A DNA stretch of 44,586 bases from an uncultured Flavobacteriales bacterium. GTDB taxonomy: Bacteria; Bacteroidota; Bacteroidia; Flavobacteriales_E; Vicingaceae. The notes under the pieces are model-generated. The model worked only from the letters and a program-made list of their open reading frames with translations. It did no database searches and was not told where the DNA came from. The stretch is taken from positions 1 through 44,586 of the forward strand of contig CAJWVX010000009.1 in assembly GCA_913048175.1 (NCBI GenBank), written 5' to 3'. A program made the translations under genes and the position numbers. This document shows, piece after piece, positions 1 through 44,586 of this stretch; positions within the stretch are counted from its first letter, which is position 1, and every line of letters starts with the position of its first letter.

Positions 1-177
1 GTTTTAATACAACAGCACTAACCAGAGCTGATACGCTCTTAAATCGCTTTAAAACAAATAAAATTTAAAATAAAAACTCTGTTATGAAATAATCACTCTT
101 ACACTGAACAAGCTAAACCACTATGGACTGAAAATCCACAACTTTCTTAAAGTCAACTTAAAGTTACTCCTCCACAC

Positions 178-530
178 TTACTCTTCCAATATGAAATCTG
201 AACTATTTTTATCATCAAGCTTTCTATAGTAGTAAGTATTCATATTATCATTGCATCTGCAAGATTACCTGTACCCAAACATACAAAAATTATTGCCCAA
301 AATACCTACCTAAATATCGCTTCGTCAATAAGAAAAACTCTTGCTACAACTTCCTATATGAACTTCCTTTTAATCATTTCACCAACTCACTAATTGATTG
401 AGATGGGAGATAATTAATCTGCATATAAATGTGACTATTGGATAAAAACCTTTCAGCATCTACACATCTTCGGATTCGAAAATCGGCATTAACAAGTTAA
501 GATAACGAATTTAACACCCACATCCAGTCC
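178..530 (-). pseudogene. decayed IS200/IS605-family TnpA (Y1 transposase) relic
   Basis: Minus-strand conceptual translation with stops and frameshifts: 'SHIYMQINYLPSQSISELVK*LKGSSYRKL*QEFFLLTKRYLGRYF', then (frameshift) 'WAIIFVCLGTGNLADAMII' and C-terminal 'RKLDDKNSSDFILEE*'. This follows the TnpA pattern HIHM..YPPS.SIS.LVK.LKGRSSRKLQQEF..L.KRYWGRHFWA.GY...STGN...M...NFILE. Confidence 0.72.
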
Positions 531-689
531 TGTTTAAGGCTGTTTCATGTTCTAGGCTACACTATCATTTAAGCGAGACACTGCAGGCCACTTTGGCCAC
601 CTGAAGTAAACTCTCCAACAAAACATAAGTTTTTAGAAACTCATAACGAAATGCATAGAAAGCACATATCTTTAGCTGACACAACAAAG

Positions 690-705
690 TGTTCCACGTG
701 AAACT
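690..705 (+). promoter_or_regulatory. parS-like centromere site (TGTTCCACGTGAAACT)
   Basis: 14/16 match to the ParB-binding consensus TGTTTCACGTGAAACA, with a near-perfect palindrome around CACGTG. Lies 9 bp past the mnmG stop codon. Confidence 0.7.
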
Positions 706-713
706 AATTTAAT

Positions 714-2576
714 CTATCGCCCATGAAAAACCATTAATACAGAAACATCAGATGGCGAAATTCCACTTATACGAGAAGCTTGTCCAATAGTAGTTGGTTT
801 TACTTTGGATAATTTATCTACAGCCTCACTTGATAAAGAACTAAGTTTAGCATAATTAATATCTCTATAAATCTTAATGTCTTCAAGACGCATCAATTTG
901 TCAGCAACTTCCTTTTCACGTTTGATATAGCCTTCATATTTCATTAATATTTCAGCATTTTCTATTTCTAAATCAGTAAAATCAACAAGAGTATCAGCAA
1001 GAATCAAATTGTTTTCTTTTAATCCTACGACAGTAATATTAGGTCTAGTTACAACAGTAGATGCTTTTACTTTTTGTTTAAGGGGAGAAGATTCTAGGCT
1101 TATTAAATATGGATTTACCTCCTCAGGCATTAAACTAGTTTTAGCGAAACTTGATATTATAGAATTAATATTTAGGGCCTTTTTCTCCACCTCTTTTAGT
1201 CGACCATCATCAGCTAATCCGATTTTGTTTGACATTTTAGTTAAACGTATATCAGCATTATCCTGTCTTAATAATATTCTATACTCAGCCCTAGAAGTAA
1301 ACATTCTATAAGGCTCAGTTGTTCCCTTTGTAATTAAATCATCGATCAATACACCAATATAGGCTTCATCTCTTTTCAGAACAAAAGGGTCTTTATTGTT
1401 AATTTTTAAATGAGCATTTATTCCCGCCATCAAACCTTGACCCCCAGCTTCTTCATAACCAGTTGTTCCATTAATTTGACCAGCGAAATAAAGACCAGGA
1501 ATAAGCTTAGTTTCTAAAGTATTTTTTAATTGAGTAGGCTGAAAAAAGTCATACTCAATAGCATAACCTGGTCTAAACATTTTAGCCTTATCAAAGCCAG
1601 GAATCAAACGCATTGCTTTTAATTGAACATCTTCAGGCAGAGACGTAGAGAAACCATTAAGGTAAATTTCAACCGTACTCCAACCTTCTGGCTCGACAAA
1701 TAACTGATGCCTTTCTCTCTCAGAAAAACGAACTATTTTATCTTCAATAGAAGGACAATAACGCGGGCCTAAACCTTGTATTCTTCCAGTAAACATAGGT
1801 GACTTTTCGAAACCAGTCTGCAAAACATCATGTACATTTTGATTCGTATAACCAATATAACAACTTCGTTGTTTAGTTAACCTGTGTTCTGCCTTATAAG
1901 AAAAAGTACCCGGAATTTCATCTCCAGGCTGCTCTTCTAAAACAGAATAATCAATTGATCTTCCATCTACCCTCGGAGGTGTTCCTGTCTTCATTCTTCC
2001 AGACTCAAAACCCAAAGACTTTAATTGCTCCGTTATTCCAGTCGAAGATCTTGCCCCAGCTCTTCCTCCACCAAACTGCTTCTCACCAATATGAATTAAC
2101 CCATTAAGAAATGTGCCATTAGTCAAGATAACAGACTTAGATTTAAACTCAACTCCAACCTGGGTTTTAACACCAACACAAACATCATTTTCAACAATCA
2201 ATCCTACGACCATATCTTGCCAAAAATCTAAATTTTCAGTTTGCTCTAACATTAAACGCCATTCTTTAGAAAATAACATTCTGTCATTTTGAGTTCTAGG
2301 ACTCCACATTGCAGGACCTTTAGATCGATTCAACATCTTAAATTGAATAGCACTTTTATCACTAACAATGCCAGAATATCCACCTAACGCATCTATCTCC
2401 CTAACAATTTGCCCTTTTGCAACACCACCCATTGCAGGATTGCAAGACATCTGGGCAATAGTGTCCATGTTCATTGTAATTAAAAGTGTTTTAGAACCTA
2501 AATTAGCGGCTGCAGCTGCAGCCTCACATCCAGCATGGCCAGCACCAACAACTATAACATCATACTCTTCGTTCAT
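714..2576 (-). CDS. mnmG: tRNA uridine-5-carboxymethylaminomethyl(34) synthesis enzyme MnmG (GidA)
   Basis: 620 aa; N-terminal FAD motif 'YDVIVVGAGHAGCEAAAAAANLG', 'SCNPAMGGVAKGQIVREIDALGG', 'AGQINGTTGYEEAGGQGLMAGINA', 'TSRAEYRILLRQDNADIRLT'. Confidence 0.98.
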   Translation of the reverse strand: MNEEYDVIVVGAGHAGCEAAAAAANLGSKTLLITMNMDTIAQMSCNPAMGGVAKGQIVREIDALGGYSGIVSDKSAIQFKMLNRSKGPAMWSPRTQNDRMLFSKEWRLMLEQTENLDFWQDMVVGLIVENDVCVGVKTQVGVEFKSKSVILTNGTFLNGLIHIGEKQFGGGRAGARSSTGITEQLKSLGFESGRMKTGTPPRVDGRSIDYSVLEEQPGDEIPGTFSYKAEHRLTKQRSCYIGYTNQNVHDVLQTGFEKSPMFTGRIQGLGPRYCPSIEDKIVRFSERERHQLFVEPEGWSTVEIYLNGFSTSLPEDVQLKAMRLIPGFDKAKMFRPGYAIEYDFFQPTQLKNTLETKLIPGLYFAGQINGTTGYEEAGGQGLMAGINAHLKINNKDPFVLKRDEAYIGVLIDDLITKGTTEPYRMFTSRAEYRILLRQDNADIRLTKMSNKIGLADDGRLKEVEKKALNINSIISSFAKTSLMPEEVNPYLISLESSPLKQKVKASTVVTRPNITVVGLKENNLILADTLVDFTDLEIENAEILMKYEGYIKREKEVADKLMRLEDIKIYRDINYAKLSSLSSEAVDKLSKVKPTTIGQASRISGISPSDVSVLMVFHGR

Positions 2577-2588
2577 TATTTTTGAAAT

Positions 2589-2604
2589 TGTTTCACGTGG
2601 AACA
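2589..2604 (+). promoter_or_regulatory. parS-like centromere site (TGTTTCACGTGGAACA)
   Basis: 15/16 match to parS consensus TGTTTCACGTGAAACA. Lies 12 bp upstream of the mnmG start codon. A second CACGTG core follows at 2603-2608. Confidence 0.78.
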
Positions 2605-2615
2605 CGTGAGTAGGT

Positions 2616-3047
2616 TTACTGCAAATTTAGATAAAAATCCTCTTTTGCTCTCATTTTTTGTTTATCAACATCAGACTTATCATCGTAACCAACCAAATGT
2701 AAAACACCATGAATCATAACTCGATTTAACTCTTTTTCGAAAGTGCATTTAAAGATATCAGCATTCTCTTTAACACGATCAATACTAATAAAAACATCTG
2801 TATTTACTAGGTCATCTTCACAATAATTAAAAGTTATTATATCTGTTAAAGTATCATGATTTAAATGCTCAATATTCATTTTATGTAAATATACATCAGA
2901 GCAAAATATATAATTTATGTTACCAGGACACATACCTTCATTAGTTATAGTATTGGTAATCCAAGCTGAAGTTTTTAACTCGTCAAGTAGCTTAAAAGTA
3001 ATATCTTCAGAAAAAAATGATATAGAACTATCCAAAACCTTAACCAT
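2616..3047 (-). CDS. ybeY: rRNA maturation endoribonuclease YbeY
   Basis: 'LNHDTLTDIITFNY', 'DVFISIDRVKENA', and 'ELNRVMIHGVLHLVGYDD', a variant of the HGxLHLxGYDH zinc motif. Confidence 0.95.
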   Translation of the reverse strand: MVKVLDSSISFFSEDITFKLLDELKTSAWITNTITNEGMCPGNINYIFCSDVYLHKMNIEHLNHDTLTDIITFNYCEDDLVNTDVFISIDRVKENADIFKCTFEKELNRVMIHGVLHLVGYDDKSDVDKQKMRAKEDFYLNLQ

Positions 3048-3459
3048 TTACAACAGTGAACGTTAACCTTACAATAGTGCCATTATCTTCAAAAGAAACT
3101 TCATCAGCTAAGTTTTTCATTAAAAACAGACCTCTTCCTCTTATTTTTTCTAAATTCTGTGGCAATGTAGGATCAGGAACTGAATTAAAATCGAAGCCAG
3201 CCCCCTCATCTTTAATAGTAAACTCAACCACTTTGTTAGTTGTTTCCATATAAATATTAACCTTCTTGCTAGGGTCTAATTGGTTTCCATGAGTAATTGC
3301 GTTATTAACACCCTCAGACAAAGCAATTAAGATGTTGCCATAATAATCATCACTTACCTTGCATTGCTCGCAAAAACCCTCAATAAAGACTTCAATTTTA
3401 GAAAGGCTGTCCATTGTAGAAGGAAATTCCAATTGCTCTATTAATCCACCCTGAATCAT
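3040..3459 (-). CDS. ATP-binding anti-sigma-regulatory-like protein (RsbW/HATPase_c_2)
   Basis: 'ALSEGVNNAITHGN' (N-box), 'VEFTIKDEGAGFDFNSVPDPT', 'GRGLFLMKNLADEVSFEDNGTIVRLTF'. Confidence 0.88.
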   Translation of the reverse strand: MIQGGLIEQLEFPSTMDSLSKIEVFIEGFCEQCKVSDDYYGNILIALSEGVNNAITHGNQLDPSKKVNIYMETTNKVVEFTIKDEGAGFDFNSVPDPTLPQNLEKIRGRGLFLMKNLADEVSFEDNGTIVRLTFTVVNG

Positions 3460-6400
3460 TCGTTTATATTTTGGAAATATTGTGTGACTTTTTTCTTGTA
3501 AAAATTGTTTAAATTAGGGGGTGTGGTTTTTATCAAGTCCACCTCCTGTTCTTTTTGCTTGTTATACTCAAAAAACAATTTTGGGTTACCTTTTATAGTT
3601 TCTTTTCCCTCTTTAGACTCTCGCTTGTCATCCCACTCTCTTTCTCTGTCTGCTTTATCTGACTCTAACAAACGAGTTAAGATATCCTCTTGTCTGTTAA
3701 TTGTTTGCTGCGTAATTCTCTTATTTACAATGTCAGTTTCGGTTTGTTCCATCATTTTAGAAAGCTCATTAATTCCCCCAGAACCATTACCTTTGTTTAA
3801 TTTATTTAATTCTTCTCTAATTTTAGCTTGTTGAGCCGCCATTTTAGCTAAAGATTCACTCATCCCTTTTCCTCCTGGCATTCCCATTCCATCTCCATCG
3901 CCTTTCCCAGGTTTATCGCCAGGCTTTTTGCCACCAGGCTTCTTTCCTTCTTCCATAGCCTTTTTCATTTCTTCTAATTGCTTTTGCAAAGACTTTTGCA
4001 TTTTTTTAATAGAGCCCATTCCGGGCTTAGGCTTTCCTTTCCCTCCAGGCTTATCACAACTACCTTCGCCAGGTTTTTGTTTAGCTTGAGCTTGCATCTG
4101 CTGCAAAGCTTCATCAAACAACAAGGCTAAATTATTTATAGAAGTCATAACATATTGTTGCCTAGTAGCTGCCATAGGAGTTTGTCTTTCAGCCATAAAC
4201 TCAATGGTCTTTTCCATATTGTTATTAATCAAACCAATTTCTTTATTAATGGTTGATGCTAATTGAACAACCCGCTTACTTAGGGCAAAAAGTGAATCCT
4301 CAATCATCTTAGCATCATCTTTTAACTTTTTTTGTTCTTGAGTTACAGCTACATATTCTGGACTTTTTCTATCCATCTTTTTGTATCTCTCCATAAGATC
4401 TTCTTGCTCAAAAGACAAATGCAATAGATTATCTAAAAGTTGTCTTAAAGCATCCATATCTTCACCTTGATCTTGAGCAGAATCTTGCATTGCACCCATT
4501 TTTTGAGCCATTTCACTCATTTTTTTTGCAGCATCTTTTTGTGATTCTGAAGACTTTTTATTTTTCTTCTTATCTAATTGCTCAGAGCTTTCTTTCATGT
4601 CTTCAGAAACCTCTACTTGATCTTTTTTAGTGTCCTCCATTCCATTTGGCTTCTCCAGCTCTTTGTCCAACTCTTCCAACTTATCAAGTTCTTCTTTTAC
4701 TTTCTCAAACTCATCGTTTAGTTTTTCTTGCTTTTCTTTTAAAGCCTCAGCAGCCTCTTTTTTGTTCTTCGTATCTTCTGCTAAATCATTTTGTTTATCA
4801 GCCAATTCATCTAGTTTGTTTTTTACTTCATCCAGCTTCTCTTCAAATTCCATTTGTTTAAAAAGCTCTAGAGATCTATCCAATTCTTTCTCTAAATCCT
4901 TATTAGACATGTCCATTTTCTCCATCTCATTCTCCAACATATTCTTATCCATCTTCTCCATCATGTCTTGGAGTTTTTCCATCATTTCTTTCATTTCATC
5001 TGTCATCAACTCATCAAACAATTTTTGTAGTTGCTCTTGTTTTTTAAGAATTTCTTCATTGTACTTCTTGTATTCGTTTTGTTTATTATTACTCTTTTCG
5101 TTTTCTTTCTGAATTTCACTTACCTTTTTCTGAAGTTCTTTTTGCTTCTCCATCAGTTCTTTCAACTTCTCTTTTTCTTCCCATCCAACTTTCTTTTTTT
5201 CTGAAAGTTTCTTTTTCAATTTTTCTAAATCTTTTTGGATTTGCTTTGCATCAGAAATACTCTCGCTTAAGTTTTTCTTGATGTCTTTATTACTTTTTGA
5301 CGCATCTGAGTTTCTTTCATCAATAGTCTTAGATTTAAACGTTTTTAAGCTTGTTTTAGAAGACTTTCTTCCGTTTACAGCATCGTTGTCCGAAACTTTG
5401 AAATAATACACTACCTCATCTCCTGGAAGGACGTTTAATTCTTCTAAATTCCAAAAATGAAAAAACTCATCAATTGTTACTGAAGAATTAAATGGAATAG
5501 AAATTGTTATTAATTCTCCTCTATTCGGAATGGAATCTATTTCTGTTGTAATTTGATAATTAAATGATAAAGCAGAAAACCCATAATCATCAGAAACCGT
5601 TCCTTTAAAATAAATTCTATTCTCATTGGTAGAATCTAATCTTTCATCTACTTGAATTGAAGGAAACTTATCTGGCACAACTTGAATTCCGTATTGAATA
5701 GTATCTCCGAATGGAACAAACCTGTTCGATGGAATTATTGAATATCCAGTGCTTGCTTTAACAGTTGTTTCTTTATAAAAATTGTTATTAGATGGTTTCA
5801 ACTCCTCGGCAACATCAGAAAACAAAAAATAAACAAGATCAGCATCTTCAGCTTTTATATTCCACTTTACTTGTGTGCCTTCAGGAAGTATTAAATCTCC
5901 AGAATTATTTAAAACCTCATTAGGCTTATTTAAGTATTTAGGATAATTTATCTTAATAGAAAAATTGGTTAAAATAGGGTTAGGAATAACTGCTAATAAA
6001 TATTCTTGAGTATAAAAACCCGATGCATAGAATTTGAAATCCTTTTGTTTTTGAACATTTTTAAACGTGTAGGCATAACTTCTTTTATCAGTTTTACTAA
6101 GCGGATACTTATTTCCTGAATGTTCTATGTATATTTTATCAGGTAATTGATCTCCAGAAACAACAACCTCCATATTAAAATCTTTGTTCTTTAAAACAGA
6201 CAATTCATTATTTGAGATACTGATTTCAAATGGAGCAATTGGAGCTATATAGATGTTGTGATTAACTAATCTATCAGTTCCTTCTGTAAATATTTTAGGC
6301 GAAATAATAGAAATTCCAATAATAAAAAGTAATGGAATCAAAAGATATTTTAAATGCTTCTTATTTTCAGAAAAATCAATTGCTCCTGCGAAAGCAACAG

Positions 6401-6818
6401 GTTTTAATTCTAAAGATTTTTGATCAATACTTGCCAATAACAAACCATTACTACTATGCAACGCTTTATGCTCTAATTGAAGGACATTAATCAATTTATC
6501 TTTTACCTCATCAAAATGATTTCCTATAATTTCTGCGGCCTGATTATGATTAATAACACGACCAAACTTGTACAATTGGAAAAGTGGTATTGCAACAAAA
6601 TTGATTAATAAGTAAAGTCCTGAAAAAATAAAAAGATAGAAAAGTATTGTTCGGCCTGTAATACTAAACTGACCAAAGTATTCTGTCGTTGTAAAAATAA
6701 TAAAAGAAGCCAACAACAAACTAACAGTATAAATGCCACCTTTTAGCAGCCTATTTTTATAGTACTTCCTAATAAAAGCATCTAGCTTTTCAATTAATAT
6801 TTGATAGTTACTACTCAC
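3456..6818 (-). CDS. DUF4175-like membrane protein with a long Lys/Glu-rich coiled coil
   Basis: 1120 aa; N-terminal TM segments, beta-rich middle, extensive KEL/EKM coiled coil, then a Gly/Lys/Pro-rich tail. Matches the Bacteroidetes DUF4175 architecture. Confidence 0.8.
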   Translation of the reverse strand: MSSNYQILIEKLDAFIRKYYKNRLLKGGIYTVSLLLASFIIFTTTEYFGQFSITGRTILFYLFIFSGLYLLINFVAIPLFQLYKFGRVINHNQAAEIIGNHFDEVKDKLINVLQLEHKALHSSNGLLLASIDQKSLELKPVAFAGAIDFSENKKHLKYLLIPLLFIIGISIISPKIFTEGTDRLVNHNIYIAPIAPFEISISNNELSVLKNKDFNMEVVVSGDQLPDKIYIEHSGNKYPLSKTDKRSYAYTFKNVQKQKDFKFYASGFYTQEYLLAVIPNPILTNFSIKINYPKYLNKPNEVLNNSGDLILPEGTQVKWNIKAEDADLVYFLFSDVAEELKPSNNNFYKETTVKASTGYSIIPSNRFVPFGDTIQYGIQVVPDKFPSIQVDERLDSTNENRIYFKGTVSDDYGFSALSFNYQITTEIDSIPNRGELITISIPFNSSVTIDEFFHFWNLEELNVLPGDEVVYYFKVSDNDAVNGRKSSKTSLKTFKSKTIDERNSDASKSNKDIKKNLSESISDAKQIQKDLEKLKKKLSEKKKVGWEEKEKLKELMEKQKELQKKVSEIQKENEKSNNKQNEYKKYNEEILKKQEQLQKLFDELMTDEMKEMMEKLQDMMEKMDKNMLENEMEKMDMSNKDLEKELDRSLELFKQMEFEEKLDEVKNKLDELADKQNDLAEDTKNKKEAAEALKEKQEKLNDEFEKVKEELDKLEELDKELEKPNGMEDTKKDQVEVSEDMKESSEQLDKKKNKKSSESQKDAAKKMSEMAQKMGAMQDSAQDQGEDMDALRQLLDNLLHLSFEQEDLMERYKKMDRKSPEYVAVTQEQKKLKDDAKMIEDSLFALSKRVVQLASTINKEIGLINNNMEKTIEFMAERQTPMAATRQQYVMTSINNLALLFDEALQQMQAQAKQKPGEGSCDKPGGKGKPKPGMGSIKKMQKSLQKQLEEMKKAMEEGKKPGGKKPGDKPGKGDGDGMGMPGGKGMSESLAKMAAQQAKIREELNKLNKGNGSGGINELSKMMEQTETDIVNKRITQQTINRQEDILTRLLESDKADREREWDDKRESKEGKETIKGNPKLFFEYNKQKEQEVDLIKTTPPNLNNFYKKKVTQYFQNINE

Positions 6819-7260
6819 TAATTTTTCCTAAACTTTTTAAAATAGTTTTTAATTCCTCTTCTTGTTGAGTTCCAATAATAAATGCTTTACCACTATTCAA
6901 TTCAACCACAAGACCTTTACTTCCTCTAATGTTATAAACGGTTCCGAACTTAGTCCATAATCGAACACCCCAACCTCCAACAAAACCGTAATCAATTACT
7001 TTTACAAATTTAATTTCTGTCCAATTTTTAAACTTACCCAAATAAGGAAGGTAACTCATCCTAATACCCTTCTCATTAATTCTTGTTTTTAATTTAAAAA
7101 TGTAAAACAATATAACAAGTAAAATTACCGGGCTTGATTTTAAGGCTTGTGTAAAGTCTACAAAAACAAAATCATATACAGGAATAGACAATACCGCAAC
7201 AATAATAATCCACAACCACCATTGAGTAAACTTTTGCTCTTCTATAAATTCTAATTTCAT
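6811..7260 (-). CDS. hypothetical membrane protein (PH-like/YcxB-like)
   Basis: 149 aa with two hydrophobic segments, overlapping the DUF4175 gene start. Confidence 0.6.
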   Translation of the reverse strand: MKLEFIEEQKFTQWWLWIIIVAVLSIPVYDFVFVDFTQALKSSPVILLVILFYIFKLKTRINEKGIRMSYLPYLGKFKNWTEIKFVKVIDYGFVGGWGVRLWTKFGTVYNIRGSKGLVVELNSGKAFIIGTQQEEELKTILKSLGKISE

Positions 7261-7347
7261 TCTACTAATTATGTGATAAATTCAGCAAAACTTGCCTTGC
7301 AAACCCATAAAGTTCGTGTTTTTTATGACACAAAAAAACTTGAACTA

Positions 7348-8352
7348 TTAATGAGAGATTTCATAAAGAAGATTTGCTACTTGTTTTGGTGTTATTCTTT
7401 TTATACAACTACATTCTTTTCCATTCTTACAAAGTTCACAATTAGCATCAAAGACTAAAAATTTAGCTTGCTTGCCAACTGGTCTCCACCTTCCCGGATG
7501 AATTGGTTTTTTAGGACAAAACAGACCTATTGCTTTTTTACCTAAAGCAGCCGAAATATGAAGAGGACCTGTACTTGCCGCAATCAACCCATCTGCAGCA
7601 GCAATAAAACGAATGAACTCATCTAAACTTAACTTTCCAATTAGCGAGGTAACATTAGATTTTTCAAAAGGCAAACTATCTCCAATTAATTCACCTTCAT
7701 CTTTTGTTCCTGATATAAAAATTTGAAATTCATTTTGAGGTAAAATTTCAATTAATTTTTTAAAGTTTTCTAGCCCCCATTCTTTAGCGCTACCTTTAGA
7801 TTTTGGATGAATAATAATATTCTTTTTATCTTTATGAATTAACTCTTTAAGCTTTTCGGGTAAAGGCATCATCTTGTCAAAACCATAATAACTTCCCAAA
7901 ACAGCTAATGTAAGTGACATGTCAATATTTAAAGGCTGAAGTAATTTCAAGTTTAATTGAGCCTCATGTAAATGAGAGTTTCTTCTAGAAAAACTCACTT
8001 TTTTATTACAAGTAAAAAAATGAAAAAGCCGTCCTTTAGTTCCAATTCTTTTTGGAATTTTAGCTTTTAAAGCTAATCGAGCAATCTCTTTATTCGGAAA
8101 AACATGGACTATAACATCTGCGTTAAGAGCTTGAAAAACCTCAACAATATTTTTCTGTTTTTGTAAATCATCCCAATTAACAAATTCATCTACATGTTTA
8201 GATAAACGAACCACTGGTTTAGTATATGTTCTTCCTAAAAATAGAATTTTACAATCCGGATATTTCTCCTTAATAATTCCAGCCATTGGTAGAGTTAACA
8301 CTACATCTCCAATACTATCTGCTCTACTTATAATTATTCTTTTAGGAATCAT
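7348..8352 (-). CDS. glycosyltransferase family 9 (LPS heptosyltransferase-like)
   Basis: 'IIISRADSIGDVVLTLPMAGIIKEKYPD', 'IIIHPKSKGSAKEWGLENF', 'GLIAASTGPLHISAALGKKAIGLFCP'. Confidence 0.93.
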   Translation of the reverse strand: MIPKRIIISRADSIGDVVLTLPMAGIIKEKYPDCKILFLGRTYTKPVVRLSKHVDEFVNWDDLQKQKNIVEVFQALNADVIVHVFPNKEIARLALKAKIPKRIGTKGRLFHFFTCNKKVSFSRRNSHLHEAQLNLKLLQPLNIDMSLTLAVLGSYYGFDKMMPLPEKLKELIHKDKKNIIIHPKSKGSAKEWGLENFKKLIEILPQNEFQIFISGTKDEGELIGDSLPFEKSNVTSLIGKLSLDEFIRFIAAADGLIAASTGPLHISAALGKKAIGLFCPKKPIHPGRWRPVGKQAKFLVFDANCELCKNGKECSCIKRITPKQVANLLYEISH

Positions 8353-9107
8353 TTATTCTTATTTAAGGTCCGCAGTTTTCTATATTTCATTGCTGTAGCT
8401 TTAGCTGATATTTTAGCAATTAAAAAACCAGCTTCTCCATCTAAAAACCCTTTTTTTAAAATATAATCTCTAAAAAACTTAAAGGTTGATTTATAAAATA
8501 TTTTAAATTGACTACTTTTTATACCCTTATCAAAAGCTGCTTTAGAGTTTATAGTAGTAAAATACTCTACTTGCTTTAAATGATCCTCTATCGTATAATA
8601 AGAATAGTGCAAAATATCAAGATTAATACTCTTTATCTTAACATGCTTATCCATAATTACCATATCATGAGGATTATCTCCTCCCCAGCAACCTTTACTA
8701 GTATCCCAAAGCCTTAACTTCTTGTCTGGATACCAACCCGAATATTTAATCCACGTTCCACAATAATTAGTAAGACGATTAAATATATAACCATCGTACT
8801 GCCAATTATCTCTAATATTTTGTATCTCCTTTTTTAACTCTTTAGTTATAGCTTCATCAGCATCTAAAGAAAGTACATATTGGTTTTTTGCTTGAGAAAC
8901 AGCATAGTTTTTTTGTTCTATATGCCCGTCAAATTTATGCTCTACAAAACGAACACCTTTTTCAATGCAAATAGCTTTAGTTCTATCAATAGAATAAGAA
9001 TCTACCACCACAACATCTTTAGATAGGCCATTAATAGAATCTAAACATCTTCCAATGTTTTTCTCTTCATTAAATGTGATAATTACTATAGAGATTTCTA
9101 CTAACAC
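8349..9107 (-). CDS. glycosyltransferase family 2 (WaaE/KdtX-like)
   Basis: 'ISIVIITFNEEKNIGRCLDSI', 'VVVVDSYSIDRTKAIC', 'YVLSLDADEAITKEL'. Confidence 0.93.
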   Translation of the reverse strand: MLVEISIVIITFNEEKNIGRCLDSINGLSKDVVVVDSYSIDRTKAICIEKGVRFVEHKFDGHIEQKNYAVSQAKNQYVLSLDADEAITKELKKEIQNIRDNWQYDGYIFNRLTNYCGTWIKYSGWYPDKKLRLWDTSKGCWGGDNPHDMVIMDKHVKIKSINLDILHYSYYTIEDHLKQVEYFTTINSKAAFDKGIKSSQFKIFYKSTFKFFRDYILKKGFLDGEAGFLIAKISAKATAMKYRKLRTLNKNK

Positions 9108-9196
9108 TTATACAAAGGTGAGAAAAAATATTAGAGTAAAGCCACTCATTTAATCGCTTTATTGAGCTAAATTGATTGACTTAAGGAGATTGAGTT

Positions 9197-10225
9197 TTAT
9201 GCTTTTTTTAATGTAAAAGAAAATGTTGATCCAATTCCCTCCGTACTTCTTACATTTATTGTTTGGTTATGAGCCTCAATAATATGTTTTACAATAGAAA
9301 GACCAAGTCCTGTACCTCCGCTATCTCTTCCTCTATTTTTGTCTGTTCTGTAAAAGCGTTCAAACAAACGAGACAAATGTTTTTCCGCAACTCCCTGTCC
9401 ATTATCAGCCACTTCAACTAATATATTATCATGTAAGTTATGAAGCCTTACCAAAGTCTCCCCATTTTCTTTTCCATACTTAATTGCATTAACAATTAAA
9501 TTCACCAACACTTGATTTACTCCCTGATAATCAGCCATAACCCATAGAGCCTTAGTGGGTTCCTCTACAAATTTTAGTGTTATATTATTGGTTTTCGCAC
9601 TCATTTCTAAAGAACTCAAAACCTCTTTAATCAATTCTTTTAAATCAATCTTTTGAATATTTAATTCAATAGTCCCAGATTCTAATTTAGAAATCTCATC
9701 TAAACCTTCAATCAAAGAAATCATCCTATCAACTCCTTTATTCGCTTTTACTAAATATTTTACATTGATATTAGGATCTTCCAAACCGCCCTCTAGCAAT
9801 GTTAAAAGATATCCCTGAATATTAAATATTGGAGTTTTTAATTCATGAGATACATTTCCAACAAACTCTCTTCTATAACTTTCAAGTCCTTTTAATCTAT
9901 CTATTTCTTCTTTATTTAATTGAGCCCAATCTTCCACCTCAGCTTGTATCTGATTCAAACTAAATTCTTTTTGTTCTTCTCCTTTTTTTAATTTGAGGCT
10001 GTGAATTGTTCTGTGAATAACTTTAATTTTTTTATAAATGAACCTTTCTACGGCAATCCTAAATCCAGTATAAGAGGCTAAAAACGTAACTGGAAAAACC
10101 AATGCGATTAATGGGTAGTTAACTGTAGACATTAAATATTCTAACGCAAAAACAAGTAAGGTAATTGAAATCGCAACAACTAAAGATATTCTTAAAGCTA
10201 TTCCGTTGGGTGTTAAATCTTTCAT
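9197..10225 (-). CDS. membrane sensor histidine kinase, PhoR-like
   Basis: Two N-terminal TM segments; HisKA 'FVGNVSHELKTPIFNIQGYL'; HATPase 'NLIVNAIKYG', 'VADNGQGV', 'GGTGLGLSIVKHIIEAH'. Encoded next to an OmpR/PhoB-type regulator. Confidence 0.92.
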   Translation of the reverse strand: MKDLTPNGIALRISLVVAISITLLVFALEYLMSTVNYPLIALVFPVTFLASYTGFRIAVERFIYKKIKVIHRTIHSLKLKKGEEQKEFSLNQIQAEVEDWAQLNKEEIDRLKGLESYRREFVGNVSHELKTPIFNIQGYLLTLLEGGLEDPNINVKYLVKANKGVDRMISLIEGLDEISKLESGTIELNIQKIDLKELIKEVLSSLEMSAKTNNITLKFVEEPTKALWVMADYQGVNQVLVNLIVNAIKYGKENGETLVRLHNLHDNILVEVADNGQGVAEKHLSRLFERFYRTDKNRGRDSGGTGLGLSIVKHIIEAHNQTINVRSTEGIGSTFSFTLKKA

Positions 10226-10330
10226 TAATTAGTTTCTAAGATTAGAAGTTTTGTAAAGTTAAAAGTTTTAGAATGCCTATTTAATATTGTTATAAAAAAT
10301 ACCCTTTAACACCATATCAGGTTTCTACTG

Positions 10331-11017
10331 TTAAATCGTTTGTGCTTCAAACTTGTACCCTACGCCTTTAACCGTTTTAATATAATTATCTCCCAACTTC
10401 TCTCTTAACTTTCTAATGTGCACATCAATCGTTCGATCTCCAACAACAACATCTCCACCCCAAACGCTACTTAGAATAACCTCTCTAGTAAATACTTTGC
10501 CTGGTTTAGATAATAATAACGCTAATAATTCAAACTCTTTTTTAGGAAAAGAAAGTTCCTTGTCATCTTTATAAACAAGGTATTTTTCTCTATCAATCTT
10601 TATTCCATTATTTGTTTCAGAAACAGCAGCTTTACCTCCGTCAGAAGCTCGTCTTAAAATAGCTTTAACCCTACTTATTAATAATCTGGGCTTTATTGGT
10701 TTTGTAATATAATCGTCTGCACCAGCATCAAATCCAGCAACCTGAGAGTAATCTTCTCCTCTAGCACTTAAAAAAGCTATTAACACATCTTTTAATCCTT
10801 CTGTATTTCTTAATTCGTGGCACGCTTCAATACCATCCATTTCAGGCATCATTACATCTAAAATAATTAAATCCGGATTAATCTGCTTAGCAATTTCTAT
10901 AGCCTCTTTTCCATTCGTAGATGTGGTAACATCATAGCCTTCCTTAGCTAAGTTATATCCTAAAAATTCAATGATGTCTGGTTCATCATCAACCAATAAT
11001 ATTTTTTCTTTAATCAT
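10331..11017 (-). CDS. OmpR/PhoB-family response regulator with canonical receiver
   Basis: 'ILLVDDEPDI', 'PDLIILDVMMPEMDGIE', 'AFLSAR', 'DDYITKPI', and winged helix 'DRTIDVHIRKLREKLGDNYIKTVKGVGYKFEA'. Confidence 0.95.
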   Translation of the reverse strand: MIKEKILLVDDEPDIIEFLGYNLAKEGYDVTTSTNGKEAIEIAKQINPDLIILDVMMPEMDGIEACHELRNTEGLKDVLIAFLSARGEDYSQVAGFDAGADDYITKPIKPRLLISRVKAILRRASDGGKAAVSETNNGIKIDREKYLVYKDDKELSFPKKEFELLALLLSKPGKVFTREVILSSVWGGDVVVGDRTIDVHIRKLREKLGDNYIKTVKGVGYKFEAQTI

Positions 11018-11064
11018 AACGATATAATTTTTATACGAAAGTACAACCCTTGCTCCGTAAGGAT

Positions 11065-11092
11065 GTTAATTTAATATTAATAAATTGTTTAA
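11065..11092 (+). promoter_or_regulatory. Pho-box-like tandem repeat (GTTAA/ATTAA/GTTTAA, 11-bp pitch)
   Basis: GTTAATTTAAT|ATTAATAAATT|GTTTAA with units starting at 11065, 11076 and 11087, about 50 bp upstream of the minus-strand PhoB-like gene. Confidence 0.55.
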
Positions 11093-11157
11093 TCCTTGTC
11101 ACAATTGAGTCTTTAGGATTCTTTCGATAGTAAAAACGCTTTTCGAAAACACAAATC

Positions 11158-11174
11158 CTTAACATGGTCTTAAG
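11158..11174 (-). promoter_or_regulatory. Pho-box-like direct repeat upstream of the lipoprotein
   Basis: CTTAACATGGT|CTTAAG: CTTAA at 11158 and 11169, 11-bp pitch. Confidence 0.4.
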
Positions 11175-11261
11175 GCAAGTATAAGATTCCTTTCATCATC
11201 AAATAACAATAGGGGTCTTTCTTTGCACCATAAATAATTATAAAACTAAAGATTGAAAAAA

Positions 11262-12611
11262 ATGAAAACAAAAAACTTATTATTAATCGGAGTAATTACT
11301 ATTGGATTACTAACAGCTTGCTCAAAAAAAGAAGGTTGTACAGATTTAACTGCAGAAAACTATAGTGCTGATGCAGAAAAAGATGATGGGTCATGTGAAT
11401 ACGCAGTTGAACCAACAACAGCAATAACAAGTAATATTGTTACCGTAACAGATGACGGAACAGGAACCGGAAGTACAACATGGACAAATGACAAAGTCTA
11501 TTTATTAGATGGGTTTGTTTTTGTAAATTCAGGACAAACACTTACAATTGAACCAGGTACAGTTATTAAAGGAAAGCCAGGTACAGGAACGAATGCTTCT
11601 GCATTAATTGTTGCTAGAGGTGCAACTATAAATGCTTGCGGAACAGCATCACAACCAATCATTTTTACTTTTGAAGCTGACCCATTAGACGGTTCTGTTC
11701 CAGCAACTACTACAGGTCAGTGGGGTGGTTTAATGATATTAGGGGATGCTATTTTAAACACAGTTCCAAGTTTTCAAAATATTGAAGGAATTCCTACAAG
11801 TGAAACAAGAGGATCTTACGGAGGAAGCAATGATGCTGATAATTCAGGATCGCTATGTTATGTTTCTATCAGACATGGAGGAACAGATATTGGAGCAGGA
11901 AACGAAATTAATGGATTAACTCTTGGTGGTGTTGGTTCAGGAACTTCTATTCATCACATAGAAATTGCTGCAAATGCTGATGATGGTGTTGAGTTTTTTG
12001 GAGGGGCTCCAAATCTAAAACACATACTAGTTGCTAACGTTTTAGATGATTCTTTCGATTACGATCAAGGATATAGAGGAAAAGGTCAGTTTTGGGTTGC
12101 TATTGAAAATGCAAATTCTGATAGAGGTGGAGAGCATGATGGAGGAACTTCTCCAGAGGATGGAACACCATATGCAACTCCAGTAATTTACAACTCCACT
12201 TATATTGGTAATGGTTCTAGTAGAGCATTAACTTTTAGAGATAATGCTGGTGGGGAATACCATAACTCTGTATTCCACAACTTTGGTAAAGGAATTGATA
12301 TTGAAGATTTAGCTTCAGGAGAAGATTCTAAAGCAAGATTAGATGCTGGACAGTTAAAATTTGCGGGAATTGTTCTTTCATCTATTGGAAGTAACAATAT
12401 TGTTGATAACAACGGTACAGATTTATCTGGACACCAAAGCATTACTAATGTTAGTACAACTACAGCTTCGATTACTGGTGCTAATCCAGTTCCAGCATCA
12501 AGCTTAGGATCAGGTGTTGCTTCTGCGGATGCTTGGTATGATAATGTAACTTATGTAGGTGCATTTAACGGAACAAACTGGGCACAAGGTTGGACACTAA
12601 CTTTTCCTTAA
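11262..12611 (+). CDS. lipoprotein with predicted right-handed beta-helix
   Basis: The track starts at TTG 11253; the in-frame ATG at 11262 gives 'MKTKNLLLIGVITIGLLTAC' (lipobox LTAC), then 'GCTDLTAENYSADAEKDDGSCEY' and Gly-rich beta-helix-like repeats. Confidence 0.85.
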   Translation: MKTKNLLLIGVITIGLLTACSKKEGCTDLTAENYSADAEKDDGSCEYAVEPTTAITSNIVTVTDDGTGTGSTTWTNDKVYLLDGFVFVNSGQTLTIEPGTVIKGKPGTGTNASALIVARGATINACGTASQPIIFTFEADPLDGSVPATTTGQWGGLMILGDAILNTVPSFQNIEGIPTSETRGSYGGSNDADNSGSLCYVSIRHGGTDIGAGNEINGLTLGGVGSGTSIHHIEIAANADDGVEFFGGAPNLKHILVANVLDDSFDYDQGYRGKGQFWVAIENANSDRGGEHDGGTSPEDGTPYATPVIYNSTYIGNGSSRALTFRDNAGGEYHNSVFHNFGKGIDIEDLASGEDSKARLDAGQLKFAGIVLSSIGSNNIVDNNGTDLSGHQSITNVSTTTASITGANPVPASSLGSGVASADAWYDNVTYVGAFNGTNWAQGWTLTFP

Positions 12612-12660
12612 TAACTATTAATTCTCTTTCGGCTTTGAACAAGGAAGCCACACAAATTAT

Positions 12661-12690
12661 AAGCCCCCTGTAACCGCAGGGGCTTTTTTT
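12661..12690 (+). terminator. Rho-independent terminator
   Basis: AAGCCCCCTG-TAACCG-CAGGGGCTT followed by T7, downstream of the lipoprotein gene. Confidence 0.9.
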
Positions 12691-12715
12691 GTTGGTAGCA
12701 ATTAGTTAATCTGTA

Positions 12716-12743
12716 ACTAACAAATACTTAACATTTGATTAAC
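12716..12743 (-). promoter_or_regulatory. Pho-box-like tandem repeat upstream of the TonB receptor
   Basis: ACTAAC (12716-12721), CTTAAC (12727-12732), ATTAAC (12738-12743): three units at exact 11-bp pitch. TTAAC is on the coding strand. Confidence 0.6.
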
Positions 12744-12786
12744 CCCTTAATTACGCAAGGGAAGTTTCTTTGCAAAATAAATAATA

Positions 12787-15597
12787 ATGAAAATGAAACG
12801 AATAATATCAATACTAATATCAGCTTGTTTAACAGGTTCAATTTTTGCTCAAGGAACAATACAAGGAAAAGTAAATAGCTCTGACGGTGAAGAGCTAATT
12901 GGAGCGACAGTACTTCTTAAAGGAACTACTACTGGATCTATGGTAGATATTGATGGCAACTTTAGAATAACAAATGTAGTAGCTGGAACATACAACGTAA
13001 TGTGCTCTTACATTTCATTCTCTTCAGATTCTGCAAAAATTACCGTTAAAGATGGTGAGGTAAGTTCATACAACTTTACATTAGGAACTTCCTCAATGGA
13101 GATTGAAACCTTTACCGTATCAGCAAAAGTTGAACGAAACAACGAAGCTTACCTACTTAACGTAAAGAAAAAAAGTGCAACAGTAATGGAGGCTATAGGC
13201 GCTAAAGAAATTGCAAAAAGAGGAGATGGCAATGCTGCAGCAGCAGCAAAGAGAGTTACAGGTTTAACGATAGAAGGTGGTAAGTATGTTTACGTAAGAG
13301 GTTTAAGTGATCGTTATAGTAAAACAACATTAAATAAAGCAGAAATACCAGGACTAGATCCAAACAGAAATTCAGTACAATTAGATCTTTTTCCAACAAG
13401 CATGATCGAAAACATGAAAGTTATTAAGTCTTTTAGTCCAGATTTACCAGGAAGTTTTACAGGAGGACTGGTAGATATTGAAACAAAAGATTTTCCTGAA
13501 CAATTTACACTTCAGTTTTCAACATCGTTAGGATACAATACTGAATCTAGTTTTAAAAATGATTTTTTAACTTATAATGGAGGCGGAACGGATGCTTTAG
13601 GTTTTGATGACGGAACTAGAAATGCTCCAAGTTCAGTTCAACAAATACCTGCACTTTTTGTAGATAATGATAGGCTTTCTAAGATTAGTAAATCGTTTAA
13701 TAAGGAAATGGATGTAAGTGAAAAAACATCTTTTTTAAATCAAAACTATTCCCTTTCTGTTGGTAATCAGAAAAAGCTATTCGGTAAAGAAATTGGATTT
13801 ATTACTGGCTTATCGTATTCTAAAAAGTACATCCATAGACAAAATGATGCATTTACAAATAGATATGAGCTTACCGGAAATGTTGCTAATGTTAATGAGC
13901 TAAATGCTACCAGAACCTTAAGTGATAATCGCTCTCAAGAGAATGTTTTATGGGGTGCTTTTGCAACAGTTTCCTACAAAATATCTCCAAACCATAAATT
14001 AGGTTTCAACTATTTAAGAAATCAAAATGGAATTAGTACCGCAACATTCCAAGAGGGAGAAATACCAGCAGACCAAACAGGATTATTTTTTCAAACCAGA
14101 GCTTTAGAATATGAACAAAATGCTTTGAGTAGTTATCAATCAAAAGGAGAGCATTATTTTGAAGGGCTTAAGAAATTAAAGGTAGATTGGATGTGGGCAT
14201 GGTCTGAGTCTAGTCAAAAACAGCCCGATTTACGGTACTTTTCTAACGATTATATCATAGAGGCAGATTCAAATAATTATAACATTCAAGCATCAATATA
14301 CCCAGTACCAACAAGGTTTTATAGAGACTTAAGCCAAACAACTGGTGACGGAAAAGTAAATTTTGAGTTTAATATAAAAGAAAAAGAAGGAAAAAATTCA
14401 AAAATAAAATTTGGTAGTGCTTTCTTAATTCAAGAGCGTGTTTTAACAGAAAACCGATACAACTATAGAACCCAAGGTAATTTAAATTACACTGGAAGTG
14501 TTGCCGATTATCTAAATAACAACAATATGAATTTACCAACAGCAGGAAACCCTGTTACTGATTATTTATATATTGAGGAAGCAACAGAAAGGCGCAATAG
14601 CTACGGTGCTGATCAAGAAATATTTGCAGGGTATTTAATGGCTGATATTTGGGCTACTAAAAAATTAAGAATGGTTGGTGGTGCAAGATTAGAAACTACA
14701 AACATAATAGTTAGAAGCTATGACCAATCGCAAGAACTAGGAGAATTAAAAGAAACAGATATTTTACCTGCACTAAACACATCTTATGCTTTAACAGAAA
14801 AGACTAATATCAGAGCCTCTTTATCTAGAACATTAGCAAGACCAACTTTTAGAGAGATAGCGCCATTTGCTACTTATGATTTTTCTACCAATTGGACTAT
14901 TGTAGGAAATCCAGATTTAGAAAGAACCTTGGTAGATAACATTGATTTTAGAGTTGAAACATACCCCAACTTTGGAGAAATAATTTCTGTAGGAGGTTTT
15001 TATAAGTCATTCACCAACCCTATAGAATTAGTATTTAACACACAAGCACAAAACGATGAGTTAACTTGGAGAAACATTGATAAAGCCACCGTTTATGGTG
15101 CAGAGTTTGAAATTAAAAAGAACCTTTCCTTTATTTCTGATACAGCAAACACGTTTACTGTTGGGGCTAACTTTACTTATGTTTTCTCTGAAGTTGGAAT
15201 TGATGAGCAAGAGTTAGACTTAATAAAGGCAAATGATGAAAATGCTGATGAAACAAGAAGAATGTTTGGACAGTCGCCATATATCGTTAACTTCTTTTTA
15301 GGATACAATAACGACACTATAGGCCTTTCTGCCAACTTAAGCTACAATGTTTCGGGCGAAAAAATTGCAGTTGTTGTGGTTGGAGCTACACCAAATGTAT
15401 ACCAAAAACCAGTGCATCAATTAGATTTTAACATCACTAAAAGAATAGGGAAAAAATTTAGTTTAAAATTTAAAGCTCAAAACATTCTTAATCCTATCAT
15501 TAAAAAAGCCTACGACTATAAAGAGCAAGAATACATCTTTAACTCATACAGAAGAGGGGCAACATTTAGCCTAGGTCTTAAATATTTAATTGGATAG
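12787..15597 (+). CDS. TonB-dependent outer-membrane receptor with N-terminal CarboxypepD_reg-like domain
   Basis: Signal peptide; 'GTIQGKVNSSDGEELIGATVLLKGTTTGSMVDIDGNFRITNVVAGTYNV'; plug 'YVYVRGLSDRYSKTTLNKAEIPGLDPNRNSVQLDLFPTSMIENMKVIKSFSPDLPGSFTGGLVDIETKDFPE'; C-terminal beta-barrel 'YRRGATFSLGLKYLIG'. Confidence 0.95.
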   Translation: MKMKRIISILISACLTGSIFAQGTIQGKVNSSDGEELIGATVLLKGTTTGSMVDIDGNFRITNVVAGTYNVMCSYISFSSDSAKITVKDGEVSSYNFTLGTSSMEIETFTVSAKVERNNEAYLLNVKKKSATVMEAIGAKEIAKRGDGNAAAAAKRVTGLTIEGGKYVYVRGLSDRYSKTTLNKAEIPGLDPNRNSVQLDLFPTSMIENMKVIKSFSPDLPGSFTGGLVDIETKDFPEQFTLQFSTSLGYNTESSFKNDFLTYNGGGTDALGFDDGTRNAPSSVQQIPALFVDNDRLSKISKSFNKEMDVSEKTSFLNQNYSLSVGNQKKLFGKEIGFITGLSYSKKYIHRQNDAFTNRYELTGNVANVNELNATRTLSDNRSQENVLWGAFATVSYKISPNHKLGFNYLRNQNGISTATFQEGEIPADQTGLFFQTRALEYEQNALSSYQSKGEHYFEGLKKLKVDWMWAWSESSQKQPDLRYFSNDYIIEADSNNYNIQASIYPVPTRFYRDLSQTTGDGKVNFEFNIKEKEGKNSKIKFGSAFLIQERVLTENRYNYRTQGNLNYTGSVADYLNNNNMNLPTAGNPVTDYLYIEEATERRNSYGADQEIFAGYLMADIWATKKLRMVGGARLETTNIIVRSYDQSQELGELKETDILPALNTSYALTEKTNIRASLSRTLARPTFREIAPFATYDFSTNWTIVGNPDLERTLVDNIDFRVETYPNFGEIISVGGFYKSFTNPIELVFNTQAQNDELTWRNIDKATVYGAEFEIKKNLSFISDTANTFTVGANFTYVFSEVGIDEQELDLIKANDENADETRRMFGQSPYIVNFFLGYNNDTIGLSANLSYNVSGEKIAVVVVGATPNVYQKPVHQLDFNITKRIGKKFSLKFKAQNILNPIIKKAYDYKEQEYIFNSYRRGATFSLGLKYLIG

Positions 15598-15607
15598 TCT
15601 TTAAAAT

Positions 15608-16384
15608 ATGTCGATTAACGCTAAAGAATATGAGGAAAGCTTACAAAGTGCAAAGCTAGTACAGCAAGGACTCTTACCTAAGAAAAGACACTTTAATCGA
15701 CTCTTTACCGATTCTTTTGTTTTTTACAGTCCTCAATATATTATTTCTGGAGATTTTTACTGGTTAGGAGAAAAGCATGGTTTAAAATACCTTGTAGTTG
15801 GTGATTGTACGGGACATGGAGTTTCTGCTGCATTACTATCAGTTTTAGCACTTAATTTGTTTGAGTATACGATTATGAACAAAAAGATAAAAAGAACCCA
15901 CAAGATATTACAGGAGGTTGATAAAAGATTTGTTGAAAGCTTTAAAGCTGCGCAACTAAAAAACTATGACACTCCCTGGATAGACCTTTCTATTATTTGT
16001 ATAAATGATGCAGAAAATAAGCTTTACTTTTCTTCAGCCAATAGGAAACTTCTAATTGTAGATAAAGACCAGAATTCAACTATTCTTAAAGGCTCAAAAT
16101 ACCCTGTAGGTGGTTGGCAAGTTGAAAAGAACAGAACGTTTGAATCACAAACTATTAGCTACTCTAAAGGAGATCAGCTATATTTAGGTTCAGATGGTTT
16201 TCAGGATCAAATTGGAGGTCCCAAGGATAAAAAATACAAATCAAAAAAATTGCACAACTTCTTAATTTCAAATAGTTACTCCGTATTAAACACCCAAAAA
16301 GAGAAGATCGAAGCAGAGTTTAATGGATGGAAGCTAAATAACAGTCAAACAGATGATGTTTGTATTGTAGGTATTAAATTATAG
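15608..16384 (+). CDS. PP2C/SpoIIE-family serine phosphatase without an obvious sensor domain
   Basis: 'SAKLVQQGLLP', 'YIISGDFYWLGEKHG', 'VVGDCTGHGVSAALLSVLALNL', 'DDVCIVGIKL'; only 258 aa. Confidence 0.9.
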   Translation: MSINAKEYEESLQSAKLVQQGLLPKKRHFNRLFTDSFVFYSPQYIISGDFYWLGEKHGLKYLVVGDCTGHGVSAALLSVLALNLFEYTIMNKKIKRTHKILQEVDKRFVESFKAAQLKNYDTPWIDLSIICINDAENKLYFSSANRKLLIVDKDQNSTILKGSKYPVGGWQVEKNRTFESQTISYSKGDQLYLGSDGFQDQIGGPKDKKYKSKKLHNFLISNSYSVLNTQKEKIEAEFNGWKLNNSQTDDVCIVGIKL

Positions 16385-16403
16385 TTCAAGAAAATTTTGC
16401 TAT

Positions 16404-17081
16404 TTATGCCAACTGATAACCAACTCCTTTAACAGTTTTAATTGTTTGTTCGCCTATCTTTTCTCTTATTTTTCTGATATGAACATCAATTATTCTATCG
16501 TTACTACTGGCCTCTTTTTGCCAGATACTTTTGTAAATTTCTTTTCTAGTAAAAACCTTTTGAGGATTCGTTAATAACAAATAGAGCATTTCAAATTCTT
16601 TACGTGGTAAAGTAACCTCTTCGTTTTCTTTATTTATTATATACCGACTCCTATCAATCTTTAATCCTTTATATGAAAGAATTTGAGGAATAGAACTAAT
16701 AGCAGTTTGTAACTTCCGCTTTAATAATGCATGAACTCTCCGCTGTAAAATTCTGGGATTAATTGGTCTAACAATATAATCATGAGCCCCAGCCTTAAAT
16801 GCTTCTATCTGAATATAGTCATCACTAGCTTCAGAAAAAAGAACAACAAAACCTGTTAATGCAGCCTCTGAGGTTAAACGATAACACAGCTCAATCCCAT
16901 CAGTATTAATGATGTCTAAATCTAATAGAACAATGTCTGGATTATATTTATAAAGCTCATTAATTTGTGTCTCTCCTGCGGTAGAGTAAACAAAAACCTC
17001 TGCACCTTCATTTCTGAAGGTCTTTGTTGTGTTGTCAAGCAATTCTTTATTGCTACTAAATATACTAATTCTTGATGCCAT
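16404..17081 (-). CDS. OmpR/PhoB-family regulator with degenerate (pseudo-)receiver domain
   Basis: Winged helix 'NDRIIDVHIRKIREKIGEQTIKTVKGVGYQLA' closely matches the 10331-11017 regulator. The receiver keeps 'IVLLDLDI' but has 'ISIFSSNKEL' in place of the DD pair and 'YIVRPI' in place of YI.KPI. Confidence 0.92.
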   Translation of the reverse strand: MASRISIFSSNKELLDNTTKTFRNEGAEVFVYSTAGETQINELYKYNPDIVLLDLDIINTDGIELCYRLTSEAALTGFVVLFSEASDDYIQIEAFKAGAHDYIVRPINPRILQRRVHALLKRKLQTAISSIPQILSYKGLKIDRSRYIINKENEEVTLPRKEFEMLYLLLTNPQKVFTRKEIYKSIWQKEASSNDRIIDVHIRKIREKIGEQTIKTVKGVGYQLA

Positions 17082-17119
17082 TTCTATTTATAAAATTAAT
17101 AGAACCAACAGCAGAAAGG

Positions 17120-17147
17120 GTTAACTTAAAGTTAAGCTAAGTTTAAT
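17120..17147 (+). promoter_or_regulatory. Pho-box-like tandem repeat upstream of the second regulator
   Basis: GTTAACTTAAA|GTTAAGCTAAG|TTTAAT with units at 17120, 17131 and 17142 (11-bp pitch). Confidence 0.6.
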
Positions 17148-17625
17148 ATTCTTTTTTATTAACGATTTGTCCTTTTTCATCCCACATAATCCAAGTACCA
17201 ACTTTCTGTCCTTTTAAATAGTTCATTAAATAACGTTTAACACCTCTCTCGTCCCAAATTTGCCACTCCCCATTCTTCTTTCCATTTGCATAAAAAGCTT
17301 CAGCCAGCTTAGTACCTTTTTGAGACCATCTTACCCATTTGCCGTTTTTCTTGCCATCCTCAAAAGCACCTTGCTCCATAATTTCGCCAGAAAAGTAATA
17401 GAACTCTACCTTGCCATTTTCAACACCATTTTTAACACCGTAAACCGCTTCTTTTTCGCCATTATCATAATAGGAAATGTAAGCTCCAGTATACTTTTTT
17501 AAAGATTTTGCGTTAACATAAACGCCTTCTTTTTTAATTATTTGTTGTCCAAACCCAAAAGCAGACACCAAAAAAAACACTACTAAAACTATTGTTCTTA
17601 ATCTCATATAAACTATTTTATCCAA
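17143..17625 (-). CDS. MORN/YwqK-like repeat protein, secreted
   Basis: Signal peptide, then repeats 'YYDNGEKEAVYGVKNGVENGKVEFYYFSGEIMEQGAFEDGKKNGKW...NGEWQIWDERGVKRYLMNYLKGQKVGTW'. Confidence 0.85.
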   Translation of the reverse strand: MDKIVYMRLRTIVLVVFFLVSAFGFGQQIIKKEGVYVNAKSLKKYTGAYISYYDNGEKEAVYGVKNGVENGKVEFYYFSGEIMEQGAFEDGKKNGKWVRWSQKGTKLAEAFYANGKKNGEWQIWDERGVKRYLMNYLKGQKVGTWIMWDEKGQIVNKKEY

Positions 17626-17627
17626 AA

Positions 17628-17653
17628 AAAATCCCCTGCGGTTACAGGGGATT
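17628..17653 (-). terminator. Rho-independent terminator (same hairpin core as 12661-12690)
   Basis: Read on the minus strand: AAATCCCCTG-TAACCG-CAGGGGATTTTTTTT, just downstream of the 17673-17993 gene. Confidence 0.88.
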
Positions 17654-17672
17654 TAAAAATTATACCTCTTTC

Positions 17673-17993
17673 TTATTTCTCATTTAACTCAACAGTAACC
17701 TTTTCGTTACTCTTTGTGTTCAAAACAACTTCTTTGTTTTTATATGCAATTAAACTAAAAGCAATAATATGCTCTCCCTCAATAACATTGTTTATTGTAA
17801 AATTGCCATCAAAATCAGTATAAACAGTCGTTTCTTTACCATCTAACCACACTTTAACCCCAGTTAGGCTTTCTTGTGCGTCAACTACATTACCGCTAAT
17901 AGAACACATTTTTAATTCCTTATCACCCTTGTTATTGTTAGCAAATGCTAATGTAAAAGTAAATAGTGCTATAATCGTTACAATTGTTTTCAT
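17673..17993 (-). CDS. small secreted carboxypeptidase-regulatory-like (beta-sandwich) protein
   Basis: Signal peptide; 'SISGNVVDAQESLTGVKVWLDGKETTVYTDFDGNFTINNVIEGEHIIAFSLIAYKNKEVVL'. Confidence 0.85.
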   Translation of the reverse strand: MKTIVTIIALFTFTLAFANNNKGDKELKMCSISGNVVDAQESLTGVKVWLDGKETTVYTDFDGNFTINNVIEGEHIIAFSLIAYKNKEVVLNTKSNEKVTVELNEK

Positions 17994-18069
17994 CTTTAAT
18001 TTGTTTTTATTTATGATACAAAGTAATGGCTTTAAAACAAGAGAAACGTAAAACTAATTTTACGCTTCT

Positions 18070-18107
18070 GTTATGCTATTGTTAAGCAACATTAACTTAA
18101 AGTTATG
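18070..18107 (+). promoter_or_regulatory. Pho-box-like repeats upstream of the 17673-17993 gene
   Basis: GTTATGCTATT|GTTAAG (18070, 18081) and ATTAACTTAAA|GTTATG (18091, 18102): two dimers, each with 11-bp pitch. Confidence 0.5.
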
Positions 18108-18249
18108 TTCAATGATATGTATACTCATCTGCTAATTGGGGTTTATTGAAACGACCCTTTTTAAAAAGATTAAGAATATATATAAAGCTCTAATTTTTAA
18201 AAATAAAAATACTGTTAACATATCCTTTTTAACAAACAGAAAAATATAA

Positions 18250-18284
18250 AAAAGCCGAAGAGATAAATTCTCTTCGTCTTTTTT
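18250..18284 (-). terminator. Rho-independent terminator of the Na/Pi cotransporter gene
   Basis: CGAAGAG-ATAAATT-CTCTTCG hairpin with flanking A/T tracts, immediately past the stop at 18299. Confidence 0.85.
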
Positions 18285-18298
18285 GCCTTTAAATTATT

Positions 18299-19996
18299 CT
18301 AATGCTCTCCAGTAATTCCTTCCGTTACATTGATTACGTGATCTCCAACTTTTTCTAAAGAATTAAACAAGTCAGCATAAATAGCAGCACTTTTAAAGTT
18401 ATAATAACCTTTCTCTACACTTGCAAAATGCTCTTTTCTTAACGTTTTTCTAAACTTATTCAATGCATCTTCTTGTTCTTGTGCTTTAAGCATAGATACT
18501 CCACCATAACTTCCTTCAAGATTTCCACACATTGTAGTTAAATTCAACTCAACTAAATCAAACATGTCCAAAATATTCTTTCTCTGTTCAGGAGTAAAAT
18601 ACACCTTGCCCTCAATCTTACGTTCTAATCCTTTTGACATTTGATAATAGATATCGCCAATACGCTCTAAATCTCCAACAATACTTAACATCCCTCTTAC
18701 TTTTATAGATGAGTTTTCACTCATTTCGCCCTGAGAAACTTTGGTTAAATAGTCCGCTACATCTTGTTCTATTCTATCAGTAATGTCTTCGTATTTTTTA
18801 ACTCTAGCCAAAGTTTTGCTAACCTCTTTGTTTTCTAAATTCTCCGCAACTAAGCTTCGCACAAAACCATTCATCTTTTTTACAACATCTCCAAATTTAG
18901 ACACCTCTTTTTGCGCTTCAAATAAAGACATCTCAGGTGTTGACATCATTCCTGAGTTAATATATTCTAAATGATACTCTTCATCTGCGTCTCCTTTAGA
19001 TTTAACAGACTTAATAGCCAACTTAACTAATATTGGAACAAACCAAATCATAATTAAAACATTTACCAAGTTAAAAGCAGTATGGAAAATTGCTAATCCC
19101 ATCGGTGCACCTTCGGCAGTCATTGGGTCTGGAGAACCTAACAAATTAATTGCTATAGATCTTACTCCATCTAAAGCAGGGGTAAACGAAATTAAAAGAA
19201 CTGCCCACGTAACACCTACAATATTAAACATAGAGTGAATTCTTGCTGATCTTTTGGCGTGAACGTTTGCAGGTAAAGATGCTAACTCTGCAGTTATTGT
19301 AGTTCCAATATTTTCACCTAAAATCATTGCAGCTGCAACTTCAAAAGGAATAATACCACTAAAACAAAGCGTTTGAGTTAGCGCCATAGATGCACTTGAA
19401 GATTGAACGACAATTGTTAAAATTGTTCCAACAATAATAAAAAATATGTTACTTAAAAACCCGCTATCAGCATACGCTCCTAAAAAATTTAAGATTTCTG
19501 GATTATTCTTCACATCAGGCACTGCGTGCTTCAATTCAGATAGTCCCCAAAACAGAATAGCAAAACCAACAATAAATTGCCCAATATACTTTATTTTATT
19601 TTTTCTCATAAATAACATTGGAACTCCAATAGCTAATAAAGGAAGTGCCATTGCCGCAATTTTTACTTTGAACCCTAAAACAGCAACTAACCAACCTGTA
19701 ATAGTTGTTCCAATATTTGCTCCTAACATTATACCTGCAGACTCTACTAAAGAAAGTAAACCCGCATTTACAAAACTTACAGCCATTACAGTACTTGCAG
19801 AAGAAGACTGTACCAGACAGGTAACTAAAAATCCAGTTAAAACACCTAAATATCTATTCTTTGTCATAGTAGAAAGTATTCTTCTCATACTACTACCAGC
19901 GGCCATCTGAATACCTTCACTCATTATTTTCATCCCGTAAATGAAAAAACCAAGAGCTCCAATTAATTTTAATGCATCAATAAATCCAAAATCCAT
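18299..19996 (-). CDS. Na+/Pi cotransporter family protein with C-terminal PhoU-like domain
   Basis: 'LVQSSSASTVMAVSFVNAGLL', 'MLGANIGTTITGWLVA', second repeat 'VVQSSSASMALTQTLCFSGII', 'ILGENIGTTITAELAS', C-terminal helical PhoU-like region. Confidence 0.95.
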   Translation of the reverse strand: MDFGFIDALKLIGALGFFIYGMKIMSEGIQMAAGSSMRRILSTMTKNRYLGVLTGFLVTCLVQSSSASTVMAVSFVNAGLLSLVESAGIMLGANIGTTITGWLVAVLGFKVKIAAMALPLLAIGVPMLFMRKNKIKYIGQFIVGFAILFWGLSELKHAVPDVKNNPEILNFLGAYADSGFLSNIFFIIVGTILTIVVQSSSASMALTQTLCFSGIIPFEVAAAMILGENIGTTITAELASLPANVHAKRSARIHSMFNIVGVTWAVLLISFTPALDGVRSIAINLLGSPDPMTAEGAPMGLAIFHTAFNLVNVLIMIWFVPILVKLAIKSVKSKGDADEEYHLEYINSGMMSTPEMSLFEAQKEVSKFGDVVKKMNGFVRSLVAENLENKEVSKTLARVKKYEDITDRIEQDVADYLTKVSQGEMSENSSIKVRGMLSIVGDLERIGDIYYQMSKGLERKIEGKVYFTPEQRKNILDMFDLVELNLTTMCGNLEGSYGGVSMLKAQEQEDALNKFRKTLRKEHFASVEKGYYNFKSAAIYADLFNSLEKVGDHVINVTEGITGEH

Positions 19997-20058
19997 TTTT
20001 CTTTGTTTTAATTTTTAGCAAAAATATTGCAGTTTTGTTATTTCCAAATAAAATCAAT

Positions 20059-20075
20059 GTTAAGTAATTGTTAAG
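20059..20075 (+). promoter_or_regulatory. Pho-box-like direct repeat upstream of the Na/Pi cotransporter
   Basis: GTTAAGTAATT|GTTAAG: identical hexamers at 20059 and 20070, 11-bp pitch. Confidence 0.55.
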
Positions 20076-20168
20076 TATTCCATTATTAACTTTAGAATTA
20101 AGCTATACTTTTTTGATTTTGTATCCATTTAGCTACTCTCTTAAAAGAGTCTTTGTATATTTGTAAAA

Positions 20169-20471
20169 ATGAGAATTATCAAAATAGTTGCAATTACATT
20201 GATGTTTGTTCTAATAGTTCCAACAATTATTTCTGCTATTTCATCTTTTTACAATGTTGATTGTGATCTAATATCTTGCGAAAAACCAACAGAAGAAGAG
20301 AAAGAAGAAAACAAATCAGAAAAAGATATCGATGATTTAGAAGAATATATCCTAAATCAAGGGGAATATTACTCTGAATATAAGAATAGTTTTTTTTCAT
20401 ATTCTTTCAGTGGCAAACACTTTATTGACATTGTTTCGGATGTTATCACACCCCCTCCAGAGTTCGGATAA
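20169..20471 (+). CDS. hypothetical secreted/membrane-anchored small protein
   Basis: ATG start; N-terminal hydrophobic segment then an acidic region 'KPTEEEKEENKSEKDIDDLEEY'. Confidence 0.5.
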   Translation: MRIIKIVAITLMFVLIVPTIISAISSFYNVDCDLISCEKPTEEEKEENKSEKDIDDLEEYILNQGEYYSEYKNSFFSYSFSGKHFIDIVSDVITPPPEFG

Positions 20472-20549
20472 AGAACTCCGAAAACTTAATTCTCCCTATT
20501 TGTGCAAATCTCCATTTGTTGATATTCAACAAAAAAATAATAATATATA

Positions 20550-22394
20550 ATGAAAAAATTATTCAACTTCAAACACTTCAAGGGTGATCTTTTTGGAGGT
20601 CTCACTGCAGGAATTGTTGCTCTACCATTAGCCTTAGCTTTTGGAGTAAGTTCTGGATTAGGACCAAGTGCAGGTCTATACGGAGCAATATTTGTCAGTT
20701 TCTTTGCTGCTTTATTTGGCGGAACAAGTACTCAAATATCTGGTCCAACAGCTCCAATGACAGCAGTTAGTATGGTCGTAATTGCAGGTTTTATTGCTTT
20801 AAATGATGGTGACATTGAAAAAGCGCTACCAGGAATATTAATCATATTCTTACTTGCAGGATTAATGCAAATTGGTTTAGGATTTTTAAAGTTAGGAACC
20901 TATATAAAATACATTCCTAGCCCAGTAGTTTCTGGATTTATGACTGCAATTGGCGTAATTATTTTGATTACTCAAATACTACCCTCTGTTGGATATTATC
21001 CTAAAGATGATGAAGCTTATGTGAGTAAATTTAAACCTCATGCAGAAGAGGTTATTTTAGAAAAAATTCTGATAGAAGAAGAGGGAGAGGGTATTTTGGT
21101 TTTAGAAAACTTTGAAGAAACGATAAATAGAGCAAGCAAAATAACTGAAGAGCAAATATTAAGAGAATCTAAAACTTTAGCAGGGAAAGAGTCTGGTGGT
21201 GTTTTAGGAACACTTAAAGTTTTACCAAGAGCTCTGCAAAACATTAATTGGTTAGAATTGTGTTTAGCATTTTCCACTATAGTTATTATTTATGGATTTA
21301 AAAAAATTACAACAGCCATCCCAAGTACACTTGTTGCATTAATTATTGTTTCTGGAGTCGCCTATATGTTAGGCTTAGGCTACATGCCAATTCAAGAAAT
21401 TCCAAGCGGATTACCAATGGTCAATTTTGGCATATTCTCAGAATTTAACTTAGGAAGTATTACTCCATATATTTTTACAGCACTTACTTTAGCTTTATTA
21501 GGAGCTATTGACTCTCTATTAACTTCTGTTGTTGCTGATAATATGACTAAAACAAAACATAACCCAAACAAAGAGTTAATTGGACAAGGAATAGGTAACT
21601 CAATTGCAGCATTATTTGGCGGTATTCCTGGTGCTGGAGCAACAATTAGAACCGTTGTAAATATTAAAGCAGGAGGAAAAACTAGATTATCTGGAATGAT
21701 GGCTGGTATTTTCTTGTTGGTTATATTACTACTACTTGGTCCTATAGCCTCTCAAATACCTGCAGCAGTTTTGGCTGGAATTTTAGTAACTGTAGGAATT
21801 GGAGTTATGGATTGGAAAGGACTAAAAGCAATTCCAAATCTTCCAAGAACTGAAGTTTTGATTATGATTGTAGTACTGGTTTTATCTTCAATATGGAATC
21901 TTGTTTATGCTGTAGGAATAGGACTTGTACTTGCATCATTAACCTTTATGAAAGAAATTTCAGACTTGACACTAAAAGGATCTAATATATCAACACTAAA
22001 TAATTTTAAGGAGTTAGCTGATGAAATGGGTGTTCCAGAAAAATTAAGAGAAAAGGTTGTTGTTAAAGAAATAAGCGGACCTTTATTTTTTGGTTCTACA
22101 AGTGATTTTCAAGTAATGTCTAAACAAATTCCAAATACAGCATCTGTAGTTATCATGAAAATGGGAGATGTAACCTACATGGATCAATCAGGTGTTTTTG
22201 CTATGGAAGATGTTCTAATTGACTTATGCGCAAACAGCAAAAAAGTCTTATTAGTTGACCTGCTAGAACAGCCAGAATATATGATGGGAAAATTAGGAAT
22301 AATTCCAGATCTTATATCTAAAGACCAGATTTTTGAAACAAAAAAAGATTGTTTAACCTGGATAAAAAACAATATTAATAATACTATTAAATAA
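20550..22394 (+). CDS. SulP family anion (bicarbonate/sulfate) transporter with STAS domain
   Basis: 'GDLFGGLTAGIVALPLALAFGVSSGLGPSAGLYGAIF', 'GTSTQISGPTAPMTAV', STAS 'SVVIMKMGDVTYMDQSGVFAMEDVLIDL'. Confidence 0.96.
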   Translation: MKKLFNFKHFKGDLFGGLTAGIVALPLALAFGVSSGLGPSAGLYGAIFVSFFAALFGGTSTQISGPTAPMTAVSMVVIAGFIALNDGDIEKALPGILIIFLLAGLMQIGLGFLKLGTYIKYIPSPVVSGFMTAIGVIILITQILPSVGYYPKDDEAYVSKFKPHAEEVILEKILIEEEGEGILVLENFEETINRASKITEEQILRESKTLAGKESGGVLGTLKVLPRALQNINWLELCLAFSTIVIIYGFKKITTAIPSTLVALIIVSGVAYMLGLGYMPIQEIPSGLPMVNFGIFSEFNLGSITPYIFTALTLALLGAIDSLLTSVVADNMTKTKHNPNKELIGQGIGNSIAALFGGIPGAGATIRTVVNIKAGGKTRLSGMMAGIFLLVILLLLGPIASQIPAAVLAGILVTVGIGVMDWKGLKAIPNLPRTEVLIMIVVLVLSSIWNLVYAVGIGLVLASLTFMKEISDLTLKGSNISTLNNFKELADEMGVPEKLREKVVVKEISGPLFFGSTSDFQVMSKQIPNTASVVIMKMGDVTYMDQSGVFAMEDVLIDLCANSKKVLLVDLLEQPEYMMGKLGIIPDLISKDQIFETKKDCLTWIKNNINNTIK

Positions 22395-22400
22395 TACTAC

Positions 22401-23003
22401 ATGGAAACATTAACAAAAGATATTCAAAATAACATAACACCTTCAGAAGCAATTGAAAGATTAAAGATCGGAAATAAAAGATATGTTTCTGGGTCAATGT
22501 TAAATAGAAACTATAGCGAACAAGTTAAAATTACTGCAGGTGGACAAGCTCCATATGCTGTTGTTTTGGGATGTATTGATTCGAGAGCGCCAATAGAACT
22601 TATTTTTGACCAAGGTGTTGGAGATATCTTTGGAACAAGAGTGGCAGGAAACATTATTAACGAAGATGTTTTAGGATCATTAGAATATTCTTGTAAAGCT
22701 GCTGGTTCTAAATTAGTTGTTGTTTTAGGTCACACTAAATGTGGAGCTGTAACATCAGCTTGTAATAATGTTGAATTAGGAAATATAACAGCATTATTAG
22801 CTAAAATTAAACCCGCAGTTAATGCTATTGGTGGAGAAATGACTCCTGATAATATTGAAACTATAGCGATAAAGAATGTTGAACTTTCTTTAGAAAGAAT
22901 AAGAAAAGAAAGTTCAATTTTAAATGAAATGGAACAAAGTGGCGAAATTAAAATAGTTGGTGCTTCTTACTCAGTTGAAAATGGAGAAGTTACTTTCTTA
23001 TAA
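22401..23003 (+). CDS. beta-carbonic anhydrase
   Basis: 'VVLGCIDSRAPIELIFDQGVGDIFGTRVAGNI', 'LVVVLGHTKCGAVTSA' (zinc ligands CxDSR and HxxC). Confidence 0.96.
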   Translation: METLTKDIQNNITPSEAIERLKIGNKRYVSGSMLNRNYSEQVKITAGGQAPYAVVLGCIDSRAPIELIFDQGVGDIFGTRVAGNIINEDVLGSLEYSCKAAGSKLVVVLGHTKCGAVTSACNNVELGNITALLAKIKPAVNAIGGEMTPDNIETIAIKNVELSLERIRKESSILNEMEQSGEIKIVGASYSVENGEVTFL

Positions 23004-23018
23004 GAAATGCTAATAAAC

Positions 23019-23049
23019 AAAAAGACCAGCAAAATTTGCTGGTCTTTTT
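23019..23049. terminator. bidirectional terminator between convergent genes
   Basis: AAAAAGACCAGCAAA-ATTTGCTGGTCTTTTT. Confidence 0.92.
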
Positions 23050-23066
23050 CTAGTTTTTTTACTTTG

Positions 23067-24302
23067 TTAGAAGTGCAAGTCAAATTGTAATCTGAAAATT
23101 AATTGACTGTCAGGACTATCTTCAATAGTAGAGTAAGTAACATCAGATTGCACTTTTAATTTGTGTCCTTTAAAGAACTTTGATAAACCAAAAGTGTACT
23201 GAGTTTGAGCATCTATTCCGGTAATGTCTTTATTCCATTCAGTTAAAGTATATCTGCCTGCAACTTCCCAATTATTTTTAAACATATATCCCATTTGTAA
23301 GTTTGCTCCTTTTCCAACTGAAACAACTTCACCAGTCTTAGTCCCATCAATATTTGTAACACTATCTTGTTGAGCTGATCTAAAAGCATATTCTCCCATC
23401 AAAGAAAAACCTCCATACTTAAACATCATATCAGCGAAAATAGTTGTTATATCAGTTTCAAAATAACCTTCTATATCGTCTCCATTTACATCTATACCGG
23501 TAATATTTGTCATGTAGCTTCCTTGATTACTTTTTGTTTTAACAGCTCTGCCGTTTAAATCATAAGTTCCGCCAATAGATAGCTTAGGCGTAGATTCTCG
23601 TTTTACAGAAGATCCTATATAATCACCTTTACTTTCAAAATTTCCGAAAGGTAAAACCTCTAATCTACTTGTATATTGATAACCTCCAAGATTGTCTTGT
23701 ACAACATTTCTACCTTCTCCTTGAGATACAGAAATAATCTCTTTTATAAGAAAATTTTTGCCAATTTTAAAATAGTGTCTTAATTGCCCACCCATATCTC
23801 TATCAATATTAAAGTTAGAGTTCAATTTAGAACGATCTACAAATTGTAAATTAGCAGAAGAAACAACACGCTCTCTATTACCTGGTAATTTGGTTTGACC
23901 AGCCCAAAGAGTAAAATTTTTGTAAAAATTCCACTTTACAACAGCATCTAATATCATTTTTGGTGCGTTATTATTTCTATCACCAACTTTTCCTAAATCT
24001 TTGTTTGATAAACCTAACTCCAACTTATACTTAAGTTTTGGACTAAAGGCAAAACCACCAAATTTTAACCTTGCTCTTCTTATTAAGAATCTTGATCCTT
24101 CGGAGCTTACTCCATTCTTATCATTTACATTCCATTCTCCAGTATATAATGATTGAATTCTAAAAGCAAATTTCATACTGTAAGAACTATCTTTTGCTAT
24201 TACATTATAAAGTCCTTTACCAAACTTATTATTGGTTACATCTTGAGCTAAAACTGTTGTTGAAAAAGCAAATAATGCTAATACTAATTTAATCTTATTC
24301 AT
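23067..24302 (-). CDS. OprO/OprP-like phosphate-selective porin family protein
   Basis: Signal peptide; 'FRIQSLYTGEWN...SRFLIRRARLKFGGFAFSPKLKYKLELGLSNKDLG', 'LDAVVKWNFYKNFTLWAGQTKLPGNRERVVSSANLQFVDRS', C-terminal 'LIFRLQFDLHF'. Confidence 0.88.
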   Translation of the reverse strand: MNKIKLVLALFAFSTTVLAQDVTNNKFGKGLYNVIAKDSSYSMKFAFRIQSLYTGEWNVNDKNGVSSEGSRFLIRRARLKFGGFAFSPKLKYKLELGLSNKDLGKVGDRNNNAPKMILDAVVKWNFYKNFTLWAGQTKLPGNRERVVSSANLQFVDRSKLNSNFNIDRDMGGQLRHYFKIGKNFLIKEIISVSQGEGRNVVQDNLGGYQYTSRLEVLPFGNFESKGDYIGSSVKRESTPKLSIGGTYDLNGRAVKTKSNQGSYMTNITGIDVNGDDIEGYFETDITTIFADMMFKYGGFSLMGEYAFRSAQQDSVTNIDGTKTGEVVSVGKGANLQMGYMFKNNWEVAGRYTLTEWNKDITGIDAQTQYTFGLSKFFKGHKLKVQSDVTYSTIEDSPDSQLIFRLQFDLHF

Positions 24303-24369
24303 CTCTTTAATTTCTTGTTATCTATTTTATCGATATCAGACAAAAATATCGAGCTAATTAGAACATAGC

Positions 24370-24408
24370 GTTACTAGATGGTTATTGATATGTTAAGTTT
24401 ACGTTAAC
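24370..24408 (+). promoter_or_regulatory. Pho-box-like tandem repeat upstream of the porin
   Basis: GTTAC (24370), GTTAT (24381), GTTAAG (24392), GTTAAC (24403): four units at exact 11-bp pitch. Confidence 0.62.
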
Positions 24409-24430
24409 AATAATTAATTAGAAATAAAAA

Positions 24431-24456
24431 AAGCGAACTATAAAAATAGTTCGCTT
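24431..24456 (-). terminator. Rho-independent terminator of rpiB
   Basis: AAGCGAACTAT-AAAA-ATAGTTCGCTT; T-run on the minus strand. Confidence 0.85.
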
Positions 24457-24478
24457 AATTATGTAAATAGGTTATAAA

Positions 24479-24916
24479 TTAACAACTAATTTTTGCTATT
24501 CTATCTGTATGTCTACCACCTTCAAAATCAGTTTTTAAAAATATATCTATACAATTTAAAGCAGACTCTTCAGTCATAAATCTAGCTGGTAAAGCAATTA
24601 TATTTGCATTATTATGTAATCTAGCCATCTCAGCAATATCTACTTGCCAACAAAGAGCAGATCTTATTTCTTGATGTTTATTAGCAGTCATATTAATACC
24701 ATTACCACTTCCGCATATTAAAATTCCTAAATCAACACTTTTTTCAGTAACAGCATTTGCAACAGGATGAGCAAAATCAGGATAATCTGCTCTATCATCG
24801 GAAAAAGGACCGAAATCTTTATATTTAACATTAATATTATCTAAATGTTTTTTAACAGATTCTTTTAAATTAAACCCAGCATGATCACTACCTATAGCTA
24901 CCTTAGTTACTTCCAT
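24479..24916 (-). CDS. rpiB: ribose-5-phosphate isomerase B
   Basis: 'VAIGSDHAGFNLKESVKKHL', 'DYPDFAHPVANAV', 'GILICGSGNGINMTANKHQEIRSALC', 'NNANIIALPAR'. Confidence 0.96.
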   Translation of the reverse strand: MEVTKVAIGSDHAGFNLKESVKKHLDNINVKYKDFGPFSDDRADYPDFAHPVANAVTEKSVDLGILICGSGNGINMTANKHQEIRSALCWQVDIAEMARLHNNANIIALPARFMTEESALNCIDIFLKTDFEGGRHTDRIAKISC

Positions 24917-25386
24917 TTATTAATTTTTAGAGTTATTAACACCTATTTTAATCAAAATTATTAAAGTGTTGAATATTAAGACTATAAAATTAACTATAAA
25001 CCTGTTGAAAACTATAATAACTTGTTGTAAAAAATAAAAACTTTTAATAGGAATATTCAATTAAAAAATCAGGTGATACTTCAATTGATTTAAACAAATT
25101 TATATCATTTTTTTATAAGACCATTTATCAACAAAAAATGAACTCAAATTTAACATTAAAAGAATATAATATTATTAAAATGGGACTAATTAACAACATG
25201 TTAATAACCATCTTATTTAATTATTTATCAAACAGTTATAATATTGATAACTACGTATTATCCTTTATAACTTTCAATAAATAGAAAAACAAAGAAAACA
25301 ATTTATTAATTTTAAACTGTTTAAACAGCTATATAGTAATAGCATTTTCTTTTTATAATTTTTAAATAATATTAATATATATATAA

Positions 25387-26904
25387 GTGTTAATTAAAAC
25401 TGTTTCCATATTTCTAATTATTCTATTTCCATTTCATTTCTTTGCCCAAGAGAAATTAAAAGATGGAGAACAAATTTTTTATTATAAAAATGGACAAATA
25501 TCTAGTAAAGGAATTATTAAAAATGGTTTACCTGAAGGCTACTGGATATCATACTATCCAACAGGAATTATTAAATCTGAAGGTAATAGAAAATTAAGTT
25601 TATTAGATAGTACATGGGTTTTTTATAATAATTATGGAGATTTAAAATCTAAAATAAATTATACTTATGGAAAAAAAAATGGTTTAAAAATATCTTATAG
25701 CGATAGTTGTAATATTCTTTTAGAAGAGTATTATATTGATGATAATAAACAAAATAATAGTACTTATTTTTATGATGTAAAAGATCATAAAAAATGGAAA
25801 GAAATCAATTTTAAAGATAATATTAAAGAAGGAAAATCTTTTGAGTATGCTTTAGATGGCAGATTAATTTCAATTATCTTTTATAAAAAGGGTACTTTAA
25901 TGGGCACAGAAAAAATTAATAGATATGATAAATTAAATAGAAAAAAAGATACTTGGAAAATTTTTCATGATAATGAAAAACTAAAAGAAGAAATGCGTTA
26001 TAAAAACGATCTTTTAAATGGATACTATAAAAAATATGATAAAAAAGGAAGGCTTATAAATGCTACTTTATATATTGAAGGAGTTCCACAAAGTTTTACA
26101 GAAGAATTAGCTACATTAGATATTAGAAAAGAATACTATCCAGACGGAATAGTTAAATTAGAAGGTATTTATGATATTATTGGAAAAGAAAATGGACTAT
26201 TTAAATTTTTTGATAAAAATGGTAAAATAGAACGATCAGAAATTTATTTGCATGGTATTATATTAGCAAAGGGTTTAATAGATGAAGAAGGAAAAAGACA
26301 AGGATATTGGGAGGAATTTTATAATAATGGAAACCTAAAATCAAAAGGAAAGTATAGAGACGGACTAAGGATAGAAAATTGGAAATATTTTTTTGAAAAT
26401 AATAAAATACAACAAGAAGGAAAATATTTATCGGGAGAAAAGGCCACAGGTATATGGATGTGGTATTATAATGATGGTAGTGTTTTAAGAAAAGAATATT
26501 TTAGAAAAGGTAAAGAAGATGGAATGATGTATGAATATAATCAAAATGGTAAAATTATTACTGAAGGAGAATATATTGATGGATTAAAAGATGGACCTTG
26601 GTTTTACGAAATGGGAGATCATATTGAAGAAGGAAATTATTTAGATGGACAAAAAACTGAAAAATGGATTCATCATTATACAAATGGTAAATTAAATTTT
26701 GAAGGAAATTTTAGAGATGGAGAACCAAATGGCAAGCACAAATTTTATTATAATACTGGTAAGATTCAAAGAGAAGAATTTTATTTAATGGGGATAAAAT
26801 CAGACAGTTGGAAATATTTTAATGAACTAGGAGAATTAAATTTAACTATAATTTATAAAGAAGGAAAAGAATTTAAAATAAATGGATTAAAATTGAAAAA
26901 ATAA
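25387..26904 (+). CDS. secreted MORN/YwqK-like repeat protein (505 aa)
   Basis: GTG start; signal peptide 'LIKTVSIFLIILFPFHFFAQ'; about 15 repeats of the type 'GxWxxYYxNGxxxxEGxYxxGxKxG'. Confidence 0.85.
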   Translation: MLIKTVSIFLIILFPFHFFAQEKLKDGEQIFYYKNGQISSKGIIKNGLPEGYWISYYPTGIIKSEGNRKLSLLDSTWVFYNNYGDLKSKINYTYGKKNGLKISYSDSCNILLEEYYIDDNKQNNSTYFYDVKDHKKWKEINFKDNIKEGKSFEYALDGRLISIIFYKKGTLMGTEKINRYDKLNRKKDTWKIFHDNEKLKEEMRYKNDLLNGYYKKYDKKGRLINATLYIEGVPQSFTEELATLDIRKEYYPDGIVKLEGIYDIIGKENGLFKFFDKNGKIERSEIYLHGIILAKGLIDEEGKRQGYWEEFYNNGNLKSKGKYRDGLRIENWKYFFENNKIQQEGKYLSGEKATGIWMWYYNDGSVLRKEYFRKGKEDGMMYEYNQNGKIITEGEYIDGLKDGPWFYEMGDHIEEGNYLDGQKTEKWIHHYTNGKLNFEGNFRDGEPNGKHKFYYNTGKIQREEFYLMGIKSDSWKYFNELGELNLTIIYKEGKEFKINGLKLKK

Positions 26905-26907
26905 AAT

Positions 26908-29900
26908 TTGGATTATTCAAAAAAAACAAAAAAAGATTTAATTAAGGAAATACAATTTCTTAAAGAAGACTTTTTGTGTAAAAAGGAACAAGAAGCTAAC
27001 AAACAAAAAAATGTTGAACTTCATTTAAAAGAAAACGAAGAAAAATATAGAACATTATTTACTAAAAATTTAGCAGGTGTTTTTATAACAGAAGAAGAAA
27101 TAATTTTAGATTGTAACAATTCTTTTGCAAAAATATTTGGATATAAATCAAGAGTAGAATTAATTGGTAAGAATGTTGAATGCCTTTATTTTTATAAAAA
27201 TGATAGAGATAAATATATAGAACAACTACTTAAAAATGATTTTTTATCTAACCATATAATAAAACATAAAAATAAAAATGGTAAAGAAATATGGATTTCT
27301 GCTAACGTTTATTTAAAAGATAATAGAAGAATAGAAGGAACTTTAGTAGATATTACAGAACAGGTAAAATTTGAAGAAAATAATCGTAAAAAAGAAGAAA
27401 ATTATAAAGAATTAACAGAAAATTCTCCTTACGGTGTTTGTGTACATATTGATGGAAATATAGTTTATGTAAACAAAAAAGCACTAGAAATAATTGGTGT
27501 AGATTTAAATTCAAAAAGTAATTTTTATGATTTTATTTTACCTGAAAACCATCAAAATGTTAAAGAAAGAACAGAAAGAGCTTTAAATGGAGAAGATGTA
27601 CCTTTTAAAGAATTTAGTATTAAAAAATCTAATAATAAGATAATTTATATTAAAGGAAAACCAACACTATTCAATTATCAAGGTAAAAGAGCAGTTCAGG
27701 TTGTATTTAATGATATAACATTTGAAAAGGATTTATTTAAAGAAAAATTAAGGGCTACAATAGCTGAAGAGTCAAATAAAATACTTCAAAAAGAAATTAA
27801 TCATAGAAAAAAAATTGAGGAAAAATTGATTGAAAATCAAAAGTATACTCAAAATGTAATTAATAGTTCTTTAGATATTATTTGTGCATCCGATAAAGAA
27901 GGAAATATAATAGAGTTTAATAAGGCTGCAGAAAAAGCTTTTGGTTATACATTAAAAGAACTCTTAGGAAAAAATATATCTATAATTTATGCCTTAAAAG
28001 AGGATCATATAAATATTAGTAAACAACTTTTAGATACAGGATCTTTTATTGGTGAAGTAAAAAACATAAATAAAAATGGTAAATTATTCACATCATATTT
28101 AACAGCTTCAGTTTTATATAACGATAATAATGAGCAAATAGGAACTATGGGTGTTTCTAGAGATATAACAGAGCTAAAAGAAGCAGAAAATCAACTTATA
28201 GAAAGTGAAGAGAGATATAAAGATATTTTAGAAAATGCTACAGATTTAATTCAAAGTTTAGATAAATATGGAAATATTATTTATGTAAATGAAGCTTGGA
28301 AAAAAACTTTAGGATATAATTCAGAAGAAATTATAGGGAAAAATATTTTTGAAATAATACATCCAGATTGTATAAATAAGTGTAAAATATTTTTTAACAC
28401 CATTAATAATAGTTTAACTAATAAAAGTCATGTAGAATTAATTGAGTTTAAAACCAAAAAAGGTAAAAAAATTATTGTAGAAGGTAATGTTAGTGTAAAA
28501 ATTAAAAATAATAAAGTAGAATCAACAAGATCCATTTTAAGAAATGTAACTGAAGAATTGTGGGAAGAAACAAAACAAAAAATATACAATAACATAGCTA
28601 CTATTGTTGTAGAAAAAGTTGTTGCTGAAGAAATTTATGAAGGAATTAGAAAAGAGCTTGGTAAAGTAATGAATACAGAAATCTTTGTTATTTCATATTC
28701 TTTAGACGATAACATTCTTACTTTTCCTTATTATTATGACAATGTTAGATCTAAAGGTATAATAGATAAAAAAGATAGAATTAAAGGAAATGGTATTAAT
28801 GAATATTTTTTAAAACAAAAAAATTCTAAACTTTTAAAGAGAGATGATTTAGATTTTATCATAAATAAAGGAGAATACAATGTTTTAGGTAAAAAATGTA
28901 AAGCTTTTGTTGGCATACCACTAAAAATTAAGAATAAAACAATAGGTGTTCTTTCTGTTCAATCTTATGATAATGAAAATGAGTATTCAAAAAAATCTAT
29001 GGATATTTTGGATTTTATATCAGGAACAATAGCATTAACTGTTCAAAGAAAACAAGATCAAAATATAATAAGTAAACAATCTTATAAATTAAAATCTATA
29101 ATAGAAAACAGCACACACTTATTTTGGAGCTATGATATAAATAAAGGTGTTACATCAAGTAATAAAAACTTTGTTAAATACATTAAACAAACCTATGGTA
29201 AAAATGCAGAAGTTAAAAATAGACTAAATAAAAGAGTAAGATTTTCTAATGAAGAAGAGCATACTTTTTGGAATAAAAAATATGCAGAAGTTTTTAAAGG
29301 AAATTCACAACAATTTTTATCTAAAAAACTAAATAAATACGGAAAAGAAGTTGTTAAAGAGGTTTTTTTAAATCCAATTTATAATGAGGATGGAAAAATT
29401 ATTGAGGTATCAGGAATAGCTCATGATATAACAGAAAAAACAATTTCAGAGAAAAAACTAAAAGAATCTTTAAAAGAAAAAGAAGTTTTATTAAAAGAAG
29501 TTCATCATAGAGTTAAAAACAATTTACAGGTAATATCTAGTATTTTAAATTTACAATCTTCTTATGTTAAGGATGAAAAAATACTTGATATATTAAGAGA
29601 AAGTCAAAATAGAATTAAGTCAATGTCCTTTATTCATGAGAGTTTATATCAGAATACAGATTTTTCAGAAATAAATTTTTCAGAATATATAGTAAGTTTA
29701 TCTAAAAATTTAGTACATTCATACGGTATATATGATGATTTAATCGATTTAAATATGTCAGTTGGAAATATATCTTTAAATCTTGATCTTTCGATTCCTT
29801 GTGGACTCATTATAAATGAATTAGTTTCAAATGCTATTAAATATGCCTTTTTAGACAAAGAAAAAGGAAAAATTAATATAAAATTGTTTGAAAAAAATGA

Positions 29901-30081
29901 CAATGTTCATTTAATAATACAAGATAATGGCTTAGGTTTGCCAAAAGAAATAAATTACAAAGAGACAGACTCTTTAGGGCTGCAATTAGTAATAACATTA
30001 GTAGAACAAATAAGCGGAACAGTAAAACTGGACAACAATAAAGGAGCGAAGTTTACTATTATATTTAAAAAAGAACAATAA
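26908..30081 (+). CDS. soluble multi-PAS/GAF sensor histidine kinase (HisKA_2 type)
   Basis: TTG start; several PAS modules, GAF-like region 'KCKAFVGIPLKIKNKTIGVLSVQSYDNE', 'EVLLKEVHHRVKNNLQVISSILNLQSSYV', HATPase 'LIINELVSNAIKYAF...IIQDNGLGLP'. No TM segment seen. Confidence 0.93.
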   Translation: MDYSKKTKKDLIKEIQFLKEDFLCKKEQEANKQKNVELHLKENEEKYRTLFTKNLAGVFITEEEIILDCNNSFAKIFGYKSRVELIGKNVECLYFYKNDRDKYIEQLLKNDFLSNHIIKHKNKNGKEIWISANVYLKDNRRIEGTLVDITEQVKFEENNRKKEENYKELTENSPYGVCVHIDGNIVYVNKKALEIIGVDLNSKSNFYDFILPENHQNVKERTERALNGEDVPFKEFSIKKSNNKIIYIKGKPTLFNYQGKRAVQVVFNDITFEKDLFKEKLRATIAEESNKILQKEINHRKKIEEKLIENQKYTQNVINSSLDIICASDKEGNIIEFNKAAEKAFGYTLKELLGKNISIIYALKEDHINISKQLLDTGSFIGEVKNINKNGKLFTSYLTASVLYNDNNEQIGTMGVSRDITELKEAENQLIESEERYKDILENATDLIQSLDKYGNIIYVNEAWKKTLGYNSEEIIGKNIFEIIHPDCINKCKIFFNTINNSLTNKSHVELIEFKTKKGKKIIVEGNVSVKIKNNKVESTRSILRNVTEELWEETKQKIYNNIATIVVEKVVAEEIYEGIRKELGKVMNTEIFVISYSLDDNILTFPYYYDNVRSKGIIDKKDRIKGNGINEYFLKQKNSKLLKRDDLDFIINKGEYNVLGKKCKAFVGIPLKIKNKTIGVLSVQSYDNENEYSKKSMDILDFISGTIALTVQRKQDQNIISKQSYKLKSIIENSTHLFWSYDINKGVTSSNKNFVKYIKQTYGKNAEVKNRLNKRVRFSNEEEHTFWNKKYAEVFKGNSQQFLSKKLNKYGKEVVKEVFLNPIYNEDGKIIEVSGIAHDITEKTISEKKLKESLKEKEVLLKEVHHRVKNNLQVISSILNLQSSYVKDEKILDILRESQNRIKSMSFIHESLYQNTDFSEINFSEYIVSLSKNLVHSYGIYDDLIDLNMSVGNISLNLDLSIPCGLIINELVSNAIKYAFLDKEKGKINIKLFEKNDNVHLIIQDNGLGLPKEINYKETDSLGLQLVITLVEQISGTVKLDNNKGAKFTIIFKKEQ

Positions 30082-30833
30082 TGTCAAAAAACAACATTTT
30101 AGTTATAGAAGACGAGGCAATCGTATCTAAAGATATACAACAAAGCTTAAAAAAATTAGGTTACAATATTGTTGGATCTGCCGCAACCGGAGAAAAAGCG
30201 GTTGAATTAGCAAAACAAACAAAACCTGATTTAGTTTTGATGGATATTATGCTAAAAGGAGAAATGAGCGGAATAGATGCAGCAGAAAAAATTAGAGAAA
30301 CATTAAATGTTCCTGTTATTTATTTAACGGCTTATGCTGATGAAAATACTCTAGCAAAAGCTAAGGTAACTGAGCCTTATGGCTATATTATTAAGCCATT
30401 TAAAGAAGTTGATTTACATACATCTATAGAAATGGCACTTTATAAATACTCTAAAGAAAGAGAGGTTATTAAAGAAAGAGATTTTCTTTATTCTTTAGTT
30501 GAAAACAATGAATCTGAAGGAGTTATTTTTGTTAAATCCAATTCAAGATTAGTAAAGGTTAAAACAAATGAGATTCTTTTTGTTGAAGCTTTAAAAGATT
30601 ATGTTGTTGTTAATGTTGGTGATGTGAGATATACTATTCACTCAACAATGAAAGAAATACAAAAGAAATTACCTACTAAAGAATTTCAAAGAATTCATCG
30701 CTCCTATATTGTTCGTTTAGATAAAATTGTTGCAATCGAACAGCCAAATATTGTTATAGAGGGTGGTAAAAAAATGTTGCCAATAGGAGGATCTTATAAA
30801 GAAGAGCTTTTTAGCAGAATAAATTTAGTTTAA
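30081..30833 (+). CDS. LytTR-family response regulator
   Basis: Receiver 'ILVIEDEAIV', 'LVLMDIML', 'YLTAYAD', 'YIIKPF'; LytTR domain 'ILFVEALKDYVVVNVGDVRYTIHSTMKEIQKKLPTKEFQRIHRSYIVRLDKI'. Confidence 0.95.
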   Translation: MSKNNILVIEDEAIVSKDIQQSLKKLGYNIVGSAATGEKAVELAKQTKPDLVLMDIMLKGEMSGIDAAEKIRETLNVPVIYLTAYADENTLAKAKVTEPYGYIIKPFKEVDLHTSIEMALYKYSKEREVIKERDFLYSLVENNESEGVIFVKSNSRLVKVKTNEILFVEALKDYVVVNVGDVRYTIHSTMKEIQKKLPTKEFQRIHRSYIVRLDKIVAIEQPNIVIEGGKKMLPIGGSYKEELFSRINLV

Positions 30834-31582
30834 GTTCTATTAATATAGTGGCTACTTGCCTGTGAAATTGAGGTTACAATTAAGTCGTTTATACAAAGGT
30901 TTTTTGGAAGTGTAGTAACATAATATATTATGGAGGCAACATCTTTTGCAGACATAGGTTCATAACCTTTGTAAATTTGTTTTGCTTTTTCAGTATCGCC
31001 ATGTAGTCTTACCTCAGAAAATTCCGTTTCTGCAGCTCCTGGGCATATTTGAGATACTTTTATTCCTTTTCCGAGCAAATCTATACGCATGGATTTTGAT
31101 AGAGCGTCTACAGCGTGTTTTGTGGCACAATAAACATTTCCTTTTTCGTAAGATTCCTTACCTGCTGTTGAACCAATATTTATAATGTGACCACTTTTTT
31201 CTTTTATCATTAATGGCATTATAGCTTTAGAAACATATAATAGTCCTTTTATATTGGTATCTATCATTTTTTCCCAATCATCAAGCAAGCCATCTTGTAT
31301 TTTGTTTAAACCACTAGCTAAACCAGCATTGTTAATTAACACATCAATTTTTTTATTAGATAAGCTACTCACCGCAGCGATTACTTCTTCATTTTTTCTT
31401 ACATCAAAACAGAGTGTGGTAACTTCCACATCATATTTTTCTTGTAGAGTTTTTGATAAAATTTCAAGTCTATCTTTTCTTCTACCAGTAATAATTAGAC
31501 GATGACCTTTTTCAGCAAAAATCGATGCAGATGCTTTTCCAAAACCAGAGGTAGCTCCAGTTATAAATATAGTTTTAGACAC
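30830..31582 (-). CDS. SDR family NAD(P)-dependent oxidoreductase (YdfG-like)
   Basis: 'FITGATSGFGKASASIFAEKGHRLIITGRR', 'INNAGLASG', 'YCATKHAVDALSKSMRIDL'. Confidence 0.94.
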   Translation of the reverse strand: MSKTIFITGATSGFGKASASIFAEKGHRLIITGRRKDRLEILSKTLQEKYDVEVTTLCFDVRKNEEVIAAVSSLSNKKIDVLINNAGLASGLNKIQDGLLDDWEKMIDTNIKGLLYVSKAIMPLMIKEKSGHIINIGSTAGKESYEKGNVYCATKHAVDALSKSMRIDLLGKGIKVSQICPGAAETEFSEVRLHGDTEKAKQIYKGYEPMSAKDVASIIYYVTTLPKNLCINDLIVTSISQASSHYINRT

Positions 31583-34173
31583 TATTTAATTTCTTTTAAA
31601 GCGTTTATAATTAATGTTTTTAAATGAGAACGATGTGCCTTTGTAGAAATATCTCCGGTAGTATTATTTGCTGTTTCCTGAATTTTCTTTAAATTGTAAA
31701 CAGCCATAGATTGTGCAGAAGAAACATATCTTTTACTTTTTGTACCAGTTACCATTGCTATTAAAGTCTTAGTATATTCTACTTGAATATTTTGTCTAAA
31801 TGAATTAACACTTTCATTAGCATCAGCTTTAAAAATTGCATTATTTAAATCAGTCATCATATCAGATAATTTATATTCATTTCCATACAATTCAGAATCA
31901 ACAATTCGCTGAGTTGTATTTGGATGTAATACATGTGCTAAAACATTTTTTTGATATGTTAAAACTTGTTTGTGTATTTTAGGATCTTCAGGACCTCTAA
32001 AAAAGTCATAACCTCTTCTTTGTAACGCTAAATAATTAAATAAATCATTTGGAGCATTAAAAGCATTTGGAGCAAAAACATTTTTGGTTAACGTTTCCAT
32101 AGCTCTTTTTTGATCAATTAATGAAACAGGAATGTAAGGTTTTGTTCCACCTTTTTGTCCAACCATAGCACGATCAACATAAATACCACCAATGAAACGA
32201 GAAACAACATTTGCCGCAGTTCCTCTTTGTCTACTTAAAACATAATAAACACGTCTTAATTCCTGATAAGATTCTCCTTCTTTAGAAAAATTAGATTTAA
32301 CATCTTTCATCATATTATCAACTAATTCAAAAATATTGTTAGAATAGGTAATTTGATCATTAGATAAATCACCAATCATAACTCTTGGATCAATTGCCTT
32401 ACCAGGAGATCTCATATCATCAGCATCGTTACCAAAAATTAAAGCTGCTTCTGTTGATCTATTTAATAAAATGTTCTTTTCTGAATCCGACTTAAATGGA
32501 GTATAACCAAATTGAACTGCCCAAACATCATATGGGCCTACAGCAACATCTACATATTGGCCCTGTTTATTTCTATCTTTAGTTAAGTTAATAGCTGCAT
32601 AATCCATTACAGAGCCTGTAAGACATTTTCCTTCAATAAATGAAGCATCAGCTAGTTGTGCAGGAGAAAACAACTGACTTGCTTTCATATTGTGATTTAA
32701 ACCTAGCGTATGACCAACTTCATGCATTATTAAAGCAATCATAGATTGCTCTTTCATCTTTTTTAACTCTAAAGGAGAAGCTCCTTCTGCTGCTAATACA
32801 GAAGAGGCAAACATTGTATTTTCGTGCATAACGTGACCTAAAGAACAAGTCATTTTATTTATGTCTTTTTCAAATGACGGAGCTTCAAACTCTTTTAAAC
32901 TTGAGGACAAATCAAAAATCTTATCATACATAACTCTATTTGTGAAGTGTACATATTCTAACATAATATCAGCACCTAATATTTCACCTGTTTTTGGATT
33001 AACAAAACTTGGCCCGTATCCACCAAATGGAGCACGTGGAGAAGAGGTCCATCTTAACACATTGTAACGAATATCTCCAGCATCCCAATCTGCATTATCA
33101 GGTTGTAATTTTACTTCCATAGCATTTTTGAAACCAGCTTTTTCAAAAGCAACATTCCATTGTAAAACAGCATTCTTAATTGTTTCTCTCCACTCTAAAG
33201 GAGTAGAGTTTTCCATCCACCAAGTAATCGGTTTTACAGGTTCCGAAATAGCTGCAGTAGGATTTTTTTTCTTTAAGTTCCAACGATGTACCAAGTCTCT
33301 GTATGGTACAGAGCCTATTGAGGTCATATCTGTAACTTGAGTTGTAAAATAACCAACGCGAGGATCATCAATTAAGGTTTCATAATCATTTTCAGGCATT
33401 TTAATTAAACTATGAAAAACCTTTATACTAACATTCCTACCATCAGAAACAGCTCTAGAACCTCCATTTAAAACAGTTCCTTTAGAGTAAACATACTCAA
33501 TTGCTAAATCTGTATTCTCGGGGTAATTTCTTATTGAATTAACTTTTGTCTTTTCTTTATCTAAATTACCTAAAGAAAATGCTGTAGGAGACTGTTTTGG
33601 ATACTTTGGAGGTTTAATTTGAGAAAAAGTTTCTTTTAAGAAAAGGTTGTCAGCATTGATTAAATACAATCCTTTCTCTTCGTCAACTCCTTCAATTTTT
33701 AAGCTAGCCATTATTCCTGCACTCATATTTGCAGAAGCGGATTTTGATAAAGCACTTTTTGGATCGAAATAAGAAGAAGTATTTTGAGTAATAAACTCTA
33801 TTTTATTAAAATATTTTTCAATTTTAAACACTTTAGAGCCCCTGTACGAACCTCTAAAGCTACCTGCGTCTAAAACTCCATCAGCAACCTGGCTAAAATA
33901 AATATATTCCTTTCCTATCTGATCTTTGCTAACAACCATTTTTATAGCACCAGTAGTTGTGTCTTGATACAAGAGAAATAAGCCGTCTATTTTTTTGTGC
34001 CTCTTTGTTAATTCACTAATTTTTTTTGGAGAGTCTTTATCCTTTTTTGGAGTCTCTGTTTTTGATTTTTTATCACCTTTTTTTTTCTTTTGTGCTGAAG
34101 CAGTACTAAAACTTAAAAGTAAGATTGATACAAGCCCAAGGCTAGCAATTTTTAAAGAATTTCGGTTATTCAT
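31582..34173 (-). CDS. secreted zinc-dependent metalloprotease (DUF5117/DUF5118-type)
   Basis: Signal peptide; 'ALIMHEVGHTLGLNHNMKAS' (HExxHxxGxxH metzincin-type motif); 863 aa. Confidence 0.92.
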   Translation of the reverse strand: MNNRNSLKIASLGLVSILLLSFSTASAQKKKKGDKKSKTETPKKDKDSPKKISELTKRHKKIDGLFLLYQDTTTGAIKMVVSKDQIGKEYIYFSQVADGVLDAGSFRGSYRGSKVFKIEKYFNKIEFITQNTSSYFDPKSALSKSASANMSAGIMASLKIEGVDEEKGLYLINADNLFLKETFSQIKPPKYPKQSPTAFSLGNLDKEKTKVNSIRNYPENTDLAIEYVYSKGTVLNGGSRAVSDGRNVSIKVFHSLIKMPENDYETLIDDPRVGYFTTQVTDMTSIGSVPYRDLVHRWNLKKKNPTAAISEPVKPITWWMENSTPLEWRETIKNAVLQWNVAFEKAGFKNAMEVKLQPDNADWDAGDIRYNVLRWTSSPRAPFGGYGPSFVNPKTGEILGADIMLEYVHFTNRVMYDKIFDLSSSLKEFEAPSFEKDINKMTCSLGHVMHENTMFASSVLAAEGASPLELKKMKEQSMIALIMHEVGHTLGLNHNMKASQLFSPAQLADASFIEGKCLTGSVMDYAAINLTKDRNKQGQYVDVAVGPYDVWAVQFGYTPFKSDSEKNILLNRSTEAALIFGNDADDMRSPGKAIDPRVMIGDLSNDQITYSNNIFELVDNMMKDVKSNFSKEGESYQELRRVYYVLSRQRGTAANVVSRFIGGIYVDRAMVGQKGGTKPYIPVSLIDQKRAMETLTKNVFAPNAFNAPNDLFNYLALQRRGYDFFRGPEDPKIHKQVLTYQKNVLAHVLHPNTTQRIVDSELYGNEYKLSDMMTDLNNAIFKADANESVNSFRQNIQVEYTKTLIAMVTGTKSKRYVSSAQSMAVYNLKKIQETANNTTGDISTKAHRSHLKTLIINALKEIK

Positions 34174-34266
34174 AATATTTATATATGATGGGTTTTCAAT
34201 GTTAAATGTAATAATTAATTGGGAGGATAAAAATCAAGAAAGGATGAGTGGTTAAAATTCTAATGA

Positions 34267-34632
34267 TTAATAGTTGTCAATAGAGAGTAATATTAAGGTG
34301 CATGCCTCTTCTGTTTTTATACCTTTTTTTGAGGCAAGCCTAACAAGTTCTTTGTTTTCTGTACCAGGATTAAAAATGATACGTTTTGGATTAATGGTGT
34401 TAATGATATAGTCATAATATTTAGGCTGGTTTTTTGGACCAATATAAAGTGTAACAGTATCTATATTTTCTAACAATGGTGAGTTTGTTAAAATTTCTTT
34501 AACACCAATTTCTCCATCTCTTAAACCAACAGGGAAGACTTCATGTTGATGTTCTGACAACATTTCAGTTGCTTTATATGCATACCTCTCAGGGTTTGGG
34601 CTTGCGCCTAATATTAAAGTTCTTTTATTCAT
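34267..34632 (-). CDS. CoA-binding domain protein (YccU-like)
   Basis: 'TLILGASPNPERYAYKATEMLSEHQHEVFPVG', 'IIFNPGTENKEL'. Confidence 0.9.
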   Translation of the reverse strand: MNKRTLILGASPNPERYAYKATEMLSEHQHEVFPVGLRDGEIGVKEILTNSPLLENIDTVTLYIGPKNQPKYYDYIINTINPKRIIFNPGTENKELVRLASKKGIKTEEACTLILLSIDNY

Positions 34633-35154
34633 ATTACAAATTACATTATTTAAAAGTATTAACTTTTTGTTTAATAAATTTCATTATGGCATCGTTTGAG
34701 TTTAATTAGGGAACCCATTTTTTGTGGAAATTTAATTTTTAAAACAGCATTAACTAACACATTGTATAAAGCATCTCTAATTTTGAGTTAAAAGTTCTCA
34801 AAGAGGAAGTTTGGGTTGGTCTATTCTTTTTTTGATCTATTTTCAATAGACACTTAAAGGATTAAATCTAAGAATAATTCCTAAGGATAAGCCATCTATA
34901 AGTTTTTAAAATTTATATCTATATTCATGAATAATTTGGTTAACCAATTTATAAAATTTGATAAAGCCATAAAATTGAATTACTATTAACATCAATAGTT
35001 ATAATTTAGGATATTTTTATTCATTTAATTAGACTTAATAGGGAATAAGCTTTATAATAATTTAGTTTATTTAAAAACTTACAACTTAAGTGGATTTCTC
35101 ATGAGCGATAACTAAGTAAATAAAATTTCAATTATTCTTTCGAGTAAGGGTTAT

Positions 35155-35625
35155 TTATTCTGCAACAAAAATATTTGTCAGATCTTTATCTCTAATAATA
35201 ATTTTTTCATTGTTCTTGTGCTTCACTTTAACCTTGTAACACTCGCTAGAGGCACTATGGTATAACGTTTTGTATTTAATAGACCACTCCTCAAAATTTA
35301 TGTTTAACCGCATTCTCCAATCTCCCGTTTTTCCTTTATTTATATACAATGCTTTCTTTATACCATCAAGACTTATAAATACCAGATAATAATTCTCTTC
35401 AGGAGATAGTTTAACATTATATTTAGATCTAGATTTTAGAGTTCTTATTTTAGACCAATTATTATTATTTTCCTGAAAAATTGTAATATCTGCTTTTTTG
35501 TTTGCCAATATTTTACCACATAATTTAAAATGACTTTTTCCTTGTGCTGAAGCATTTCCTATACCAACAGCGATTATCAATATAATTATTGATAAAATGT
35601 ATGTAACTGATTTTAAATTTTTCAT
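35155..35625 (-). CDS. hypothetical secreted protein
   Basis: Track ORF runs to 35667; the in-frame ATG at 35625 gives a clean signal peptide 'MKNLKSVTYILSIIILIIAVGIGNASAQ'. Confidence 0.55.
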   Translation of the reverse strand: MKNLKSVTYILSIIILIIAVGIGNASAQGKSHFKLCGKILANKKADITIFQENNNNWSKIRTLKSRSKYNVKLSPEENYYLVFISLDGIKKALYINKGKTGDWRMRLNINFEEWSIKYKTLYHSASSECYKVKVKHKNNEKIIIRDKDLTNIFVAE

Positions 35626-35999
35626 AACATAAAAGTGTTCGTTAATATTTTTATGAACTCTATACATATAATAATGGTGCCAAAAAGCATATTCTCCAGA
35701 TTATCAGGTTTTTATGTTTTTAATTATCAAGAATAATGTTTCTTTTTGAGAGTAAATTCCCAATAAATGTAAAAGTTTGTCTTTTTTACTGAGTTTAGGA
35801 ATATCTAGTATTGTTTTGACATTATTTAGTAGCTTATAACTTATATTTTGGGGTTATGGAAAAGAGGAAGGATGATGATTAATTTAAGAATTTGCTTACA
35901 GAGCGAACAATTTCAGTTAGAAAAACTAAATAGCTGAGTATAGAATTTATTCGGGCTTAACAAGAGTATGTAAGTGTGAAGATGCTGATATAACTGTTG

Positions 36000-36552
36000 G
36001 TTTGTCTAAGAAAAGAGTCTTCTTAATTATTAGAATTAAAACGGTTAAAGAAAGAAGGTTGAATGGAGTTTTATATATTAAAAAAGGTAGTTAGACTCTT
36101 GTCCAATAACGAGCAGTGTGTTATAAATTCATTTTAAATAATGAAGATAATTAACTACATCAGAAGATCTGGAAGTCAATGATATATAGAAGATATGCTA
36201 TTATAATTCGATAAAATCCAACGATTTGCGTGTTTATACATTTGATTATTAATGAAGTAAATGGGTTTAAAAAGTGTTTTGTGAATCAAATTTGTTGTAA
36301 AAACAGAATCTTAAAATTCGTCAATAGCTAATAACGGTTTTAATGGAGTTTTTAGTAGTTTGAAATTAGGATAGAATTGGGTGTCAGATATTACCTATAT
36401 TCGAGTTAACGATTATTGGATTTATTTAATTGTAAGAGTTGAATTATTAGACAGTAGAAAACACAATAATGAACGCAAGGTTTACTTCAAGATGAAATAG
36501 GAATGTCATTAATATATTTATTTTGCATTCGAATAATGCTAGTAAATCTTAG
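36000..36552 (+). pseudogene. decayed IS3-family OrfB transposase relic
   Basis: Plus-strand fragments in shifting frames: 'IYRRYAIII', 'RVYT/LIINEVNGFKKCFV', 'WVSDITYIRVNDYWIYLIVRVELLDSRKH', 'LHSNNASKS'. They match, in order, the IS3 OrfB blocks YRRI, KRVYRLMKEMGLKSV, WVSDITYIR..YLYL..V.DL.SRK and FHSDRG.QYASKSF. Confidence 0.65.
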
Positions 36553-36680
36553 TGATCATTGAATACCTGAACTTGAGACAAGAACTGATGAATAAAAAAA
36601 TGTAAAGACTTTAGACAAAATAGGAATAGGCAAAAGAAAAAGAATAGTGTTTTGCATTTTATAAAGCGAGATAGTTTTTA

Positions 36681-36714
36681 TAAAAAAAGCCTCGATTTAT
36701 CGAGGCTTTTTTTA
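36681..36714. terminator. terminator downstream of sdhB
   Basis: TAAAAAAAGCCTCGATTTATCGAGGCTTTTTTTA. Confidence 0.93.
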
Positions 36715-36733
36715 TAAATAAATAAATCAATTA

Positions 36734-37486
36734 TTATTTTTCTGACGTAATAGAAGCCGTTAAATAATCTTTATTCATTCTGGCTATAAATTCTAAAGAA
36801 ATTCCTTTAGGACACTCTACTTCACAAGCTCCAGTATTTGTACAATTACCAAAACCTTCTTTATCCATTTGATCAACCATATTTAAAACACGTTGTTTTC
36901 GTTCTACTTGACCTTGTGGAAGATAAGAAAATTGAGAAACTTTAGCGGCAACAAACAACATTGCTGAAGAATTTTTACATGTTGCAACGCAAGCACCACA
37001 GCCAATACACGTTGCAGCATCCATTGCTTTGTCAGCCATTGGTTTTGCAATAGGCACTGCATTTGCATCTTGTGTATTTCCGGAAGTATTAACAGAAATA
37101 AAACCACCCGATTGTTGTATTCTATCAAAAGCACTTCTATCTACTACTAAATCTTTTAACACGGGGAATGAACCAGATCTGAAAGGTTCGATATGAATCG
37201 TTTCACCATCTTTAAACATTCTCATGTGTAATTGACAAGTAGTTACCCTTCTATCTGGACCATGAGCTTCCCCATTAATGTATAATGAACACATTCCACA
37301 AATACCTTCTCTACAGTCATGATCGAAAGCGACAGGTTCAATTCCTTGAGTAATTAATTGCTCATTTAATACATCAAGCATTTCTAAAAATGAAGCATGT
37401 TCAGAAATTCCAGTAACAGGATATGTCTCCATAGATCCCTTATCATTTTTATCCTTTTGTCTCCAAATTTTTAGCGTTAAATCCAT
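36734..37486 (-). CDS. sdhB: succinate dehydrogenase/fumarate reductase iron-sulfur subunit
   Basis: '[24 protein letters not shown]', '[19 protein letters not shown]', '[26 protein letters not shown]'. Confidence 0.96.
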
Positions 37487-37559
37487 TTTTTTTAATTTAA
37501 AAAGTGAACAATTAATAAATTTTGTAATTATGAAATTACTTCATTAAAAAATTGCCAAA

Positions 37560-39575
37560 TTATTTATAAGAACGTTGTTTCAGTTCAATATCATTAAATT
37601 CTAATTCTTCTTTATGCAGAACAGCATCTCTGGGATCTCCTTTATATTCCCAAGCAGAAACAAATGCAAAGTCTTTATCGTTTCGTAATGCTTCTCCTTT
37701 TTGTAAACCGTCTTTTTCAACAGACTCCTCTCTAAAGTGACCACCGCAAGATTCTTCTCTTTCTAAGGCGTCTTTAGCAAATAACTCTCCTAGCTCTAAA
37801 AAGTCTGCAACCCGACCTGCTTTAGCTAACTCTGAGTTTAATTCGTAAATTCCTCCAGGAATACTAACATTTTTCCAGAAATCTTCACGAATTGCTTTAA
37901 TCTCATCCATTGCTTCTTTTAACCCTTTCGCATTTCTTGACATGCCAACTTTATTCCACATTACCTCACCTAGTCTTTTATGAAAAGAGTCAACAGTTTT
38001 GGATCCTTTTATAGCAACCAATCGTTCTAGTTGATCAGTTATTTCTTTAGCAGCGTCATTAAACTCAGGTAAATCAGTTGATATTGGTCCTGTTCTAATA
38101 TCATTAGCTAAATAATCGCCAATAGTATAAGGTAAAACAAAATAGCCATCAGCTAAACCTTGCATAAGTGCAGATGCGCCTAATCTGTTAGCTCCGTGGT
38201 CAGAAAAGTTTGCTTCACCAGCAGCGTAGCAACCAGGGATTGTTGTCATTAAATTATAATCACACCATACCCCACCCATTGTATAGTGAACAGCAGGGTA
38301 AATCATCATTGGTGTTTTGTACGGGTTTTCTGCAACAATTTTCTCATACATTTGAAAAAGGTTACCGTATTTTTCTTCAATAATAGCTTCGCCTAGTTCT
38401 AAAATTTTATCTTCTGTTGGACTGTTAAGTCCTAAAATATGAGCTTTTTCAGAACCATAACGATTTATAGCAGCTTTGAAATCTAAATAAACAGCTTCAC
38501 CGGTTTCGTTAACACCGTAACCAGCATCACATCGTTCTTTAGCAGCGCGAGAGGCAACATCTCTTGGAACCAAGTTTCCGAAGGCAGGGTATCTCCGTTC
38601 TAAATAATAATCTCTTTCATCTTCATTTAATTCCGTAGGCTTTTTCGTGCCTTGCTGTATTGCTTTTACATCTTTTAAGTTTTTAGGGACCCAAATCCTA
38701 CCATCATTTCTTAATGACTCGGACATTAATGTTAATTTGGATTGGAAATCTCCAGCTCTAGGAATGCATGTTGGATGAATTTGTGTGTAACAAGGATTCG
38801 CAAAATAAGCACCTCTTTTGTGCACTTTCCAGGCTGCACTAACATTTGAACCCATTGCATTTGTCGATAAAAAGAATACATTACCATATCCACCAGATGC
38901 AATTACAACAGCATGAGCAGAGTGTTTTTCAATTTCACCAGTAATCATATTTCTAGCAATAATTCCTCTTGCTTTTCCGTCAACTTTAACAACGTCCATC
39001 ATTTCATGGCGGTTATACATGGTGATTTTTCCTTTTCCAATCTGCCTATTCATTGCTGAATAAGCTCCTAATAAAAGTTGTTGTCCTGTTTGGCCTTTTG
39101 CATAAAAGGTTCTAGAAACTAAAACCCCACCAAATGAGCGGTTATCAAGTAATCCACCATATTCTCTTGCAAACGGAACTCCTTGAGCAACGCATTGGTC
39201 AATAATATTCGTAGAAACTTCAGCTAAACGATAAACATTGGCTTCTCTTGATCTATAATCTCCACCTTTAACGGTGTCGTAGAATAAACGGTAAGTTGAA
39301 TCGCCATCATTTTGATAGTTCTTTGCAGCATTAATACCACCTTGAGCAGCAATCGAGTGTGCTCGTCTAGGAGAGTCTTGATAGGCAAAAGCTTTAACAG
39401 CATATCCCATTTCCGCCAAAGAAGCACAAGCTGCTCCTCCTGCTAAACCAGTACCTACAACAATAATGTCTATTAATCTCTTATTTGCTGGATTAACAAC
39501 ATTGATATCATTTTTATGTTTTGTCCACTTATCCTTTATAGGACCTTCTGGAGTTTTTGAATCTAATTTTGACAT
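37560..39575 (-). CDS. sdhA: succinate dehydrogenase/fumarate reductase flavoprotein subunit
   Basis: '[23 protein letters not shown]', '[21 protein letters not shown]', '[15 protein letters not shown]', '[32 protein letters not shown]'. Confidence 0.97.
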
Positions 39576-39594
39576 ATTCTAACCGTTAAAAAGA

Positions 39595-40263
39595 TTAATG
39601 AGAAGTAAGTAGGTGGAAAAGTGCAATGAAAACAAATCCTGAAGGGATTCCTATTGCATAAATATTTCCTAATTGCTTAATAATTGGAGTATACTTATTG
39701 TGGTTAAAACCAGCGGATTGGAAGCTGGATTGAAACCCATGTAATAAATGTAATCCTAAAAATATAAACGAAGCACAGTAGATCCCCACTCTAATTGGAT
39801 CACTCATTTTATGAACTAAGTGAGGAAAATATTTTGTTGGTTCATCCCATTTTCCTTCAATAAATTTATCAATGATTTCTGGAATCCAAAAGTCATAAAA
39901 ATGTAAGCCTAAAAATAACATGACCATAATTCCGGTAATAATCATATTTCTACTCATCCAAGAAGAATTTTCACTTGGCTTATCCATTGCATACTTAATT
40001 GGTCTTGCAGCTTTGTTTTTAAAGTCTAAGTAGATACCCATTCCTAAATGAAAGACTACTCCAAACAATAAAATGGGTTGCATAACAAATTGAATTAAAC
40101 CGTTTGTTCCCATGAAATGGGAAACTTCATTAAAGGTCTCCGAATTAATTACAGATAAAAAGTTGATAACGAAATGTTGAAGTAAAAATATTAACAAGAA
40201 GAAACCCGAAAGGGCCATTAAAATTTTTCTACCAACGGAAGATGTTGAAAATCCTTTGCTCAT
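39595..40263 (-). CDS. sdhC: succinate dehydrogenase cytochrome b subunit
   Basis: Five TM segments; 'SSVGRKILMALSGFFLLIFLLQHFVINF', 'GLHLLHGFQSSFQSAGFNHNKYTP'; encoded directly upstream of sdhA. Confidence 0.93.
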   Translation of the reverse strand: MSKGFSTSSVGRKILMALSGFFLLIFLLQHFVINFLSVINSETFNEVSHFMGTNGLIQFVMQPILLFGVVFHLGMGIYLDFKNKAARPIKYAMDKPSENSSWMSRNMIITGIMVMLFLGLHFYDFWIPEIIDKFIEGKWDEPTKYFPHLVHKMSDPIRVGIYCASFIFLGLHLLHGFQSSFQSAGFNHNKYTPIIKQLGNIYAIGIPSGFVFIALFHLLTSH

Positions 40264-40464
40264 AGGGTGCGATGTTTATTGTTTAATAAATAAGTTTGGC
40301 AAAGGTAAAAATTGTATGGGACGTTACAAGGCTTCGTTGTCGTTTTTTTGGCTTAGGGCTTATTTAGAATCAATCAAGATAGTAAAATACAAGTTTGTAA
40401 AATCTTGGACAAGGTTTAAGTTTAAAAATGTTGAATTTAGCAATGAGTTAAGAAAACAGTTAAA

Positions 40465-41493
40465 ATGAAAACATTACAGAAAGAAGTTAATCAATTATCG
40501 AAAGCTGCTTTTCAGGTGAAAACTCTTGAAAAGACTAATGAAATTAAGTTTGCTGAGAAGTTGAAAGGACTAAATCTTTTTCCACTAAAACCTACAATAA
40601 TAGAAATTCTTCAGATTAATTTAGGGAAACTGTGTAATCAGGTTTGTGAACATTGTCATGTAGATGCCGGACCAGACAGGAAAGAAGTAATGATTAAAGA
40701 GGTGTTGTTGCAATGCTTAAAAGCTGCAAAAACAGCAACAATTCATACTGTTGATTTAACGGGCGGAGCTCCAGAAATGAATCCAGATTTTAGATGGTTT
40801 GTCTCCGAACTATCTAAGCTTGGTAAAAGGGTGATAGTAAGAAGTAATCTTACAATTTTAACATACAAAAAGTACTTAGATATTCCACAGTTTTATGCTG
40901 ACAATAATGTAAACGTAGTTTCTTCAATGCCCTGTTACTCTAAATATAATGTAGATAAGCAGAGAGGAAATGGTGTTTTTGAAAGATCTATTCAGGCATT
41001 AAAAAGATTAAATGATGTTGGCTATGGAAAAGAAGGTTCTGGGTTAGAGTTAGATTTGGTTTTCAATCCTGGAGGAGCTTCTTTGCCTCCAGAACAGGAA
41101 GCTTTGGAACTGGATTATAAAAGAGAGTTAAAAGAACTTTTTAATATTGAGTTTAACAGTTTATACACGATCACAAACCTTCCAATAAGCAGGTTTTTAG
41201 ATTTTCTTATAAAAGAAGAAAAGTATGAAGATTACATGAACAAACTAATTGAATCGTTTAATCCAATTGCTGCCGAAGAAGTGATGTGTAGAAACACGGT
41301 TTCTGTTGGTTGGGATGGCAAACTTTTTGATTGTGACTTTAATCAAATGTTAGAGTTAGGTGTTGCTTCATCTTCACAAAACATAGAAGAGTTTAATAGC
41401 GCTGAGCTCGTTAACAGAAATATTATTTTAGGACAACATTGTTACGGGTGCACAGCTGGTGCAGGATCAAGTTGTCAGGGAAGTTTGGCTTGA
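40465..41493 (+). CDS. arsS: arsenosugar biosynthesis radical SAM protein ArsS-like (TIGR04167-type)
   Basis: Radical SAM 'INLGKLCNQVCEHCHVDAGPDRKEVM' (CxxxCxxC), 'DLTGGAPEMNPDFRWFV', 'VFNPGGASLPPEQEALE', C-terminal Cys cluster 'GQHCYGCTAGAGSSCQGSLA'. Confidence 0.9.
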   Translation: MKTLQKEVNQLSKAAFQVKTLEKTNEIKFAEKLKGLNLFPLKPTIIEILQINLGKLCNQVCEHCHVDAGPDRKEVMIKEVLLQCLKAAKTATIHTVDLTGGAPEMNPDFRWFVSELSKLGKRVIVRSNLTILTYKKYLDIPQFYADNNVNVVSSMPCYSKYNVDKQRGNGVFERSIQALKRLNDVGYGKEGSGLELDLVFNPGGASLPPEQEALELDYKRELKELFNIEFNSLYTITNLPISRFLDFLIKEEKYEDYMNKLIESFNPIAAEEVMCRNTVSVGWDGKLFDCDFNQMLELGVASSSQNIEEFNSAELVNRNIILGQHCYGCTAGAGSSCQGSLA

Positions 41494-41499
41494 TTTTTT

Positions 41500-41523
41500 G
41501 TCATCTTGAACCTGTCGAAGGGC
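41500..41523 (+). repeat. short dispersed-repeat-like sequence GTCATCTTGAACCTGTCGAAGGGC
   Basis: Resembles the 'GTCATCCTGAGCCTGTCGAAGG' short intergenic repeat seen in many Bacteroidetes. Located between arsS and the rhodanese gene. Confidence 0.5.
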
Positions 41524-41539
41524 AGAAAAATACAACTCC

Positions 41540-42046
41540 ATGAAAAAACAATTTATCATAATTCTTTTTTTAGGTTTCACTTTAAGTGTTGCTTCCCAGA
41601 ACTACGTTTCGTTTGATGAAATGAAAGAGAATATAGTTTCTAAGACAATTCCTTTAATTAGTGTTCAAGAACTTAAAAAAGTAGAAAACACTAAAGCGAA
41701 ATTTTTGTTAATTGATACTCGGGAAAAAGCCGAATATGAAGTAAGTCACATTAAAGGAGCAAAATTTATAAGCTATGATAATTTTAACATTAAAGACTTA
41801 AAAGAAGTTGATAAAGAAACAATTGTTATCGTTTATTGCTCTGTTGGCTATAGAAGTGAAAAAGTAGGAGAGAAGCTGAAAAAGGAAGGGTTTAAAAAAG
41901 TAATGAATTTAAAAGGAGGAATTTTCGACTGGGTAAACTGGGGTTTTCCTGTTTATGATATCGAAGGAAATGAAACTGAAAAAATACATGCTTATGATAA
42001 ATCATGGGGAAAATGGTTAACAAAAGGAGAGAAGGTTTATGGGTAA
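41540..42046 (+). CDS. secreted rhodanese-like domain protein
   Basis: Signal peptide; 'FLLIDTREKAEYEVSHIKGAKFI', 'IVIVYCSVGYRSEKVGEKLKKEGFKKVMNLKGGIFDWVNWGFPVYD'. Confidence 0.93.
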   Translation: MKKQFIIILFLGFTLSVASQNYVSFDEMKENIVSKTIPLISVQELKKVENTKAKFLLIDTREKAEYEVSHIKGAKFISYDNFNIKDLKEVDKETIVIVYCSVGYRSEKVGEKLKKEGFKKVMNLKGGIFDWVNWGFPVYDIEGNETEKIHAYDKSWGKWLTKGEKVYG

Positions 42047-42632
42047 AGTATTGTTAATCGTATTCGTTAAAAATAGTATCCTCGGAAAAGTGAAGACTAG
42101 ACTAGCAAAAACTGTTGGAGATAATAAAGCTTTTGAGGTTTACAAGCAGTTAGTTGATATTACCGAAGAATGCTCTCTAAAAGTAGATTCAGATAAACAT
42201 ATTTATTTTTCCGAAAAAGTAATTAATAGCAAATGGGTTGATGAGTTAAAGTTTGTTCAGGAGGGCGAAAGTTTAGGTGATAGAATGATGAATGCTTTTA
42301 AAAATGGCTTTAGTCAAGGATATGAAAAAGTTATATTAATAGGGTCTGATTTGCCTGATATTTCTCCAGAGATAATTCAAGAAGGATTTGAAAGACTTGA
42401 AAAAAATGAAGTTGTGTTTGGGCCAGCTGAAGATGGAGGATACTATTTAATAGGGATGACAAAATTTCAAAAGTTTATGTTTGAAAACAAACCTTGGAGC
42501 GATTGTAGTTTGCTAGAAATAACCTTAAAAGAGTTAAGAGAACAAGAGGTGAGTTATTCTTTACTCCAAACCTTAAATGATATTGATACTTTTGAGGATT
42601 TAAAATCAAGTAAAATTTATGTTGATGCGTAA
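42039..42632 (+). CDS. TIGR04282-family (arsenosugar biosynthesis-associated) glycosyltransferase
   Basis: 'LLIVFVKNSILGKVKTRLAKTVGDNKAFEVYKQLV', 'VILIGSDLPDISPEIIQEGFE', 'VVFGPAEDGGYYLIGM'. Confidence 0.92.
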   Translation: MGKVLLIVFVKNSILGKVKTRLAKTVGDNKAFEVYKQLVDITEECSLKVDSDKHIYFSEKVINSKWVDELKFVQEGESLGDRMMNAFKNGFSQGYEKVILIGSDLPDISPEIIQEGFERLEKNEVVFGPAEDGGYYLIGMTKFQKFMFENKPWSDCSLLEITLKELREQEVSYSLLQTLNDIDTFEDLKSSKIYVDA

Positions 42633-43023
42633 TTTAATTTTTTTAGCGATTGTGACTTTAGTTACTTCTTGTTCTCCTCAAAAACCTATTTCAGGTGGAG
42701 GTGTATCTTCAAATCCGGAGGTAAAAAAACAGGGTTCTAAAATGTTTGGGAAAGTGGTTGTTAAGTCTAAAATGTCATTAGATGGGAAATCAGAAATGCC
42801 AGTTTTGTATTTTGACATTAATGGAGTTGAGTATTTTATAGATTTTTCGGCTAGTAAAGTTGCTAAGGTAGATATTCAGAAATATATTCTTAAAGAAATC
42901 GATATTCTTGGAGAGATAAAGACAGAAGGCTTTTCCGTGGCACAAGGACAAAGCAGAGTTGAGCAAGAAGAGGCAAAAAAGTATGAGGGAAACGCAATTG
43001 TTATTTATAAGGTTATGGATTAA
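42619..43023 (+). CDS. hypothetical lipoprotein
   Basis: Lipobox 'LVTSC'. Overlaps the upstream CDS by 14 nt; alternative ATG at 42625. Confidence 0.6.
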   Translation: MLMRNLIFLAIVTLVTSCSPQKPISGGGVSSNPEVKKQGSKMFGKVVVKSKMSLDGKSEMPVLYFDINGVEYFIDFSASKVAKVDIQKYILKEIDILGEIKTEGFSVAQGQSRVEQEEAKKYEGNAIVIYKVMD

Positions 43024-44300
43024 TGGTTTTCATAAATAGAATGAAACGTTCCATTTTGAAATAAGTATTCTCTCTCATCAATAAAAAAATAATCGCCATT
43101 TTTATAACTTTTCAGATTAACAACATCTGTGTGTTTTGTATGAACAGAGCCATTTGTTTGTCGAGCTAAATCCATATAAGTTACATTTATTCGGTTCCCT
43201 GCACCACAAATAATAACTCTAACAGGCTTCTTAATTTGATTAATGAATTTATAGTCTCGCATTCCCTCCATGTTGTCTGCAACCAGTATTATTTGATCCG
43301 CTTCAGGGTAGTGTTTTATCCCATCAATAATTGCCTCAATATCATTCTCTAATCCCTCTCCGCCTCCAGAACCACTCCTCATACATTTTGTAGCTGTATT
43401 TATAACAGCATCAATGTTTTTGTTTTTAGTGATGTAAATACCTTTTGTTTCTAGTGGCTTTTTTTTGTTTGAACGCTTTTCATCACCATCATTAAAAAAC
43501 ACAAAGTATTGAGCGGTTTTGTTTTCGGCTTGTTGTTTTAACCAAACAAAAACTTGCGCACTGTAAGGAGACATACTTCCTGTTACATCTGTAGCTACAA
43601 TAAAGTTAGTCCAATTTTTATTTCTATTAAATGCCCCTAAAACAGTAGTGTCTTTATAAAGTGATTGCAAATAGAAGAAATCTGGTGGAGAAGGAGGTTT
43701 AATAGTCTCAATAGACCAGAGAGTATCATGTATGTATCCAACAGCCTGATCATAGTGAGTTTTTATATCATATTTTTTTGGAATAGTATCGGTTTCTAGA
43801 CTGTCATTTTTAAGCATAGATGTTACTAAATCTGTAAGGTAATTAGCTTCAGCGGCAAGCATTGATTTTGATGAGTTTGGACGAAATGTAACAATAAACC
43901 CATGGAACATTTTATTACATTCTTCTCTGGAGTTTCCTTTTGTTTGGCTTATTAAATTAAATCCCCAAAAACGGTTTTCAAATAATGCTGGAACTAAGTT
44001 GTTTAATTCTTTTAGTCTATTTTGGTTAAGGTTTTTTTGATCAAAAGATTTAACAGTTCTGTATTTGGTGTAAACCAACTCTAGCTTAATAGAAACTCTT
44101 TCTTGTAGTTGTTTTTTTTGCTCAGGATTCAATACGAGCTTCTTTGCAAAAGGCATTGAAATATATAGCTGGTTTTCTTTTAACGTAGTTAAATCAATTT
44201 CATAAATAAAATCAGGTGATGTATTTACTAGAGAATTGAAATTTTGTGCACTGCTAATTTTAGCACAAAAAAGAATAAGAAGTAAATAAAATATACGCAT
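43020..44300 (-). CDS. secreted VWA-like (MIDAS-containing) protein
   Basis: The track ORF extends to 44426 and overlaps the divergent rsmA. The in-frame ATG at 44300 gives signal peptide '[19 protein letters not shown]'. MIDAS-like '[13 protein letters not shown]'. Confidence 0.75.
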
Positions 44301-44310
44301 TAAGGGTGTT

Positions 44311-44586
44311 ATGTTTAGCTTTGCAATATACAAGAACTTTAAAGAACCCACTATATTGCAAAACGTAAAAGCCAAAAAACACCTCGGGCAGCATTTTTTA
44401 ACAGATTTAAGTATTGCTAAAAACATTGTTGATGCTCTTTCTCAAACTTCTAAATATAAAAAAGTAGTTGAGGTTGGACCCGGAATGGGTGTGCTTACTC
44501 AATATTTAATTGAGAATAAAGAGTACGAAACATACCCTATAGATGTTGATCGAGAATCGATTGGTTATTTGGCTGAAAAATATCCA
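44311..44586 (+). CDS. rsmA: 16S rRNA (adenine1518-N6/adenine1519-N6)-dimethyltransferase RsmA/KsgA, 5' fragment
   Basis: Not in the ORF track (truncated by window end). Translation '[92 protein letters not shown]' carries the KKxLGQHFLxD and EVGPGxGxLT motifs. The true start may be downstream of 44311. Confidence 0.9.

Follow-up and report, generated by a model that had tools for sequence, protein, structure and literature searches.

Here we describe RR2, the name used for a PhoB paralogue encoded in the Pho block of the window (the whole stretch of 44,586 nucleotides that was analysed). With confidence a little short of evenly balanced, we propose that RR2 is a starvation-induced, phosphorylation-independent competitor at Pho boxes that limits PhoB output as negative feedback. 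The proposal builds on features read from sequence, namely conservation of the gene, loss of the acidic pair of the receiver, loss of the sigma-contacting loop, retained DNA contacts, a Pho promoter and purifying selection. From these we infer three steps: PhoB would activate RR2, RR2 would bind the boxes, and repression would arise by competition.

How pseudo-receiver regulators are switched on and off has been described as unknown (PMC12632262). For RR2 the answer may be readable from the genome, with the partner system making the protein through a promoter of its own class. If so, a two-component regulon could acquire negative feedback by simple means, and the scheme would bear on how marine Bacteroidota pace phosphorus scavenging. 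A literature search whose reach lay mostly outside subscription journals returned no description of such a PhoB paralogue.

Table 1. Features of the window that bear on RR2 (coordinates are positions in the window).
Feature	Position	Strand	Basis
RR2, OmpR/PhoB-type response regulator with pseudo-receiver, 225 aa	16404..17081	(-)	Domains, alignment, tree clade
RR2 codons S9-S10, place of the Mg-binding acidic pair (DD)	17052..17057	(-)	Alignment with orthologues and intact copies
RR2 codons 188-194 (QKEASSN), place of the PhoB sigma-contacting transactivation loop	16500..16520	(-)	Alignment; PMC3973317
RR2 Pho box, three TTAAC units at 11-bp spacing	17114..17146	(-)	Conserved in 21/22 orthologues
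RR2 -7 element TAATTTTA, 26 bp from the start of the last box unit	17091..17098	(-)	Spacing scan, genome pattern search
phoB Pho promoter, two units and -7 element	11036..11080	(-)	Pattern search
TonB-dependent receptor Pho promoter, three units and -7 element; candidate shared target	12717..12772	(+)	
Na/Pi cotransporter Pho promoter	20019..20063	(-)	Pattern search
OprP-type porin Pho promoter, four units; -7 element at 26+11 bp from the third unit	24341..24418	(-)	
PhoR-type histidine kinase, HisKA/HATPase_c; no other Pfam domain detected	9197..10225	(-)	
PhoB, canonical, intact quintet; presumed activator of RR2	10331..11017	(-)	
Beta-helix-like lipoprotein; positional counterpart of F. johnsoniae FII (Fjoh_0546)	11253..12611	(+)	
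TonB-dependent receptor; convergent neighbour of RR2 in most genomes	12787..15597	(+)	
SpoIIE-type phosphatase; sporadic neighbour, outside the conserved unit	15608..16384	(+)	
MORN-repeat protein; conserved neighbour upstream of RR2	17143..17625	(-)	
Small exported CarboxypepD_reg-like protein; conserved neighbour, preceded by a Pho-like box of its own	17673..17993	(-)	
Na/Pi cotransporter with PhoU domain	18299..19996	(-)	Pfam

Receiver and descent of RR2

RR2 matches the Pfam families Response_reg (51.6 bits; cut-off 30.2) and Trans_reg_C (82.7 bits; cut-off 26.2), and its predicted fold is that of an ordinary OmpR/PhoB regulator (pLDDT 83; monomer model from 24 family sequences). Both domains and the fold thus place it among OmpR/PhoB-type response regulators. 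A structure search with the model returned RpaA, MtrA, DrrB and KdpE as the best solved relatives, and the matches also include the atypical regulators HP1043 (2hqr), CosR, RitR and GlnR. Identity to the window's PhoB is 33% in the receiver and 55% in the DNA-binding domain. RR2 scores far below the curated cut-offs of the PhoB equivalog models (125.1 bits against 296.2 for TIGR02154; 132 against 270 for NF053854), but this score alone is a weak criterion, because the canonical PhoB of the window does not reach them either (223.4 and 211.7 bits, respectively). The intact phosphorylation quintet and adjoining PhoR of a PhoB equivalog are likewise not found in RR2.

In place of the acidic pair, RR2 has S9-S10 followed by an Asn; it retains the phosphoacceptor Asp (D54) and the Ser (S83) and carries R105 where the Lys would stand. 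In the window's PhoB the quintet DD/D/S/K is intact. We compared RR2 within a genus group, consisting of the window's genus (g1) and its nearest neighbour genus (g16; 16 RR2 orthologues in total), and across the family, where 42 intact PhoB copies were set against 32 sequences with degenerate receivers. Both DD positions are non-acidic in 16/16 genus-group orthologues, whereas DD is kept in 42/42 intact family copies; no orthologue restores the pair, which argues against a strain-specific change. A sequence-only reading of this DNA had reported the loss of the acidic pair and the retention of the Asp, and both observations hold. It had also reported loss of the Lys, which is true of the window's protein but not general: Arg stands there in only 2 of the 16 orthologues, those of the window and one sister species, and the change is recent. 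Further differences surround the active site. The residue after the conserved Thr (T+1) is Ala in 42/42 intact copies and in 0/32 degenerate ones, which carry Glu, Lys, Asp, Asn or another residue, and the gamma-turn Pro (D+4) is present in 42/42 intact but 1/32 degenerate copies.

A pseudo-receiver has been defined as a recognisable receiver that lacks at least one of DD, D, T and K (PMC12632262). Judged by its residues, RR2 is by this definition an atypical response regulator with a pseudo-receiver, although not an aspartate-less receiver (ALR), since D54 is kept, and normal phosphorylation of such a site is not to be expected. Phosphorylation by PhoR or acetyl phosphate through some unusual chemistry could be argued from the retention of D in 15/16, S/T in 16/16 and K in 14/16 genus-group orthologues. 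We consider it very improbable: neither DD position is acidic, the position that follows is acidic in only 1/16, T+1 is bulky or charged instead of Ala, and several clade members, comprising copies from other genera and one from g16, have E, P or A in place of the Asp itself.

The surfaces of the receiver have diverged unevenly. Residues of the alpha4-beta5-alpha5 face are conserved, as are the Y-T coupling residues (S/T and Y/F; 32/32 degenerate copies), and the pairing of WhiI with BldM through their receivers (PMC12632262) offers a precedent for a receiver that pairs with that of PhoB, or else binds PhoR, and so alters PhoB phosphorylation and not box occupancy. Such a heterodimer or decoy seems improbable to us. 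In alpha1, a main PhoR-docking helix, RR2-PhoB identity is 22%, compared with 78% within PhoB. In helices 4 and 5, genus-group RR2 proteins differ in charge from PhoB (A94E in 12/16, D97K in 15/16, S115K in 13/16), which suggests a private RR2 homodimer interface. The strong retention of DNA-binding residues described below would also be left unexplained.

We searched 46 genomes of the family and then extracted the neighbourhoods. RR2 orthologues are present in 12/13 other genomes of the window's genus and in 2/4 genomes of g16, and a PhoB-like paralogue with a degenerate receiver was found in 31/46 family genomes and 10/16 genera, counted on mostly draft assemblies in which some absences may be gaps. 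The remoter copies occupy the same slot in g4, lie elsewhere in g6 and stand beside the Na/Pi cotransporter in g2, g7, g9, g10 and g13. In a maximum-likelihood tree built without the catalytic columns, 31 of the 32 degenerate sequences form one clade (91/99) apart from canonical PhoB. The AU test did not reject a single family clade that includes the long-branched G040 copy (p=0.41), and the grouping stayed nearly the same (2 changes) in a tree of the DNA-binding domain from which the loop had been removed. Taken together, these results make one old duplication the simplest history, with long branches leaving fine placements unsure.

Branch lengths show that RR2 evolves faster than PhoB, as would be expected of a decaying pseudogene, and an artefact of the metagenome-assembled genome might also be suspected. 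We rule out both, together with strain-specific decay: the ORF is intact in 31 genomes, its slot and promoter are conserved, and dN/dS lies well below 1 (0.05-0.20 for RR2 pairs where measurable), which indicates purifying selection. On this comparative evidence the gene is real and conserved, and no strain oddity.

In five other genera the degenerate paralogue lies divergent from a Na/Pi cotransporter gene and has lost the phosphoacceptor Asp (Pro in 6/7, Ala in 1/7; L070:7399-8088, L099:7087-7752, L100:6861-7553, L102:7201-7893, L103:6775-7467, L108:7396-8064 and L109:7048-7716). Several of these Asp-less paralogues keep box-like units upstream.

Sigma-contacting loop and DNA-reading residues

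In PhoB, the loop between helices 2 and 3 contacts sigma, and the substitutions W184R, G185R, V190M and D192G abolish activation by the Escherichia coli protein (PMC3973317). The loop is nearly invariant in the family's canonical PhoBs (WGG[DE]VVVGD; GGDVVVG over the RR2 codons in this genome's PhoB) and has been replaced in RR2, where mean identity to PhoB falls to 1%, against 72% in the recognition helix and 80% in beta5. G185 is present in 38/42 PhoB and 2/32 RR2-type sequences, V190 in 42/42 and 6/32, and D192 (or E) in 42/42 and 3/32, being lost in 29/32; W184 is kept throughout the RR2-type sequences. The window's own RR2 has lost G185 and V190 but has an Asp at the D192 position (NDR) as well as the Trp at 184, so loss of the sigma surface is not total in this species. 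Nonetheless, the set of sigma-loop residues expected of a PhoB equivalog (W184, G185, V190 and D192) is not found in RR2, which has probably lost, on this alignment, the ability to recruit RNA polymerase in the manner of PhoB.

The residues that read DNA tell the opposite story. The contacts R193, D196, H198, R203, T217 and Y223 (E. coli numbering) are invariant in the 32 RR2-type sequences, and R200, K201 and K219 are kept in 31/32. The exception is T194, changed to I/V in 22/32, which might shift box preference. The conservation strongly suggests that RR2 reads the same Pho boxes as PhoB. The earlier description of the DNA-binding domain as nearly a copy of PhoB's is therefore apt for the recognition helix and wing, which are near-identical, and not for the domain as a whole or for its entirely different transactivation loop. 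The replacement of this loop had escaped that reading, as had the full Pho promoter with its -7 element described below.

A regulator that reads the same boxes but lacks the activator surface would have competition at Pho boxes as its most economical outcome, and we hold it at about even probability that RR2 represses Pho promoters. An alternative loop in RR2 could contact RNA polymerase otherwise, as ChxR and other OmpR-family activators have unrelated loops. The first reading had left open whether the paralogue sustains, tunes or competes with PhoB output; loss of the sigma-contacting loop favours competing or limiting over sustaining.

Pho promoter and gene neighbourhood

The RR2 gene has a Pho box of its own, as had been claimed, with the units TTAAACTTAGC-TTAACTTTAAG-TTAACCCTTTC (minus strand) matching the consensus at 14/15 positions (shuffle p=0.01). 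The box is significant against shuffles (p<=0.05) in all but one of 22 orthologues, at 41-79 bp (mostly 56-79 bp) from the ORF start. A -7 element follows, and in a scan of spacings it reaches 5.14 of 6 at exactly 26 bp, with no other distance scoring above 3.05. The same scan peaks at 26 for the TonB receptor, phoB and Na/Pi cotransporter promoters and at 37 for OprP. Thus the phoB, TonB-receptor, transporter, porin and RR2 promoters share a common geometry, in which TTAAC units recur directly at 11-bp steps and a TAnnTTTG -7 element stands 26 bp from the start of the last unit. The porin promoter (24341-24418) shows a shift of exactly one unit, its -7 element lying 37 bp, and not 26 bp, from the third unit.

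When no more than one mismatch is allowed, the pattern of two units plus the -7 element occurs at four sites in the 3.5-Mb genome, two of which are the promoters of RR2 and the TonB receptor. Allowing up to two mismatches raises the number to 24 sites genome-wide; five of these lie in this 44.6-kb contig, against an expectation of about 0.3. Hits outside the contig are at chance level (24 in total genome-wide, against 26 for a reversed-pattern control), and no ORF of at least 90 aa starts just downstream of the two best of them; we therefore dropped the definition of a genome-wide Pho regulon from this pattern. RR2 combines a promoter box, the regulon-specific spacing and retention of both in orthologues. 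From the conserved box and -7 geometry, RR2 is predicted to belong to the Pho regulon and to be transcribed from a promoter of its own, not merely by read-through from the MORN-repeat gene. Most likely, by this promoter evidence, RR2 is made upon Pho induction. The description of RR2 as a phosphorylation-independent paralogue on the PhoB circuit is well supported in this sense, with DD lost in every genus-group orthologue, the T+1 Ala lost in every degenerate copy, and the DNA contacts and Pho promoter kept.

The best rival to competition starts from the same promoters. Sigma contact is needed only from the proximal unit, so in boxes with three or four units RR2 could fill upstream units beside a proximal phosphorylated PhoB, stabilise it, and prolong or sensitise the response as positive feedback. 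Its Pho promoter, the tandem DNA-contact residues and the wing are compatible with such a helper in mixed arrays, which we nevertheless regard as unlikely: no feature of the RR2 sequence favours upstream units, and the helper model alone does not explain repeated loss of the sigma loop in unrelated lineages.

In genomes of g1 and g16, the usual order is the CarboxypepD-like gene, the MORN gene, RR2, the convergent TonB receptor and FII-type lipoprotein genes, and phoB-phoR. No kinase gene adjoins RR2 in the window, in agreement with the sequence-only reading. RR2 and the FII lipoprotein/TonB-receptor module are present or absent together in these two genera, both being absent only in G016, G043 and G045. 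Co-occurrence fails as a family-wide rule: G014 has the paralogue without FII, and G007, G036 and G041 show the reverse.

The SpoIIE-type phosphatase gene is convergent with RR2, as that reading noted, but as a clue it has little reach: of the 13 genomes in the genus that carry RR2, only 3 have it as a neighbour (those of the window, G019 and G020). Its presence there, and beside or near the second regulator in another family of the class (f20; L149, L153), would suit a regulator that reads some other input, either a ligand or Ser/Thr phosphorylation removed by the phosphatase, and serves its own gene set. This we find highly improbable: beyond the sporadic occurrence, the closest phosphatase relatives in g6 lie on contigs other than that of RR2, and no serine specific to genomes with the phosphatase was found. 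The phosphatase is thus unsupported as a regular partner of RR2. Stand-alone SpoIIE-type phosphatases occur near a second regulator in two unrelated families, in a few genomes each (window 15608-16384; L044:1964-2734; L046:7670-8488; L149:6624-7532; L153:10694-11548).

A search of this genome (90% complete) gave no PstB exceeding the curated cut-off, although 14/14 control genomes had PstB matches, 13 of them over it. Phosphate may be imported by the Na/Pi cotransporter with its PhoU domain. Some members of the genus have two phoB loci (L063 and L048 in G017; L064 and L041 in G026), one with RR2, the TonB receptor and the lipoprotein, and the other with the Na/Pi cotransporter adjoining phoB. 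A further response-regulator-like ORF of the window (30081-30833; 250 aa, 31% identity to PhoB) follows a 1057-aa ORF and has no Pho box upstream.

Proposed mechanism and precedents

Under the competition proposal, an old PhoB duplicate would have a receiver no longer switchable by phosphorylation, and its activity would be set by the amount made. During phosphate starvation, PhoR would phosphorylate PhoB, which would drive RR2 transcription from the Pho promoter. RR2 would then occupy Pho boxes through the retained PhoB helix and wing, probably as a phosphorylation-independent dimer formed through the conserved alpha4-beta5-alpha5 face. It would take the place of PhoB on the promoter-proximal unit but fail to recruit RNA polymerase there. 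As a net effect, the Pho response, RR2's own promoter included, would be capped or shaped by delayed negative feedback. Against a uniform picture, some members of the clade (those of g2, g7, g9, g10 and g13) adjoin a transporter, outside this Pho block.

PhoB (TIGR02154/NF053854) represents the parent family of RR2, with the same domains, recognition helix, wing, Pho block and promoter architecture; RR2 lacks its acidic pair, sigma loop and kinase partner, and has an altered gamma-turn Pro and T+1. ChxR, HP1043, CosR and GlnR are stand-alone regulators that, like RR2, join a pseudo-receiver to a winged helix. RR2 differs from them in having a canonical paralogue in the same cell and regulon, in keeping the DNA-reading residues of that paralogue and in having lost the sigma loop. 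Atypical OmpR/PhoB members can be dimeric or active without phosphorylation (PMC12632262, PMC3960148), and one recognised model is a pseudo-receiver that is always active and is regulated solely through its expression (PMC12632262).

Two further systems resemble parts of the proposed circuit. In the CmrRST system of Clostridioides difficile, the gene for the pseudo-receiver regulator CmrT is embedded alongside an ordinary kinase and regulator, which are presumed to govern its expression (PMC12632262). This serves as a precedent for transcriptional control of a pseudo-receiver by a partner system. CmrT shares an operon with CmrRS and promotes phenotypes, whereas RR2 stands apart as a unit, is served by a Pho promoter of its own and has lost the activation loop. 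The OmpR-family regulator TctD of Pseudomonas aeruginosa represses PhoB-dependent promoters by binding beside the PhoB site, directly downstream of it (PMC4513871). By analogy, TctD may serve as a functional precedent for RR2 opposing PhoB at shared promoters, although RR2 is a PhoB paralogue with PhoB-type DNA contacts and shows no sign of a separate site.

For the locus, the closest described counterpart is phoBR of F. johnsoniae (PUSIV, Fjoh_0541-0549). The part of the published account used here lists PhoBR, OprP, a TonB receptor, the FII lipoprotein and a glycosyltransferase, and places the receptor and lipoprotein among the genes strongly induced by Pi depletion (PMC8115612). The window's block shares these kinds of gene with it as far as that part extends, and the same part describes no second regulator (PMC8115612).

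Second PhoB copies without the second acidic residue (DD2) also occur elsewhere in the class, in families f20 and f35, and several adjoin the same genes for the TonB receptor and lipoprotein. Once these lineages were added, one origin for all degenerate second PhoBs was rejected by the AU test (p=0.017), and the f20 and f35 copies are apparently of independent origin. We suggest, more tentatively and as something less than an even prospect, that a PhoB duplicate became a starvation-induced Pho-box competitor, blind to both phosphorylation and RNA polymerase, in a whole family of marine Bacteroidota and, by a separate path, in one or more other lineages of the class. If true, the regulon would possess a dedicated protein brake derived from its activator, stripped of the surfaces for input and output but still carrying the DNA address.

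The f20 and f35 copies (L119-L132, L134 and L136; L142:7912-8595, L149:7638-8321, L144, L147, L148, L150 and L151) have characteristics of their own. The f20 copies and several from f35 have another residue in place of the second acidic one (D-T-D, D-S-D) and mostly keep D, T and K. The sigma loop is changed, with D192 replaced by Asn in all 15. In f35, the second phoB gene adjoins TonB receptor and lipoprotein genes in several genomes, often with a Pho-like box.
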